From the NCBI RefSeq assembly GCF_027924565.1, contig NZ_AP027041.1:868001-932000 (forward strand): a DNA stretch of 64,000 nucleotides, written 5' to 3'. The notes below the pieces were generated by a model. That model was given only the letters and a program-made list of their open reading frames with translations, had not been told where the DNA came from and did no database searches. The position numbers were made by a program, and so were the translations under genes. The DNA comes from Lysobacter auxotrophicus (lineage in GTDB: Bacteria; Pseudomonadota; Gammaproteobacteria; Xanthomonadales; Xanthomonadaceae). This document shows positions 1 to 64,000 of the stretch, in pieces. How positions within the stretch are numbered: position 1 is the first letter of the stretch; every line of letters starts with the position of its first letter.

Positions 1-729
<729 letters not shown>

Positions 730-743
730 GGACTGACGACACC

Positions 744-1619
<876 letters not shown>

Positions 1620-1640
1620 GCGCTTCGCGATCTGGTATCG

Positions 1641-1668
1641 AAAGGGCCGCCTCCGGGCGGCCTTTTTC
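1641..1668 (+). terminator. Intrinsic terminator of sucCD
   Basis: A 7-bp perfect GC stem (ggccgcc at 1645-1651 with ggcggcc at 1656-1662) has a tccg loop and is followed by five T. The A-run before the stem pairs with the T-run, so it might also work weakly on the other strand. Confidence 0.9.
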
Positions 1669-1705
1669 GTGGGGCGCTTTTTCTGACGGGGCGAGAGCTT
1701 TGTTT

Positions 1706-1744
1706 CCCTCACCCCAACCCCTCTCCCGCGCGCGGGAGAGGGGC
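1706..1744 (+). repeat. REP-like palindromic repeat, copy 1 (left of the DUF559 frame)
   Basis: The element reads ccctcaccccaa followed by cccctctcccg and its inverted arm gggagagggg. A copy in opposite orientation lies 43 nt further on, and a third copy lies after the DUF559 frame. Confidence 0.85.
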
Positions 1745-1786
1745 TATCGCGCGCAATGCCCACAAGGGTTTTCCGACGCGTGAGGT

Positions 1787-1826
1787 AGCCCCTCTCCCGC
1801 ATGCGGGAGAGGGGTTGGGGTGAGGG
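1787..1826 (-). repeat. REP-like palindromic repeat, copy 2 (inverted)
   Basis: Reverse-orientation copy of the 1706 element: a cccctctcccg...gggagagggg hairpin followed by ttggggtgaggg. With copy 1 it forms a long inverted repeat across 1706-1826, as in REP/BIME doublets. Confidence 0.85.
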
Positions 1827-1902
1827 CAAGCGGGGCGTTCTCCGATACCGGGCGTCTGTCATTCACCGGCAACGTAGCGGAAGAAGCTCATGGAGCCGTT
1901 CG

Positions 1903-2304
1903 ATGCGCAAAGGTCAGAAACGCGACTTCGCCCGCCATCTTCGGAGCACGATGACCGATGCGGAGCGCCACCTGTGGTTCTTCCTCCGCAACCGCGCGCT
2001 CATGGCCTGCAAGTTCCGCCGGCAGGTTCCCATCGGCCCCTACATTGCCGATTTCGCCTGCATCGAAGCGAGATTGATCGTCGAGCTCGATGGCGGCCAG
2101 CACACTGCGGCCGTGGTCACCGACAACGCGAGGACAGCCCATCTACGGCGCGCAGGCTATCGTGTCGCCAGATTCTGGAACAATGATGTCCTGACGCGGG
2201 TCGAAGCGGTGCTGGGTGCCATTCACGAAGCGCTGGCGGTTGGCCCTCACCCCACCCCTTTCCCGCAAGCGGGAGAGGGGCCCAGCGATAGCCGAAGCAT
2301 CGAT
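1903..2304 (+). CDS. DUF559 endonuclease-like protein, frame continuous with nadE (no own stop)
   Basis: Residues 1-112 match the DUF559 family, a Vsr-like restriction-endonuclease fold of unproven role. The putative metal-site residues Asp50 (YIADFAC) and Glu61-x-Asp63 (VELDGGQH) are present, and the conserved tail RFWNNDVL is near residue 90. The chosen ATG has GGAAGAAG about 15 nt upstream. After the core the frame crosses a REP-like repeat (2244-2282), which encodes PHPTPFPQAGEG, and then enters nadE without a stop. The 2304 end is therefore only the base before the nadE ATG. It may be a small mobile gene that landed in frame, or may produce a real fusion protein. Expression is unknown. 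Confidence 0.7.
2244..2282 (+). repeat. REP-like palindromic repeat, copy 3 (between DUF559 and nadE)
   Basis: Same orientation and sequence type as copy 1 (ccctcacccc, then cccgcaagcggg flanked by ccctttcccg/gggagagggg). It lies inside the open frame joining the DUF559 core to nadE. Confidence 0.85.
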
Positions 2305-3939
2305 ATGCCCAACCCCCTACGCATCGCCCTTGCCCAGTTCGACTTCCCGGTCGGCGCCGTCCAGCGAAATGCCGAGCGCATCGCGGAAATGATCGGGCAG
2401 GCGCGCGACCAATACGGCGCCGACGTCGTCCTCTTCCCGGAACTCGCGCTCAGCGGCTACCCGCCGGAGGATCTGCTGCTGCGGCCGTCGTTCCTCGCCG
2501 ATTGCCAGGCCGAGATCGAACGCATCGCCGCCGGCGTGCGCGGCATCGTGGCGGTCGTCGGTTGGCCGCAGGCCGCCGGCAGCGTCGTCTACAACGCCGC
2601 CAGCGTGCTGCGCGACGGACACGTCTCGCATACGTATCGAAAGCGCGAACTGCCCAACTACGCCGTATTCGACGAGCGCCGCTACTTCGACGTCGATCCC
2701 GATCGCGACGACTGCGTGTTCGATGTCGACGGCGTGCAGGTGGGGCTGCTGATCTGCGAGGACCTGTGGTTCCCCGAACCGCTCGCCAGCACGGTGGCGA
2801 AGGGCGCGGAAATCGTGCTCATTCCGAACGCATCGCCGTTCGAACGCGACAAGCACGCCGACCGCGACGCATTGCTCGCGCAGCGCGTGCAGGAAACCGG
2901 CGTCGGCCTGGTCTACGTGAACACCGTCGGCGGACAGGATGCGGTGGTGTTCGATGGCGGATCGGTCGTGGCCGACGGCGACGGCACCGTGCATCCCGCC
3001 GCGGCGGCTTTCACCGACCAGTGGCTGGTGGTCGATTTCGATCCCGACTCGCGCCGCTTCGCGCCGGTGCAGTGGATGGAAGACGGCGACGAAAGCCGCG
3101 ACGCGCTCGCGTGGCGCGCGGTGGTGCGCGGCACGCGCGACTACTTCGCCAAGAACGGCTTCAAGCATGCGTGGCTGGGATTGTCCGGCGGCATCGACTC
3201 CTCGCTGGTGCTGGCGATCGCCGTCGATGCGCTGGGCGCGGACAACGTCACCGCCGTGCGCATGCCGTCGCGCTACACGGCCGGCATGTCGAACGATCTG
3301 GCCGAGGAGCAGTGCCGCATGCAGGGCGTGCGCCTGCTGTCGTTGCCGATCGAGAAACCCTTCCAGGGGTTCCTCGACGCGCTGTCGGACACCTTCGCCG
3401 GACGCCCGGTCGACACCACCGAGGAAAACCTGCAGTCGCGCATCCGCGGCGCGCTGCTGATGGCGATGAGCAACAAGTTCGGCGGCCTGCTGCTGACCAC
3501 CGGCAACAAAAGCGAGTACGCGGTCGGCTACGCGACGATCTACGGCGACATGGCCGGCGGCTACGCGCCGCTCAAGGACATCTACAAGACCGAGGTCTTC
3601 GCGCTCGCGCGCTGGCGCAACACCGTTGGCGACCGCGTGATCCCGCAGGCGGTGATCGACCGTCCGCCGTCGGCCGAGCTGCGCGAGAACCAGAAGGACC
3701 AGGATTCGCTGCCGCCGTACGATGTGCTCGACGCCATCCTGCTGCGCTACGTGGACCAGGAGCAGTCGCGCGAGGACATCATCGGCGCCGGTTTCGACCA
3801 GGCGACGGTCGATCGCGTGCTGCGGCTGGTGCGCATCAGCGAATGGAAGCGCCACCAGGCCGCGCCCGGCCCCAAGGTGTCGCGTCGTGCCTTCGGGCGC
3901 GAGCGGCGGTATCCGATCACGAACGGGTACGGGCACTGA
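2305..3939 (+). CDS. nadE: Glutamine-dependent NAD+ synthetase
   Basis: Last step of NAD synthesis: amidation of nicotinate adenine dinucleotide using glutamine. The 544-residue product has two domains. The N-terminal nitrilase-type glutaminase has the Glu46 (FPELALSGYPPED), Lys113 and Cys151 (LLICEDLW) triad. The C-terminal synthetase has the PP-loop LSGGIDSS at about 294-300 and the NKSEYAVGYATIYGD segment. The ATG at 2305 gives the normal family length and the expected MPNPLRIALAQ start. However, the frame is open far upstream into a DUF559 sequence, and no strong ribosome-binding site precedes 2305. An alternative start at 1903 would give a 678-residue fusion. Confidence 0.95.
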   Translation: MPNPLRIALAQFDFPVGAVQRNAERIAEMIGQARDQYGADVVLFPELALSGYPPEDLLLRPSFLADCQAEIERIAAGVRGIVAVVGWPQAAGSVVYNAASVLRDGHVSHTYRKRELPNYAVFDERRYFDVDPDRDDCVFDVDGVQVGLLICEDLWFPEPLASTVAKGAEIVLIPNASPFERDKHADRDALLAQRVQETGVGLVYVNTVGGQDAVVFDGGSVVADGDGTVHPAAAAFTDQWLVVDFDPDSRRFAPVQWMEDGDESRDALAWRAVVRGTRDYFAKNGFKHAWLGLSGGIDSSLVLAIAVDALGADNVTAVRMPSRYTAGMSNDLAEEQCRMQGVRLLSLPIEKPFQGFLDALSDTFAGRPVDTTEENLQSRIRGALLMAMSNKFGGLLLTTGNKSEYAVGYATIYGDMAGGYAPLKDIYKTEVFALARWRNTVGDRVIPQAVIDRPPSAELRENQKDQDSLPPYDVLDAILLRYVDQEQSREDIIGAGFDQATVDRVLRLVRISEWKRHQAAPGPKVSRRAFGRERRYPITNGYGH

Positions 3940-4027
3940 CGCCCGGCTACGGACACTGACGTACGGACCCGGACGTCGGCGACTGCACGCACGGGTTGTT
4001 CCGCCGCATCGTCATCCCGCCCCCATC

Positions 4028-4053
4028 GTCATCCCGGCGAAAGCCGGGACCCA
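4028..4053 (+). repeat. dRS3-like palindrome
   Basis: gtcatcccggcgaaagccggg plus acccag: a 5-7 bp inverted repeat around gcgaaagc. It resembles the 'attccc-N8-gggaat' repeats known from Neisseria and common in Xanthomonadaceae intergenic DNA. Confidence 0.7.
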
Positions 4054-4084
4054 GGCCCGCACCCTGTCACCGCGCAGGCCTTGG

Positions 4085-4113
4085 TAGCCCGGCTAAGCGA
4101 AGCGCATCCGGGG
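4085..4113 (+). repeat. 'tagcccggg' dispersed repeat
   Basis: tagcccggctaagcgaag plus cgcatccgggg, a diverged copy of an element found four more times in this window, each time between genes. Confidence 0.7.
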
Positions 4114-4173
4114 CGCCGACGCGCTCTCGGCTCCGGACACGCCGCGCTTCTCCGAGCTACACCGGTTGCTATC

Positions 4174-4200
4174 GTCATTCCCGCGAAGGCGGGGATCCAG
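4174..4200 (+). repeat. dRS3-like palindrome
   Basis: gtcattcccgcgaaggcggg then gatccag, with stem cccgc/gcggg. Same family as the copies at 33786 and, inverted, 4246. Confidence 0.75.
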
Positions 4201-4245
4201 GCATCCGATCCGTCACGTCCGACGACGGCGTGATGCAGTCACAGG

Positions 4246-4270
4246 TGGATTCCGCCTTCGCAGGAATCAC
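4246..4270 (-). repeat. dRS3-like palindrome, inverted copy
   Basis: tggattccgccttcgcagga then atcac: the reverse-complement orientation of the 4174 copy, 45 nt away, so that the two could pair into one long hairpin. Confidence 0.7.
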
Positions 4271-4300
4271 GGCCGTGGGTCGGCCACGCCCGACACGCCT

Positions 4301-4329
4301 CCCCGGGTGCGCTTCGCTCACCCGGGCTA
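4301..4329 (-). repeat. 'tagcccggg' dispersed repeat, inverted copy
   Basis: ccccgggtgcgcttcgctca then cccgggcta, the reverse complement of the consensus element. Confidence 0.75.
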
Positions 4330-4373
4330 CAAAGGCGACAACCACCGGCTTCGGCTCCAGCGGTTGCGCAAAC

Positions 4374-4402
4374 AAAAACGCCGCCCGAAGGCGGCGTTTT
4401 CA
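4374..4402 (-). terminator. Intrinsic terminator of bamD
   Basis: Read on the minus strand: aaaacgccgcc, a ttcg loop, then ggcggcg followed by five T. It begins about 20 nt after the bamD stop. The arms are symmetrical, so it could also stop transcripts from the left. Confidence 0.9.
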
Positions 4403-4421
4403 TTGCACCGACAAAGCCCGA

Positions 4422-5267
4422 TCAGTCGTTGTCGAGCGCCGACTTCTCGCCCGCGAACGGGTTGAGCTTGCGCCAGTTGCTCGGGTAATCCGGCCACTTG
4501 CCGGCGAGGAACGGGTGGCTCGGGTCGTTGAGCTGCAGCACGCGGCGGGCGTCGGCGGCGAGCGCTTCGTTGCCCAGTCCTTCGTACGCGGCGGCCAGGG
4601 TCGCGACGGCATCGTTCTGGTACGAGCTCTGCGGGTAGGTTTCCAGCAGGAACTTCGCGCGCTCGGCGGCCGCGACGTACGCCGTGCGGCGCAGGTAGTA
4701 GAGGGCCGTATCGAGCTCGTGGCGGGCGAACATGTCGCGCAGGCCCATCATGCGCTGGCGCGCGTCGGCGGCGTAGCGGCTGTTCGGGTAGCGGTCGGCG
4801 ACGATCGAGAAATCGTTGAACGCCTGCAGCGGGGTGGCGAGGTCGCGGCGGCTGGCGTCCAGCGTCCACACCTTCTGCAGGAACACCGTGTCGCGGCTGG
4901 AGTTCGACAGGCCGCGCAGGTAGTACATGTACGCGATGTTCTTGTGCGTCGGGTAGGTGCGGATGAAGCGGTCGATGCTGCTGATCGCGTCATCGTGCTT
5001 GCCGGCCTTGTACTGCGCGTAGGCGGTTTCGACCAGCGCCTGCTCGGTGTACGGCCCGTACGGGTACTGCGCGACCAGGCGCTTGAAGGTGGTCTCGGCG
5101 GCCGCCCAGTTGCCGTTGGTCATCGACTTGTGGGCCTTTTCGTACAGCTGCTCGACCGGGACGCCCTCGTCCGCATCCTTGTCTTTGAATTTGCTGCAGC
5201 CCACGCCGGCGAAGGCAACGATCAGCAGCAGGGCCAGCAGGCGCGAAGGGGCGGAACGTAGGCTCAT
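4422..5267 (-). CDS. bamD: Outer membrane protein assembly factor BamD (lipoprotein)
   Basis: Essential lipoprotein of the BAM complex that inserts beta-barrels into the outer membrane. The 281-residue product starts at the ATG at 5267 (MSLRSAPSR). A hydrophobic signal is followed by a lipidation cysteine at residue 24 (AGVGC). The body is TPR repeats, for example [16 protein letters not shown] and [17 protein letters not shown], with the BamD signature of alternating NW/YP motifs. It is transcribed divergently from rluD across 79 nt. This bamD/rluD pairing is the same in Escherichia coli. The frame extends upstream, but that part overlaps rluD and lacks family similarity. Confidence 0.96.
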
Positions 5268-5302
5268 GGGATCTCGACGGGCGCCGAAGGTACGAAGACC
5301 GG

Positions 5303-5308
5303 ATAATA
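5303..5308 (-). promoter_or_regulatory. Candidate -10 box for bamD
   Basis: Read on the minus strand, TATTAT lies 36 nt upstream of the bamD ATG in the 79-nt divergent spacer. No clear -35 element is visible at 16-18 nt, so this is tentative. Confidence 0.35.
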
Positions 5309-5346
5309 GCAGTCCACACCTGCCTGCCCTGAATCCTGCCCGTCCG

Positions 5347-6333
5347 ATGACTGCCCCTTCCCCCGCGCCCGCCGCCCCCCTGCAGGCGACCGTCCCGGAC
5401 GCCGCCGCCGGCCGTCGTTTCGACGCGGTCCTGGCCGAGCTGTTCCCGGATTTCTCCCGCTCCCGCCTCGCCGCATGGATCAAGTCCGGCGATGCCCGCC
5501 TCGACGGCCGCGAGGTCCGACCGCGCGATCCGGTACGCGGCGGCGAGACGGTGACGCTGCACGCGCAGCTCGACGTCCAGACCCATTCCGAACCCGAGGA
5601 CATCGCGCTTGACGTGCTCTACGAGGACGAGCACGTCTTCGTGATCAACAAGCCGGCGGGCCTGGTCGTGCACCCGGGCGCGGGCAATCCGGCCGGCACG
5701 CTGGTCAACGCGCTGCTGCATCGCGACCCGTCGCTCAACGTGCTGCCGCGCGCGGGCATCGTGCACCGGCTCGACAAGGACACCTCCGGCGTCATGGTCG
5801 TCGCGCGCACGCTGCCGGCGCACACGGCGCTCATCGAGCAACTGTCCTCGCGCGAGGTCCATCGCCAGTACCTGGCGGTCGTCGTCGGTTCGCTGGTGTC
5901 CGGCGGCACGGCCAATGCGCCGATCGACCGGCATCCGCGCGATCGCATCCGCATGGCCGTGCGCGAGGACGGCCGCGACGCCGTCACGCACTACCGCCTT
6001 CGCGAACGCTTCCGCGCGCACACGCTGCTGGAATGCCGCCTGGAAACCGGCCGCACGCACCAGATCCGCGTGCACATGGCGCACCTGAAGCATCCGATCG
6101 TCGGCGATCCGCTGTACGGCGGACCGCTGAAGCTGCCGCGCGGCGCGACCGAGGACCTCGTCGCGACGCTGCGCGGTTTCAAGCGCCAGGCGCTGCACGC
6201 CGAGACGCTGGAGTTCGCGCATCCGGTCACCGGCGAACCCGTGCGCACCACCGCGCCGGTGCCGGACGACCTCACGCAGCTGGTGCGCGTGCTGCGCGCC
6301 GACACGGCGGCTGCGGCCGAAAAGGACCGCTGA
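5347..6333 (+). CDS. rluD: 23S rRNA pseudouridine synthase RluD
   Basis: Makes pseudouridines in helix 69 of 23S rRNA (positions 1911/1915/1917 in E. coli numbering). The 328-residue product has an S4 RNA-binding domain at about 20-80 and a catalytic RluA-type domain with Asp143 in HRLDKDTSG. The [20 protein letters not shown] motif is specific to the family. The ATG at 5347 matches family length; the frame extends upstream only into antisense bamD. pgeF follows after 3 nt, giving the conserved rluD-pgeF pair. Confidence 0.95.
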
Positions 6334-6336
6334 ATC

Positions 6337-7092
6337 GTGGCCGCCGCGTGGATCGACGCGCAGTGGCCCGCGCCGGCGCGCGTGCATGGATTCACTACGC
6401 TGCGCCACGGTCTCGGCGTTTCGGCGCCGCCGTTCGATCATTTCAACCTCGGCCTTCGCGCGGGCGATGACGCCGAAGCGGTCGAGCGCAATCGCGCGCT
6501 GCTGATCGAACACGCGCGCCTGCCATCGGCGCCGTGCTGGCTGCGACAGGTGCACGGCACGCAGGTGCATCGTTTCGATGCGCCTTCGACGAGCGAAGTC
6601 GAGGCCGATGCGTCGGTAACCTCCGAACCCGGCGTCGTGCTTGCGATCCTCACCGCCGATTGCCTTCCCGTGCTGTTCTGCGCCGACGACGGCAGCGAGG
6701 TCGGTGGCGCGCACGCGGGCTGGCGCGGCCTGGCCGGTGGCGTGCTCGAGAACACGCTCGCCGTGATGCGCACCGCGCCGGATCGCGTGCACGCCTGGCT
6801 CGGCCCGGCGGCCGGCCCGCAGGCCTACGAGATCGGTCAGGACGTCTTCGACGCATTCGTTTCCGACGATGCCGGCGCACGAACCGCCTTCCTCGCCACG
6901 CGCCCGGGCCATTGGCGCGTCGACCTGTATGCGCTCGCGCGACGCCGGCTCCAGGCGGCAGGCGTGCGCCCGGAACGCATCCATGGCGGCGGGCTGTGCA
7001 CGATCTCCGAGCCGCAGCGCTTCTTCTCGCACCGTCGCGACCAGCGCGGCGGACGCATGGCATCGCTGGTCTGGATCGAACCACGCGGATGA
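6337..7092 (+). CDS. pgeF: Peptidoglycan editing factor PgeF (multicopper-oxidase-fold protein, YfiH)
   Basis: Laccase-domain (DUF152) protein. Family members have been described as polyphenol oxidase, as a purine-nucleoside enzyme and as a factor removing misincorporated L-Ser from peptidoglycan precursors. The 251-residue product keeps the metal/catalytic ligands His73 (RQVHGTQ), Cys109 (TADCLPVLF) and His126 (HAGWRGL). It starts with GTG 3 nt after rluD and overlaps the next ATG by 4 nt, so translation of the following gene is probably coupled. Which reaction matters in this organism cannot be seen. Confidence 0.93.
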   Translation: MAAAWIDAQWPAPARVHGFTTLRHGLGVSAPPFDHFNLGLRAGDDAEAVERNRALLIEHARLPSAPCWLRQVHGTQVHRFDAPSTSEVEADASVTSEPGVVLAILTADCLPVLFCADDGSEVGGAHAGWRGLAGGVLENTLAVMRTAPDRVHAWLGPAAGPQAYEIGQDVFDAFVSDDAGARTAFLATRPGHWRVDLYALARRRLQAAGVRPERIHGGGLCTISEPQRFFSHRRDQRGGRMASLVWIEPRG

Positions 7093-7637
7093 GCGCGACG
7101 CCGCCGACGCCGCTGTACCGTCAGCTGCTGTCGGCGCGTTTCGACGATCTGCCGCCCACCGTGCGCACGTTGCACGAACGCGTCGGTTTCCACCGGTATC
7201 GCGGCAAGGTCGAAGTCGAGCGCGGCGACGGCGCGCTGTCGCGACTGTGCGCCTGGGCGACGCGGCTTCCGGCGCACGGCCGCGGCACCATCGACGTGGA
7301 GATCGACAGCGCCGCGCACGGCGAGCGCTGGTCGCGCCTGTTCGCCGGCCGCGCGATGCGCTCGCGCCTGTGGGCGAACGAAGCGCTGCTGTGCGAACGC
7401 CTCGGCCTGGTCACGTTTGCCTTTCGTCTGGAGGTCGCGCCGCTTGGCGCCGGTCATGCCGTTGTGTGGCACGTGGCGAAGGTGCGCGCGATGGGCGTGC
7501 CGCTGCCCCGCCGCTGGTTCGAAGGCGTGGGCGCGCGCGAGTACGAACGCGATCGCCGCTACCGGTTCGACGTGTACGCGACGCTGCCGTGGGTCGGCCG
7601 TCTCGTCCATTACCGGGGGTGGCTGGATGTCGACTGA
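7089..7637 (+). CDS. DUF4166 domain-containing protein
   Basis: 182-residue protein of unknown function. It matches the DUF4166 family, with a central region of basic and aromatic residues (SRLWANEALLCERLG) and a C-terminal WVGRLVHYRGWLDV end. No signal peptide or membrane segment is visible. Its ATG overlaps the pgeF stop (atga), and its end overlaps the next gene by 11 nt. DUF4166 genes are often found beside DCC-family genes, as here, which suggests a shared role, but no activity is established. Confidence 0.75.
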   Translation: MSATPPTPLYRQLLSARFDDLPPTVRTLHERVGFHRYRGKVEVERGDGALSRLCAWATRLPAHGRGTIDVEIDSAAHGERWSRLFAGRAMRSRLWANEALLCERLGLVTFAFRLEVAPLGAGHAVVWHVAKVRAMGVPLPRRWFEGVGAREYERDRRYRFDVYATLPWVGRLVHYRGWLDVD

Positions 7638-8043
7638 GCACCGACGCGACGGCGCCGTCATCGTGTTCGATGGCGTCTGCGTGCTGTGCAACGGCTGGGT
7701 TCGTTTCCTGTCGCGACACGATCGCCGCGGGCGCTATCGCTTCGCGGCCATGCAGGGCGAAAGCGGTCGCGCGCTGCTTGCCGCGCACGGCCTCGACGCC
7801 GACGATCCGCTGTCGTTCCTGCTGGTCGAGGGGAACGCGGCGTGGACCGACTCGGAGGCGATCGTGCGCGTGCTGTCGGGCCTTGGCGGCGTATGGCGAC
7901 TTGCGACCGTCGTGCGCGTCGTGCCGCGGGGCCTGCGCGATCGCCTGTATCGCACGCTTGCGCGCAACCGCTACCGGATGTTCGGCCGTCACGAACGTTG
8001 CATGATCCCGACACCGGAACAGGCCGCGAGGTTCCTGCCATGA
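7627..8043 (+). CDS. DCC-family thiol-disulfide oxidoreductase-like protein (DUF393)
   Basis: 138-residue member of the DCC family, named after the N-terminal Asp-x-x-Cys-x-x-Cys motif: here FDGVCVLCN with Cys18 and Cys21. It is predicted to have a thioredoxin-like fold. The rest of the chain also fits the family: RFAAMQG, the SFLLVEG strand and the RLATVVRVVPRGLRDRLY helix. No signal peptide is seen, so it is probably cytoplasmic or peripheral. Its ends overlap both neighbouring genes, which places it in the pgeF operon. Confidence 0.85.
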   Translation: MSTEHRRDGAVIVFDGVCVLCNGWVRFLSRHDRRGRYRFAAMQGESGRALLAAHGLDADDPLSFLLVEGNAAWTDSEAIVRVLSGLGGVWRLATVVRVVPRGLRDRLYRTLARNRYRMFGRHERCMIPTPEQAARFLP

Positions 8044-8486
8044 CGCTTCATCGCTTCGTGCTGTCGGCCGTGCTCACGGCGATGGCCCTGACCGGCTGCA
8101 CGACGACCGCACCGACGACCGCCGCGATGCACGGTGACGCCGCACGACCGGCGCAATCGTCGGAGTGGATCCGCAGCGAGCTGTACTTCGCGGTCGGCAA
8201 CGAGGACGGCACGGGCGTGATCGACGATGCGCAGTGGCGCTCATTCCTCGATGCGGAAGTCACGCCGCGTTTCCCCGACGGGTTGACGGTGCTCGACGGC
8301 TACGGCCAGTGGCGGTTCCAGCAGGACGGCCGGCTGGTGCGCCAGCGCGCCAAGGTGCTCGTGGTGCTGCACGAGGGCGGAGCGAAGCCGCGCGAGGACA
8401 TCGAGGCGATCCGGCTGGCGTGGAAACGCATGACCGGGCACGAGTCGGTGCTGTGGGCGCGCTCGGCGGTCGAGGTCTCCTTCTAG
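8040..8486 (+). CDS. DUF3574 domain-containing lipoprotein
   Basis: 148-residue putative lipoprotein. A signal of 19 residues ends in the lipobox LTGC (Cys20), followed by a Thr/Ala-rich spacer. The mature part has the DUF3574 pattern: ELYFA near the start, FPDGLTVLDGYGQW in the middle and KVLVVLHE near the end. Function is unknown. The ATG overlaps the DCC gene stop by 4 nt (atga), making it the last gene of the rluD-pgeF run. Confidence 0.8.
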   Translation: MTLHRFVLSAVLTAMALTGCTTTAPTTAAMHGDAARPAQSSEWIRSELYFAVGNEDGTGVIDDAQWRSFLDAEVTPRFPDGLTVLDGYGQWRFQQDGRLVRQRAKVLVVLHEGGAKPREDIEAIRLAWKRMTGHESVLWARSAVEVSF

Positions 8487-8577
8487 GCGCATGCCGTTTC
8501 GCGCTCGCCGGGCCGCTGCATCGCCCGGCGCCATGTGCCCATTCCAATCCTTCCGGTGTCCGCCGGACCAAAGCCGC

Positions 8578-8583
8578 TACGAT
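8578..8583 (+). promoter_or_regulatory. Candidate -10 box for the NCS2-like permease gene
   Basis: TACGAT, 27 nt upstream of the ATG at 8611, in the 124-nt gap after the DUF3574 gene. No good -35 is seen; tentative. Confidence 0.3.
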
Positions 8584-8610
8584 TCGCCCATCCCACGCCG
8601 CGAGCCCTCC

Positions 8611-10215
8611 ATGCCGCCCTCCACCCCACGCCGCTGGTTCGTCGCCGGCGACCTCAACGGATTCTTCGGCCTCGTCGTCGACAACCTGTCGATCCTCGGC
8701 TTCATCTCGGCCGCGCTGATCGGGATCTTCGGCTTCCCGGCCGACGTCGTGTTCACCCGCATGTTCCCCGGCACCGCGTTCGGCGTGCTGGTCGGCAACC
8801 TGATCTACACCTGGATGGCGCACCGCCTCGCGCGCGAAAGCGGACGCAGCGACGTCACCGCGATGCCGCTCGGGCTCGACGCACCGACCAGCATCGGCAT
8901 GGCGCTGCTCGTGCTGGGCCCGGCGTTCGTCGCGTTCAAGCAGCAGGGCATGGACGAGGCCGCGGCGGCTACCGCGACATGGCAGCTCGGCATGGCCTCG
9001 CTGATCGTGATGGGCGCGCTGAAGCTGGTGCTGTCGTTCTTCGGCGATGCGATCACCCGCGCGGTGCCGCGCGCGGCGCTGCTGGGCTCCATCGGCGGCG
9101 CGGCGCTCGCGCTGCTCGGTTTCCTGCCGCTGATCGAAACGCTGCGCTCGCCGGTCGTCGGCTTCGTCACCTTCGGCCTGCTGATGTACGTGCTGGTGGC
9201 GAAGGGCAAGCTGCCGATCCGCATGCCCGGCGTGCTGCTCGCCTTCATCGTCGGCACCGTGCTGTATTACGGGCTCGGCCTCGCGGGACTGGGCACGCCG
9301 GGCTTCAAGCTGCCCGACGCCGCCCCGCTGCGCTTCACGCTGCCATTGCCGACGCTGCAGTTCATCGGCGGCCTGCAGTACACCGTGCCGTACCTGCCGC
9401 TGCTGCTGCCGTTCGGCCTGCTGATGGTGGTCGGCGGCATCAACGTGAGCGAAAGCGCGCGTGCCGCCGGCGACGATTACCGCACGCGCGACGTGCTGCT
9501 CGCCGAAGCGGTCGCGACGCTGGTGGCGGGTTTCTGCGGCGGCGTCGCGCAGACCACGCCGTACATCGGCCAGCCCGCGTACAAGCACATGGGCGCGCGC
9601 ATGGGCTACACGCTGCTCACCGGGCTGTTCATCGGCCTGGGCGGCATCTTCGGTTACGTGTCCGGCCTGGTGCAGTGGCTGCCGATCGCGGTGCTCGCGC
9701 CGATCATCGTGTACGTCGGCATGGACATCACCGTGCAGGCCTTCCACGACAGCCCGCGTCGCCACGCGCTTGCCGTCGCGCTCGCCTTCCTGCCGTCGGT
9801 GGCGTACCTGCTGGTCATCAAGCTCGGCAATCCGGCGTGGATCGCGCCGGACCGCTTCGCCGCGCTGTACGAAGGCGTGGACGGCCATGGCCTGCCGGAC
9901 CTGGCCACGATCGTCACGCTCGGCAACGGCTTCATCATCACCGCGATGATCTGGTCCACCGCGCTGGTGGCGATGATCGACCATCGTTTCCGTCGCGCCG
10001 CGGTCGTGCTGCTGATCGGCGCCGTGCTGACGCTGTTCGGCTTCATCCATTCGGTCGATTCGCGCGGCAGCATCTACTGGCCATGGATGCTCGATGGCCT
10101 GCGTCGCGCGATCGCCTGGCAGTTCGCCGGCGCCTACGTCGCGCTCGCGGTGCTGCTGGGCCTGCTGTCGCTGCAACGCCAGTCCGCGCCGGAAACGACG
10201 GATCCCGCACATTGA
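8611..10215 (+). CDS. NCS2-like (xanthine/uracil permease family) membrane transporter
   Basis: 534-residue polytopic membrane protein with about 12-14 predicted hydrophobic segments. The overall pattern is that of the nucleobase:cation symporter-2/AzgA superfamily: an N-terminal GFFGLVVDNLSILGF segment, a conserved TAMPLGLDAPTS loop, and a central ETLLA-like region (LLAEAVATLVAGFCGGVAQTTPYIGQPAY) resembling the substrate-site half-helix. The substrate cannot be told from sequence. The chosen ATG fits the first membrane helix; the upstream extension overlaps non-coding sequence. No ribosome-binding site is strong, and the gene stands alone. Confidence 0.65.
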   Translation: MPPSTPRRWFVAGDLNGFFGLVVDNLSILGFISAALIGIFGFPADVVFTRMFPGTAFGVLVGNLIYTWMAHRLARESGRSDVTAMPLGLDAPTSIGMALLVLGPAFVAFKQQGMDEAAAATATWQLGMASLIVMGALKLVLSFFGDAITRAVPRAALLGSIGGAALALLGFLPLIETLRSPVVGFVTFGLLMYVLVAKGKLPIRMPGVLLAFIVGTVLYYGLGLAGLGTPGFKLPDAAPLRFTLPLPTLQFIGGLQYTVPYLPLLLPFGLLMVVGGINVSESARAAGDDYRTRDVLLAEAVATLVAGFCGGVAQTTPYIGQPAYKHMGARMGYTLLTGLFIGLGGIFGYVSGLVQWLPIAVLAPIIVYVGMDITVQAFHDSPRRHALAVALAFLPSVAYLLVIKLGNPAWIAPDRFAALYEGVDGHGLPDLATIVTLGNGFIITAMIWSTALVAMIDHRFRRAAVVLLIGAVLTLFGFIHSVDSRGSIYWPWMLDGLRRAIAWQFAGAYVALAVLLGLLSLQRQSAPETTDPAH

Positions 10216-10270
10216 TTGCGCCGCGACCCGGCCTTATCTAGATCAATCCGACCCCACGCGAACCCGACCC

Positions 10271-10798
10271 ATGTCCCTGCAAGACGATCTCAACGCCATT
10301 CCCGGCGTCGCCGCGCGCGACGCGGCCACGCACGGCTTCGTGTTCAATCACACCATGCTGCGGGTCAAGGACATCCAGGCCTCGCTGGATTTCTACACGC
10401 GCGTGCTCGGCTTCACGCTGGTGCGCCGTCGCGATTTCGACGAGGCGAAGTTCAGCCTCTACTTCCTGGTGCTGGTGGACGATCCGGCGCAGATTCCCGC
10501 GGAAGAACCGGCCCGCGGGCAGTGGCTGCTGAGCCAGCGCGGCGTGCTGGAACTCACGCACAACCACGGCACCGAGTCCGATGAAGGTTTCCGCTACCAC
10601 GACGGCAACAGCGAGCCGCGCGGCTTCGGCCACATCTGCGTGTCGGTGCCCGACGTGGAAGCGGCCTGCACGCGATTCGAGCAGCTCGGCGTCGCGTTCC
10701 AGAAGCGGCTCACCGACGGTCGCATGAAGGACATCGCCTTCATCAAGGATCCGGACGGTTACTGGGTGGAAATCCTGCAGCCGACCGCGCGGGTGTGA
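10271..10798 (+). CDS. gloA: Lactoylglutathione lyase (glyoxalase I)
   Basis: Detoxifies methylglyoxal by isomerising its glutathione hemithioacetal to S-lactoylglutathione. The 175-residue product is of the longer glyoxalase I type. The four metal ligands are in place: His27 (FNHTMLRVKD), Glu94 (GVLELTHNHG), His121 (GFGHICVSV) and Glu167 (YWVEILQP). The substrate-binding Asn/Arg region NHGTES is present. It lies alone between the permease and the convergent trehalose operon, from which it is separated by a pair of inverted repeats. Confidence 0.94.
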   Translation: MSLQDDLNAIPGVAARDAATHGFVFNHTMLRVKDIQASLDFYTRVLGFTLVRRRDFDEAKFSLYFLVLVDDPAQIPAEEPARGQWLLSQRGVLELTHNHGTESDEGFRYHDGNSEPRGFGHICVSVPDVEAACTRFEQLGVAFQKRLTDGRMKDIAFIKDPDGYWVEILQPTARV

Positions 10799-10820
10799 AC
10801 GCGACTTCGGCGGGGGCGCT

Positions 10821-10852
10821 CCCCGGGTGCGGCTTTCGGCCTTACCCGGGCT
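10821..10852 (-). repeat. 'tagcccggg' dispersed repeat, inverted copy
   Basis: ccccgggtgcggctttcggc then cttacccgggcta. It forms an inverted pair with the copy at 10870, between the convergent ends of gloA and otsA. Confidence 0.75.
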
Positions 10853-10869
10853 AAAAAGCAGCGCGGTGG

Positions 10870-10898
10870 TAGCCCGGGTAAGCGAAGAGCACCCGGGG
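10870..10898 (+). repeat. 'tagcccggg' dispersed repeat
   Basis: tagcccgggtaagcgaagag then cacccgggg. With the 10821 copy it can fold into a long hairpin that may end transcription from both sides. Confidence 0.75.
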
Positions 10899-10944
10899 CG
10901 TTTCGCGTATGAGCCGGCGTATCCCATAACGCCGCGACGACCTG

Positions 10945-12315
10945 CTAGATCGGCTCGCGCAACGCTGCCAGGTACTTGCGACGCCACGCCGTGATGTCGT
11001 TCTCGCGCAGCACGGCCATCATCGTGTCCCAGCGGTCGCGGCGTTCCTCCAGCGGCATTTCCATCGCCGCGGCGATCGCATCGGCCACGCCGTCCATGTC
11101 GTAGGGATTCACCAGCAGCGCGCCGTCGAGTTCGCGCGCCGCGCCGGCGAACGTGGACAGCACCAGCACGCCCGGATTCTTCGGGTCTTGCGCGGCGACG
11201 TACTCCTTCGCGACCAGGTTCATGCCGTCGCGCAACGGCGTGACCAGGCCCACGCGCGAGAGCCGGTAGAAGCCGGTCAGCGTCGGATGCGGGTAATTGC
11301 GGTTGACGTAGCGCACCGGCGTCCAGTCGGGCTCGGCGTGCGCGCCGTTGATGTGGCCGGACAACTGCTCCAGCTCGCTGCGAAGCTTCTGGTATTCGAG
11401 CACTTCGCCACGCGACACCGGCGCGATCTGCAGCAACGTCAGCTTGCCGCGGTGTTCCGGATGACGCTTGAGGAAGCGCCCGAACGACCGGAAGCGCTCC
11501 GGCAGCCCTTTCGAATAATCCAGCCGGTCCACGCCGATGGCGAGTTCGCGACCCGACAGGCTCGTCGCCAGGCGCCGCACGCCGGCCTTGCTCGCCGCCG
11601 CGCGCGCCTGTTCCTCGATCTGCGCGGTATCGATGCTGATCGGGAACGCACCCGCGCGCAGGCGCTTGCCCTTGTGCGTTTCGAGCACGCCATGCGAGAT
11701 CACGCGGCCGCGTCCGAACAGGCGCACGTAGTCCTGGAAACGCTCCAGGTCGCGTTCGGTCTGGAAGCCGATGAGGTCGTACGACGACAGCCCTTCGAAC
11801 AGGCGCTCGTGCTGCGGCAGCGCGGCGAGCAGGTCGGAGGAGGGCATCGGCACGTGCAGGAAGAAGCCCAGCCGGCACGTCACGCCCAGTTCGCGCAGCA
11901 GCTTCGCCATCGGGATCAGGTGGTAATCGTGGATCCAGACGATGTCGTCGTCGCGCAGCAGCGGCGCGAGTTTCTCGGCGAACAACGCGTTGACGCGGCG
12001 GTATGCGGCGTAGGTAATGCGGCTGTAATCCACCAGGTCGACGCGGAAATGCAGCAGCGGCCACAGCGTGCGGTTGGCGAAACCGTTGTAGTAGTCGTCG
12101 TGGTCGCGCTTGGACAGATCGACGGTGACGTAACGGATGTTGCCCGCGTCGTGCTCGTGCACTTCGCCCGAATCGTTCGGGTCGATGCGGCCGCTCCAGC
12201 CGAACCACATGCCGCCGGTTTCCTCCAGCGCTGCCTGCAACGCCACCGCAAGCCCGCCGGCACTGCTGACTCCGGGTACCGCCACACGATTGGAAACGAC
12301 GACCAGACGACTCAT
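10945..12315 (-). CDS. otsA: Trehalose-6-phosphate synthase
   Basis: GT20 glycosyltransferase joining UDP-glucose (or ADP-glucose) to glucose-6-phosphate. The 456-residue product begins MSRLVVVSNRVA. It shows the acceptor loop WFGWSGR, the HDYHLIPM motif, the nucleotide-sugar site GVDRLDYSKGLPERF, and DGMNLVAKEYVA near the C-terminus. The ATG overlaps the stop of the GH15 gene by 4 nt (atga), so the two are coupled. It is the last gene of the leftward otsB-GH15-otsA operon for trehalose, an osmo- and desiccation protectant. Confidence 0.96.
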   Translation of the reverse strand: MSRLVVVSNRVAVPGVSSAGGLAVALQAALEETGGMWFGWSGRIDPNDSGEVHEHDAGNIRYVTVDLSKRDHDDYYNGFANRTLWPLLHFRVDLVDYSRITYAAYRRVNALFAEKLAPLLRDDDIVWIHDYHLIPMAKLLRELGVTCRLGFFLHVPMPSSDLLAALPQHERLFEGLSSYDLIGFQTERDLERFQDYVRLFGRGRVISHGVLETHKGKRLRAGAFPISIDTAQIEEQARAAASKAGVRRLATSLSGRELAIGVDRLDYSKGLPERFRSFGRFLKRHPEHRGKLTLLQIAPVSRGEVLEYQKLRSELEQLSGHINGAHAEPDWTPVRYVNRNYPHPTLTGFYRLSRVGLVTPLRDGMNLVAKEYVAAQDPKNPGVLVLSTFAGAARELDGALLVNPYDMDGVADAIAAAMEMPLEERRDRWDTMMAVLRENDITAWRRKYLAALREPI

Positions 12316-14108
12316 GCCGCATCCTGCCAGGGCCGCGACAGGCGCATGGCGGCGTTGATCAGGCCGACGTGCGAGTACGTCTGCGGGAAATTGCCCCACG
12401 CCTCGCCGCCGTCGAATTCCAGGTCTTCCGACAGCAGGCCGAGGTGGTTGCGCCGCGCGAGGATGCGCTCGAACAGCGACCTCGCTTCCTCCTGCCTGCC
12501 GATCGACGCGAGCGCGTCGATGTACCAGAACGTGCAGATGGTGAAGCTCGTTTCCGGCGCGCCGAAATCGTCCGGCATCACGTAGCGGAACAGCGCGTCG
12601 CCGCGCTTGAGCCCCTTGCCGATCGCCTCCACCGTGCGCACGAAACGCGGGTCGTCGGGCTTGACGAAGCCGAGGTCGGCGAGCAGCAGCAGCGAGGCAT
12701 CGAGCCGGTTGCCGTCGAGCGATTCGACGAAATGGCCGAGTTCCTCGTTATAGGCGTGCGCGACGATGCGTGCGTGCATCTCGTCCGCACGCTGGCGCCA
12801 CAGCTGCACCTGCGGCGCGAGCTTCAGGTGCACCGCGATGCGCGCGAGCCGATCGCACGCGGCCCAGCACATCACGCTGGAATACGTGTGCACCTCCTCG
12901 CGGCCGCGGAATTCCCACAGCCCCGCATCGGGTCGATCGTGCAGCGCATAGGCGAGTTCGCCGACGGGTTCGAGCCTGGCGAACACCGACGCGTCGCCCA
13001 CGCGGGCCAGGCGCGTGTCGAAGAACAGCTGCGTGGAGGCGAGCACCACGCTGCCGTACACATCGTGCTGCTTCTGCAGCCACGCGAGGTTGCCGCGCCG
13101 CACCGGCCCCATGCCGCGGTAGCCGGCGAGCGATTCGACTTCCGATTCGGCCAGCTGGCGTTCGTAGCCGATGCCGTACAGCGGTTGCAGTTCGCCGTCG
13201 TCGGAGGCGATGTTCGCCAGGTAGCGCAGGTATTCCTCCATCGTGCGCGTGGCGCCGAGGCGGTTGAGCGCGCGCACGACGAAGGCCGAATCGCGCAGCC
13301 AGCAATAGCGGTAATCCCAGTTGCGCACGGTGTTCGCCGCTTCGGGGATCGAGGTGGTCATCGCGGCGACGATCGCGCCGGTTTCGTCGTACTGGCACAG
13401 CTTGAGGGTGATCGCGCTGCGGATCACCGCTTCCTGCCATTCCAGCGGAATCGACAGGTTGCGCACCCAGTTGCGCCAGTAATTGAGCGTCTGCTCCTCG
13501 GCCATGCGCACGAATCCCGACACCGACTGCGTCAGCGTTTCATCCGGGCCGAGCACGAAATGCGCATCGCGATCGAGCACGAACGGCAGGCCGTCGCGCA
13601 CCAGGCGCACGGGGACGTCGCTGGTCATGCGCAGCGTGAAGTCGGGAATCAGGTAGCGGATGTGGTTGCTGCCCCACGTGGTCTCGGGCTTCACCGCACC
13701 GTAGTCGGCCAGCGGCCGCAGGTGCACGCGGATGCGCGGCGTGCCCGACAGCGGGCGCAGGCGGCGCATCAGCATCACCGGGCGGTAGAAGCGGTCGTTC
13801 TGGTGCCAGCGCGGGGCGAAGTCGACGATCTCCACCGCGCCGCCGCTCGCATCGCGCAGCACGGTGCGCAGCATCGCGGTGTTGCTGATGTACGACTGCT
13901 CTGCGGAAACGAAGCCTTCCAGCTCGATCGCCCAGTCGCCGCCCTCGTGTTCGCGCGGCGAGAGCAGACTGCAGAACGCGGGATCGCCGTCGAAGGCCGG
14001 CACGCAGCCCCAGACGATGCGCGCGTGCTGGTCGACCAGCGCGGCGATGCTGCAATTGCCGATCAGGCCAAGCTCGAGACTGGAAGGGAGGGCGTCGGTC
14101 GAGGTCAT
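12312..14108 (-). CDS. Glycoside hydrolase family 15 protein (glucoamylase- or trehalase-like)
   Basis: 598-residue cytoplasmic GH15 protein with no signal peptide. The N-terminal beta-sandwich opens with LGLIGNCSIAALVD, and the (alpha/alpha)6 catalytic part contains RNWDYRYCWLRDSAF and EEVHTYSSVMCWAACDRL, hallmarks of the family. It sits between otsB and otsA and overlaps otsA, so a role in trehalose turnover is likely; several bacterial GH15 enzymes in such a context are trehalases. A glucan-1,4-alpha-glucosidase activity cannot be excluded from sequence alone. Confidence 0.88.
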   Translation of the reverse strand: MTSTDALPSSLELGLIGNCSIAALVDQHARIVWGCVPAFDGDPAFCSLLSPREHEGGDWAIELEGFVSAEQSYISNTAMLRTVLRDASGGAVEIVDFAPRWHQNDRFYRPVMLMRRLRPLSGTPRIRVHLRPLADYGAVKPETTWGSNHIRYLIPDFTLRMTSDVPVRLVRDGLPFVLDRDAHFVLGPDETLTQSVSGFVRMAEEQTLNYWRNWVRNLSIPLEWQEAVIRSAITLKLCQYDETGAIVAAMTTSIPEAANTVRNWDYRYCWLRDSAFVVRALNRLGATRTMEEYLRYLANIASDDGELQPLYGIGYERQLAESEVESLAGYRGMGPVRRGNLAWLQKQHDVYGSVVLASTQLFFDTRLARVGDASVFARLEPVGELAYALHDRPDAGLWEFRGREEVHTYSSVMCWAACDRLARIAVHLKLAPQVQLWRQRADEMHARIVAHAYNEELGHFVESLDGNRLDASLLLLADLGFVKPDDPRFVRTVEAIGKGLKRGDALFRYVMPDDFGAPETSFTICTFWYIDALASIGRQEEARSLFERILARRNHLGLLSEDLEFDGGEAWGNFPQTYSHVGLINAAMRLSRPWQDAA

Positions 14109-14149
14109 CCGTACTCCGGTTCGGTGGTCGCGCGCGTGCGGCGACGTGG

Positions 14150-14899
14150 TCAGGCGAGCGAGAGGCCTTCCTCCAGCCAGGCGCGCACCGCGGCGGGATC
14201 GTGCAGTCCGTAGCGCGCGGCGCTGGGCTGTCGCGAACCCACCAGGACGCCGAAGCCGCCGTGGCTGCCTACGGCCTGGAAGGCGTGCTCGTCGGTGAGG
14301 TCGTCGCCGACGAACACCGGGCGGCGGCCGTGGAAGGGCGGGTGGGCGAGCAGGTCCACGACGGCGCTGCCCTTGTGCGCGCCATCGGGCCGCAGCTCCA
14401 CCACCATGTTTCCGTATTGCAGGTGATAGCCGGGCAGTTCGATCAGGATCGAGTCCGCGTACTGGCGCAGCAGGTCCTCGGCGTCGGGCGCGGCGCGCCA
14501 GTGCAGGGCGATGGTGGTGCCCTTGTCCTCCACGCGCGCGCCCGGGTACCGCTGCGCCAGCGCCTGGCCCCAGGCCACGGCGGTGTCCAGCGCGACGGGG
14601 CGCGGATGGCGCTCCTGGTGTCCGTCCTCGCGTCGCTCCAGCCCGTGCAGGCCGACGGCGGGCAGCTTCAGCGGCGCGAACAGCGCGTCCAGCTGCGCGA
14701 GCCGCCGACCGCTCACCAGCGCGAGCGCGCCGTCGAGGCGGCCGTGCAGCACGGCGAGGACGTCGATCAGGCCCGGATCGACCAGCACGTCGCCGGGAAC
14801 ATCGGCGAAATCCAGCAGCGTGCCGTCGACGTCGAGGAATAGCGCCCATTCGGACGACACCGCGGGCGGGGCGGGCAGGGTGGGGGACGGCGTGGACAT
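14150..14899 (-). CDS. otsB: Trehalose-6-phosphate phosphatase
   Basis: HAD-superfamily phosphatase that releases trehalose from the OtsA product. The 249-residue product has the nucleophile and acid pair Asp23/Asp25 in FLDVDGTLLDF, motif II VSGRR, the KGT-KGSAV lysines, and motif IV GDDLTDEHAF. It is the first gene of the operon; the GH15 start is 41 nt after its stop. The GTG/ATG choices nearby do not matter: the ATG at 14899 fits family length. Confidence 0.94.
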   Translation of the reverse strand: MSTPSPTLPAPPAVSSEWALFLDVDGTLLDFADVPGDVLVDPGLIDVLAVLHGRLDGALALVSGRRLAQLDALFAPLKLPAVGLHGLERREDGHQERHPRPVALDTAVAWGQALAQRYPGARVEDKGTTIALHWRAAPDAEDLLRQYADSILIELPGYHLQYGNMVVELRPDGAHKGSAVVDLLAHPPFHGRRPVFVGDDLTDEHAFQAVGSHGGFGVLVGSRQPSAARYGLHDPAAVRAWLEEGLSLA

Positions 14900-14972
14900 G
14901 CACGCATTGTGAACACGGGCATGTCAGCATGAAGTGGACGCGCCGTAATGGCTGTCATCGATGGGCCCGGAT

Positions 14973-15000
14973 GTTGAATCGGGCAACGCGAGCCCGCATC
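14973..15000 (+). promoter_or_regulatory. Sigma-32 (RpoH) heat-shock promoter of clpB
   Basis: A GTTGAAT element at 14973-14979 and CCCGCATC at 14993-15000 are separated by 13 nt. The RpoH consensus is CTTGAAA, 11-15 nt, CCCCATNT. It ends 58 nt before the clpB ATG, which fits a heat-shock chaperone. Confidence 0.8.
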
Positions 15001-15058
15001 TGGTGCACATTCGCGGCTACTTCACGGTGGCCGCCACCATGAATCAGGGAACCTTGCC

Positions 15059-17644
<2,586 letters not shown>

Positions 17645-17694
17645 GCCTCGACCCGCGTGCCGGTTCGCCGGCAACGCTTCAACACATGCGGATG

Positions 17695-17731
17695 GCGACG
17701 GCCATGACCTGGATCGGGTCATGGCCGTCGC
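17695..17731. terminator. Perfect 15-bp inverted repeat after clpB (possible terminator)
   Basis: gcgacggccatgacc at 17695-17709 pairs without mismatch with ggtcatggccgtcgc at 17717-17731, leaving a 7-nt loop. It stands 50 nt after the clpB stop. There is no T-run, so it may be a weak terminator, an mRNA-stabilising hairpin or a protein-binding palindrome. Confidence 0.55.
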
Positions 17732-17784
17732 GCTTATGGCCAATGGCCATGATCGGACGCCCTTCCGCTTCGCCGCGCTGCTGT

Positions 17785-17790
17785 TAAGAT
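17785..17790 (+). promoter_or_regulatory. Candidate -10 box of the btuB/cob transcript
   Basis: TAAGAT, placed so that transcription would begin near 17797, just before the cobalamin riboswitch aptamer. The -35 region is weak. Confidence 0.45.
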
Positions 17791-17804
17791 GCCCCCGCCC
17801 AAGG

Positions 17805-18003
17805 TGACCGCCGGCGTGTCCGGTGGTTGAAACGGGAATCCGGTGCGCCCTTCGTGCTCGTCACGCGCGGCAATTCCGGAGCTGCCCCCGCAACGGTAGG
17901 CGAGACAAGGTTCCGCACACAGCCACTGTGCTCACGCATGGGAAGGCGCGGACCGGAAGCGCAGGAATTCCTGCCTTCACTCGCGAGCCCGGAGACCGGC
18001 CAT
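17805..18003 (+). promoter_or_regulatory. Cobalamin riboswitch
   Basis: The conserved B12-element segments are found in order: a 5' P1/P2 part, the B12-box stretch gctgcccccgcaacggtagg (17881-17900), the gccactg segment (17922-17928), ggaaggcg (17942-17949), and the closing ccggagaccggcc (17990-18002). The distal P1 strand ends about 130 nt before the btuB start. Binding of adenosylcobalamin is expected to repress btuB and, by coupling, the cob operon. See also the Shine-Dalgarno-sequestering helix reported separately. Confidence 0.93.
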
Positions 18004-18070
18004 GGTGCGACGTGACATGCGGTGGGCGATGTCATGCGGCGCAGGGCCTTTCGTGCGCCGCCATCACTCC

Positions 18071-18124
18071 CTCCTTCCGCCTGTCCTTTCCAACGTTCCC
18101 GCGCGGGCAGGCGCGGTCAAGGAG
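18071..18124 (+). promoter_or_regulatory. Putative ribosome-site-sequestering helix of the riboswitch
   Basis: CTCCTT at 18071-18076 is the exact complement of the btuB Shine-Dalgarno AAGGAG (18119-18124), and CCGC (18077-18080) can pair with GCGG (18113-18116). Together this makes a 10-bp helix with a 2-nt bulge that would hide the ribosome-binding site. The expression platform also contains the hairpins 18013-18034 and 18036-18061. Confidence 0.6.
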
Positions 18125-18131
18125 TGTGTTC

Positions 18132-19988
18132 GTGCATCCGCATCACCGGTTGTTCCGCCGCCGTGCGCTGGCGGTTTCCCTGTTTTCTTGCGTGTTTTCC
18201 GCGGCCCCGGCGTTCGCCGACGACGCCGCCACCGATCTGGACCAGATCGTCGTTACCGCCACGCGCACCGCGCAGACGCAGGACCAGGCGCTCGCCGCGA
18301 TCACCGTGATCGACCGCGCGGAAATCGAGCGCCTCCAGCCCGCCTCGTTGCCGGCGCTCCTCACCGGGCGCGCGGGCATCTCGATCGCCAACAACGGCGG
18401 CGTCGGCAAGTCCACGTCGCTGTTCCTGCGCGGCACGGAATCCGATCACGTGCTGGTGCTGGTCGATGGCGTGAAGATCGGTTCGGCGACGAGCGGTGGT
18501 GCGTCGCTGCAGGACATTCCGGTCGAACAGATCGAGCGCGTCGAAATCGTGCGCGGTCCGTTCTCCAGCCTTTACGGTTCGGAGGCGATCGGCGGTGTGA
18601 TCCAGGTGTTCACGCGACGTCCGGCCGGCGCGTTCTCGCCGAACGCCAGCGCCGCCATCGGGAGCGAGAATACGCAGCGCGTCGCCGCGGGCGTGAGTGG
18701 CAGCGCCGCGGATTCGCGCGGCTGGTACGTCGTCAACGCCGCGCATGAGAACACCGACGGCATCAACGCGTATCGCGGCACGCGCAACTTCGATCCGGAC
18801 AAGGACGGCTATCGAAACGACTCGCTGACCGTGCAGGGCGGCTACCGCTTCAGCGAGCGGTGGGACGCCGATCTGCGCGCGTTCCGCGCCGAAGGTCGCA
18901 ACGAGTACGACGGCAGCGTCAACAACGAAGCCGACACGGTGCAGCAGGTCGTCGGCGGCCGCGTGCGCTACGTGCCAGGCGCGCGCGTGAAACTGACGGC
19001 GGGCCTCGGCACGAGCGCGGACCTCAGCGAGAACTTCCTCGACGGCGTGTATTCCTCGACGTTCGACACGCGCCGCGAATTGGGTTCGTTGCAGGCCGAT
19101 ATCGGCATCGCGACGGGCCTGCTCACGCTCGGTTTCGACTGGCTCGGCGACAAGGTGCAAAGCAATACCGATTACGCGCGCGATCGTCGCATCAACCGCG
19201 GCGTGTTCGGCCAGTGGCAGCAGGCGTTCGGCGCGCAGTCGGTGCAGGCCAGCGTGCGTCGCGACGACGACAGCCAGTTCGGCGGCGAGACCACCGGCAG
19301 CGTGCTGTGGGGTTGGGACGTCACCGACGCGCTGCGCCTCGGCGCGAGCTACGGCACCGCATTCAAGGCGCCGACGTTCAACGAACTCTACTTCCCGGGC
19401 TACGGCAATCCGGCGCTCGGGCCGGAAACCTCGCGCAGCGTCGAGCTGAGCCTGCGCGGCGAACACGGCTGGGGCACGTGGTCGCTCAACGCGTTCGAAA
19501 CGAAGATCGACGACCTGATCGCGTTCGACTCGTCGCTGGGCGACACGGGCGGACCGAACAACATCGATCGCGCCCGGATTCGCGGTGTCGAAGCCGTTGC
19601 CGGCACGACGTGGCTGGACTGGAACCTGCGCGCGAGCCTGACCTGGCTCGACCCGGTGAACGACGGCGACAACGCCAGCCACGGCAACGTGCTGCCGCGT
19701 CGTGCGAAGCAGTCGGGGCGCGTCGATGCCGATCGCCGCTTCGGACGTTTCAGCGTCGGCGCGAGCGTCACCGGCGCGGGCGAGCGCTACGACAACCTCA
19801 CCAACACCACGCGCCTGGCCGGCTACGGCCTTACGGATCTGCGCGCCGGCTTCGCCTTCACCGAAGCGTGGAGCGTGCAGGCCTCGCTCAACAACGCGTT
19901 CGACAAACGCTACGAAACCGCCGCGCTCTACAACCAGCCCGGACGCACGTGGCTGGTGACGGTGCGCTACCAGCCCGCCGCGCGCTGA
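18132..19988 (+). CDS. btuB: TonB-dependent vitamin B12 receptor BtuB
   Basis: Outer-membrane beta-barrel taking up cobalamin with TonB energy. The 618-residue product starts at GTG 18132, 7 nt after AAGGAG. It has a signal peptide ending AAPAFA (about residue 29), a TonB box in LDQIVVTATRT, and a plug domain (TSLFLRGTESDHVLVLVDG, IERVEIVRGPFSSLYGSEAIGGVI). The barrel ends in the family's C-terminal aromatic pattern. Its position directly after a B12 riboswitch and before cob genes sets it apart from siderophore receptors. GTG at 18126 is a less well-spaced alternative start. Confidence 0.93.
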   Translation: MHPHHRLFRRRALAVSLFSCVFSAAPAFADDAATDLDQIVVTATRTAQTQDQALAAITVIDRAEIERLQPASLPALLTGRAGISIANNGGVGKSTSLFLRGTESDHVLVLVDGVKIGSATSGGASLQDIPVEQIERVEIVRGPFSSLYGSEAIGGVIQVFTRRPAGAFSPNASAAIGSENTQRVAAGVSGSAADSRGWYVVNAAHENTDGINAYRGTRNFDPDKDGYRNDSLTVQGGYRFSERWDADLRAFRAEGRNEYDGSVNNEADTVQQVVGGRVRYVPGARVKLTAGLGTSADLSENFLDGVYSSTFDTRRELGSLQADIGIATGLLTLGFDWLGDKVQSNTDYARDRRINRGVFGQWQQAFGAQSVQASVRRDDDSQFGGETTGSVLWGWDVTDALRLGASYGTAFKAPTFNELYFPGYGNPALGPETSRSVELSLRGEHGWGTWSLNAFETKIDDLIAFDSSLGDTGGPNNIDRARIRGVEAVAGTTWLDWNLRASLTWLDPVNDGDNASHGNVLPRRAKQSGRVDADRRFGRFSVGASVTGAGERYDNLTNTTRLAGYGLTDLRAGFAFTEAWSVQASLNNAFDKRYETAALYNQPGRTWLVTVRYQPAAR

Positions 19989-20014
19989 CGGGCATCACTG
20001 CTGCGAGGTCGTCG

Positions 20015-20596
20015 ATGAAATCCCTTCCACGCAACGCCAACCTGGGCCTGTTCGCCGCATTCGCGGCGTTGATGGTCGCCACGCGCTTCCATCATTTCGG
20101 CGACGTGCTGCACCTGCCGGACGCGTCGATGTCGCTGTTCTTCCTCGGCGGCCTGTACCTGCGCAGGCACTGGCAGTTCGCGGCTTTCGTCGTGCTTGCG
20201 GTGGCGATCGACCGGATCGCGATCGAACGCGCCGGCGTCAGCGATTTCTGCGTGACGCCGGCGTACTCGTTCCTGCTGCCCGCGTACGGCGTGCTCTGGT
20301 ACGGCGGACGCCTCTACGCCGATCGTATGGGCACGCACTGGCGCTCGATCATCACGGCCTGCGGCCTGGCGTTCGTTGCCGCCACGGTGTCCTTCGCCAT
20401 TTCGAACGGCGCGTTCTATTGGCTCGGCGGCCGCTACGAAGACCCGAACGTCGCGCAATACCTCGCGCGCGCGTGGCAGTGGGGACCGCTGTTCGTCCGC
20501 ACGACGATCGCCTACGTGTTCGTCGCGCTGGCGGTGCACTGGATCGCGGCGTCGGCCCTTTCGATCCGCGCCGACCGCAGTTCCCCGAATCGATGA
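20015..20596 (+). CDS. btuM: BtuM-like cobalamin transporter (inner membrane, solitary S-component type), copy 1
   Basis: 193-residue protein with about six hydrophobic segments and no signal peptide. The pattern LMVATRFHHFG...ASMSLFFLGGLYLR and the motif DFCVTPAY with Cys79 resemble BtuM. BtuM is a solitary ECF-type S-component that carries cobalamin without BtuCD and has a cobalt-binding cysteine near residue 80. Position supports this: 26 nt after btuB, under the same riboswitch, with no btuCDF nearby. A close paralogue follows at once. The family call is from memory of motif and length, not a search. Confidence 0.65.
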   Translation: MKSLPRNANLGLFAAFAALMVATRFHHFGDVLHLPDASMSLFFLGGLYLRRHWQFAAFVVLAVAIDRIAIERAGVSDFCVTPAYSFLLPAYGVLWYGGRLYADRMGTHWRSIITACGLAFVAATVSFAISNGAFYWLGGRYEDPNVAQYLARAWQWGPLFVRTTIAYVFVALAVHWIAASALSIRADRSSPNR

Positions 20597-20610
20597 ACGG
20601 AGACCACGCC

Positions 20611-21219
20611 ATGTCCGCCATGCCCGCACTTTCCGAACGCGCGCTTCCGATCGCGTCCACGCGCACGCAGATCCTCGTCGCCGGCGCGCTCGCCGCGCTC
20701 ATGATCGCCACGCGCGGTCAGCACTTCGCCAGCGTGAACGCACTGCCGAGCGCGTCGTGGGCGGTGTTCTTCCTTGCGGGTGCACTGTTGCGGCCGATGT
20801 GGGCGCTGCCGGCGTTCTTCGTGCTGTCGTCGCTGCTGGATTTCGCCAGCCTGGCCACCGGCACGATCACCGACTGGTGCCTGTCGCCCGCGTACTGGGC
20901 GGTCGCGCTCGCCTACGCGACGCTGTGGCTGGGCGGCACGTGGTATGCGCGCGGCCATCGGGATGCCTGGAGCGCGGTGCCGCGACTGGCGCTGGTGCTG
21001 GGGGTTTCGGCGAGCGTCGCGTACCTGATCTCGAAGGGCGGCTTCTATTTCTTTTCGGGCCGCTATCCCGACGCGACGCTGGCCGGTTTCCTCGCACGCA
21101 TCCCGCAGTACTACCCGCGCTCGCTCGGCACGCTCGCCGGTTACGTGGGCCTCGCGTTCGCGTTGCGCGCCATCACGCTCGGCTTCGCGCGACGGCACGC
21201 ACGGAGCGCGCACGCATGA
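20611..21219 (+). CDS. BtuM-like membrane protein, copy 2 (tandem paralogue)
   Basis: 202-residue multi-pass protein colinear with the preceding one: LMIATRGQHFA...ASWAVFFLAGALLR, then TDWCLSPAYWAVALAY with Cys90 aligned to Cys79 of copy 1, then a SKGGFYFFSGRYPDATLAGFL segment matching SNGAFYWLGGRYEDPNVAQYL. The ATG at 20611 follows CGGAGA by 7 nt; the ATG at 20593 is less likely. The stop overlaps the cobO ATG (atga). It may carry a different corrinoid, or pair with copy 1. Confidence 0.6.
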   Translation: MSAMPALSERALPIASTRTQILVAGALAALMIATRGQHFASVNALPSASWAVFFLAGALLRPMWALPAFFVLSSLLDFASLATGTITDWCLSPAYWAVALAYATLWLGGTWYARGHRDAWSAVPRLALVLGVSASVAYLISKGGFYFFSGRYPDATLAGFLARIPQYYPRSLGTLAGYVGLAFALRAITLGFARRHARSAHA

Positions 21220-21842
21220 GCGCCGGGTCCGAACGACGCGGGCTTTCCCCCGACGAACATCACCGCGAACGCGCGCAGCGCAAGAAGGAACTGATCGATC
21301 GACGCATCGCACGCGCGACGATCGACCGCGGCGTCGTCGTGGTGAACACGGGCAACGGCAAGGGCAAGAGCTCGTCCGGCTTCGGCATGCTCGCGCGATC
21401 GCTCGGGCATGGCTTCCGCTGCGGCGTGGTGCAGTTTATCAAGGGAAGTTTCACCACGGGCGAGGAAGCGTTCTTCCGTCGTTTCGACGATCTCGTCGCT
21501 TACCGCGTGATGGGCGAGGGCTACACGTGGGAGACGCAGGATCGCCCTCGCGACGTCACCGCGGCCGCTGCGGCGTGGGATGTGGCCGCGCGCATGTTGG
21601 CCGATCCCGCGTACGACTTCGTGCTGCTGGATGAACTCAACATCGCGTTGACGAAGGACTACATCGCGCTGGAGGACGTGCTCGCCGCGCTGGCGGCGCG
21701 GCCGCCTAAGCAGCACGTCGTGATCACCGGTCGCGGCGCGCCCGACGCGCTGGTCGACGCCGCCGACACCGTCACCGAGATGCGCGTGGTGAAGCACGCG
21801 TTCAAGGCCGGCATCAAGGCGCAGCACGGCATCGAGCTGTGA
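21216..21842 (+). CDS. cobO: Cob(I)yrinic acid a,c-diamide adenosyltransferase
   Basis: Transfers the 5'-deoxyadenosyl group from ATP to the reduced cobalt of corrinoids (CobA/CobO/BtuR family). The 208-residue product has the P-loop [14 protein letters not shown] at about 44-57, preceded by a basic N-terminal helix ([10 protein letters not shown]). [26 protein letters not shown] and VVITGRGAP are family signatures. Its start overlaps the upstream gene by 4 nt. Confidence 0.95.
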
Positions 21843-21844
21843 CC

Positions 21845-23137
21845 ATGGACCTTCGCCATTGCCCCGCGCTGCTGGTTTCCGCGCCCGCGTCCGGGCAGGG
21901 CAAGACCAGCGTCACCGCCGCGCTCGCCCGATGGCATGCGCGCCAGGGGCGCCGCGTGCGTGTGTTCAAGACCGGGCCGGATTTCCTCGATCCGACGGTG
22001 CTCGAACGCGCGAGTGGCGCGCCGGCTTACCAGCTCGACCTGTGGATGAACGGCGAAGCCGACGTGCGCGCGCGATTGAACGCCGCCGCGCGCGACGCCG
22101 ATCTCATCCTCGTGGAAGGCGTGATGGGCCTGTTCGATGGCTCGCCTTCGAGTGCGGACCTGGCGCAGGCGTTCGGCCTGCCGGTGCTCGCGGTGATCGA
22201 CGGCTCGGCGATGGCACAGACCTTCGGCGCGCTGGCGACCGGGCTTGCGCGCTATCGCGCCGGCCTCGTCGTGCACGGCGTCGCCGCGAACCGCATCGGA
22301 AGCGCGCACCATGCGCGACTGCTGCGCGAGAGCGTGCCGCCAGAGCTGCACTGGGTCGGTGCGTTGCCGCGCAATGCAGCGCTGGCGTTGCCGGAACGTC
22401 ATCTCGGCCTGGTGTCCGCCGGCGAGTTGCACGATCTCGATGCGCGCGTGGATGCGCTCGCGGATGCATGGCAGCAGCACGCCTCGACCGCGCTTCCGCC
22501 GCGCGTGGCGTTCGTCGCGTCGGATACGCCGTCCGTGCGTGGATTGCTGCAAGGCGTGCGGATCGCGATCGCGCGCGACGCGGCGTTCTGCTTTCTCTAT
22601 CCCGCCAACCTGGATCTCCTCCGCGATGCCGGCGCGCAGTTGCGCTACTTCTCGCCGCTCGCGGGCGATCCGCTTCCCGAGTGCGACGCCGTGTGGCTTC
22701 CGGGCGGGTATCCCGAATTGCATCTGCATGCACTGTCGCAGCGCACCGACCTGCACATCGCATTGCGCGCGCATCGCGACGCCGGCAAGCCGCTGCTCGC
22801 CGAATGCGGCGGCTTGTTGTTCGCGCTGGATTCGCTGGCCGATCGCGACGGCGCGCGTGCGCCGATGGCCGGGCTGCTGCGGGGCTCGGCGGCGATGCAG
22901 TCGCGAATGGCGGCGCTTGGACTGCAGTCGGTCGCGCTTCCGGAAGGCACGCTGCGCGGCCACACGTTCCATTACGCGAAGGCGAGCGTGGACGCGGTGC
23001 CGATCGCGGTCGCCGTGAATCCGAACGACGGTCCGAGCGCCGAGGCGGTGTATCGCGAAGGGCGCATGACGGCGAGCTTCGTACACGTCTATTTCCCGTC
23101 CAACCCGCACGCAGCGACGAGGCTCTTCGCGCCGTGA
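21845..23137 (+). CDS. cobB: Cobyrinate a,c-diamide synthase
   Basis: Amidates carboxylates a and c of the corrin ring (CobB/CbiA). The product is ~430 residues. The N-terminal dethiobiotin-synthetase-like ATPase has the P-loop [12 protein letters not shown] and KTGPDFLDP; the middle has the switch [11 protein letters not shown]. The C-terminal class I glutamine amidotransferase has catalytic Cys321 (LAECGG) and His in [11 protein letters not shown]. The ATG at 21845 lies 2 nt after the cobO stop. A GTG at 21839, overlapping that stop, is an alternative start two codons longer. Confidence 0.94.
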
Positions 23138-24054
23138 ACGTCGCACTCGCCATGCTCGCCGCCGTGGCGCTCGACGCGATGCTGGGCGAGCCGCGGCGCG
23201 CGCACCCGCTGGTCGCGTTCGGCCGGTATGCAGCGTGGATCGAACGGCGATGGCACCGCGACCGTCGCGCGGCCGGCGTGTTCGCGTGGATGCTCGCCGT
23301 CGCGCCGCTGGTGCTTGCCGTCGCAGGGGTGTCGCATCTCGTGGGGCGATGGCCGTGGGCGTCGTCGATCCTCGCGGCGTTGGTGCTGTACCTGGCGATC
23401 GGGCATCGCAGCCTGGCCGAGCACGCCCGCGCGGTGGAAATCGCACTGCGTGCGGACGACCTCGACGCCGCACGCGCGGCGGTGGGTCGCATGGTGAGCC
23501 GCGACACCGGCGCGCTCGACACCTCGCAGGTCGCCGCCGCGGCGACGGAATCGGTGCTCGAAAACGGCAGCGACGCGGTGTTCGGGGCGCTGTTCTGGTT
23601 CGCGTTGCTTGGTGCGCCCGGCGCCGTGCTGTATCGCCTCGCCAACACGCTGGACGCGATGTGGGGCTACCGGACGCCGCGCCTGCTGCGCTTCGGCTGG
23701 GCGGCGGCGCGCATCGACGATGTGCTGAATATCGTCCCCGCGCGCCTGACCGCGCTGACGTACGCACTACTCGGCCATGCACGAACGGCGCTGCACTGCT
23801 GGCGTACGCAGGCGCCGCAATGGGACAGCCCGAATGCGGGGCCGGTGATGGCCGCCGGCGCCGGTGCGCTGCGCGTGCGCCTCGGCGGCGCGGCGCCGTA
23901 TCACGGTGTGTGGGAAGCGCGCCCGCTGCTCGGCGAAGGTGAGGCGCCGGACGCCGATTCGATATCGGCCGCGTTGCGCCTGGTCCGTCGCGGCGTCTGG
24001 TTGTGGCTCGCGGTGGCGTTCATCGCGATAGTGCCTGGAGGTCTGCATGCTTGA
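23134..24054 (+). CDS. cbiB: Adenosylcobinamide-phosphate synthase CbiB
   Basis: Membrane enzyme attaching (R)-1-amino-2-propanol phosphate to adenosylcobyrate. The 306-residue product has several hydrophobic helices. It shows family motifs: [19 protein letters not shown] near the start, the [13 protein letters not shown] region, [19 protein letters not shown], and the C-terminal [19 protein letters not shown]. Translation starts at a GTG overlapping the cobB stop. It runs 8 nt into the next gene, cobD. Confidence 0.94.
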
Positions 24055-25042
24055 ACACGGCGGCCGATTGCTGCGCGCCGCGCGCACCTACGGCATCGCG
24101 CCAGAGCGCTGGCTCGACCTGTCGACCGGGATCAGCCCGTTCGCGTGGCCGGTGCCGCCCATCCCGGCGTCCGCATGGCACCGCCTGCCGGAGGACAATG
24201 ACGGGCTGGAAGCGGCTGCGCGCGATTATTACGGCGCGCCTTCGCTGCTCGCGGTCGCCGGCTCGCAGGCCGCGATCCAGGCCCTTCCGCGTCTGCGCCC
24301 GCATTCGCGCGTCGGCGTGATCGCCCCCGGGTACGCGGAGCACGCGCATGCGTGGCGCGCTGCCGGGCATGCGGTCGAAACGCTTCCCGCCGATATGTTG
24401 CTGGCACAACACGGGCGCTTCGACGTCATCGTGTTGATCCACCCGAACAACCCGGGCGGTGAACGCTTCGATCGCGAGCGACTGCTCGAACTGCATGCAA
24501 CGCTCGCGCAGCGAGGCGGGTGGCTCGTCGTCGACGAAGCCTTCATGGATGCGACGCCCGAGGCGAGCCTGTGCGATGCAGGCGATCGCGACGGGCTCAT
24601 CGTGCTGCGGTCGGTCGGCAAGTTCTTCGGCCTTGCCGGAGCGAGGGCAGGCTTCGTCTGCGCGAGTGCGGCGCGGCTTGCATCGCTGCGCGACATGCTG
24701 GGGCCGTGGACGCTCACCGGTCCCAGCCGCTACGTGGTGCGCTGCGCGCTGCAAGATCGCGAGTGGCATGCCATGCAGCGTGAACGACTGGCCGCGTTCG
24801 GCGCGCGCCTGCGCGAAACGCTGGCCGCCGCCGGATTCGCGCCGGACGCCGGTTGCGCGTTCTTCCAGTGGAAGCGCGATCCGCGCGCGGCCGCGATGCA
24901 CGAAGCGATTGCGCGGCGCGGCATCCTGACGCGCCGGTTCGACGAGCCCGCGAGCATCCGTTTCGGCTTGCCGCCGGACGGCCTCGCGTTCGAGCGACTG
25001 CACGAGGGCGTCCGCGCAGCATTGACGGAGATCGACGCATGA
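24047..25042 (+). CDS. cobD: L-threonine-O-3-phosphate decarboxylase
   Basis: PLP enzyme of the aminotransferase fold-type I family that makes (R)-1-amino-2-propanol phosphate, the linker used by CbiB (called CobD in Salmonella, CobC in Pseudomonas). The 331-residue product has the entry motif [13 protein letters not shown], the HPNNPGG segment, VVDEAFMD, and the PLP lysine at 192 in [15 protein letters not shown]. The ATG overlaps the cbiB end by 8 nt, which keeps enzyme and consumer together. Confidence 0.93.
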
Positions 25043-26511
25043 GCGCGCACGTGCTGATGGTGCAGGGATGTACGTCCGATGCCGGCAAGAGCACGCTCGT
25101 CGCGGCGCTGTGTCGATGGCTGCATCGGCGCGGTGTGCGCGTGGCGCCGTTCAAGCCGCAGAACATGGCGCTCAACTCGGCGGTGACCGAGGACGGCGGC
25201 GAGATCGGCCGCGCGCAGGCGGTGCAGGCCCAGGCGTGCGGCCTCGCGCCGCACACGGAGTTCAATCCGGTGCTGCTCAAGCCCAACAGCGACACCGGTG
25301 CGCAGGTCATCGTGCACGGCCGCGTCGCGGCGAATCTGGATGCGCGCGGCTATCACGATTACAAGCGCATCGCGCGCGAAGCGGTGCTCGCCTCGCACGC
25401 GCGACTGTGCGAGCGTTTCGATGCGGTGATCGTCGAAGGCGCGGGCAGTCCGGCGGAAATCAACCTGCGCGCGAACGACATCGCCAACATGGGCTACGCC
25501 GAAGCGGTGGATTGCCCGGTGATCCTGATCGCCGACATCGACCGCGGCGGCGTGTTCGCGCACCTCGTGGGAACGCTCGCGTTGCTCAGCGAAAGCGAGC
25601 GCGCCCGCGTGCAGGGCATTGTCATCAACCGCTTTCGCGGCGACATCGCGCTGCTGGAGCCCGGGCTCGAATGGCTCACGCGCGAGACCGGAAAGCCCGT
25701 GCTCGGCGTGCTGCCGTACCTGCACGGGCTGCACATCGAGGCCGAAGACGCGGTGCCGATGCCGCGCGAGACGCCCGGCGCGCAGTTGCGCGTCGTCGTG
25801 CCGGTGCTGCCGCGCATCAGCAATCACACCGATTTCGATGCATTGCGCGCGCATCCGCAGGTGGACCTGCGATTCGTCGGCGCAGGACAAACGCCGCCGC
25901 CGTGCGATCTCATCGTGCTGCCGGGCAGCAAGTCCACGCGCGCCGATCTGGCGTGGCTGCGCGCGAACGGATGGGCGGACGCCATCGCGCGCCACCTGCG
26001 CTACGGCGGCAAGGTGCTCGGCATCTGCGGCGGGCTGCAGATGCTCGGGCGTGCCGTGCACGATCCCCACGGCATCGAGGGCGATGCGGGGTCCAGCGAG
26101 GGCCTGGGCTGGCTGGAGCTTGAAACCACGCTCGCGTCGCACAAGCACTTGCGCAACGTCACCGGCCGTCTTGCGTTCGACAACGCGGCGCTGCGCGGAT
26201 ACGAGATCCACTGCGGAACGAGCGAAGGGCCGGCGTTGTCGCGTCCCGCGTGCACGCTCGACGAGGGGCGCGCAGACGGCGCGATGTCGGAGGATGGAAG
26301 CATCATCGGCACCTACGTGCACGGCGTGTTCGACCATCCCGATGCGCTGGCCGCGCTGTTGCGGTGGGCCGGCCTGCATGAAGCGCAGCGACTCGACATC
26401 CATGCGTTGCGCGAGGCCTCGCTGGAGCGCCTGGCGGACGCGATCGAAGCGCACCTCGACACCGATGCCGTGCTCCGGCTCCTCGGGCAGGAGGCTGCAT
26501 GCGAACCTTGA
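25039..26511 (+). CDS. cobQ: Cobyric acid synthase
   Basis: Amidates carboxylates b, d, e and g of adenosylcobyrinic acid a,c-diamide (CobQ/CbiP). The 490-residue product has the N-terminal ATPase [16 protein letters not shown], the [10 protein letters not shown] and [12 protein letters not shown] motifs, and a C-terminal amidotransferase with Cys330 ([11 protein letters not shown]) and His in [11 protein letters not shown]. The atga overlap with cobD, and a 13-nt overlap with cobU, show tight coupling. Confidence 0.96.
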
Positions 26512-27020
26512 TCCTTGGCGGTGCGCGTTCGGGAAAGAGCGCGCTGGCCGAGCGCATCGCGATCGAGTCCGGTCGCGATGTCGTCTACATCGCCACCGCG
26601 CGCGCGGGCGATGCCGAGATGCACGAACGCATCGCGCATCATCGTGAACGGCGCCCCTCGCACTGGGAGTCCGTCGAAGAACACCTGGCGCTCGCTACCG
26701 CCCTGCGCGACCGCGCGCGACATGATCGCTGCGTGCTCGTGGATTGCCTGACGTTGTGGCTCGCCAACCTGCTGGCGGAGCAGGATGCGCCGCGCTTCGA
26801 ACGCGAACGCGGCGCGCTGCTCGACGTGCTGCCGACCTTGCCGGGTCAGATCCTCATCGTAAGCAACGAGACCGGGTTGGGCGTGGTGCCGATGGGCGCG
26901 CTCACGCGGCGCTTCGTCGACGAGGCGGGGCGCCTGCACCAGGAGCTCGCACGCCGCTGCGATCGCGTGCTGTTCGTCGCGGCGGGGCTGCCGCTCGCAC
27001 TGAAGGGGACGTACGGATGA
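26499..27020 (+). CDS. cobU: Adenosylcobinamide kinase / adenosylcobinamide-phosphate guanylyltransferase
   Basis: Bifunctional nucleotide-loop assembly enzyme that phosphorylates adenosylcobinamide and then transfers GMP to it. The 173-residue product has the P-loop GGARSGKS at 7-14, the [10 protein letters not shown] loop carrying the His that becomes guanylylated, and [13 protein letters not shown] and [10 protein letters not shown] near the end. This activity lets the cell use imported cobinamide. Confidence 0.95.
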
Positions 27021-28063
27021 ACGAGGCATGGTGGTGCAGGCCGTGCGACGCGCCGGATATCGACGTCGAGCGGATCGCGCTCGCGCGGCAGGGCATGCTG
27101 ACGAAACCGCCCGGTTCGCTGGGCGCATTGGAGGATCTCGCCGTGTGGTGCGCGGCGCGGCAGGGCACGGATCGTCCGGGAATCGAACGCGTGTGGATCA
27201 GCGTGTTCGCCGCCGACCATGGCGTGGCGGCGGAAGGCGTGTCGGCGTTTCCGCAGGCGGTGACCGGCGAGATGGTGCGCAACTTCGCGACCGGCGGCGC
27301 CGCGATCGCGGTACTCGCGCGGCAGCTTGGCGCGCGGCTCGACGTGGTGAACCTGGGCACGGTGAACGATCCCGGCGAGGTACCGGGCGTGCACCGCGCG
27401 ACGATCGCGCCGGCCACGGCGAACTTCTGCGATGCCGCGGCGATGACGCCGGTACAACTGCGCACCGCGATGCAAGCCGGTGCCGATCGCGCGGCGCTCG
27501 CGCTCGATCACGATGCGGACCTGTTCATCGGCGGCGAGATGGGCATCGGCAATACGACGTCCGCAACGGCGCTGGCGTGCGCGTTGCTGGACGAGTCGCC
27601 CGACGCGCTGGTCGGTGCGGGAACCGGCCTGGATTCGGCCGGCATGGCGCGCAAGCGGGACGTCGTGCAGCGCGCGCTCGATCGTCACGCCGACGCGCGC
27701 GATCCGCTCGAACGCCTGCGGCGCCTCGGCGGTTTCGAGATCGCCGCGCTGACCGGCGCATACATCGCCGCCGCGCAATCGCGGATGCCCGTGCTGGTGG
27801 ATGGTTTCATCACCACCGTCGCCGCGCTCGCCGCGGTGCGATTGAACGCCAGCGCGCGCGAATGGCTGTGCTTCGCGCACCGCTCGAACGAGCGCGGGCA
27901 TGCGCGCGTGCTCGATGCATTGCAGGCGCAGCCATTGCTGGACCTGCGCATGCGCCTGGGCGAAGCAAGCGGCGCCGCCGTCGCTGTTCCGCTGCTGCGG
28001 CTGGCATGCGCGCTGCATCGGGAGATGGCGACGTTCGAACAGGCCGGCGTTACGCGCGCATGA
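27017..28063 (+). CDS. cobT: Nicotinate-nucleotide-dimethylbenzimidazole phosphoribosyltransferase
   Basis: Activates the lower ligand by making alpha-ribazole phosphate from nicotinate mononucleotide and dimethylbenzimidazole. The 348-residue product has the [15 protein letters not shown] motif at about 35-50, [15 protein letters not shown], the [11 protein letters not shown] loop, and the catalytic-region segment [17 protein letters not shown]. The ATG overlaps the cobU stop by 4 nt. Confidence 0.95.
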
Positions 28064-28611
28064 CGACGGCGACGATCGATCTGCTGCGACATGGCGACAC
28101 CGGTCAGCGCAGCTACCGCGGGCAACTCGACGATGCACTCAGCGAGCTGGGCTGGTCGCAGCTTCGTGGCGCGGTGGTCGGGCAGGAATGGTCGATGATC
28201 GTGTCCTCGACGTTGCAGCGTTGCGCGCGATTCGCGCATGAGTTGGCGAGTACGCGAGGCGTACCGCTGCATCTGGACGCGCGCCTGGCCGAGTACCACT
28301 TCGGCCATTGGCAAGGCGTGCCGATCGAAACGCTGGCGGAAGAACAGGGCGAGGCGCTCGGCCGGTTCTGGGCGGACCCGGTGGCGCATCCACCGCCGGG
28401 CGGCGAGACGTTCGCGCAGTTCCGCGCGCGCCTTTGCGCGGCGATGGACGATGTCGCGGCCAGTGCGGGACGCGGCCGCGTCCTGGTGGTCACGCACGGC
28501 GGCGCGATCCGGCTGCTGCGCTGCATCGCCGAGGCGCGCGGCTTCGGCGATATGGCCGGCATCGACGTGCCGCACGCGTCGCTGCATCGCATCCGCTGGC
28601 CGGCCGCGTGA
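28060..28611 (+). CDS. cobC: Alpha-ribazole phosphatase (histidine phosphatase family)
   Basis: 183-residue phosphoglycerate-mutase-type phosphatase. The phosphohistidine is His11 in LLRHGD, the acid motif is around [11 protein letters not shown], and the second histidine is in [11 protein letters not shown]. Histidine phosphatases have many substrates. The place between cobT and cobS, overlapping both, makes removal of the 5'-phosphate from alpha-ribazole phosphate or from the final product the likely role. Confidence 0.87.
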
Positions 28612-29357
28612 TGCGCGGCCTGCTCGTGGCGGTCGGTTTCCTCACGCGCATTCCGGTGCCGTCGTGCGTGTATGCCGACGCGCGGGCGCGATCGCAATCG
28701 CTTGCGTGGTATCCGTTGGTCGGCGCGTTGATCGGTGCGATGTTGTGCGCGTTGCTGTGGCTCGCACCGGGCGACAAGCCGTTGCTCGTTGCGGCGATGC
28801 CGCTGGTCGCGTGGGTGTCGATTACCGGCGCGCTGCACCTGGACGGTCTCGCCGACAGCGCCGATGCGTGGGTCGGTGGCATGGGCGGCAGCTGGGACGA
28901 ACGCCGCACGCGCACGCTGGACATCATGAAGGATCCGCGCTGCGGGCCGGCCGGCGTCACCGCGCTCGTGCTGGTGTTGCTGGCGAAGTTCGCCGCGCTG
29001 GCGAGCCTCGGTCCCGATGCGTGGCGATGGCTGTGGCTGCCGCCGTTGCTGGCGAGGATGGCCGCGACCACGGCGTTCGTCGGCACGCCTTACGTGCGCG
29101 CCGGCGGCCTTGGCACCGAGATTGCGGGCGCATCGCGCATCGCCTGCACGATCGCGTTGTCGCTCGGCGTCGCCGCGTGTGCGTGGGCCGGTGCGCGTGG
29201 CGCGGTGGCGGTGGCGATCGCGGCGATCGTTTTCCTGCTATGGCGGCGCGCATGCATGCGCCGGCTCGGGGGTATCACCGGCGACACCGCCGGCGCTTTG
29301 GTGGAACTGGTCGAAACGGCGGTGCTGGTGGGCGTGGCGCTGTTTCCGCCCGCCTGA
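28611..29357 (+). CDS. cobS: Adenosylcobinamide-GDP ribazoletransferase
   Basis: Membrane enzyme that joins adenosylcobinamide-GDP to alpha-ribazole, completing cobalamin. The 248-residue product has about six hydrophobic helices. It shows the family motif TGALHLDGLADSADAW at about 70 and the DIMKDPRCGPAGV segment. Its ATG shares one base with the cobC stop. It is the last gene of the operon, and its stop is only 2 nt from the convergent yceH stop. Confidence 0.95.
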   Translation: MRGLLVAVGFLTRIPVPSCVYADARARSQSLAWYPLVGALIGAMLCALLWLAPGDKPLLVAAMPLVAWVSITGALHLDGLADSADAWVGGMGGSWDERRTRTLDIMKDPRCGPAGVTALVLVLLAKFAALASLGPDAWRWLWLPPLLARMAATTAFVGTPYVRAGGLGTEIAGASRIACTIALSLGVAACAWAGARGAVAVAIAAIVFLLWRRACMRRLGGITGDTAGALVELVETAVLVGVALFPPA

Positions 29358-29359
29358 GT

Positions 29360-30004
29360 TCAGCCCGCGGCGCGTGCGCCTTCGAGTGCGGCCAGCCGCG
29401 CTTCGAGTTCGGCCACGCGTTGCTCCAGTTCCGCGACGCGTTCGGACATCGGCGACGACGCACCGGCGTTCGCAGCCGACACCGCCATCGCGCTCGCATC
29501 GGGCTCGCCGCACAGCAAGTGCGCGTAACGCTCGCCACGCTGGCCAGACTGCCTCGGCAACGCGACCACGAGTGCCGGCGTGCGGCGCGACAGGCGTTCG
29601 AGCGCGTGCTGCACGTCCTCGATGCCTTCGAAGCGCGCGAGGCGATCGGTGCGCGAGAGCAGTTCGTGCGCGGTCTGCGGGCCGCGCAGCATCAACAACG
29701 CGAGCAGCGCCGTCTGCGGTTTCGTCAGGCTGAGCACGGCTTCGAGCCGGTGCGCGTAGCGCTCCGCGCGTGCGGTGTGCTGCGATTTCACGAATGCGCG
29801 CGTTTCCAGCCGGCGCAGCGCGTTGGCGACGTCGCCCGGTTCCAGCTCCATCACCGGCTCGCGCGCGGTCTTCTGGTTGCAGGCGAGCACGATCGCGTTG
29901 AGCGTGAGCGGATACGCGTCGGGCGTCGTCGCCTCCTTCTCGAACAGCGATGCGAGGATGCGGGCGTCGACGGGCGACAACAGCGGTGCGGTTTCTTCAC
30001 TCAT
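29360..30004 (-). CDS. yceH: YceH family protein (UPF0502/DUF480)
   Basis: 214-residue protein of unknown biochemical role, with two winged-helix repeats. Family motifs seen: LSPVDARILASLFEKEATTPDAYP at the start (segment named by its ends LSPV and DAYP), LTLNAIVLACNQKT, TLLMLRGPQT-like LALLMLRGPQTAHEL, and LPRQSGQRGERYAHLL. It ends in a coiled coil (SERVAELEQRVAELEARLAAL). It lies convergent to cobS and 10 nt downstream of the antiporter gene, likely on one transcript with it. Confidence 0.9.
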   Translation of the reverse strand: MSEETAPLLSPVDARILASLFEKEATTPDAYPLTLNAIVLACNQKTAREPVMELEPGDVANALRRLETRAFVKSQHTARAERYAHRLEAVLSLTKPQTALLALLMLRGPQTAHELLSRTDRLARFEGIEDVQHALERLSRRTPALVVALPRQSGQRGERYAHLLCGEPDASAMAVSAANAGASSPMSERVAELEQRVAELEARLAALEGARAAG

Positions 30005-30014
30005 GTGGAATTCC

Positions 30015-31703
30015 TCAGGCCGTGGCCGGCGGCAGGTGGCGCGAGCCGCGATAGAGCGGAGTGGCCATCACCATCTCGGCCAGGCTGTGCGCGAGCTCGC
30101 GTTCGGCCATCACCGCGCCGTCGGCGCCGTGCTGGAGCAGGTGTTTCACTTCCGCATCGCTGTGCGCGCGCGCGACGATGGTCAGCGCCGGATTGATCTC
30201 CCGAAGTCGCGCGATGATCTCGCCCGCTTCCAGCGCGTTGGGAATCGCGACCATCACCGTATGCGCGCGTTCGGGCGCGGCCTCGCGCAGCACGCGTTCG
30301 TTCGCCGCGTTGCCGCGAATCGCGGGAATGCCGGCCGCGCGGGCGCGTTCGACAAGATCCTGCTCGCCGTCGATGACGACGAGCCCGACGCCCTGGTCGG
30401 TCAGCAGGCGCCCCAGTTCGCTGCCGACGCGGCCGTAGCCGATCTGGATCACGTGGTCGTGCAGATCGGGCGGGATCGGCGGATAGACATGCTCCTCGAC
30501 CACGGCCTCGCGCAACGCTTCCTCGCGTGCTTCGCGGCGGTCGAGCCAGGTGAACAGGATCGGGTTGACGATGATCGACAGCAGCGCGCCGGCGAGGATG
30601 AGGTCCTGGCCCTCCTTCGGCAGCACTTCCAGCTGCAGGCCGAGGCCCGCGAGGATGAAGGAGAACTCGCCGATCTGCGCCAGGCTGGTGGAAATCAGCA
30701 GCGCGGTGCCATTGGGCTTGCCGAAGGCGCGGACGATCGCATACGCCGCGATGGACTTGCCGACGACGATGATCAGGAACGTCGCCAGCACCTGCAGCGG
30801 CCGGTCGATCAGGATCATCGGGTCGAACAGCATGCCGACCGACACGAAGAACAGCACTGCGAATGCATCGCGCAGCGGCAGCGTTTCGTTGGCGGCCTGG
30901 TGGCTGAATTCGGATTCGTTGAGCACCATGCCGGCGAAGAACGCGCCCAGCGCGAAGGACACGCCAAACAAGCCGGCCGAGCCGAACGCTACGCCGAGCG
31001 CGATGGCGAGCACGCACAGCGTGAACAGCTCGCGCGAGCCGGTGCCGGCGACGCGTTCGAGCACCCACGGAATCACGCGCCGGCCGACGATGAGCATCAC
31101 CGCGATGAAGCCGCCGACTTTGGCGAGCGTCTTGAACAGCGCTTCCCACACGTCGGCGGCGCTGGTTTCCGCGCCGCCCTTGAGCAGGCCCGCGAGCGCG
31201 GGAAGCAGCACCAGCGCCAGCACCATCGCCAGGTCCTCGACGATCAGCCAGCCCACCGCGATGCGGCCGCGGCTGGTTTCGACCAGGCGTCGTTCTTCCA
31301 GCGCACGCAGCAGCACCACGGTGCTTGCGACCGACAGCGACAGGCCGAACACCAGTCCCGCGCCGTGCGACCAGCCCAGCAGCAGGGCCATGCCCCAGCC
31401 CAGGCCCGTGGCCAGCGCGATCTGCGCCAGCGCGCCGGGCAGCGCGATCGCCTTCACGTCGAGCAGGTCGCGCAGCGAGAAATGCAGCCCCACGCCGAAC
31501 ATCAGCAGGATCACGCCGATCTCGGCCAGCTGCGGCGCCAGCGTCTGGTCGCCGACGAAGCCGGGCGTGAACGGGCCGGCGACGACACCGGCGAGCAGGT
31601 AACCGACCAGCGGCGACAGGCGCAGTTTCTGCGCCACCGCGCCGAAAACGAACGCCAGCACGAAGCCGGCCACGAGGATCGCAATGAGGGACGTGTGGTG
31701 CAT
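30015..31703 (-). CDS. ybaL: YbaL-type cation:proton antiporter with TrkA-N domain
   Basis: 562-residue CPA2-family (KefB/KefC/YbaL) membrane protein. Residues 1-390 form about 12-13 helices with the motifs GYLLAGVVAGPFTPGFVG and GVSFALGAFFAGMVL. After a short linker, residues from about 410 form a Rossmann TrkA-N (RCK) domain with GYGRVGSELGRLL that binds a nucleotide. It probably exchanges K+ or Na+ for H+ under nucleotide or thiol control; the ion cannot be fixed from sequence. It is divergent from the ABC-F gene. Confidence 0.87.
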   Translation of the reverse strand: MHHTSLIAILVAGFVLAFVFGAVAQKLRLSPLVGYLLAGVVAGPFTPGFVGDQTLAPQLAEIGVILLMFGVGLHFSLRDLLDVKAIALPGALAQIALATGLGWGMALLLGWSHGAGLVFGLSLSVASTVVLLRALEERRLVETSRGRIAVGWLIVEDLAMVLALVLLPALAGLLKGGAETSAADVWEALFKTLAKVGGFIAVMLIVGRRVIPWVLERVAGTGSRELFTLCVLAIALGVAFGSAGLFGVSFALGAFFAGMVLNESEFSHQAANETLPLRDAFAVLFFVSVGMLFDPMILIDRPLQVLATFLIIVVGKSIAAYAIVRAFGKPNGTALLISTSLAQIGEFSFILAGLGLQLEVLPKEGQDLILAGALLSIIVNPILFTWLDRREAREEALREAVVEEHVYPPIPPDLHDHVIQIGYGRVGSELGRLLTDQGVGLVVIDGEQDLVERARAAGIPAIRGNAANERVLREAAPERAHTVMVAIPNALEAGEIIARLREINPALTIVARAHSDAEVKHLLQHGADGAVMAERELAHSLAEMVMATPLYRGSRHLPPATA

Positions 31704-31860
31704 CGGCTCTCCGATGAGGGATCCCGTTCAGGATGTAGGTGGGACCGGGTCGATGCAACCCGCGATTCCGCACGCCGTCACCGAGCCAGCAGATTGCGTC
31801 AAGACGCGTCAATCGTGGGTCGTCGGGGCAGGGCGGCGCACGGGCAGCGGGCCGAGCCTT

Positions 31861-31866
31861 TAGACT
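31861..31866 (+). promoter_or_regulatory. Candidate -10 box for the ABC-F gene
   Basis: TAGACT, 40 nt before the GTG start at 31907, in the 203-nt divergent spacer with ybaL. The -35 is unclear. Confidence 0.3.
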
Positions 31867-31906
31867 ACGCGGCCCGGATTGCATCCGATCCCGCGTCAGC
31901 CCGCCC

Positions 31907-33751
31907 GTGATTTCCTTCCGCAATTTCGCCCTTCGCCGGGGCGAGCGCCTGCTGCTGTCCAACGTCGACCTGTCCATGCACGCCGGCTGGCGCGTGGGCG
32001 TGATCGGCCGCAACGGCACCGGCAAGTCGTCGCTGTTCGCCGCGCTGCAGGGCGAGGTCGAGGCCGACCAGGGCGACATCGACATCCCCGCGCGCGTGCG
32101 CATCGCCAGCGTCGCGCAGGAAACGCCGGCGCTGGACGATCCGGCGCTGGATTTCGTGCTGTCCGGCGATTCGGCCGTCTACGCGGCCATCGCGATGGAG
32201 CGCGACGCGATGGCGCGCGAGGACTGGGAAGCGGTCGCCGAGGCGCATCACAAGCTGGAAGAGCTCGGCGGCTACGACGCCACCGCGCGCGCCGGCAAGC
32301 TGCTGCACGGGCTGGGCTTCACGCCCGACACGCACGAGCGCGCGGTGAAGGAGTTCTCCGGCGGCTGGCGCGTGCGCCTGAACCTCGCGCGCGCGCTGAT
32401 GACGCCGTCGGACCTGCTGCTGCTCGACGAACCGACCAACCACCTCGATCTCGACGCGGTGCTGTGGCTGGAGCAGTGGCTGCTGAAATATCCCGGCACG
32501 CTGCTGCTGATCTCGCACGATCGCGAGTTCCTCGACGAGGTCACCACGCACACGCTCCACCTGCACGACGGCAAGGGCAAGCTCTACACCGGCGACTACA
32601 CCGCGTTCGAACGCCAGCGCGCCGAACACCTGCGCCTGCAGCAGATCACGCACGAGAAGGTGCAGGCCGAACGCGCGCACCTGCAGAGCTTCATCGACCG
32701 CTTCAGCGCGAGCGCGGCGAAGGCCAAGCAGGCGCAGTCGCGCGTCAAGCGCCTGGCGAAGATGCAGAACACCGAAGCGGTGCGCGTGGAGCGCGCGTTG
32801 CGCATCGAGTTTCCGGCACCGGCGAAGCTCCCGCACGCATTGCTGCGCATTTCCGATGCCGATTGCGGGTACGGCAACCACGTCGTGCTCGACAACATCC
32901 GTTTCGTGCTCGAAGCCGGCGACCGCGTCGCGCTGCTGGGCCCGAACGGCGCGGGCAAGTCGACGCTGGTGAAGTCGCTGGTCGGCGAGATCCCGCTGCT
33001 GTCGGGCGAGCGCGGCGGCCATCCGGACCTGCGCATCGGTTACTTCGCGCAGCACACGGTGGAATCGCTGCGCGAGGGCACCAGCCCGATCGATCACCTC
33101 GGCGAGATCGCGCCGGGCGTGTCGACGCAGCAGCTGCGCGACTTCCTGGGCAAGTGGAATTTCCCGGGCGATCGCGCGTTCGAATCGGTCGATGGATTCT
33201 CCGGCGGCGAGCGCGCGCGACTGGCGTTGGCGCTGATCGCGTGGCGCCGGCCGAACGTGCTGCTGCTGGACGAACCGACCAACCATCTCGACCTCGACAT
33301 GCGCGAAGCGCTGGCTGAAGCGCTGGCGGGTTTCGACGGCGCGATCGTGCTGGTGTCGCACGATCGTCACCTCATCGGTCTGGTGTGCGAGACGTTCTGG
33401 CGCGTGGCCGACGGCGTCGCGCAGCCGTTCGACGGCGACCTCGACGCCTACGCCGTGTGGCTGCGCACGCGCGATTCCGCTGCGGAAAAGCCCAAGGCGC
33501 CGATCGCCGCCGCGCCCGCACCGAAGACCGCGTCGAAGGGCCCGAAGGTGAACGCGCACAAGCTCGCCCAGGCCGAGGCGCGCGTGGCGGAGCTGGAATC
33601 GAAGCTGCATACGCTGGACCTGGACCTCGCCGATCCGGATCGCTACGCCGGTGGCGGCACCGACGCGGCTGCATTGGCGAAGCAGCGCGACCAGGTGGCG
33701 GCCGAACTGGCCGCGGCGGAAGAGGCGTTGCTGGGGTTTTACGACGCGTAA
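31907..33751 (+). CDS. yheS: ABC-F family ATPase (YheS-like)
   Basis: 614-residue soluble protein with two ABC cassettes and no membrane part. ABC-F proteins act on ribosomes. Cassette 1 has Walker A GRNGTGKSS, signature FSGGWRVRL and LLLDEPTNHLDLDAV. The P-site linker with QAERAHLQSF...AKQAQSRVKRLAKM follows. Cassette 2 has GPNGAGKST, FSGGERARL and a second DEPTNHLDL. A lysine/alanine-rich tail and coiled coil end the chain. Start is GTG 31907 (MISFRNFALRRGERLL), which matches the family; the upstream frame is non-coding. Confidence 0.92.
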   Translation: MISFRNFALRRGERLLLSNVDLSMHAGWRVGVIGRNGTGKSSLFAALQGEVEADQGDIDIPARVRIASVAQETPALDDPALDFVLSGDSAVYAAIAMERDAMAREDWEAVAEAHHKLEELGGYDATARAGKLLHGLGFTPDTHERAVKEFSGGWRVRLNLARALMTPSDLLLLDEPTNHLDLDAVLWLEQWLLKYPGTLLLISHDREFLDEVTTHTLHLHDGKGKLYTGDYTAFERQRAEHLRLQQITHEKVQAERAHLQSFIDRFSASAAKAKQAQSRVKRLAKMQNTEAVRVERALRIEFPAPAKLPHALLRISDADCGYGNHVVLDNIRFVLEAGDRVALLGPNGAGKSTLVKSLVGEIPLLSGERGGHPDLRIGYFAQHTVESLREGTSPIDHLGEIAPGVSTQQLRDFLGKWNFPGDRAFESVDGFSGGERARLALALIAWRRPNVLLLDEPTNHLDLDMREALAEALAGFDGAIVLVSHDRHLIGLVCETFWRVADGVAQPFDGDLDAYAVWLRTRDSAAEKPKAPIAAAPAPKTASKGPKVNAHKLAQAEARVAELESKLHTLDLDLADPDRYAGGGTDAAALAKQRDQVAAELAAAEEALLGFYDA

Positions 33752-33785
33752 CTTCTTGTAGCCGTCGCTAGCGGCCTTCTCAGCT

Positions 33786-33811
33786 GTCATTCCCGCGAAG
33801 GCGGGAATCCA
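33786..33811 (+). repeat. dRS3-like palindrome
   Basis: gtcattcccgcgaaggcggg then aatcca, the best match to the family's consensus in the window. Confidence 0.78.
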
Positions 33812-33860
33812 TCCGTCCGGCGCGTCACGCTGGATGGGGCCACCCCGGCAAGATCAAATT

Positions 33861-33887
33861 GGGTTCCAGCTTTCGCTGGAATGACGG
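33861..33887 (-). repeat. dRS3-like palindrome, inverted copy
   Basis: tgggttccagctttcgctgg then aatgacg; the reverse complement begins cgtcattccagcg. Confidence 0.72.
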
Positions 33888-33929
33888 TGTATCGGTTGCA
33901 ACGCATCGGCTGCGGCCGGCGTGACGGCC

Positions 33930-33956
33930 TGGGTCCCGGCCTCCGCCGGGATGACG
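33930..33956 (-). repeat. dRS3-like palindrome, inverted copy
   Basis: tgggtcccggcctccgccgg then gatgacg. Third copy in the 250-nt gap between the convergent ABC-F and phzF-like genes. Confidence 0.72.
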
Positions 33957-34000
33957 TTGTCTCGCGATTGACGCGCCTTCTGGGCGGATCGCGTTCCCCA

Positions 34001-34897
34001 TCAGCGCTCGACCCTCTCCCCCAGCACCGCGCGCCCCTCGATCGCCACCGCGGTCGGCTCGCCATCCTCCACGGTTACCGCGACGTCGACGAACCCGCCG
34101 CGCCCCGCGCCGTTGCGTTGCCGGGCGCGGAAGCGCGCTTCAGCATCGCGCGCCGCCAGCAGGCCATGCTTCACCAGCCACGCGCCCATCGGGCCGTTCG
34201 CGTTGCCGGTCACCGGGTCTTCCTCGATGCCGATGCCCGGCGCGAACATGCGGCCATGCGTCAGTGCGTCGTCGCCGGCCTGCGCATCGAGCGTGAACAC
34301 GAAATAGCCCCGGCCACCGCTGCGTTCGCCGAGCGCGGCCAGTCGCGTCATGTCGGGGCGCAGCGCGAGCAGGCGCTCGCGGCTGCGGATCGGCACCATC
34401 AGCTTGCCGTGCCCGGTGCTGACGAACTGCACCGGCCCGCGCGGATCCAGTTCGTCGAAGGCGAGGCCGAGCGCGTCGGCGAGTTCGCGCACGAGTTCGT
34501 CGCCCAGCGGGGCGTCGAAGGTCGGCGCGTTCTGCCGGATGCGCACGACGATGCCATCGGCGTCCTCGCGCGTTTCGACCTGCTGCACGCCCGCGCCGGT
34601 GAGCTGGCGCCGCATGCCGCGCGCGCCGCCTTCCAGCGCCAGCGCGAAGTGCGCGCCGACCGTGGCATGGCCGCAGACGGGCACTTCGGTGGTCGGCGAG
34701 AAGAACCGCACGTGCACGTCGTGGTCGTCGCCGCGCGGCGGCAGGACGAAGGCGGTTTCCGAATGCCCGAGTTCGGCGGCGATCGCCTGCATCTGGGCCG
34801 CGCTCAACCCGCGCGCGTCGGTGACCACGCCGGCGGGATTGCCCTCGCCGCGGACGGTGGTGAAGGCGTCGATCCGGTAGATGCGCAGCGGGGACAT
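34001..34897 (-). CDS. PhzF family phenazine-biosynthesis-like isomerase
   Basis: 298-residue protein of the PhzF/diaminopimelate-epimerase fold. The catalytic glutamate is Glu47 in LGHSETAF. Other family motifs are AFTTVRGEGNPAGVV at the start, PVCGHATVGAHFAL in the middle, and EDPVTGNANGP near the end. Most such stand-alone genes are not part of phenazine pathways, and no phz genes are near, so the substrate is unknown. The ATG at 34897 gives the family length. Confidence 0.88.
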   Translation of the reverse strand: MSPLRIYRIDAFTTVRGEGNPAGVVTDARGLSAAQMQAIAAELGHSETAFVLPPRGDDHDVHVRFFSPTTEVPVCGHATVGAHFALALEGGARGMRRQLTGAGVQQVETREDADGIVVRIRQNAPTFDAPLGDELVRELADALGLAFDELDPRGPVQFVSTGHGKLMVPIRSRERLLALRPDMTRLAALGERSGGRGYFVFTLDAQAGDDALTHGRMFAPGIGIEEDPVTGNANGPMGAWLVKHGLLAARDAEARFRARQRNGAGRGGFVDVAVTVEDGEPTAVAIEGRAVLGERVER

Positions 34898-34979
34898 TCC
34901 GTGTTCCTTGGATGGGGTGGGCCAGTCTAGGGCTACGCCCAGAGCGCATCGCCGCCCAATTTTCGTGAGCCGGCCCTTG

Positions 34980-35008
34980 TAGCCCGGGTAAGCGAAGCGC
35001 ACCCGGGG
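34980..35008 (+). repeat. 'tagcccggg' dispersed repeat
   Basis: tagcccgggtaagcgaagcg then cacccgggg; consensus copy in the spacer between the divergent phzF-like and fmdB-like genes. Confidence 0.78.
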
Positions 35009-35122
35009 GTCGTCACGCCCGGCCGTTTTCACCCCCCGAAGGCCCCTCAAGCGCCCCAAAGCCTTGAAACCTGCGCATTCGCCGCCAGAATGCCCGCCTG
35101 ACCTCGCAACGCCCGTCGTGCC

Positions 35123-35428
35123 ATGCCGATCTATGCCTTCGAATGCGCCGCCTGCGGCCACTCCTTCGACCGCCTGCAGAAGATGTCCGACGCCGACCCC
35201 GTCGAATGCCCGTCCTGTGGCGAGCCCCAGGTGCGCCGGCAGCTGACCGCGCCGCAGTTCCGCCTCGCCGGTGGCGGCTGGTACGAGACCGACTTCAAGA
35301 AGGACGGCGACAAGAAGCGCAACCTGGCCGGCGATGCCGGCTCGGCCTCCAAGTCCGAGGCCAAGCCCGCCGAGAACAAGCCGGCGGAGAAGAAGGCGGA
35401 CGCCCCCGCCTCGAAGCCCGCCAGCTGA
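35123..35428 (+). CDS. FmdB family zinc-ribbon protein
   Basis: 101-residue small protein. The N-terminal zinc ribbon has Cys8/Cys11 ([10 protein letters not shown]) and Cys33/Cys36 (VECPSCGEP), the FmdB/putative regulatory protein pattern beginning MPIYAFEC. The second half is low-complexity and rich in Lys, Ala and Glu. It lies just upstream of aspS, a placement seen in many proteobacteria. Role unknown; perhaps nucleic-acid binding. Confidence 0.88.
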
Positions 35429-35481
35429 GGTCGCGGAGGCCGCGCCATCGCCGGCCTCGCTCCAAGGTGCGCCGCTGCCGC

Positions 35482-35487
35482 TAAAAT
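35482..35487 (+). promoter_or_regulatory. Candidate -10 box of aspS
   Basis: TAAAAT in the context gccgctaaaatgcgc, 48 nt upstream of the aspS ATG. The same context (cgctaaaat / agtaaaatt / gctagaatgc) recurs before queE, yebC and tRNA-Lys. Confidence 0.5.
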
Positions 35488-35534
35488 GCGCAGTTCTCCG
35501 GCCACGCGGCCGGATCGCGAAACCTGGAGCCCCC

Positions 35535-37334
35535 ATGCGTACCCATTTCTGCGGCCTCGTCGATGAGGCCCTGATCGGCCAGACCGTCACCTTGTGCGGC
35601 TGGGCCGATGTCGCCCGTAACCTTGGCGGCCTGTGCTTCATCGACCTGCGCGACCACGAGGGCATCGTGCAGATCGTGGCCGAGCCGACCACGGACGCGG
35701 CGCTGGGTGCGGGCGAGGCCAACGCGGCCGTCATCGCCACCGCCGCGAACGTCGGTTACGAGGACTGCCTGCGCGTCACCGGCGTCGTGCGCAAGCGCGA
35801 ATCGGTGAACAACAAGATCAGAACCGGCCAGGTCGAAGTCGTCGCGACCCGGATCGAAGTGCTGAACAAGGCCGAGCCGCTGCCGTTCCACGCGCACGAG
35901 AACGCGGGCGAGGACATCCGCCTGAAGTACCGCTATCTCGACCTGCGCCGTCCCGAGATGCAGAAGATGATGCGCACGCGCATCAAGCTGGTGCAGGCGC
36001 TGCGCCGCTACCTCGACGAGCGCGGTTTCCAGGACATCGAAACGCCGATCCTGACCAAGGCCACGCCGGAAGGCGCGCGCGACTTCCTCGTGCCGGCGCG
36101 CATGCACCCGGGCGAGTTCTACGCGCTGCCGCAGTCGCCGCAGCTGTTCAAGCAGATCCTGATGATGGCCGGTTTCGACCGCTACTATCAGATCGCCCGC
36201 TGCTTCCGCGACGAAGCGCTGCGTGCCGACCGCCAGCTGGAATTCACCCAGCTCGACATGGAATTCGCGTGGGTGTCCGAGCGCGACGTGCAGGACATGG
36301 TGGAGGAGATGATCCGCGTCGTGTTCCGCGAGGTGATGAACGTCGAACTCGCGGCGCAGTTCCCGCGCATGACCTACGCCGAGGCGATGCGCCGCTACGG
36401 TTCGGACAAGCCGGATCTGCGCATCGCGCTGGAATTGACCGACGTGGCCGAGCTGGTGAAGTCGTGCGAGTTCAAGGTCTTCACCGACTGGGCGAGCCAT
36501 GAGGACGGCCGCGTGATCGCGCTGCGCGTGCCGGGCGCCGCCACGCTGAGCCGCAAGCAGATCGACGACTACGCCGCCTACGCCGGCAAGTACGGCGCCA
36601 AGGGGCTGGCGTGGATGAAGGTGGAAGACGCGTCGAAGGGCCGCGAAGGCATCAACTCGCCCATCGCGAAGTTCCTCGACGACGCCACGCTCGCCGCCAT
36701 CGTGCAGGCCACCGGCGCGGCGACGGGCGACGCGATCTTCTTCGGCGCGGCGACGTACAAGTCGGCGTCGGACTTCATGGGCGCGCTGCGGCTCAAGCTC
36801 GGCAAGGACCTCGGCCTCGTCGCCGAAGGCTGGGCGCCGCTGTGGGTCACCGACTTCCCGATGTTCGAGTGGGACGACGAAGAGAACCGCTACGTTGCGC
36901 TCCACCATCCGTTCACCGCGCCGGCGGTCGATTCGATCGACGACCTGCGCGCGAACGCGAAGACCGCCGTGTCGCGCGGTTACGACATGGTGCTCAACGG
37001 TAACGAGATCGGCGGCGGTTCGATCCGTATCCACCGCCCGCAGATGCAGAGCGCGGTGTTCGAACTGCTGGGCATCGGCGCCGAAGAGGCCGAGGGCAAG
37101 TTCGGCTTCCTGCTGGACGCGCTGAAGTTCGGCGCGCCGCCGCACGGCGGCATCGCGTTCGGCATCGACCGCATCGCCGCGCTCATGGCCGGCACCGAGT
37201 CGATCCGCGACGTGATCGCGTTCCCCAAGACCACCACCGCGCAGTGCCTGATGACCGGTGCGCCGTCGCCGGTGCCGGACGCGCAGCTGGCGGAAGTGCA
37301 CATCCAGATTCGTGAAAAGAAGGAAGGGAAGTAA
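35535..37334 (+). CDS. aspS: Aspartyl-tRNA synthetase (bacterial type)
   Basis: Charges tRNA-Asp. The 599-residue class II enzyme has the N-terminal OB-fold anticodon domain (1-105; [20 protein letters not shown] region), class II motif 1 in KTR-like [12 protein letters not shown], motif 2 [19 protein letters not shown] (ends named), a bacterial GAD insertion domain at about 290-420, and motif 3 [14 protein letters not shown]. The ATG at 35535 follows 'tggag'. It is the first gene of a probable operon with the acidic small protein (2-nt gap) and a GNAT gene. Confidence 0.98.
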
Positions 37335-37336
37335 CG

Positions 37337-37615
37337 ATGAGCGAAGTTCCGTTTGATCTTGAGTGGGAAGCCCTCGGCGAAGCCGGTTCGGCGGCAGGCG
37401 CGGGTCTGGTGACCGAGCGCGCGCAGGTGTTCGGCGGCTGGCTGGTGCGCACGCGCGTCGGCGCCGGCGTCGTGTCGCTGGCGTTCGTTCCGGACGACCA
37501 GTTCCGCTGGGACGGTGAGGATTTCGGCGACGAGTACGAGGAAGACGAAGACGCCGAGGAAGACGAGGAAGACGAGGACGAGGAGTCCGACGAGGAAGAA
37601 GAGGACGACCAGTAA
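37337..37615 (+). CDS. Small protein with very acidic C-terminal tail, unknown function
   Basis: 92 residues. Residues 1-58 look like a small globular domain (FDLEWEALGEAG, VFGGWLVRTRVGAGVVSLAFVPDD). Residues 59-92 are almost only Glu and Asp. Its ATG is 2 nt after the aspS stop with ribosome site AAGGGAAG inside aspS, and the GNAT ATG is 2 nt after its stop, so it is clearly a translated member of the operon. No family is recognised. An acidic tail often mediates binding to basic proteins or limits DNA/RNA contact, but that is conjecture. Confidence 0.8.
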   Translation: MSEVPFDLEWEALGEAGSAAGAGLVTERAQVFGGWLVRTRVGAGVVSLAFVPDDQFRWDGEDFGDEYEEDEDAEEDEEDEDEESDEEEEDDQ

Positions 37616-37617
37616 CG

Positions 37618-38127
37618 ATGGAGCTGCGCCGCGCCACCGCAACCGACGCCCAGGCGCTGTCGGCGCTGTCGTCTGCGTGCTTCACCCAGACCTTCGGCCA
37701 CCTGTATCCGCCGGAGGATCTGTCGCACTTCCTCGACGAGGCCTACGCCGCGACGGCGTGGGCCTCGTTGCTTTCCGATCCGGCGTACGCGACGTGGCTG
37801 CTGGAGCTGGACGGCGTCGCCATCGGCTATGCCACAGCCGGCGCGTGCACGCTCCCGCACGCGGACATCGCGCCGGGCGACGGCGAACTCAAGCGCCTGT
37901 ACGTCCTGCAGGAACACCAGGGCGGCGGGCGGGGCTCGCGCCTGTTCGACGCGGCGATGGACTGGCTGCTGCGCGAGGGGCCGCGCACGCTGTGGATCGG
38001 CGTGTGGAGCGAGAACCACGGCGCGCAGCGGTTCTACGCGCGGCACGGGTTCGAACGCGTGGGGGATTACGACTTCGTGGTCGGCAACACGCGCGACCAT
38101 GAGTTCATCCTGCGAAGGAAGGCGTAG
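37618..38127 (+). CDS. GNAT family N-acetyltransferase
   Basis: 169-residue acetyl-CoA-dependent transferase. The acetyl-CoA-binding motif is LKRLYVLQEHQGGGRGSRLF (about 88-107), with a following helix DAAMDWLL. The beta-strand/Tyr motif is HGAQRFYARHGFERVGDYDF. Similar to the PA4866/YjdJ-type generic GNATs; the acceptor is unknown. It is the third gene after aspS in a run with 2-nt gaps, so it is likely expressed with aspS. Confidence 0.88.
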   Translation: MELRRATATDAQALSALSSACFTQTFGHLYPPEDLSHFLDEAYAATAWASLLSDPAYATWLLELDGVAIGYATAGACTLPHADIAPGDGELKRLYVLQEHQGGGRGSRLFDAAMDWLLREGPRTLWIGVWSENHGAQRFYARHGFERVGDYDFVVGNTRDHEFILRRKA

Positions 38128-38212
38128 CGGCGGCTGTCCCGCGTCGGAACGCCGGGCGGCAGCGGGACGGCTACGGTTTGATTTCCGGCGCGACGCCCAC
38201 ACCCACGTCTCC

Positions 38213-38860
38213 ATGACCGAACGCGCCGACGCCCGGGTCCTTCTTATCCACGGCCTGTGGATGCCGAAGCTGTCGATGCTCTGGCTGGCCGGGCGCCTGC
38301 GCGAGGCGGGGTTCGCGACGGAACTGTTCGGCTACCCGACCATCGCCGGCGGGCCCGGGGCCGCGCTGCCGATCCTCGCCAAACGGCTGCGCGATCGCCC
38401 CGGCCACGTGCTCGCCCACAGTCTCGGCGGCCTGGTGACGCTGAGCGCACTCGAATTCGAACCGGACCTGCCGGTCCGCCGCGTGGTCTGCCTTGGCTCG
38501 CCCCTGCGCGGAAGCGCCGCCGCGCAGACGCTGGCACAACAGGCCTGGAGCCGGCCCTATCTCGGCCGCAGCGCCCGCCTGCTTCGCAGCGGATGCCAGC
38601 CGTGGCGCGGCCAGGCCGACGTCGGCGTGGTCGCGGGCAGCACGCCTCTGGGGCTGGGGCGCTATTTCGGGCGCTTCGACGGCGACAACGACGGCACGGT
38701 CTCGGTCGAGGAAACCCGCCTGCCGGGACTCGCCGACCACGTCGTGATCCCGACCAGCCATACCGGCCTGCTGTTCTCGCCCGATGCGGCCCGGTTGGCC
38801 GTGGGGTTCTTCCGCGACGGGCGTTTCCCCGCGCGCGGCAGCGCCGGTCCGATCGAGTAA
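38213..38860 (+). CDS. Alpha/beta-fold hydrolase
   Basis: 215-residue serine hydrolase of the lipase/esterase type. The oxyanion-side motif is LLIHGLWMP, the nucleophile Ser is in [13 protein letters not shown] at about 60, the acid is probably in [11 protein letters not shown], and the His is in TSHTGLLFS. No signal peptide, so cytoplasmic. The ATG at 38213 fits; the upstream frame overlaps the GNAT gene. The gene ends right before the yebC promoter. Substrate unknown. Confidence 0.85.
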
Positions 38861-38863
38861 AAT
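38858..38863 (+). promoter_or_regulatory. Candidate -10 box of yebC
   Basis: TAAAAT, overlapping the stop codon of the hydrolase gene (taa at 38858-38860) and 35 nt before the yebC ATG. Confidence 0.45.
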
Positions 38864-38897
38864 TCCCCGCTTCGAACGATTCAGGCTGGACGGTTCC

Positions 38898-39626
38898 ATG
38901 GGCAGAGGTCCCTCCATCGAGGCGCGCAAGAACGCGGTCGACGCGCAACGCGGCAAGATCTTCACCAAGATCATCCGGGAGATCGGCGTGGCCGCGCGCA
39001 GCGGCGGCGGCGATCCGAACGGCAACCCGCGCCTGCGCGCGGCGGTCGACAAGGCGTTGTCGGTCAACATGTCCAAGGACGTGATCGAGCGCGCCATCAA
39101 GAAGGCCACCGGCGAACTGGAAGGCGTGGAGTACGAGGAGATCCGCTACGAGGGCTACGCGCCCGGGGGCGTCGCGGTGATCGTGGACTGCCTCACCGAC
39201 AACAAGGTCCGTACCGTCGCCGACGTGCGCCACGCGTTCGGCAAGTTCGGCGGCAACCTGGGCACCGACGGCTCGGTGTCGTTCATGTTCAAGAACCTGG
39301 GCGTGCTGTCCTTCGCCGCTGGCGCGAACGAAGAGAAGATCACCGAGATCGCCATCGAGGCCGGCGCCGACGACGTGGTGGTCTACGACGACGGCGCCAT
39401 CGACGTGGTGACCGCGCCGGACGCCTTCGCCGGCGTGAAGTCGGCGATGGAAGCGGCCGGGATGACGGCCGACATCGCCGAGGTGACGATGCGCGCCGAC
39501 AACGACATCGCCGTCGCGGGCGAAACCGCGCAGCAGGTCGTGAAGCTGCTGCGCTGGCTGGAAGACATGGACGACGTGCAGAACGTCTATTCCAACGCCG
39601 ATCTCGACGAGGGCGCCTACGCCTGA
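38898..39626 (+). CDS. yebC: YebC/PmpR family translation/transcription factor
   Basis: 242-residue TACO1/YebC-family protein. Members were first described as transcription regulators and later as factors that help ribosomes through proline stretches. Conserved start [20 protein letters not shown], the [10 protein letters not shown] and [13 protein letters not shown] segments, and the middle [13 protein letters not shown]. The ATG at 38898 matches family length. It heads the ruvCA cluster, as in many proteobacteria. Confidence 0.95.
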
Positions 39627-39653
39627 CCTTGCGTCCGGGTATAGGCTGACAAC

Positions 39654-40181
39654 GTGATCCGCATCCTGGGCATCGATCCCGGCTCCCAGCGCACCGGCAT
39701 CGGCGTCATCGACGTCGCCGCCGACGGGCGCTGCACCTTCGTGCACGCGCAGGCGCTGGTGCTGCTGGAGGCGGAGGATTTCCCCTCGCGCCTGGGCCTG
39801 CTGTGCGACGGCCTGGAAACGCTGCTGGACCAATGGCAGCCGCAGCAGATCGCGATCGAGACGGTCTTCATGGCGAAATCGGCGACTTCGGCGCTGAAGC
39901 TCGGCCACGCGCGCGGTGCGGCCCTGGCGACGGTCGTGCGCCGGCGCCTTCCGGTCAGCGAATACGCGCCGCGCGTGATCAAGCAGTCGCTGGTCGGGCG
40001 CGGCGCCGCCGACAAGGAACAGGTCCAGCACATGGTGCGCCTGCTGCTGAACCTGCCCGGCATGAAGCTGCAGGCCGATGCCGCCGATGCGCTGGCGATC
40101 GCGCTCACCCACGCCCACATGAGCGCCACGGCGGCGCGCACGGGGCTTTCGACGGCATTGTTGCGGAGACGTGGAGCATGA
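39654..40181 (+). CDS. ruvC: Holliday junction resolvase RuvC
   Basis: Endonuclease that cuts Holliday junctions held by RuvAB. The 175-residue product has the acidic active site Asp8 ([12 protein letters not shown]), Glu near residue 68 ([11 protein letters not shown]), and C-terminal Asp residues in [16 protein letters not shown]. Starts with GTG at 39654. The ruvA ATG overlaps its stop by 4 nt. Confidence 0.97.
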
Positions 40182-40768
40182 TTGGACGCCTGAGAGGCAT
40201 GCTCGTCATGAAGCAGCCGCCCTGGCTGGTGGTCGACGTCAACGGCGTCGGCTACGAGCTGGAAGCGCCGATGAGCACCTTCTACGACCTGCCGGACTTG
40301 GGGCGTGAGGTGTCGCTGTTCACGCACTACGCGCAGAAGGAAGACAGCGTGTCGCTGTACGGCTTCCTGCGCGAGGGCGAGCGCCGCCTGTTCCGCGACG
40401 TGCAGAAGGTGTCCGGCATCGGCGCGAAGATCGCGCTGGCGGTGCTTTCGGGCGTCTCCGTGGACGAGTTCGCCCGCCTGGTGCAGGCCGGCGACATCAC
40501 CGCGCTGACGCGTATCCCCGGCATCGGCAAGAAAACCGCCGAGCGCATGGTGGTGGAACTTCGCGACCGCGCGGCCGATCTGGCCGGCGTCGGCGCGACG
40601 CTGAGCGCACCGGGCGGTGCGGCCGATCCGCAGAGCGAAGCGGTGATCGCCCTGCAGCAACTGGGCTACAAGCCCGCCGAGGCCGTGCGCATGGCGCGCG
40701 AGGCCACCGAAGACGGCGCCGACGCTGCCGCCATCATCCGCAAAGCGCTAAAGTCCGCGCTTCGCTGA
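40178..40768 (+). CDS. ruvA: Holliday junction DNA helicase subunit RuvA
   Basis: Tetrameric junction-binding protein. The 196-residue product has the OB-fold ([20 protein letters not shown]), two helix-hairpin-helix motifs ([15 protein letters not shown] and [16 protein letters not shown]), and a C-terminal RuvB-binding three-helix domain ([16 protein letters not shown]). Translationally coupled to ruvC. ruvB is not next; kup is inserted between. Confidence 0.97.
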
Positions 40769-40815
40769 CACCCATCCCGATCCGCCGCGCTCCGGCGCGG
40801 CCCTGCGAACCTTCC

Positions 40816-42738
40816 ATGTCCCATTCCGCAACCGATTCGCGCAGCCACGGCCACGGCCAGGGCAAGGGACTCGCCGGCCTCATCGTTGGCGCGATCGGTG
40901 TCGTCTTCGGCGACATCGGCACCAGCCCGCTGTACACGCTGAAGGAAGCGTTCTCGCCGCACTTCGCCGAGCGCCTGGGCATGGTCGTGAACGAGGCGAC
41001 CGTGCTGGGCATGCTGTCGCTGGTGTTCTGGGCGCTGATGATCGTGGTCACCGCGAAGTACGTGACCATCATCATGCGCGCCGACAACCAGGGCGAAGGC
41101 GGCATCATGGCGCTGATGGCGCTGGCCCAGCGCACGCTGGCGAAGGGCTCGCGATCGGCGTACGTGGTCGGCATCCTCGGCATTTTCGGCGCGTCGCTGT
41201 TCTTCGGCGACAGCGTGATCACGCCTGCGATCACCGTGCTGGGCGCGGTGGAAGGCCTGGAAATCGCCGCGCCCGGCTTGCACCGCTTCATCGTGCCGCT
41301 GTCGGTGGTGATCCTGGTGCTGGTGTTCCTGGCGCAGCGCTTCGGTACGGAAAAGGTCGGCCGCGTGTTCGGGCCGGTGATGCTGCTGTGGTTCTTCTCG
41401 CTGGCGGCGATCGGCATCTACAACATCGTGAAGGCGCCCGCCGTCGTGGCCGCGCTGAACCCGATGTGGGGCATGCGCTTCTTCATGGAGCACGGCAGCC
41501 TGTCGGTGATGATCCTGGGCGTGGTCGTGCTGGCCGTCACCGGCGGCGAGGCGCTGTACGCCGACATGGGCCATTTCGGCGCGCGCCCGATCCGCCACGC
41601 GTGGTACTTCCTCGTGCTGCCGTGCCTGACGCTCAACTACCTGGGGCAGGGTGCGTTCGTGCTCGCGCACCCGGAAGCGGTGAAGAACCCGTTCTTCGAG
41701 GCCGTGCCGCCGTGGGCGCTGTACCCGATGATCGTGCTGGCGACGATGGCGGCGGTGATCGCCTCGCAGGCGGTGATCACCGGCGCGTATTCGGTGGCCA
41801 GGCAGGCGATGCAGCTGGGCTTCCTGCCGCGCATGCAGATCAAGCACACCTCGCACGAAACCATCGGCCAGATCTACGTGCCGGGCATCAACTGGCTGCT
41901 GATGGTCGCCGTGCTGGCGGTCGTGCTGATGTTCCGCAGCTCCACGGCGCTGGCGACGGCTTACGGCATTTCGGTGTCGGCGACGATGCTGATCGACACG
42001 CTGCTGCTGGCGCTGGTCGCGCGCGCGCTGTGGCCGCGCTGGCGCACCTGGGTGCTGCCGCTGTGCCTGGTGTTCTTCATCGTCGACGTGGGCTTCGTGG
42101 TCGCCAACGGCGCGAAGTTCTTCGACGGCGCGTGGTTCCCGCTGCTGCTGGGCGTGGTCGTGTTCACCCTGCTGCGCACGTGGCGCCGCGGCCGCGAGCT
42201 GCTGCACGACGAAGTACGCAAGGAAGGCATCGGGCTCGACACGTTCCTGCCCGGCCTGATGCTCGCGCCGCCGGTGCGCGTGCCGGGTACGGCCATCTTC
42301 ATGACCGCCGACAAGGGCGTCGTGCCGCACGCGCTGCTGCACAACCTCAAGCACAACAAGGTGCTGCACGAGCGCAACGTGTTCCTGACGGTGGAGACGC
42401 TCAACATCCCGTACGCACCGCGCGAGAAGCGGCTGAAGATCGAATCGATCGCGGGCGAGGACTTCTACCGCGTCCTGATCCGCTTCGGCTTCATGGAAGT
42501 GCCCGACGTGCCGCTCGCGCTGATGCGCTCGTGCGACGCCGGCGGCACCTATTTCGACCCGATGGACACCACATATTTCGCCAGCCGCGAGACCGTGGTG
42601 GCCAGCCGCCATCGCGGCATGCCGATCTGGCGCGACCGCCTGTTCGCCTTCATGCACCGCAATGCCGCGCCGGCGACGGGGTTCTTCCGGATCCCGGGCA
42701 ACCGGCTGGTCGAGCTGGGCGCGCAGGTGGAGATCTGA
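40816..42738 (+). CDS. kup: Low-affinity potassium transporter Kup
   Basis: 640-residue K+:H+ symporter of the KUP/HAK family. The N-terminal membrane part holds about 12 helices with the signature [17 protein letters not shown] near residue 35 and the [14 protein letters not shown] motif. The C-terminal ~160 residues form a soluble cytoplasmic domain ending in [29 protein letters not shown] (ends named FMHR and QVEI). It lies between ruvA and ruvB in the same direction, 47 nt after ruvA. Confidence 0.95.
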
Positions 42739-42876
42739 AGACGGGAACCGGGAATTGAGAAGGGCGAACAGGAAAATCGGGACACGGGCGCCTGCCGGCC
42801 ATGGCGCGATGTGCGAGCATTCCCGGATGGGCAAGCGTTCGACGAGGCCCCATTCCCCATTCCCGATTCCCGCCCC

Positions 42877-43905
<1,029 letters not shown>

Positions 43906-43906
43906 G

Positions 43907-44341
43907 GTGGCAGTCGATCCGGCAGTTGGGGCGACGTTCAGTTGGCCGACACGCGTCTATTGGGAAGATACCGACGCGGGTGGGGTGGTCTATCACGCGC
44001 AGTACCTGGCTTTCATGGAGCGCGCCCGCACCGAGTGGATGCGCGCCCACGGTTACGGCCAGGAACTGCTGCGGCGCGAGCACGACCTGGTGTTCGCGGT
44101 TCGCGCGATGCAGATCGATTTCCTCAAGCCGGCGCGACTGGACGACGCGCTGGCGGTGGAGGTCGAGCTCACGCAATGCCGGCGCGCGAGCGCGGTGTTC
44201 GCGCAGACGGTGCGCCGTGGCGACGAGGTACTGCTGACCGCGCAGGTGCGCGTGGCGGCGCTCGACGCCGGCGGTTTCCGCCCGCGCGGGATTCCCTCGC
44301 CGCTGCTGGAAGCGCTCCAGGCGCTCGAACGGCCGCGATGA
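43907..44341 (+). CDS. ybgC: Tol-Pal system-associated acyl-CoA thioesterase
   Basis: Hot-dog-fold thioesterase, first gene of the tol-pal cluster. The 144-residue product has the 4-hydroxybenzoyl-CoA-thioesterase-like motif WEDTDAGGVVYHAQYL with catalytic Asp23 and His30. Starts with GTG after GAGGAGG (6-nt spacing), the SD lying within ruvB, so translation is coupled to ruvB. Confidence 0.95.
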   Translation: MAVDPAVGATFSWPTRVYWEDTDAGGVVYHAQYLAFMERARTEWMRAHGYGQELLRREHDLVFAVRAMQIDFLKPARLDDALAVEVELTQCRRASAVFAQTVRRGDEVLLTAQVRVAALDAGGFRPRGIPSPLLEALQALERPR

Positions 44342-44449
44342 GCGTCGTGCGGGGCATTCACCCCGAAACGACGCTCGTCCGTTAAACACACACGTCCCGC
44401 AAGGACACACGTTGCAACAGTCCCGTTCGACGGGCACGGAGAACCAAGC

Positions 44450-45235
44450 ATGACGCCACTGCTGACCGCGCTGCAGGCCACGACGGTCGAAGCCCTTCCG
44501 GAAGACGCCGCCAACACCGCAGCGAACGCCGCGCAGGCCGTGACCGCCGGCGCCGCCGGCGACAACAGCCTCAACCTGCTCACCCTGGTGCTGCACGCCA
44601 GCATCCCGGTGCAGCTGGTGATGCTGCTGCTGTTGTTCGGTTCGATCGCCTCGTGGGTGATCATCTTCCGCAAGAAGCGCGTGCTCGATCGCGCCGTGCG
44701 CGAAGCCGACAACTTCGAGGAGCGCTTCTGGTCCGGCGCCGAACTGTCCAAGCTCTATGCCGGTTCGACCGAGCGCAATCGCGAGATCTCGGGCCTGGAA
44801 GCCATCTTCGAAGCCGGCTTCCGTGAGTTCAGCCGCCTGCGCCAGCGTCGCGGCGCCGACAGCCGCATGCAGCTGGAAGGTGCGCAGCGCGCGATGCGCG
44901 CGACCGGCTCGCGCGAGATCGACGGCCTCGAACACAACCTCGAATTCCTCGCCAACGTCGGTTCGATCAGTCCCTACGTCGGCCTGTTCGGCACGGTGTG
45001 GGGCATCATGATTTCGTTCCAGGGCCTGGCGAACATGAAGGAGGCGACCATCGCCACCGTCGCGCCGGGCATCTCCGAGGCACTGGTCGCCACGGCGATG
45101 GGCCTGTTCGCCGCGATTCCGGCGGTGTGGGCGTACAACCGCTTCGCGACCAAGGTCGAACGCATCGCCGTGCGTTACGACGCGTTCTCCGAGGAGTTCT
45201 CGTCGATCCTGCAGCGCCAGGTGGACGAGACCTGA
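44450..45235 (+). CDS. tolQ: Tol-Pal system proton channel subunit TolQ
   Basis: Inner-membrane protein of the TolQR motor that uses proton-motive force to drive Tol-Pal during cell division. The 261-residue product has TM1 at about 50-70, and TM2/TM3 in SISPYVGLFGTVWGIMISF and ALVATAMGLFAAIPAVWAYNRF, with the typical Pro/Thr residues. Its N-terminus (1-35) is longer and alanine-rich compared with E. coli TolQ. A ribosome site 'ggaga' precedes the ATG at 44450. Confidence 0.96.
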   Translation: MTPLLTALQATTVEALPEDAANTAANAAQAVTAGAAGDNSLNLLTLVLHASIPVQLVMLLLLFGSIASWVIIFRKKRVLDRAVREADNFEERFWSGAELSKLYAGSTERNREISGLEAIFEAGFREFSRLRQRRGADSRMQLEGAQRAMRATGSREIDGLEHNLEFLANVGSISPYVGLFGTVWGIMISFQGLANMKEATIATVAPGISEALVATAMGLFAAIPAVWAYNRFATKVERIAVRYDAFSEEFSSILQRQVDET

Positions 45236-45373
45236 TGCGGCGGGCTCGCCGGAACGCGCAGGTCGCCGTGTGCATCTGCGCGACGCGAGCCCTTCGCGAT
45301 GACCCGCACGCCGACGTGCGGACCGTGCAACTGCCGCCCTGGTCGCTGACGCGCCGGGCCACCTGAGGAAGCC

Positions 45374-45838
45374 ATGGCCGGAATCACCGCGCGCCGCCAT
45401 CGCAAGCGCAAGCTCAAGGCCGAGATCAACGTCGTGCCGTACATCGACGTCATGCTCGTGCTGCTCATCATTTTCATGGTCACCGCGCCGCTGCTGAACC
45501 TCGGCGTGGACATCGACCTGCCGCAGTCCAACGCCAAGTCGATCCAGGAAAAGAAGGACCCGGTGATCGTCAGCGTCGACGCATCGGGCAATTACTTCCT
45601 CACGGTGAAAGCCGGCAGCAACGAGGCCGTGACCGCCGAGATGCTGACGGCGAAGGTGCGCGGCATCGTCTCGCAGAACCCGGACGTGGCGGTGTTCGTC
45701 GCCGGCGATGCGAAGGCCAACTACCAGAAGGTCATGGACGCGCTGGTGCTGCTGCAGGGCGCCAACGTCAAGAAGGTCGGCCTGATGAGCCAGCCTGACC
45801 AGGCCACGCAGGGTCGGGCCAACCAGGGCCGTCGCTGA
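45374..45838 (+). CDS. tolR: Tol-Pal system protein TolR
   Basis: ExbD/TolR family partner of TolQ. The 154-residue product has a basic cytosolic start (RRHRKRKLKAEINVVPYIDVML ends named RRHR and VML), a single TM helix with the proton-conducting Asp in VPYIDVMLVLLIIF, and a periplasmic domain. 138 nt separate it from tolQ, unusually wide for this operon. Its stop overlaps the tolA ATG. Confidence 0.96.
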   Translation: MAGITARRHRKRKLKAEINVVPYIDVMLVLLIIFMVTAPLLNLGVDIDLPQSNAKSIQEKKDPVIVSVDASGNYFLTVKAGSNEAVTAEMLTAKVRGIVSQNPDVAVFVAGDAKANYQKVMDALVLLQGANVKKVGLMSQPDQATQGRANQGRR

Positions 45839-46809
45839 TGCGGGAAACGCGCGCAGACACCACGCAGGCGGTCATCGCGGCGCTGCTGCTGCATGCGCTG
45901 CTGTTCGCGTTGATGTTCATCGGCCTGTTCTGGACGCGATCCTCGACGCCGGTGTCGGTGGCCGGTTCGCCCGTGGCCGCCGAGCTGATCGACGCCAACG
46001 CGTTGTCGCCGGCGATGCAACGCACGCTGCGCGATCGACCCAAGCCGGTCGAAGAGGAAATTCCGCCGCCGCCGGAACCCGAAGACGTCGCGCCGCTGCC
46101 GCAACCGCTGCCCGAGCCCGCGCCGCAGGACGCCGTCGCGCCGCCGCAGCAGCAGGCGCAGGACTTCATCCCGGTGCCAGACACCGAAAACCAGGAAGCC
46201 GTGGTCGAAACGCCGACCCCGACGCCGGCCGAAGAGAAAAAGGCGCAGGAACTCAAGCGCAAGCAGGAGCAGGTCGACCTGACCGAGCAGAAGCGTCAGC
46301 AGGAAGTCGAGCAGCAGCGACGTCTCGCCGCGCAGCAGGAAGAAGAGCGCCAGCAGAAGCTCGCCGAGATCCGCAAGAAGCGCGAGCAGGCGGCCCGCGA
46401 GGCGAACCTGGCAGAACAGCGCCTGCGCCAGATCGCCGACGTCCGCGCGCGCCAGTCTTCCGAGACTTCGCCGAGCAGCGGGAGCGACACCGCGAGCCCG
46501 CCGCCGGGCAACAACGGCACCGACACCGGCCTTAAGGCCCGCTACGCCGCAGCGCTGCAGGAAGCGATCCTCGCCAAGTGGACCCGCCCGGAGACGGTGC
46601 CGGTGGGCGCGCGCTGCACCTTGCAGATCCGCCAGTTGCCCGGCGGGCAGGTGATGAGCGCCGAAGTGTCATCGCCCTGCGCCTACGATGAGCAGGGCCG
46701 GCGCTCGATCGAAGCGGCCGTCCTCAAGGCACAGCCCTTGCCCTACGCCGGTTTCGAGTCGGTGTTCTCCCGCAACCTGACGCTGAACTTCACCGCGCAG
46801 GACCGCTGA
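45838..46809 (+). CDS. tolA: Cell envelope integrity protein TolA
   Basis: Links inner membrane TolQR with Pal/TolB. The 323-residue product has one N-terminal TM helix (HALLFALMFIGLFW), a proline-rich stretch (about 65-115), a long charged coiled coil of Gln/Arg/Lys/Glu (about 130-205), a Ser/Pro/Gly linker, and a C-terminal TonB-like domain (YAAALQEAILAKWTRP; ends in NLTLNFTAQDR). The coiled coil is short relative to E. coli TolA (421 aa), as usual in this group. Confidence 0.94.
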   Translation: MRETRADTTQAVIAALLLHALLFALMFIGLFWTRSSTPVSVAGSPVAAELIDANALSPAMQRTLRDRPKPVEEEIPPPPEPEDVAPLPQPLPEPAPQDAVAPPQQQAQDFIPVPDTENQEAVVETPTPTPAEEKKAQELKRKQEQVDLTEQKRQQEVEQQRRLAAQQEEERQQKLAEIRKKREQAAREANLAEQRLRQIADVRARQSSETSPSSGSDTASPPPGNNGTDTGLKARYAAALQEAILAKWTRPETVPVGARCTLQIRQLPGGQVMSAEVSSPCAYDEQGRRSIEAAVLKAQPLPYAGFESVFSRNLTLNFTAQDR

Positions 46810-46967
46810 GGCCGGCCGCTGGCCGCGTGGCCGGCGGATTTCCGACCGCGGGGCACGCAGGGTTCAGCTTTGAGGCGGCGTTCACCTGCCGGCGTTAACA
46901 ATTACAAAGCTGAACGGATCGCCCGCCGGCGATCCGCCAACCGAACGGATTGAACCCTGGAGTGCCG

Positions 46968-48284
46968 ATGAAACGATCCCTCGCCTGGCTGGCGTCACTG
47001 CTCGCCCTGTTGCTGCCCTTGTCCGCCATGGCCCAGCAAGGCCTCGAGATCGACATCGTCGGCGGCAACGCCGCGGCCATGCCGATCGTGGTCGTCCCGA
47101 TGCCCTACCAGGGCAGCGCGACGGCGCCGCAGACCGACGTCAGCGAAGTCGTATCGGCCGATCTCGCGCGTTCCGGCCAGTTCCGGCCGCTCCCGGCGGG
47201 CGACATCACCGAGAAGCCCACGCGCGGCGGCGAGATCAACTACCCGACCTGGCGTGCACTCAACCAGGATTACATCGTCGTCGGGCGCGTGCTCGACGCC
47301 GGCGCGGGCAGCTTCCGCGTCGAATACGAACTGTTCGACGTGGCCAAGCAGCAGCGCCTGCTCGGCTTCGCGCTGACCGCGCGTGCCAATGCGATGCGCG
47401 ATGTCGCACACCAGATCTCCGATGCCGTGTACGAGAAGATCACCGGCGTGCGCGGCGCGTTCTTCACCCGCATCGCGTATGTCACCGCCACCGGCACCGG
47501 TCGCGCCGCGCAGTACGCGCTGATGGTCGCCGACTCGGACGGCTTCAACCCGCAGACCGTCGTGCGCTCGCCCGAGCCGCTGCTGTCGCCATCGTGGAGC
47601 CCGGACGGCAACCGCCTCGCGTACGTCAGCTTCGAAGGCGGCAACTCGTCGATCTACATCCAGAACATCTCCACCGGTGCGCGCGAACTGGTCGCCAAGT
47701 ACCGCGGCATTAACGGTGCGCCCTCGTTCTCGCCGGATGGTCGTCGCCTCGCGCTGACGCTGTCGCGCACGGGTAATCCCGAGATCTACGTGATGGACCT
47801 GGGCAGCAAGAACCTGACCCAGCTCACCAACCACTTCGCCATCGATACCGAACCGACCTGGAGCGCCGACGGCGGCACGATCTACTTCACCTCCGATCGT
47901 GGTGGTCGTCCGCAGATCTATTCGGTTCCGTCCAGCGGCGGCAGCGCGACGCGCGTGACCTTCCAGGGCAGCTACAACGCCAGCGCCAGCGTGTCGTTCG
48001 ACGGCAAGAAGATCGCCACCGCACAGGGCGCCGGCAACAACTACCGCATCGCGCTGATGGACAGCAGCCTCGGCGCTGCGCGGTGGAGCACACTTTCGCC
48101 GGGCAGCCTGGACGAGTCGCCGAGCTTTGCCCCCAACGGCGCGATGATCCTTTATGCTGCGCGCGAGGGCCGCCGGGGCGTGCTCTACGCCGTTTCGTCC
48201 GACGGCCGGGTGCGTCAGCGCCTGGTGCTGGCGGATGGGGACGTGCGTGAGCCGGCCTGGGGGCCGTTCCGTTTGCCGCGTTGA
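46968..48284 (+). CDS. tolB: Tol-Pal system beta-propeller protein TolB
   Basis: Periplasmic protein that exchanges between Pal and TolA. The 438-residue product has a signal peptide ending PLSAMA (about residue 22), an N-terminal alpha/beta domain, and a six-blade propeller with repeats such as [49 protein letters not shown] and [19 protein letters not shown] 46968 begins the signal peptide; TTG 46950 upstream is less likely. 158 nt separate it from tolA, so a separate promoter is possible. Confidence 0.96.
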
Positions 48285-48364
48285 TATAACCAAAGCGGTG
48301 TATCGCTAGAAACCTGTTTGTTTGCCCCGATCTGTCCCACGCCCGATTTTGACGAGGAACAACA

Positions 48365-48874
48365 ATGAATAACACCACCCGTATCCTGCTGGCTGCCGTG
48401 CTGTGCACCGCGGCCGTGGCCTGCTCGAAGAAGGTCAAGGAGCAGCCCGTTGCCGAGACCACCCCGCCGCCGGCCCAGACCGAGCAGCCGGCCACCTCGG
48501 GCGTCTATGGTCCGAACGACCTCGACACCGATGCCTGCCTGCGCCAGCGCGTCGTGTACTTCGACTTCGACCAGGACACGCTGCGTCCGGAATTCCAGGC
48601 GATCGTCGGCTGCCACGCCAAGTACCTGCGTGACCGTCCGTCCTCGCGCATGACGCTGGAAGGCCACGCCGATGAGCGCGGCAGCCGCGAGTACAACCTC
48701 GGCCTGGGCGAGCGCCGCGGCAATGCCGTGTCGTCGGCCATCCAGGCCAATGGCGCCTCGGGCAGCCAGATCACCGTGACCAGCTACGGCGAAGAGCGCC
48801 CGGTCTGCACCGACTCGAACGAGGATTGCTGGGCCAAGAACCGTCGCGTCGAGATCGTCTACACCGCGAAGTAA
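48365..48874 (+). CDS. pal: Peptidoglycan-associated lipoprotein Pal
   Basis: Outer-membrane lipoprotein binding diaminopimelate-type peptidoglycan. The 169-residue product has a signal with lipobox AVAC (Cys20), a Pro-rich linker, and an OmpA-like domain at about 60-169 with YFDFDQDTLRPE and the peptidoglycan-binding GHADERGSREYNLGLGERR. The ATG at 48365 follows GAGGAACA. 80 nt follow tolB. Confidence 0.97.
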   Translation: MNNTTRILLAAVLCTAAVACSKKVKEQPVAETTPPPAQTEQPATSGVYGPNDLDTDACLRQRVVYFDFDQDTLRPEFQAIVGCHAKYLRDRPSSRMTLEGHADERGSREYNLGLGERRGNAVSSAIQANGASGSQITVTSYGEERPVCTDSNEDCWAKNRRVEIVYTAK

Positions 48875-48880
48875 GCGTTG

Positions 48881-49687
48881 ATGATGCGCAAGACCGTACT
48901 CGCCATGGCATTCGCAGCGGCCCTCGCGGCCGCTGCGCCTGCCGTTGCACAGCGCGCCAGCCTGGCCGATCGCGTGACTGTCCTCGAACAGCAGGCGGCG
49001 AACAACCAGGGCAACGTCGACCTCCTCAACCAGGTCACCCAGCTGCGCAACGAGATCCAGACCCTGCGTTCGCAGGTCGAGGAACTGCAGCAGCAGAACC
49101 AGCAGCTGCTGCAGAGTTCCAAGGCCCAGTACCTGGATCTGGACGGTCGCATCAATCGTCTGGAGAGCGGCGCAGTTGTCCCGCCCGCTCCCGGTACGAC
49201 GCCGGCGCCGGCGGGCACCAAGCCCGCCGCGCCGTCGGCATCGGCCAAGGACCGCCCGCCGGCGGTCTACGGCGACAAGGGCGCCATCGCCAAGAGCGCC
49301 GACGAGCGCGTGGCCTACGACGCCGCGTTCAACGCGCTGAAGGGCGGCGATTACGTCGAGTCCGCTCGCCTGTTCCAGGCCTTCATCGAGGCCCACCCGG
49401 AGGGCGCGTACACGCCCAACGCGCTGTACTGGCTGGGCGAGAGCTACTACGTCACCCAGAACTACCAGATGGCGCAGCTGCAGTTCCAGTCGCTGCTGGA
49501 TCGCTATCCGACCCACGACAAGGCCCCGGGCGCGATGCTCAAGATCGGCCTGTCGCAGTTCAACCAGAAACAGATCGAGGCCGCCGAGCGCACCCTGGCC
49601 GACGTTTCGACCAAATACCCCGGCACCGACGCCGCCCGCACCGCCAGCGACCGCCTCAACGCGATCCAGCTCGGCCGGCTGCGCTGA
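48881..49687 (+). CDS. cpoB: Cell division coordinator CpoB (YbgF)
   Basis: Periplasmic TPR protein that couples peptidoglycan synthesis (PBP1B) to Tol-driven outer-membrane constriction. The 268-residue product has a signal peptide ending AAPAVA, a trimerising coiled coil (SLADRVTVLEQQAA...SQVEELQQQNQQLL) at about 27-85, a Pro/Ala linker, and C-terminal TPRs (YDAAFNALKGGDYVESARLF, YWLGESYYVTQNYQMA). Two adjacent ATGs (48881, 48884) could serve; 7 nt follow pal. Confidence 0.94.
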   Translation: MMRKTVLAMAFAAALAAAAPAVAQRASLADRVTVLEQQAANNQGNVDLLNQVTQLRNEIQTLRSQVEELQQQNQQLLQSSKAQYLDLDGRINRLESGAVVPPAPGTTPAPAGTKPAAPSASAKDRPPAVYGDKGAIAKSADERVAYDAAFNALKGGDYVESARLFQAFIEAHPEGAYTPNALYWLGESYYVTQNYQMAQLQFQSLLDRYPTHDKAPGAMLKIGLSQFNQKQIEAAERTLADVSTKYPGTDAARTASDRLNAIQLGRLR

Positions 49688-49692
49688 TCCGC

Positions 49693-49698
49693 TAAAAT
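49693..49698 (+). promoter_or_regulatory. Candidate -10 box before queE
   Basis: TAAAAT in ccgctaaaatagcggg, 7 nt upstream of the queE ATG. The box sits in the loop of a 5-bp hairpin, and a transcript starting here would be nearly leaderless. Because of that it may not be a real promoter. Confidence 0.3.
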
Positions 49699-49704
49699 AG
49701 CGGG

Positions 49705-50382
49705 ATGAACGCCGTCCCCCTCGATGCGGCCGCCGCATCGCCCGACCGGCTGCGCATCACCGAAATCTTCCTGTCCCTGCAGGGCGAAGCTCGTGCGATC
49801 GGCTGGCCGACCGTCTTCGTCCGCCTGACCGGGTGCCCGCTGCGCTGCCAATACTGCGACACCGCCTACGCCTTCCACGGCGGTGAGTGGTGGCAGATCG
49901 ACGACATCCTGGCCGAGGTCGCCTGTCACGGCGCCCGGCACGTCTGCGTGACCGGTGGCGAGCCGTTGTCGCAGAAGCGCTGCATCGGGCTGCTCAAGCG
50001 ACTGTGCGACGAAGGCTACGACGTCTCGCTGGAAACCTCCGGCGCGATCGACATCGCCGAGGTCGATCCGCGCGTGTCGCGCGTGCTCGACATCAAGACG
50101 CCGGGCTCGATGGAGGTGCATCGCAACCTCTGGTCGAACCTGCCGCTGCTCACGCCGCACGATCAGGTGAAGTTCGTCATCTGTTCGCGCGAGGACTTCG
50201 ACTGGGCGAAGGAGATCGTCGCGCAGCATCGCCTGACCGAAGTCTGCGACGTGCTGTTCTCGCCGAGCTTCGCGCAGATCAAGCCGAGCGACCTGGCCGA
50301 CTGGATCGTCGCCGAGCGCCTGCCGGTCCGGTTCCAGCTGCAATTGCACAAGATCCTGTGGAACGACGAGCCCGGCCGCTGA
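49705..50382 (+). CDS. queE: 7-carboxy-7-deazaguanine synthase
   Basis: Radical-SAM enzyme of the queuosine/preQ1 pathway, turning 6-carboxytetrahydropterin into 7-carboxy-7-deazaguanine. The 225-residue product has the [4Fe-4S] cysteines Cys44, Cys48 and Cys51 ([11 protein letters not shown]), the SAM-binding GGEP ([12 protein letters not shown]), and FSLQGE-like FLSLQGEAR near the start. It is 17 nt after cpoB and followed by queC. Other que genes (queD, queF, tgt) are not in the window. Confidence 0.95.
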
Positions 50383-50423
50383 GCGGAAACGCCGTCGACG
50401 GGTACGTCCTGAAGGAAACACCA

Positions 50424-51122
50424 ATGAAGAAAGCTGTCGTCCTGGTTTCGGGCGGGATGGACTCCGCCGTCGTCGTCGCCATGGCCCGCGCGCAGGGCTT
50501 CGCCGTGCACGCGTTGAGCGTGCGCTACGGGCAGCGCCACACCTCCGAACTCGACGCCGCGCAGCGCGTGGCCGAATCGCTCGGCGCGGTCGAGCACAAG
50601 ACGGTCAACGTCGACCTGCGCAGCATCGGCGGCTCGGCGCTCACCGACGAAAGCATCACGGTGCCGACCGACGTCGATGGCCACGCCGTCGGGCAGGACG
50701 CGCCGAAGGACGCGATTCCGGTCACTTACGTGCCCGCCCGCAACACGATCATGCTGTCGGTCGCGCTGGGCTGGGCCGAGGTGCTGGGCGCGAACGACCT
50801 CTTCTGTGGCGTCAACGCGGTGGACTATTCGGGCTATCCCGATTGCCGTCCGGAGTTCGTCGAAGCCTTCGAGAAACTCGCCAACCTCGCCACCAAGGCC
50901 GGCGTGGAAGGCGCTGGCATCCGCGTGCACGCGCCGTTGCAGTTCATGAGCAAGGCCGATATCGCGCGCGAGGGCGTGCGCCTGGGCGTGGATTTCGCGC
51001 AGACCGTCTCGTGCTACCAGGCCGACAACGAAGGCCGCGCCTGCGGCCATTGCGACGCCTGCCGCCTGCGCGCGGAAGGTTTCGCGGCGGCCGGCATCGC
51101 CGATCCCACGCGTTACGTCTGA
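50424..51122 (+). CDS. queC: 7-cyano-7-deazaguanine synthase
   Basis: ATP-dependent enzyme that forms preQ0 from the QueE product. The 232-residue product has the PP-loop SGGMDSA at 9-15, [13 protein letters not shown], the [21 protein letters not shown] segment (ends named) and the zinc-binding C-terminal cysteines in [18 protein letters not shown]. The ATG at 50424 follows AAGGAAA. Last gene of the tol-pal/que run. Confidence 0.96.
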
Positions 51123-51176
51123 GCGATGCGCGTGACGCCGACCGCGCCTCACCTGCACCGTCACGGCGCCCTGCGC

Positions 51177-51182
51177 TAGAAT
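51177..51182 (+). promoter_or_regulatory. Candidate -10 box of tRNA-Lys
   Basis: TAGAAT, with CTGCAC at 51153-51158 as a poor -35 (18-nt spacing), 58 nt upstream of the tRNA. In context gctagaatgcac it resembles the TAAAAT boxes before aspS and yebC. Confidence 0.5.
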
Positions 51183-51239
51183 GCACGCCCCGGCGCAACG
51201 CTGGGCCGCGCTCCGCATTGCGGGCGCCGATCTTCAAGT

Positions 51240-51315
51240 GGGCCGTTAGCTCAGTCGGTAGAGCATCGGACTTTTAATCCGCTGGTCGATGGTTCGAATC
51301 CATCACGGCCCACCA
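51240..51315 (+). tRNA. tRNA-Lys (anticodon UUU)
   Basis: Full cloverleaf of 76 nt including encoded CCA. The acceptor stem gggccgt/acggccc is perfect, the D-loop is agctcagtcggtagagc, and the anticodon loop cttttaa holds TTT. The T-arm is gatggttcgaatccatc. The 27-43 pair at the top of the anticodon stem is U-C, a mismatch; all other pairs fit. Confidence 0.96.
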
Positions 51316-51420
51316 TCTCCGAGCGATCCTTCACTACTGCAGCCCCGCGATAAAGCGCCAGTAGGCACGTGCCTGCGTCTTGACTGAGCGGCTCGCGTCG
51401 CGCCCTGCAGCCCGTGCACG

Positions 51421-51744
51421 TTACTCGTACGTATATGCCGGCCGCCGAACTGCCAGTTCGTTTCCCGGCGCACGCATCGCGCCGTCGTAATACTCCACCG
51501 GCCTTACGCGCGCTGTTCCAGCGGATTGCGGTTGCACGTTGTCGTGCGCGGAGGGCGACGCCTCCGGGCATTGCATGTGCAGGTCGCGCGCGAGCGTGGA
51601 ATCGTCATCGGGTACGACGCCCGGCGCGCATGTCGGCGCGATCGCGCTGCCTGTCATCAGGATGCGGAGGTCGGAGGCGTGTGCGTTCGTGATCGCCACT
51701 CCGGTGCAGAGCACGACAACTGATGCAGTAACAAACCGTTTCAT
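51421..51744 (-). CDS. Small secreted protein of unknown function
   Basis: 107 residues from the ATG at 51744. The N-terminus is a clear Sec signal (MKRFVTASVVVLCTGVAITNAHA, ends named MKRF and NAHA), so the mature protein of about 84 residues is periplasmic or exported. The mature part has two cysteines, no known domain, and ends ELAVRRPAYTYE. Hydrophobicity and the signal make it a likely gene, but GC-rich sequence gives many false frames, so it is only moderately certain. It stands alone, convergent with tRNA-Lys. Confidence 0.55.
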   Translation of the reverse strand: MKRFVTASVVVLCTGVAITNAHASDLRILMTGSAIAPTCAPGVVPDDDSTLARDLHMQCPEASPSAHDNVQPQSAGTARVRPVEYYDGAMRAPGNELAVRRPAYTYE

Positions 51745-52095
51745 GACGTCCTCACTGGAATCTGGCGCCGGGCCCACTGGCCCCTCGGCCGCATTGCGCT
51801 GGCCGAGGGGCTTCCGCGATGGGCGCGCTCTGAGCGCGGCCCGGAATGGATCGCCGCCATGTGGAGCGGCGAATTCGGGCCCGAAGTGGAAGTCCAGTCA
51901 GAAGTGAGGCCGACGCGACACAGGTTCGCGGATGGGCGGCCGCGAGAACATCGGACCTTTCCGAATTATTCGCATTGCCGAGCGTTCGGATCTGTGCTGC
52001 GAGCTTGTGATGCGCGTTACGAACGCAACCACGCTGCGTCTCCACGCGTAGCCATCGTCCTATTCCCGGCGACGCCCCGCCATCAGCAGATCGCG
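51745..52095. other. Gene-free stretch
   Basis: Frames here on both strands have compositions typical of shadow frames, and I see no ribosome site plus start combination that is convincing. It presumably carries the promoter for the leftward secreted-protein gene. Nothing else is seen. Confidence 0.5.
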
Positions 52096-52290
52096 TCAGC
52101 GCGCCGAATCCTCCGGATGCACGCGATACAGATGCGGTGGACACGAAAACGCAGGCTCGCGATCGCGCGGCAACGTGTGCCAGTGGCCTTGCGCGGAATT
52201 GCTGGCGAACTCGTCCAGATGCCAGGCCTGGATGCGTGCGCCGGCGGCGAACGCGGCGCGCAGGGCGGCGTATTCATCGATGCGGTTCAT
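52096..52290 (-). CDS. Small hypothetical protein
   Basis: 64 residues from the ATG at 52290 (MNRIDEYAALRAAFAAGA). The sequence has a sensible amphipathic start, then aromatic residues (WHLDEF, GHWHTL) and an end YRVHPED. This is a layout seen in small phage- or plasmid-type proteins in which a 'Y-R-V/I-x-P' end is conserved. No functional assignment. The start is 186 nt downstream of the HU gene stop on the same strand, so readthrough from HU is possible. Confidence 0.5.
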   Translation of the reverse strand: MNRIDEYAALRAAFAAGARIQAWHLDEFASNSAQGHWHTLPRDREPAFSCPPHLYRVHPEDSAR

Positions 52291-52434
52291 GGTGGGCCTC
52301 GTGTTGCGAAACTCGATGCGATTGCATCGACAGTGCACACGATGGACCCGGCGCGTCCCAGGCGTTAAGACGCCGGCGCGGTGTGTTCGGGAGTGTTCAG
52401 GCCGGGCGGAACGTCACGCCAGCGGCGGCGGAGA

Positions 52435-52466
52435 CGATGCATGCGGCAGCGGGGCCGCATGCATCG
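52435..52466 (-). terminator. Hairpin after the HU gene (likely terminator)
   Basis: A perfect 13-bp stem, cgatgcatgcggc at 52435-52447 and gccgcatgcatcg at 52454-52466, with a 6-nt loop. It lies 10 nt after the HU stop. No T-run follows on the minus strand, so it may be Rho-assisted or act to stabilise the mRNA 3' end. Confidence 0.6.
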
Positions 52467-52476
52467 CGAAGGGCGC

Positions 52477-52749
52477 TTACTTCAGCGCGTCCTTGAGGGC
52501 CTTGCCCGGCTTGAACGCCGGCACGATCGTCGCCGGGATCACGATGTCCTCGCCCGTCTTCGGGTTGCGGCCGGTGCGGCCGGCGCGGTTGCGCGCCTCG
52601 AAGGTGCCGAAGCCCACCAGCGTCACGGCTTCGCCGTTCTTCAGGGTCTGGGTGACGGACTCGACCAGCGCGTTGAGCGCGGCCTCGGCCTGGGCCTTGG
52701 AGAGCTGCGAACGCTCGGCGATGGATTCGACCAGCTGTGCCTTGTTCAT
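52477..52749 (-). CDS. hupB: DNA-binding protein HU (beta-like)
   Basis: 90-residue histone-like nucleoid protein. N-terminal [19 protein letters not shown] dimerisation helices, the beta-arm with [14 protein letters not shown] and the DNA-intercalating proline in its tip, and the end [12 protein letters not shown] are typical of HU. It is the usual length. Single gene, divergent from nothing; a hairpin follows. Confidence 0.96.
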
Positions 52750-52839
52750 GCGGATTCCTGATTGGAAGGGCCGCGTAGCATACAGGCTAGCCGCCGATGT
52801 CTCATGTCCGCGGCCCGCCAGCCGGGCGCGCGGCCCCTG

Positions 52840-53238
52840 TCAAGGGTCGAATTTCCAGCCGATCGTCAGCACCTGGTGCCGATCCTCGAAGACCGGACGG
52901 CAGGGCGGCGCCCGGGTCGAAATCCGGTACCAGAACTCCAGCGTGGTCTCGGTCACGCGCATGCGGTGCGCGTACGCCCCGATGTAGACCGGCAGGTGGC
53001 CGACGTAGATCGCGCCGTCCAGTGCGTCCTTCTGCGCCATGAAACGGGGCCGTCGCGGACGTCGCGCCGAGGACGGAACCGGCTCTTCCATCGACGCGAA
53101 CCGCTCGGCATACATCTGCTCCATGACGCGCGCGACCGTCGCATAGCTGTTGTGCGCAGGCAGGAGGGACAGCAACCGGCGCGGTTCCTCGCGGCTGCCG
53201 TAATCCTCGTAGATCACCCAACCTGCGCTCTGGTCCAT
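52840..53238 (-). CDS. Unknown protein, 'YED' family, copy 2
   Basis: 132 residues from ATG 53238. No known domain is recognised and there is no signal peptide. The chain shares with the gene immediately upstream (53414-53803) the patterns GWVIYEDYG, RLLSLLPAHNS, EQMYAERFASMEE, AIYVGHLPVYIGAYAHRM and LEFWYRI. The shared features lie in the same order along the whole length, so these are paralogues. The ATG at 53238 is chosen because it aligns with the other copy's start. Confidence 0.7.
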   Translation of the reverse strand: MDQSAGWVIYEDYGSREEPRRLLSLLPAHNSYATVARVMEQMYAERFASMEEPVPSSARRPRRPRFMAQKDALDGAIYVGHLPVYIGAYAHRMRVTETTLEFWYRISTRAPPCRPVFEDRHQVLTIGWKFDP

Positions 53239-53413
53239 GGCGTCGACTCCCTGGTCGCTCGGCCCGGTCGTGCTCCGCCCGGAGGCGGGCGCATCGTGGT
53301 TCGTCGAAAGCATTCTTTCCGTGCGAACGCATCAGGTGCGCGGACTTCTCGACTTTCCCGACGAGGTGCGTGCGTGTCGCCATTGCCCCCGGTGTCATGG
53401 GCAGCACTGTTTC

Positions 53414-53803
53414 TCAGACCGGCAGCCGCAGCATCCGGCACTCGAAAACCGGCCCGGGCGCGCCGCGGTCGGTCGCGATGCGATACCAGAACTCCAGCAC
53501 GCCGACATGCGTCACGATGCGCTGCGCATACACGCCAACGTATCGCGGCGAATGGCCGACATAGATGCCGCCATGCCGCGGATCGGTCTTGGCCGCGTAA
53601 CGCGAATCCTGCGGCCTGCGCCGGTAGTGGAAGCGCTCTTCCAGCGATGCGTAGCGATCGACGTAGACCTGCTCGGCATAGCGCGCGATCGACGCGACGC
53701 TGCGGTGGGCGGGCAACAGCGAAAGCAACCTGCAGGGCGTTCCGAACGTGGCGTCATCCTCGTAGACGATCCAGCCGGCGCCACGATTGACGGTGCCGGT
53801 CAT
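53414..53803 (-). CDS. Unknown protein, 'YED' family, copy 1
   Basis: 129 residues from ATG 53803, with the pattern GWIVYEDDA, RLLSLLPAHRS, EQVYVDRYASLEE, GIYVGHSPRYVGVYAQRI and LEFWYRIA shared with its neighbour. 175 nt separate the two. Both are cytoplasmic by sequence, rich in Arg and Tyr, and lack known catalytic motifs. Two diverged copies in the same order argue strongly that the frame is real. Confidence 0.7.
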   Translation of the reverse strand: MTGTVNRGAGWIVYEDDATFGTPCRLLSLLPAHRSVASIARYAEQVYVDRYASLEERFHYRRRPQDSRYAAKTDPRHGGIYVGHSPRYVGVYAQRIVTHVGVLEFWYRIATDRGAPGPVFECRMLRLPV

Positions 53804-54344
53804 GGGCAGGCGGCCAGCCCGATGAAACAGCAGTGCGCACCAGACGCTCCATCGCCGCGCGCTGCCGTAGGCGGCACCTCGCGCAAGGATCGGCCTACGG
53901 CCGGGGGACGAGCGCGGCTTGTCGTCGAGCTGCTGTCATCGTCCAGGTGCAATTCCATGCCGCGTCCCCTTTGTCGTTGTGACGAGGGGTAAGCATTTTT
54001 CGCCGACGTGAGAATCAGCAACGCGAAGTTTTCTCAGTGCGGGAACGGTTGTTGTGCCCGACTGGTGTGTAGCGCCGGAATCCTGCGGGAAAACGAACGG
54101 ATCAGCTCGCAACGCGCGCCTTTCCCGGAAGAGGAAACCGGCTGCTTGGCCACAGCCTGTATGCGGCACGCAGAAAATTTCTGGCAGACAGATTCCGAAC
54201 AATGAGATCGCAGGTTCTGCACGTACCGCGAGCGTGTTCTCCGCAATACGCATGCGTCTTCAGATAACTCTCAAGATCGGCAATGCGCGCCGTTGGCTTT
54301 TTTCGCCTGGCGAATGCTGGTTTCGCCTGCGTCCTCGCGCTGGC
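53804..54344. other. Gene-poor stretch of lower GC
   Basis: No convincing gene. GC content is visibly lower around 53990-54300 than in the surroundings (several runs of A or T). Frames of 105 and 73 codons on the minus strand lack ribosome sites and domain-like composition. It may be a promoter region or degraded transferred DNA. Confidence 0.5.
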
Positions 54345-54779
54345 TCAATCGTCTCCCGCCAGGCTCGCCACCGCCGTGCTGCTGCGTTCGAAGCGCGGCA
54401 GCCGGTCGCTGGTGTCGAACCAGGGGATGCGCGAGCGTGTCCAGACGTGGTCGTCGATGCGGACGCGCGCGGGCTCGTCCAAGGTGCCCACGCAGACCTG
54501 CACGCGATCGGCGAGGACCGCCTCGCGCATGCCCAGCGTGCTGCCGCATCGTGCGCAGAAGCCACGCTCGGCATTGCGCGACGAGCGGAACCACGTCGGC
54601 GGCGATCCGGTCCACGCGAACGAGTCGGCCGGGAAATGCACGAAGGCGAGTGCCGGTGCGCCCGAATGCCGCCGGCACATCCCGCAGTGGCAGATCACGC
54701 CCCGCAACGGTTCGGCCGTGGCGCGATAGCGCACCGCGCCGCAAAGGCAGCCGCCTTCGAAGATCGCCTCATCCGACAT
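54345..54779 (-). CDS. GFA family protein (glutathione-dependent formaldehyde-activating-like), copy 2
   Basis: 144 residues from ATG 54779. Zinc cysteines are in GGCLCGAVRYRA (CxC), HCGMCRRHSG (CxxC) and FCARCGS (CxxC), the signature of the GFA/Mss4-like fold. Relatives of the named Paracoccus Gfa protein are mostly of unknown activity, so this should not be read as formaldehyde metabolism. A second GFA gene lies 29 nt upstream, sharing all these motifs. Confidence 0.88.
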   Translation of the reverse strand: MSDEAIFEGGCLCGAVRYRATAEPLRGVICHCGMCRRHSGAPALAFVHFPADSFAWTGSPPTWFRSSRNAERGFCARCGSTLGMREAVLADRVQVCVGTLDEPARVRIDDHVWTRSRIPWFDTSDRLPRFERSSTAVASLAGDD

Positions 54780-54808
54780 TGCCTGCTCCTTGTCCGAACC
54801 TCTCCGGT

Positions 54809-55213
54809 TCATCCCGTGCTGGTGCGCGGGTAGTGCCGCATCGCCTCGTTGGCGCGTTCCCACGGCAGTTTATGCTCGATCCAGATTTCCTTCGTCGGCG
54901 GAAACTGCTCGGGCGCGTCGAGTGTCGCGGTGGTGATGTCGATGCTGTCGACGTCGTCGTCGTGCCGATAACTCAGCTGCGTGCCGCAGACGCCGCAGAA
55001 GGTGCGCATCACGTCCGGCGAGGAGCGGAAGCGCACCGGCAGCCCCCGCGTGAAGACCAGGCTGTTGACGTGGAAGGTCGACCACGCCACCGACGGGGCA
55101 CCGCTCGCGCGCCGGCAGCTGCGGCAATGGCAGATGCTGCGCGAGACCGGCGGTGCCGTGGCGCGGTATCGAATGGCCCCGCACAGGCAGCCGCCTTCGA
55201 TGGACATTCCCAT
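54809..55213 (-). CDS. GFA family protein, copy 1
   Basis: 134 residues from ATG 55213, which follows GGAGG by 5 nt. Motifs GGCLCGAIRYRA, CHCRSCRRASG, and FCGVCGTQLSY hold the zinc cysteines. Substrate unknown. It forms a two-gene unit with the downstream paralogue and lies downstream of recQ, facing the same way. Confidence 0.88.
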   Translation of the reverse strand: MGMSIEGGCLCGAIRYRATAPPVSRSICHCRSCRRASGAPSVAWSTFHVNSLVFTRGLPVRFRSSPDVMRTFCGVCGTQLSYRHDDDVDSIDITTATLDAPEQFPPTKEIWIEHKLPWERANEAMRHYPRTSTG

Positions 55214-55319
55214 GCTGGCCTCCACGACCCTGACGTGGCGGAGGATTTCAGGCTATCCGGGGTCGTGTGTGGGGAGCGCGAGGACGGTTCGGGGGCGCCG
55301 CGGGTCTCCGCACCGCCGC

Positions 55320-57134
55320 CTACGCCGCGTCGAACAACTGCTGCAATACCGCCTCGCCGTAGCGATCCAGCTTGCTCGCGCCGATGCCCGGAACGCGCGC
55401 GAGTTCGTCCAGGTCGTCCGGCGCGGCCTGGGCGATCGCCCGCAGCGTGCTGTCGTGGAAGATCACGTAGGCCGGCACGTTCTGTTCGCGAGCGGTGTTG
55501 CTGCGCCATTCGCGCAGGGCTTCGAAGCGCAGCTGCGATTGCGGATCCAGGTCGATCGCGATTGCCGCCGACGAGCCGCCACGCGTGCGGCGGCCGCGCG
55601 CGGGCTTTTCCGGTTCGTGGCGGAAGCGCAGTTCGACTTCGCCGCGCAACACCGGGCCGCTCAGCGCGGTGAGGCGCAATGCGCCGTGGTGTTCGATGTC
55701 GGCTTCGAGCAGGCCCCCGGCCAACAGCTGGCGGAACACGCCGCGCCACTGGCGCTCATCGAGGTCGCTGCCGATGCCCCAGGTGCTCAGGCCTTCGTGG
55801 CCCCACTGCTTCACCTTGTCGGTCGCCACGCCGCGAAGCACATCGATCACGTGACCGGCGCCGAAGCGCTGGCCGGTGCGGTACACGCACGACAGGGCCT
55901 TGCGCGCCGCCTGCGTGCCGTCCCAGCTGCGCGGCGGATCCAGGCAGTTGTCGCAGTTGCCGCACGCGCCGGCATGCGCCTCGCCGAACCAGCCCAGCAG
56001 CGCCCGGCGCCGACACTGCGTGGACTCGCAATATCCAAGGAGTGCGTCGAGCTTGCGAAGCTCGAGCCGCTTGCGTTCCTCGCCGGCCTCGCCCTGCTGG
56101 ATGAGCTGGCGCAGGTTCACCACGTCGCCAAGGCCGTAGCTGAGCCACACCTCCGCCGCTTCGCCATCGCGTCCGGCGCGTCCGGTTTCCTGGTAATAGC
56201 CCTCTATCGACTTGGGCAGGTCGACATGGGCGACGAAGCGAACGTCCGGCTTGTCGATGCCCATGCCGAAGGCGATCGTCGCCACCATCACCACGCCGTC
56301 CTGCTGCAGGAAACGCCGCTGGTTCTGCGCGCGCAGCGAGGCGTCCATGCCGGCGTGATAGGGCAGGGCGTTCACGCCGGCGGCCTGCAACTGCTCGGCG
56401 ACGGTTTCCACGCGCTTGCGCGAGAACGCGTACACGATGCCGCTTTGGCCACGATGGCCGTCGAGGAAATCCAGCAACTGCCGCACGCCACCGCCGTCCT
56501 TGTGCACGATGCGATAGCGCAGGTTGGGCCGGTCGAAGGAGCTGACGAACTGGCGCGCGTCGTCCAGCGCGAGTCGCTCGGCGATCTCGCGCCGCGTCGG
56601 CGCGTCGGCGGTGGCGGTCAGCGCGATGCGCGGGATGTCCGGCCAGCGCTCGTGCAGCACCGTGAGCTGGCGGTATTCCGGGCGGAAATCGTGGCCCCAC
56701 TGCGACACGCAGTGCGCTTCGTCGATGGCGAACAACGCGATGCGCGCGCGGTCGAGCAGCGAGAGGAAGCGGTTGGTCAGCAACCGCTCGGGCGCGACGT
56801 AGAGCAGGTCCAGTTCGCCCGAGAGCAGCTGGCGTTCGACGTCGGCCGCATCGGCGGCATCGAGCGTCGAGTTCAGGAAGGCCGCGCGCACGCCGAGCTG
56901 GCGCAGCGCCTCGACCTGGTCCTGCATCAGCGCGATCAGCGGGGAGACCACCAGCGCGCAGCCCTCGCGCAGCAGCGCGGGCAGCTGGTAGCACAGCGAC
57001 TTGCCGCCGCCGGTGGGCATGAGGACGAGGGCGTCGCCGCCGCCGGTGACGTGCTCGACGATCTGCCGTTGTTCGCCGCGAAAGCCGGGGTGGCCGAAGA
57101 CGCGGCGGAGCAGGTCGAGTGCGGGGTCTGACAT
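55320..57134 (-). CDS. recQ: ATP-dependent DNA helicase RecQ
   Basis: 3'-5' helicase of the RecF pathway. The 604-residue product has Walker A MPTGGGKSLCYQLP, the DEAH-type motif FAIDEAHCVSQWG, helicase C domain with GMGIDKPDVRFVAHVDLP, the RQC zinc site (CRRRALLGWF...CGNCDNC) and a winged helix. A C-terminal HRDC domain (about 520-604; ARVPGIGASKLDRYGEAVL) is complete. ATG 57134 opens at the standard start. Full length. Confidence 0.97.
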   Translation of the reverse strand: MSDPALDLLRRVFGHPGFRGEQRQIVEHVTGGGDALVLMPTGGGKSLCYQLPALLREGCALVVSPLIALMQDQVEALRQLGVRAAFLNSTLDAADAADVERQLLSGELDLLYVAPERLLTNRFLSLLDRARIALFAIDEAHCVSQWGHDFRPEYRQLTVLHERWPDIPRIALTATADAPTRREIAERLALDDARQFVSSFDRPNLRYRIVHKDGGGVRQLLDFLDGHRGQSGIVYAFSRKRVETVAEQLQAAGVNALPYHAGMDASLRAQNQRRFLQQDGVVMVATIAFGMGIDKPDVRFVAHVDLPKSIEGYYQETGRAGRDGEAAEVWLSYGLGDVVNLRQLIQQGEAGEERKRLELRKLDALLGYCESTQCRRRALLGWFGEAHAGACGNCDNCLDPPRSWDGTQAARKALSCVYRTGQRFGAGHVIDVLRGVATDKVKQWGHEGLSTWGIGSDLDERQWRGVFRQLLAGGLLEADIEHHGALRLTALSGPVLRGEVELRFRHEPEKPARGRRTRGGSSAAIAIDLDPQSQLRFEALREWRSNTAREQNVPAYVIFHDSTLRAIAQAAPDDLDELARVPGIGASKLDRYGEAVLQQLFDAA

Positions 57135-57223
57135 CGCGTTAGTTTAGCGAAGCGGTGCGCCGGGGGGGCTTCGGAAAACCGCGGGAAATCGCGTCGGGAA
57201 TCCAGACCGCACGCCCCTGAACG

Positions 57224-57255
57224 GAAAAACCCCTCTCCGTTCGCGGGAGAGGGGC
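57224..57255 (-). terminator. Intrinsic terminator of dps, built from REP-like core
   Basis: On the minus strand, cccctctc...gagagggg is an 8-bp stem (57230-57237 with 57247-57254) followed by five T (57225-57229). The stem sequence equals the core of the repeats at 1706-1826 and 2244, suggesting a repeat that became a terminator. It lies about 40 nt after the dps stop. Confidence 0.85.
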
Positions 57256-57289
57256 CTTCGAGCCTTGAATCAGCGCTCGCGCGCCGCCA

Positions 57290-57844
57290 TCACTCCAGCA
57301 GCGAGCGCAGCATCCACGCGTACTTTTCGTGGGTCTGCAGGCGCTGGGTCATCAGGTCGACCGTCGGGTCGTCGCCGGCCTCATCGGCGGTCTTGAGGAC
57401 CTTGCGCGCGGTACGGGCCACGGCCTCGTTGCCGGCGACCAGCTGGCGGACCATTTCCTTCCAGTCCGGCGCTTCGGTCAGGCCGGGCTCTTCGGGGATC
57501 GAGCTGAGGCGGATGAACTCCGCGTAGGAACCCGGCGCGTTGAAGCCCAGCGCGCGGATGCGTTCGGCGGTTTCGTCCAGCGCCGTCCACTGCTCGGTGT
57601 ACTGGGTTTCGAACATCACGTGCAGGCTGTTGAACATCGGCCCGGTGATGTTCCAGTGGAAGTTGTGGGTCTTCAGGTACAGCGTGAAGCTGTCCGACAG
57701 GAAGCGCGACAGCCCTTCGGCGATCTTCTTGCGATCGCCGCCGCTGATGCCGATGTCGATGGCCTGGCTGCTGGCCGTCGGCGTGAGCGGGGACTGGTCG
57801 GACTTCTGGGGCTTGCCGGGCTTGTCGTTCTTGTCTTTGGCCAT
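57290..57844 (-). CDS. dps: Dps/ferritin-like DNA-protection protein
   Basis: 184-residue ferritin-like dodecamer protein. Intersubunit ferroxidase ligands are in KTHNFHWNITG (His) and ALDETAERIRALG (Asp, Glu), and the helix FETQYTEQWTALD lies between them. The N-terminus is Lys-rich (AKDKNDKPGKPQKSDQ), as in Dps proteins that bind DNA. ATG 57844 follows GAAGGGAGA. Divergent from hrpA across 84 nt. Stress-induced in related species; no regulator site was identified. Confidence 0.93.
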   Translation of the reverse strand: MAKDKNDKPGKPQKSDQSPLTPTASSQAIDIGISGGDRKKIAEGLSRFLSDSFTLYLKTHNFHWNITGPMFNSLHVMFETQYTEQWTALDETAERIRALGFNAPGSYAEFIRLSSIPEEPGLTEAPDWKEMVRQLVAGNEAVARTARKVLKTADEAGDDPTVDLMTQRLQTHEKYAWMLRSLLE

Positions 57845-57928
57845 TGCGGTTCTCCCTTCGATCATGGCATTGCGGCGACAATGGGCCATGCCGTCCGCGA
57901 TGTGGGGTGGTTACTTTCAGGCAATGCA

Positions 57929-60900
57929 ATGAAGTCTATGGATCCGGCGGAGTCTAGTCACGCCAGTGTCAGCAATGCGTTACGCCAGGCCCGGCGCGCC
58001 ATCGACGGCGCGCTGAGTCGTGACCGTGGCCGCCTGCACGGGCTGTGGTCGCGATGGAGCGCAAAGCCCGCCGACGAGCGCGCGCGCGACGCGTTCGCGC
58101 AGGCGCTGGCGGCGTCCGTGGCCCAGCGCGAAGCCCGCACGGCGGCGCTGCCCGCCGCGCCGGTCGCCGCGGACCTGCCCATCGCGGCAAAGGCCGACGA
58201 GATCGTCGAGCTCATTCGCCGGCACCAGGTGGTGGTGATCGCCGGCGAAACCGGCTCGGGCAAGACGACGCAGTTGCCGAAGCTGTGCCTGGCCGCCGGC
58301 CGCGGCGCGGCGGGCATGATCGGCTGCACCCAGCCGCGCCGCATTGCCGCGCGGGCCGTGGCGCGGCGCGTGGCCGAGGAACTGCAGACGCAGCTCGGCG
58401 GCGCCGTCGGCTACCAGGTGCGTTTCACCGAGAACGTCGGCGAGCAGACCGCGGTGAAGTTCATGACCGACGGCATCCTGCTGGCCGAGATCCAGTCCGA
58501 CCGCTGGCTGTCGCAGTACGACACCATCCTCATCGACGAGGCGCACGAGCGCAGCCTCAACATCGACTTCCTGCTTGGCTACCTCAAGCAGCTGCTGCCC
58601 AAGCGCCGTGACCTGAAGGTCATCGTCACGTCGGCGACGATCGATACCGAGCGCTTCGCCGCGCATTTCGGCGACGCGCCGGTGGTGAACGTGGAAGGCC
58701 GCAGCTATCCGGTATCGGTGCGCTATCGCCCGCTGGAAGGCGAAGGCGAGGACGACGGCGACCGCACCACGAACGACGGCATCGTCGCCGCATGCGACGA
58801 GATCACCCGCGAGGATCCGCGCGGCGACGTGCTGATCTTCCTGCCGGGCGAGCGCGAGATCCGCGACGCGCATCTGTCGCTCGAGCGTCGCAAATACCGC
58901 GAGACCGAAGTGTTGCCGCTCTACGCGCGGCTGTCGGTGCGCGACCAGGATCGCGTGTTCAATCCCGGGCCGAAGCGCCGCATCGTGCTGGCGACGAACG
59001 TCGCGGAGACGTCGCTGACGGTGCCGCGCATCCGCTACGTGGTCGATCCGGGCTTGGCACGCGTGAAGCGCTACAGCCCTCGCGGGAAGCTCGATCGCCT
59101 GCACATCGAACCCGTCAGCCAGGCCAGCGCCGACCAGCGCAAGGGCCGCTGCGGACGCATCAGCGAAGGCACGTGCTATCGCCTTTATTCCGAAGCCGAT
59201 TTCGATTCGCGCCCGCGCTACACCGATCCGGAAATCCGCCGCGCCGCGCTGGCGGGCGTTATCCTGCGCATGCTGTCGCTGGGTCTTGGCCGCATCGAGG
59301 AATTCCCGTTCCTCGAACCGCCCGATCCGCGCGCGGTCGCCGACGGCTGGCAGCAACTCGCCGAACTCGGGGCGGTGGACGAACAGCGTCGCCTCACGCC
59401 GATCGGCAAGCTGATGTCGCGCCTGCCGGTGGACGTGAAGCTCGCGCGCATGCTCGTCGCCGCGAACGAGCACGGCGTGTTGCGCGAGATGCTCGTCATC
59501 GCGTCGTTCCTCGGCATCCAGGACCCGCGCGAGCGACCGGCCGACCAGCGCGCCGCCGCCGACAACGCGCACGCGCAGTTCGCCGATCCGAAGTCCGAGT
59601 TCGTCGGCATCCTCAAGCTGTGGAACGCCTACAACGCCGCGCACGAGGACCTTACGCAGTCGAAATTGCGCGCGTGGTGCGAGAAGCACTTCCTCGGCTT
59701 CCTGCGCATGCGCGAATGGCGCGAGCTGCACCGCCAGCTCAAACTGATGGGCGAGGAGCTGAGCTGGAAGGAATCGCGCGCGGCGCTGAACGAACACGGC
59801 GCGCTGGATCAATCCGCCTACGCCACGTTGCACAAGGCGCTGCTCGCCGGCCTGCCGACGCAGATCGGCACGCGGAGCGACAAGGGCTTCGATGGCCCGC
59901 GTGGCCGCAAGTTCCAGCTGTTTCCGGGCTCGCCGCTGGCGAAGAAACCGCCGCCGTGGGTACTGTCGGCCACGCTGCTCGACACCGAACGCGTGTGGGC
60001 GCTGACCAACGCGGCGATCGAGCCCGACTGGGCCATCGCCGAGTTGTCGCACCTGTTGTCGCGCCGCCAGCACGATCCGCGCTGGTCGCGTTCGCAGGGC
60101 CGCGTGATCGGCAGCGAGCAGATCAGCCTGTTCGGCCTGGTGCTCGCACCCAAACGCCCGGTGCACTACGGCGCGCTGTTTCCCGAGGAAAGCCGCGCGA
60201 TCTTCGCGCGCGACGCGCTCGTCACCGGCGAGATCAACACGCGCAGCCAGTTCCTGCCGCGCAACCTCACCACGCTGGCCAAGGCGCGCGACGAGGAAGC
60301 CAAGCAGCGCCGCAGCGGCCTCGTCGTCGACGAGGAATGGATGGCGCAGTGGTACCTCGATCGACTCCCGGCGAACGTGCACAACGCGCAGGCGCTGGAC
60401 GCGTGGTACGGCAAGCTGCCGCAGAACGAGAAGGCCGCGCTGGAGTGGTCGCTGTCGGACCTGATGATCGGCGACGAGAGCGATGCCGTCCGCTTCCCGC
60501 CGTATCTCGCGCTGGGCAACGTGCGTCTGGCGGTGAAATACCGCTTCGAACCCGGCGCGAGCGACGACGGCATGACGCTCGCCGTGCCGCTGCACCTGCT
60601 CAACGCGCTCGATCCGGTGCGCCTGACCTGGCTTGCGCCGGGCTTCGTGCAGGACAAGGCCGCCGCGCTGATCAAGACCTTGCCGAAGACCATCCGCCGC
60701 AATTTCGTGCCGGCGCCGGATTTCGCGCGTGCCTTCCATGAGGCGCACCAGCAGCCATCGGCCGACACGATCACCGGCGAACTCGCGCGCTTCCTGCATC
60801 GACTCGGCGACGTGGCGGTGGCGGCGACGGATTTCGACGAATCCGCGCTGGAGCCACACCTGCGCATGAACCTGCGGTTGTTCGATCGCGATGGCAAATC

Positions 60901-61876
60901 CGTGCTCGCCGAATCGCGCGATCTGGACGATCTGCGCGAGCGCTTCGGCGAGCGCGCGGCGGCGGCGTTCGCGGCGAAGGCCGCCGACGGCCTTGCACAA
61001 AGCGGGTTGACCACGTTTCCCGACGCGCCGATTCCGGCGTCCGTACCCGGCGCTGGCGGCGTGCCGGCGTATCCGGCGCTGCACGACGACGGCGACAGCG
61101 CGTCGTTGCGCGTGCATGCCGAACGCGACGTCGCGCGCCGCGAGCACCCGCGCGGCGTGCGTCGGCTGCTCGCCATCGCGCTCGCCGACAAGCTCAAGCA
61201 GGCGCGCAAGCAACTGCCGGTCACGCCGAAGATGGGCCTGCTGTACGCCTCGATCGAAGCGGCCGCGCCGCGCGTGGACGGTCTCAAGGAAGGCGATCGC
61301 CTGCGCGCGGATCTGGTCGATGGCGCGTTCGCCTCGATGGCCGACGAAGGCGCGATCGGCGACATCCGCGATCCGGCCACGTTCGCCGCACGTCGCGACG
61401 CCATCGGCAAGCAGGTGTTCGGCGATGCGATGGAGCGCCTGAAGCAGGCCGAGGCGATCCTCTCCGCCGTGGCCGATGCGCGCGCGAAACTGGAATCGCC
61501 ATTGATGGGCTGGGCGAGCGGCAACCTCGACGACATGCGCGCGCACCTCGCCTCGCTCACGCCGCCGGGGTTCCTGCGCAGCGTGTCGGCCGATGCGCTG
61601 CGCGAGTATCCGCGCTACCTCAAAGCGCTCGCGCTGCGGGGCGAGCGTGCGTTGCGCGATCCCGTGCGCGACCAGGCGCGGATGCTCGAGCTCAAGCCGT
61701 TCGTCGATGCACTGGCCGACGCGGTGGAAACCGGCGAAGCCGATTCGCCGCAATGGCAGGCGTTGCGCTGGGACCTGGAGGAACTGCGCGTGTCGCTGTT
61801 CGCGCAGGAACTGGGCACGCGCGGCGGCGTGTCGCCGAAGAAGCTGGCGCAGCGGCTTTCGCAGTTGCGCGGCTGA
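57929..61876 (+). CDS. hrpA: ATP-dependent RNA helicase HrpA
   Basis: DEAH-box helicase, recently linked to stalled-ribosome rescue in E. coli. The 1315-residue product matches E. coli HrpA (1300 aa). Walker A GETGSGKTTQ at 106, DEAH at 203-206 (DEAHERS), the QRKGRCGRISEGTCYRL motif VI, then the ratchet and OB-fold parts, and a large C-terminal HrpA-specific region (about 700-1315). ATG 57929, or 57938 three codons later. The open frame upstream is antisense to dps and not used. Longest gene of the window. Confidence 0.95.
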   Translation: MKSMDPAESSHASVSNALRQARRAIDGALSRDRGRLHGLWSRWSAKPADERARDAFAQALAASVAQREARTAALPAAPVAADLPIAAKADEIVELIRRHQVVVIAGETGSGKTTQLPKLCLAAGRGAAGMIGCTQPRRIAARAVARRVAEELQTQLGGAVGYQVRFTENVGEQTAVKFMTDGILLAEIQSDRWLSQYDTILIDEAHERSLNIDFLLGYLKQLLPKRRDLKVIVTSATIDTERFAAHFGDAPVVNVEGRSYPVSVRYRPLEGEGEDDGDRTTNDGIVAACDEITREDPRGDVLIFLPGEREIRDAHLSLERRKYRETEVLPLYARLSVRDQDRVFNPGPKRRIVLATNVAETSLTVPRIRYVVDPGLARVKRYSPRGKLDRLHIEPVSQASADQRKGRCGRISEGTCYRLYSEADFDSRPRYTDPEIRRAALAGVILRMLSLGLGRIEEFPFLEPPDPRAVADGWQQLAELGAVDEQRRLTPIGKLMSRLPVDVKLARMLVAANEHGVLREMLVIASFLGIQDPRERPADQRAAADNAHAQFADPKSEFVGILKLWNAYNAAHEDLTQSKLRAWCEKHFLGFLRMREWRELHRQLKLMGEELSWKESRAALNEHGALDQSAYATLHKALLAGLPTQIGTRSDKGFDGPRGRKFQLFPGSPLAKKPPPWVLSATLLDTERVWALTNAAIEPDWAIAELSHLLSRRQHDPRWSRSQGRVIGSEQISLFGLVLAPKRPVHYGALFPEESRAIFARDALVTGEINTRSQFLPRNLTTLAKARDEEAKQRRSGLVVDEEWMAQWYLDRLPANVHNAQALDAWYGKLPQNEKAALEWSLSDLMIGDESDAVRFPPYLALGNVRLAVKYRFEPGASDDGMTLAVPLHLLNALDPVRLTWLAPGFVQDKAAALIKTLPKTIRRNFVPAPDFARAFHEAHQQPSADTITGELARFLHRLGDVAVAATDFDESALEPHLRMNLRLFDRDGKSVLAESRDLDDLRERFGERAAAAFAAKAADGLAQSGLTTFPDAPIPASVPGAGGVPAYPALHDDGDSASLRVHAERDVARREHPRGVRRLLAIALADKLKQARKQLPVTPKMGLLYASIEAAAPRVDGLKEGDRLRADLVDGAFASMADEGAIGDIRDPATFAARRDAIGKQVFGDAMERLKQAEAILSAVADARAKLESPLMGWASGNLDDMRAHLASLTPPGFLRSVSADALREYPRYLKALALRGERALRDPVRDQARMLELKPFVDALADAVETGEADSPQWQALRWDLEELRVSLFAQELGTRGGVSPKKLAQRLSQLRG

Positions 61877-61896
61877 AGGTCACCGCATCGCGCGCG

Positions 61897-62373
61897 TCAG
61901 TCGACGCGTTGCACCTTGATCGGCGGCGTGCCGTCGTCCATGCGCAGGTACCATGCGCCGAGCATGCCCGGCGCGATGGTCACCCGGGCGTCGGTGACCG
62001 GACGGGTGAAGTTCACGCCCGAATCCATCACGCGCCAGCGCTGGCCGTTATCGAGCAGCAGGGTCTGGCCCTGCGCCCAGGCGCGCGACGAACCGGGAAC
62101 GATGGCCTTCACCGTCTGCGCGGGCGTGCGCTTCGGGCGCATGCCGGCTTCATCCTGCGTGCGCTGCGCCTGCGCGGCGCGCAGGTCTTCGGCGCGGTCC
62201 TCGCTGAGCAACCGGTTGAGCAGCGCGAGCTGCTCGCCGGAGAGCGTGTCCAGGCCGGTGGCGCGCAGCTGCTCGGCGGTGAGGCGCTGCTCGACGGGGA
62301 CCCACGTGCGTTCGCCGGCAGACGCCGGCAGGCTCAGCAGTACCGCGATCGCGAACAACACGGAACGGCGCAT
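61897..62373 (-). CDS. Small secreted protein, paralogue of the upstream gene (copy 2)
   Basis: 158 residues from ATG 62373 with a signal peptide ending PASA (about residue 19). The pattern LTAEQLRATGLDTLSGEQLALLNRLL then a charged region, and a C-terminal SH3-like patch (TLLLDNGQRWRVMDSGVNF...MLGAWYLRMDD...KVQRV), is matched in order by the neighbour at 62438. Secreted to the periplasm; function unknown. Similar small exported proteins recur in Xanthomonadaceae genomes. Confidence 0.75.
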   Translation of the reverse strand: MRRSVLFAIAVLLSLPASAGERTWVPVEQRLTAEQLRATGLDTLSGEQLALLNRLLSEDRAEDLRAAQAQRTQDEAGMRPKRTPAQTVKAIVPGSSRAWAQGQTLLLDNGQRWRVMDSGVNFTRPVTDARVTIAPGMLGAWYLRMDDGTPPIKVQRVD

Positions 62374-62437
62374 CGGTCCACCTCGTGACGGAAGGCAAAT
62401 CGCGCGCGCCACGCGGGCGCGCGACGTCGACTGCGGA

Positions 62438-62929
62438 TTACTTGACGCGCTCGACCTTGGCGCGGGTGTTGTAACCCTCTACCGCGAGGTACCACGCGCT
62501 GCCGATCAGGCTCGGGGTGAGGCGCACCTTCGGGTTGTCGAGCTTCGCGCTGAGCGCGACCTCGTCGATCTGCCGCCACACCTGGCCGTTATCGAGCGAG
62601 AACTGGCGACCCTTGCCGAAGCCGGTGAACGCGCCGGCGATCGAGGCGGCCACCGGGTCGCGCGACTCGCGTTCGGCGGCCAGGCCGCGGCGGTCGTCGC
62701 CCGACTCCTGGCGCACGGTCTCGACGGCCTTCGCGGTCTCGACTTCCAGCTTGCCGGCGAGCCACGCGTTGAGGTTGGCCAGCTCCGTCGGGGACAGCTT
62801 CTCCAGGCCCGATGCCTTGAACTGCTCGTACGACATCTGCTGTTCGATCTTCTGCTGCGCCATCGCCGTGGTGGCCAGGGGCAGGAGCGCGGCGAGCGCG
62901 AGAAGTCGGGCAGGGGCGATGCGGGTCAT
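62438..62929 (-). CDS. Small secreted protein (copy 1)
   Basis: 163 residues from ATG 62929 with a signal peptide ending TTAMA|QQ (about residue 24). YEQFKASGLEKLSPTELANLNAWL and SLDNGQVWRQIDEVALSAKL...SAWYLAVEGYN...KVERV correspond to the copy 2 motifs. The 'F/L-x-x-x-GL-x-x-LS-x-x-EL-x-x-LN-x-x-L' helix is the best conserved part. Copy 1 and 2 are 64 nt apart and likely co-transcribed, divergent from relA. Confidence 0.75.
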   Translation of the reverse strand: MTRIAPARLLALAALLPLATTAMAQQKIEQQMSYEQFKASGLEKLSPTELANLNAWLAGKLEVETAKAVETVRQESGDDRRGLAAERESRDPVAASIAGAFTGFGKGRQFSLDNGQVWRQIDEVALSAKLDNPKVRLTPSLIGSAWYLAVEGYNTRAKVERVK

Positions 62930-63009
62930 GCGCTGTTCCTCCAGTCGGTTGCGGGCTAGTGTAGACCGTCCCCGCGTCGCCAGACCCCACGCCCGCCTCG
63001 TTCAGCGCC

Positions 63010-64000
63010 ATGGCAACACCGTCTCCCACGCCGCATCCGGCGCTGTCCCATCCGGCCAGTGCGGGCATCGCCGCGCCGCTGCTGAGGGCGATGCAGCAGG
63101 TCGCGGCGACGACGGGCACGGCCGGCGGCGATCCGCCCGACATCGTGGAAAGCATGCTCGATGCGCTGGCGCTGCTCGGCGCCGACAGCGACTCGGCCGC
63201 GGCCGCGATCCTGCACGCCCATCCTGCGTGGGAGCAGGCGCTGCGGCCGCGGATCGAGCGTGACTTCCCCGGCATCGCGCCGCTGCTGGAAGGCCAGCGT
63301 GCGGCCGGGCAGGTGTGGGAGCTGCACGCCCAGCGTCATGGGCAGACGGGCAACGAAGGCCTGCGCCGGCTCCTGCTGGCGATCGTGCGCGACCTGCGCG
63401 TGGTGCCCATCCTGCTCGCGCGGCAACTGGCGCGCATGCGCCACGCCGAACGCCTGCCCGAGGACGAGCGCCGCGAACTGGCGATGCTCACGCGCGACAT
63501 CCACGCGCCGCTCGCCAACCGGCTGGGCATCTGGCAGTTGAAGTGGGAGCTGGAGGACCTCGCGTTCCGCTTCCTGGAACCGGCGACCTACCAGCAGATC
63601 GCGCGCCTGCTCGACGAGAAGCGTGTCGATCGCGAGCGGTACATCGAACAGGTGAAGCGCACGCTGCGCGAGGCGATGGCCTCGCAGGGGCTGCAGGCGG
63701 ACATCGCCGGCCGGCCCAAGCACATCTACAGCATCTACAAGAAGATGCAACGCAAGAACGTGCCGATCGGCGAGCTGTACGACCTGCGCGCGGTGCGCGT
63801 GCTGGTCGACAGCCTGGCCGACTGCTACGCCGCGCTCGGCGTGGTGCACGCGACGTGGACGCCGATTCCCAGCGAATTCGACGACTACATCGCGCGGCCC
63901 AAGCGCAACGACTACCGCTCGCTGCATACGGCGGTGATCGGCCCGGAAGGCAAGACGCTGGAAGTGCAGATCCGCACGCACGAAATGCATCGGCAGGCCG
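63010..64000 (+). CDS. relA: RelA-type (p)ppGpp synthetase (N-terminal part, cut by window end)
   Basis: GTP/GDP pyrophosphokinase making the stringent-response alarmone. 330 residues are present of the usual ~720-740. The N-terminal pseudo-hydrolase region lacks the HDxxED residues (ILHAHPAW in place of the active His-Asp), so hydrolysis is not expected. The synthetase domain has RPKHIYSIYKKM, YDLRAVRVLVD, the EFDD acidic motif that marks RelA-type synthetase-only enzymes, and PKRNDYRSLHTAVIGPEGKTLEVQIRT (ends named). ATG 63010 overlaps nothing; it diverges from the secreted-protein pair across 80 nt. Confidence 0.95.
   Translation, partial: MATPSPTPHPALSHPASAGIAAPLLRAMQQVAATTGTAGGDPPDIVESMLDALALLGADSDSAAAAILHAHPAWEQALRPRIERDFPGIAPLLEGQRAAGQVWELHAQRHGQTGNEGLRRLLLAIVRDLRVVPILLARQLARMRHAERLPEDERRELAMLTRDIHAPLANRLGIWQLKWELEDLAFRFLEPATYQQIARLLDEKRVDRERYIEQVKRTLREAMASQGLQADIAGRPKHIYSIYKKMQRKNVPIGELYDLRAVRVLVDSLADCYAALGVVHATWTPIPSEFDDYIARPKRNDYRSLHTAVIGPEGKTLEVQIRTHEMHRQA

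Follow-up and report, generated by a model that had tools for sequence, protein, structure and literature searches.

Two putative BtuM importers of distinct subfamilies encoded side by side in a riboswitch-headed B12 salvage operon of Lysobacter auxotrophicus

Results

A corrinoid operon with two adjacent btuM genes

The stretch of DNA that we analyzed (the window) comprises 64,000 nucleotides of Lysobacter auxotrophicus, positions 868,001-932,000 of NZ_AP027041.1 (GCF_027924565.1). On its forward strand lies a compact run that begins with a cobalamin riboswitch and btuB, continues with two btuM genes (btuM-A and btuM-B, whose products are called A and B below) and cobO, and ends with the late pathway genes from cobB to cobS (Table 1). 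A preliminary description of this DNA had placed two BtuM-like genes between btuB and cobO under a single B12 riboswitch; its coordinates for both genes are exact, the family matches of the neighbors confirm the placement, and the upstream RF00174 element is the sole riboswitch in the window at the Rfam gathering threshold. A gap of 14 bases lies between the two btuM genes; with 20593 as the start of B, they would overlap instead. A sigma-70 scan of positions 19800-21400 revealed no promoter, neither between A and B nor elsewhere in this interval, which contains one terminator-like site against 1.2 expected.

Table 1 Features of the corrinoid operon, in window coordinates
Feature	Position	Strand	Evidence and remarks
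Cobalamin riboswitch RF00174, operon leader	17785..18018	+	cmscan 109 bits, E 2.2e-26, full model 1-189
btuB, TonB-dependent outer-membrane B12 receptor	18132..19988	+	TIGR01779 760.9 bits vs cut-off 599.7; start 18126 or 18132
btuM-A, 193 aa, six-helix BtuM	20015..20596	+	phmmer to PDB 8c7p E 4.1e-31; AlphaFold mean pLDDT 94.4; Foldseek 8c7p E 4.8e-11, TM 0.83/0.89
Cys79 codon of A, counterpart of Thiobacillus BtuM Cys80	20249..20251	+	sequence, alignment
btuM-B, 202 aa, six-helix BtuM	20611..21219	+	phmmer to PDB 8c7p E 8.7e-45; AlphaFold mean pLDDT 93.3; Foldseek 8c7p E 1.7e-13, TM 0.81/0.91
btuM-B alternative ATG	20593	+	would overlap the stop of A
Cys90 codon of B, counterpart of Thiobacillus BtuM Cys80	20878..20880	+	sequence, alignment
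cobO/btuR, corrinoid adenosyltransferase	21216..21842	+	TIGR00708, NF004637 above cut-off; start overlaps B stop by 4 bases
cobB/cbiA, cobyrinate a,c-diamide synthase	21845..23137	+	NF002204 above cut-off
cbiB, adenosylcobinamide-phosphate synthase	23134..24054	+	TIGR00380 above cut-off
cobD, threonine-phosphate decarboxylase	24047..25042	+	TIGR01140 above cut-off
cobQ, cobyric acid synthase	25039..26511	+	NF001989, TIGR00313 above cut-off
cobU, adenosylcobinamide kinase/guanylyltransferase	26499..27020	+	NF004469 above cut-off
cobT, DMB phosphoribosyltransferase	27017..28063	+	TIGR03160 above cut-off
cobC-like alpha-ribazole phosphatase	28060..28611	+	TIGR03162 126 bits, under cut-off 162.9
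cobS, adenosylcobinamide-GDP ribazoletransferase	28611..29357	+	NF001278, TIGR00317 above cut-off

Both proteins belong to the BtuM family

The ungapped alignment of A and B covers 163 residues at 40% identity, and its E-value of 2e-34 implies that their likeness is not due to chance. The shared motifs that had been pointed out earlier are present (ATRFHHF in A and ATRGQHF in B; ASMSLFFLGG in A and ASWAVFFLAG in B), as are the aligned cysteines, C79-VT-PAY in A and C90-LS-PAY in B. In a phmmer search against the PDB sequences, the sole significant relative of either protein was 8c7p/8ovv (Table 1), and one further chain per protein appeared at non-significant E-values of 0.6 and 0.83. The identity to 8c7p in the Foldseek alignments is 43% for B and 36% for A. 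We modeled the monomers with AlphaFold, as the preliminary description had proposed, from input alignments of 74 rows (A, B, and 72 stretches chosen from the 92 BtuM stretches of the named loci, those omitted being mostly near-copies). Each model has six long helices, and the top Foldseek matches of both are 8c7p and 8ovv at TM-scores of 0.79-0.91.

The PDB titles of 8c7p and 8ovv read ‘Tagless BtuM’ with cyanocobalamin and hydroxycobalamin and name no organism. Since the residue numbering of 8c7p fits all five positions described in PMC6072759, 8c7p is presumably the Thiobacillus protein. According to the BtuM passages of that paper, Cys80 of Thiobacillus denitrificans BtuM is the cobalt ligand and is required for growth rescue, and H28, D67, Y85, and R153 line the pocket (Rempel et al. 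2018, PMC6072759). In our alignment, A and B each keep the cysteine and the counterparts of all four pocket residues. The Cys, Asp, and Tyr are invariant over the 138 BtuM rows of the tree described below, and the cysteine is found in 176 of 177 aligned BtuM rows, the remaining row having a gap. Among 35 A-type and 35 B-type rows, the cysteine and every pocket residue are retained except for the His in one A row. Pfam and NCBIfam scans returned no family for A or B; these libraries may hold no BtuM model, so the scans are silent on membership. The sequence, the predicted fold, and the pocket residues thus bear out the earlier assignment of both copies to BtuM, which we regard as sound and well supported.

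Helix 1 of A and B also contains an Ala-x-x-x-Ala that ends in the ATR motif and occurs in 56 of the 177 rows. An AxxxA motif in helix 1 of S-components contacts EcfT; the genome here has no EcfT match.

The genome shows no other evident route for corrinoid entry

We searched the L. auxotrophicus genome (4.16 Mb, single contig, 100% complete) for the families of other importers and of corrin-ring synthesis. No match was found genome-wide for FecCD, the family of BtuC (the positive control detected it in 13 of 14 known genomes), CbiQ, the family of EcfT (PF02361; control 10 of 14), SbmA_BacA (control 2 of 14), or CbiC/CobH (control 7 of 14), and the source genome holds no third BtuM. The earlier remark that BtuCDF is not seen here therefore stands for BtuC and now extends beyond the window to the whole genome; the search covered FecCD, and the BtuD and BtuF parts of the remark stay as they were.

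Two proteins in the genome carry a B12-binding domain; they match the methionine synthase MetH and the fused isobutyryl-CoA mutase IcmF, the latter from a partial stretch and below its cut-off. These matches, together with the genes from cobB to cobS and the lack of a CbiC/CobH match, indicate that the organism uses B12, keeps the pathway from CobB onward, and apparently cannot build the corrin ring, as judged from the one ring enzyme tested. A late pathway from cobB to cobS alongside a missing CbiC/CobH is the profile of a cobinamide salvager, and 46% of precursor salvagers retain cbiA/cobB, so that keeping this gene is not unusual (PMC6461909). Because FecCD, CbiQ, SbmA/BacA, and CbiC/CobH are all unmatched, A and B form the only evident entry route for B12 and are the strongest candidates for supplying the salvage pathway with corrinoids, with room left by such family searches for other importers.

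The pair recurs within the Lysobacteraceae

BtuM was matched in 200 of 297 family genomes and at least twice in 60 of them. An adjacent pair is present in at least 50 of the 297, from 11 genera among the matches listed, and 34 of these tandem genomes have a third BtuM match, again among the matches listed. One further pair-bearing genome (G092) has an A copy that spans two reading frames. The 69 named loci of the genome collection comprise 21 with an adjacent pair (L034-L054; Lysobacter, three Pseudoxanthomonas, one Xanthomonas, one Lysobacteraceae, and one gammaproteobacterium), two with two copies apart (L076, L093), and 46 with a single copy; the locus sets overlap, L054 being the same sequence as L139 and L076 the same as L156. 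Within the genus, seven of 12 genomes have the tandem, and the same seven each have two strong CobB/CobQ-type matches. The other five include four with no CobB/CobQ-type match and one with a marginal match (27.1 bits against a cut-off of 27). From this co-occurrence, the BtuM pair and the salvage genes appear to come and go together in the genus.

At three loci the A position looks irregular: the match contains one in-frame TGA in G116:C12 and G217:C2 and is split over two frames in L128. Possible readings are that A is decaying in the presence of B or that the match runs on beyond the end of the gene.

A and B represent two old subfamilies

To place A and B among their relatives, we built a BtuM tree from the 138 different stretches among 176 found, omitting identical ones and repeat fetches of the source genome. 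Its rows are 35 A, 35 B, 18 of a third type (C, see below), four Luteibacter, and 46 others; it is a quick tree, built without bootstrap, and has long branches. A groups with the BtuM of the Luteibacter operons (39 rows, SH-aLRT 99). B groups with one Hydrocarboniphaga protein (36 rows, SH-aLRT 99), and together they join proteins of Thiogranum, Methylotenera, and Marinobacterium (49 rows, SH-aLRT 92). On this tree, A and B represent two old, distinct subfamilies and are not each other’s closest relatives. The preliminary description had spoken of a duplicated BtuM; with 40% identity and two separate subfamilies, a recent tandem duplication is not supported. Forcing A, B, the Luteibacter proteins, and L069 into one clade costs 17.9 log-likelihood units and is not rejected (AU p 0.214), for which reason we do not claim two separate origins. 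Either an old duplication whose products then evolved apart or two origins could account for the pair.

Within the genus, purifying selection acts on A and B alike. The dN/dS values for A are 0.15-0.40 over 21 pairs. For B, all but one of 21 pairs give 0.19-0.29; the remaining pair is near-identical, and its value of 1.5 carries no weight. Fixed differences between A and B lie beside conserved motifs, namely LPDAS in A versus LPSAS in B, F-H-H versus G-Q-H before the pocket His, and N versus K at B142, and these class-specific residues near the pocket suggest specialization. Some of the B-type residues are also found in single-copy B-types and hence mark the subfamily rather than the pairing.

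Either type can stand alone in the operon

We retrieved 20 regions of family genomes; 15 were chosen for having no adjacent pair among the matches listed. A is alone in the operon in 13 of these 20 regions, three with cobB and ten without. Six regions have both A and B; four of these, L128 included, lack cobB, and L137 additionally lacks cbiB and cobD matches. In the one other region (L134), the sole operon BtuM is of the B type but distant from B. For five of the 13 A-alone cases (G005, G057, G137, G197, and G224), the genome contains no BtuM match besides A, and the other eight genomes carry further BtuM matches elsewhere. Four Luteibacter loci, L074 among them, likewise have A alone with a full operon, and in Thiogranum and Methylotenera a lone B-type accompanies these late genes. 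A alone is also found with them at L121-L123, and B-types alone at L055 and L056. Judging from these natural arrangements, either type can serve as the sole BtuM of such an operon. The earlier suggestion that the copies form a heterodimer is accordingly unlikely to hold in an obligate form.

The cobB gene is missing from the otherwise similar operons L124-L133 and L135-L138, as if salvage had moved to later intermediates. We considered whether B is tied to cobB, as expected if B served the salvage of less amidated corrinoids, and scored both on an operon tree of five operon proteins from 45 operons (L139 omitted as a copy of L054, and L134 scored as B-present). The state of B changes at least six times on this tree and that of cobB at least three times. 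The raw lean (10 of 13 A-only operons lack cobB) leaves five independent pairs on the tree, too few for the association, and the sign test is not significant; the idea was dropped.

A third BtuM type and other doublings

The third type, BtuM-C (HYCVSPAY-type), adjoins a gene for an adenosyltransferase-like protein, which we take to be PduO-like, in all 18 family regions examined for it (L103-L120). It has the Cys, Asp, and Tyr in 18 of 18 rows and the His in 14 of 18, and Asn replaces R153 in all 18. Cobalamin riboswitches were absent from the four BtuM-C loci scanned; eight of nine further operon loci were positive, and L157 gave none at threshold.

In 369 genomes at the class level, BtuM is present in 40 and doubled in seven, with adjacent copies in the source genome only. 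We inspected five of the six others (G445 was left out). In three of them (G305, G567, and G628; L156-L158), a single cob gene run has a BtuM at or near each of its two ends. The two BtuMs of G331 belong to separate btuB-btuM-cobO operons (L159, L160), one without a cobB match, and G556 has one operon BtuM and one beside a pduO match. By FastTree, the G305 and G567 copies form two matching sets apart from A and B, and the G628 copies are nearest to Thiogranum-type proteins and L163. From these placements, a second BtuM seems to have been acquired within one B12 operon on more than one occasion. In the other two-BtuM operons, no residue pattern shared by all first or all second copies was seen at the 14 positions compared.

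Discussion

We consider it likely that A and B are two true solitary BtuM importers, acting as independent units, that come from old subfamilies and are kept under one riboswitch, probably widening the range or raising the capacity of import. In the proposed scheme, BtuB would deliver corrinoids to the periplasm, and A and B, being S-component-like, would carry them over the inner membrane without an ATPase. C79 or C90 would ligate the cobalt of the base-off corrinoid and could strip cyanide. Adenosylation by CobO would then trap the corrinoid inside, and CobB, CbiB, CobD, CobQ, CobU, CobT, and CobS would complete it. Transport, cysteine ligation, and decyanation by A and B are inferred by analogy, the mechanism of each copy being taken from one characterized homolog. 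BtuM decyanation is reportedly the subject of a 2024 study (Structure 32:1165). Each copy would act on its own, and our guess is that a second one probably either extends import to further corrinoid forms, concentrations, or upper ligands or adds capacity; a range of substrates or conditions and simple dosage seem about equally likely as the reason.

A stricter division of labor, with one copy for complete cobalamins and the other for incomplete corrinoids (cobinamide, cobyric or cobyrinic acid) that the operon finishes, is a serious contender that stops short of being probable. It would suit a genome that keeps the pathway from CobB onward with no CbiC/CobH match, the fixed A/B differences beside conserved motifs, and the retention of the cysteine and pocket residues in both types. 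However, A alone (Luteibacter L074; L121-L123) and B-types alone (L055, L056) serve the same late genes, and B does not strictly accompany cobB, as four fetched A+B operons lack it and seven A-alone operons have it. Nor do the other two-copy operons combine one residue type with the other, and the characterized Thiobacillus BtuM binds both Cbl and Cbi, as stated in the BtuM passages of PMC6072759. That the two are instead interchangeable importers, functionally alike, which raise capacity by dosage or redundancy, is a slightly weaker contender. A and B share the operon, the regulation, and the pocket residues, and B comes and goes while the operon is otherwise largely kept; yet the long separate histories, the fixed class residues, and the purifying selection on both exceed what dosage would need, for which a near-identical tandem copy would suffice.

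It is improbable that one copy is no longer a corrinoid importer and has turned, say, into a sensor of corrinoids or a carrier of another tetrapyrrole. The subfamilies are old, and the S-component fold has also been discussed together with receptors (in the part of PMC11109136 on this fold), but both proteins have all five pocket and ligand residues, both lie between btuB and cobO, and operons of this kind elsewhere have one or the other type as their sole BtuM. Least probable of all is an obligate A-B heterodimer or hetero-oligomer, one subunit perhaps standing in for the missing EcfT platform, which would be favored by the tandem arrangement in at least 50 genomes and the lack of a CbiQ/EcfT match, but which sits badly with the family and Luteibacter operons that have A alone, the B-types alone in L134 and other lineages, the five genomes in which A is the only BtuM found, and the Thiobacillus BtuM, which was functional in E. 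coli as the sole BtuM expressed (BtuM passages of PMC6072759).

The two independent importers that we favor most resemble the T. denitrificans BtuM as described in those passages, in the fold with six helices, the cysteine and pocket residues, the btuB/btuR neighbors, and the lack of an ECF-T match; unlike that single BtuM, two subfamilies stand side by side here. The likeness of A and B to the solitary BioY and to the ECF S-components FolT, RibU, ThiT, and BioY is weak in Foldseek (TM roughly 0.4-0.6, E above 0.1). Solitary transport is reported for BioY in passages of PMC6072759 and PMC11109136. A and B have no significant sequence relation to these proteins and no EcfT match in their genome. 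BtuCDF, CbrT-ECF, and Rv1819c/BacA perform the same physiological step but are ATP-driven (PMC6072759, PMC10378866; see also PMC10960864), and their families FecCD, CbiQ, and SbmA_BacA are unmatched in the source genome. With the cobinamide salvagers of PMC6461909, as far as its salvage passages go, the operon shares a late pathway without corrin-ring genes, and two BtuMs are the presumed inner-membrane step here. The passages of PMC6977713 on Bacteroides thetaiotaomicron likewise describe more than one corrinoid transport set per genome, as multiple btuB and btuFCD paralogs; these sets differ in being ATP-driven and outer-membrane transporters, and no BtuM is named there for that organism. 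Two BtuMs in one genome are not mentioned in the BtuM passages of PMC6072759, PMC11109136, PMC10378866, PMC8123684, PMC12075633, PMC4465626, PMC12713380, PMC6977713, PMC7329351, and PMC7305189, a statement that excludes the supplementary homolog list of PMC6072759, which may hold multi-copy genomes.

For the family as a whole, we tentatively suggest that Lysobacteraceae might split corrinoid import among two or three solitary BtuM subfamilies, with the riboswitch-run A/B pair for salvage and differing corrinoids or upper ligands and BtuM-C with its PduO-like partner for complete cobalamin. If true, this would be the first functional specialization among S-components working without an ECF module, as far as the literature searched shows. 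At least two further lineages of gammaproteobacteria seem to have doubled BtuM in a cob operon on their own. The locus bears on the transport mechanism of solitary S-components, which carry a large cofactor with no ATPase to drive them. By comparing the natural pairs with the matched single-copy operons of relatives, one could learn the contribution of each BtuM type, and the finding suggests that such bacteria depend on BtuM alone for B12 and its precursors.
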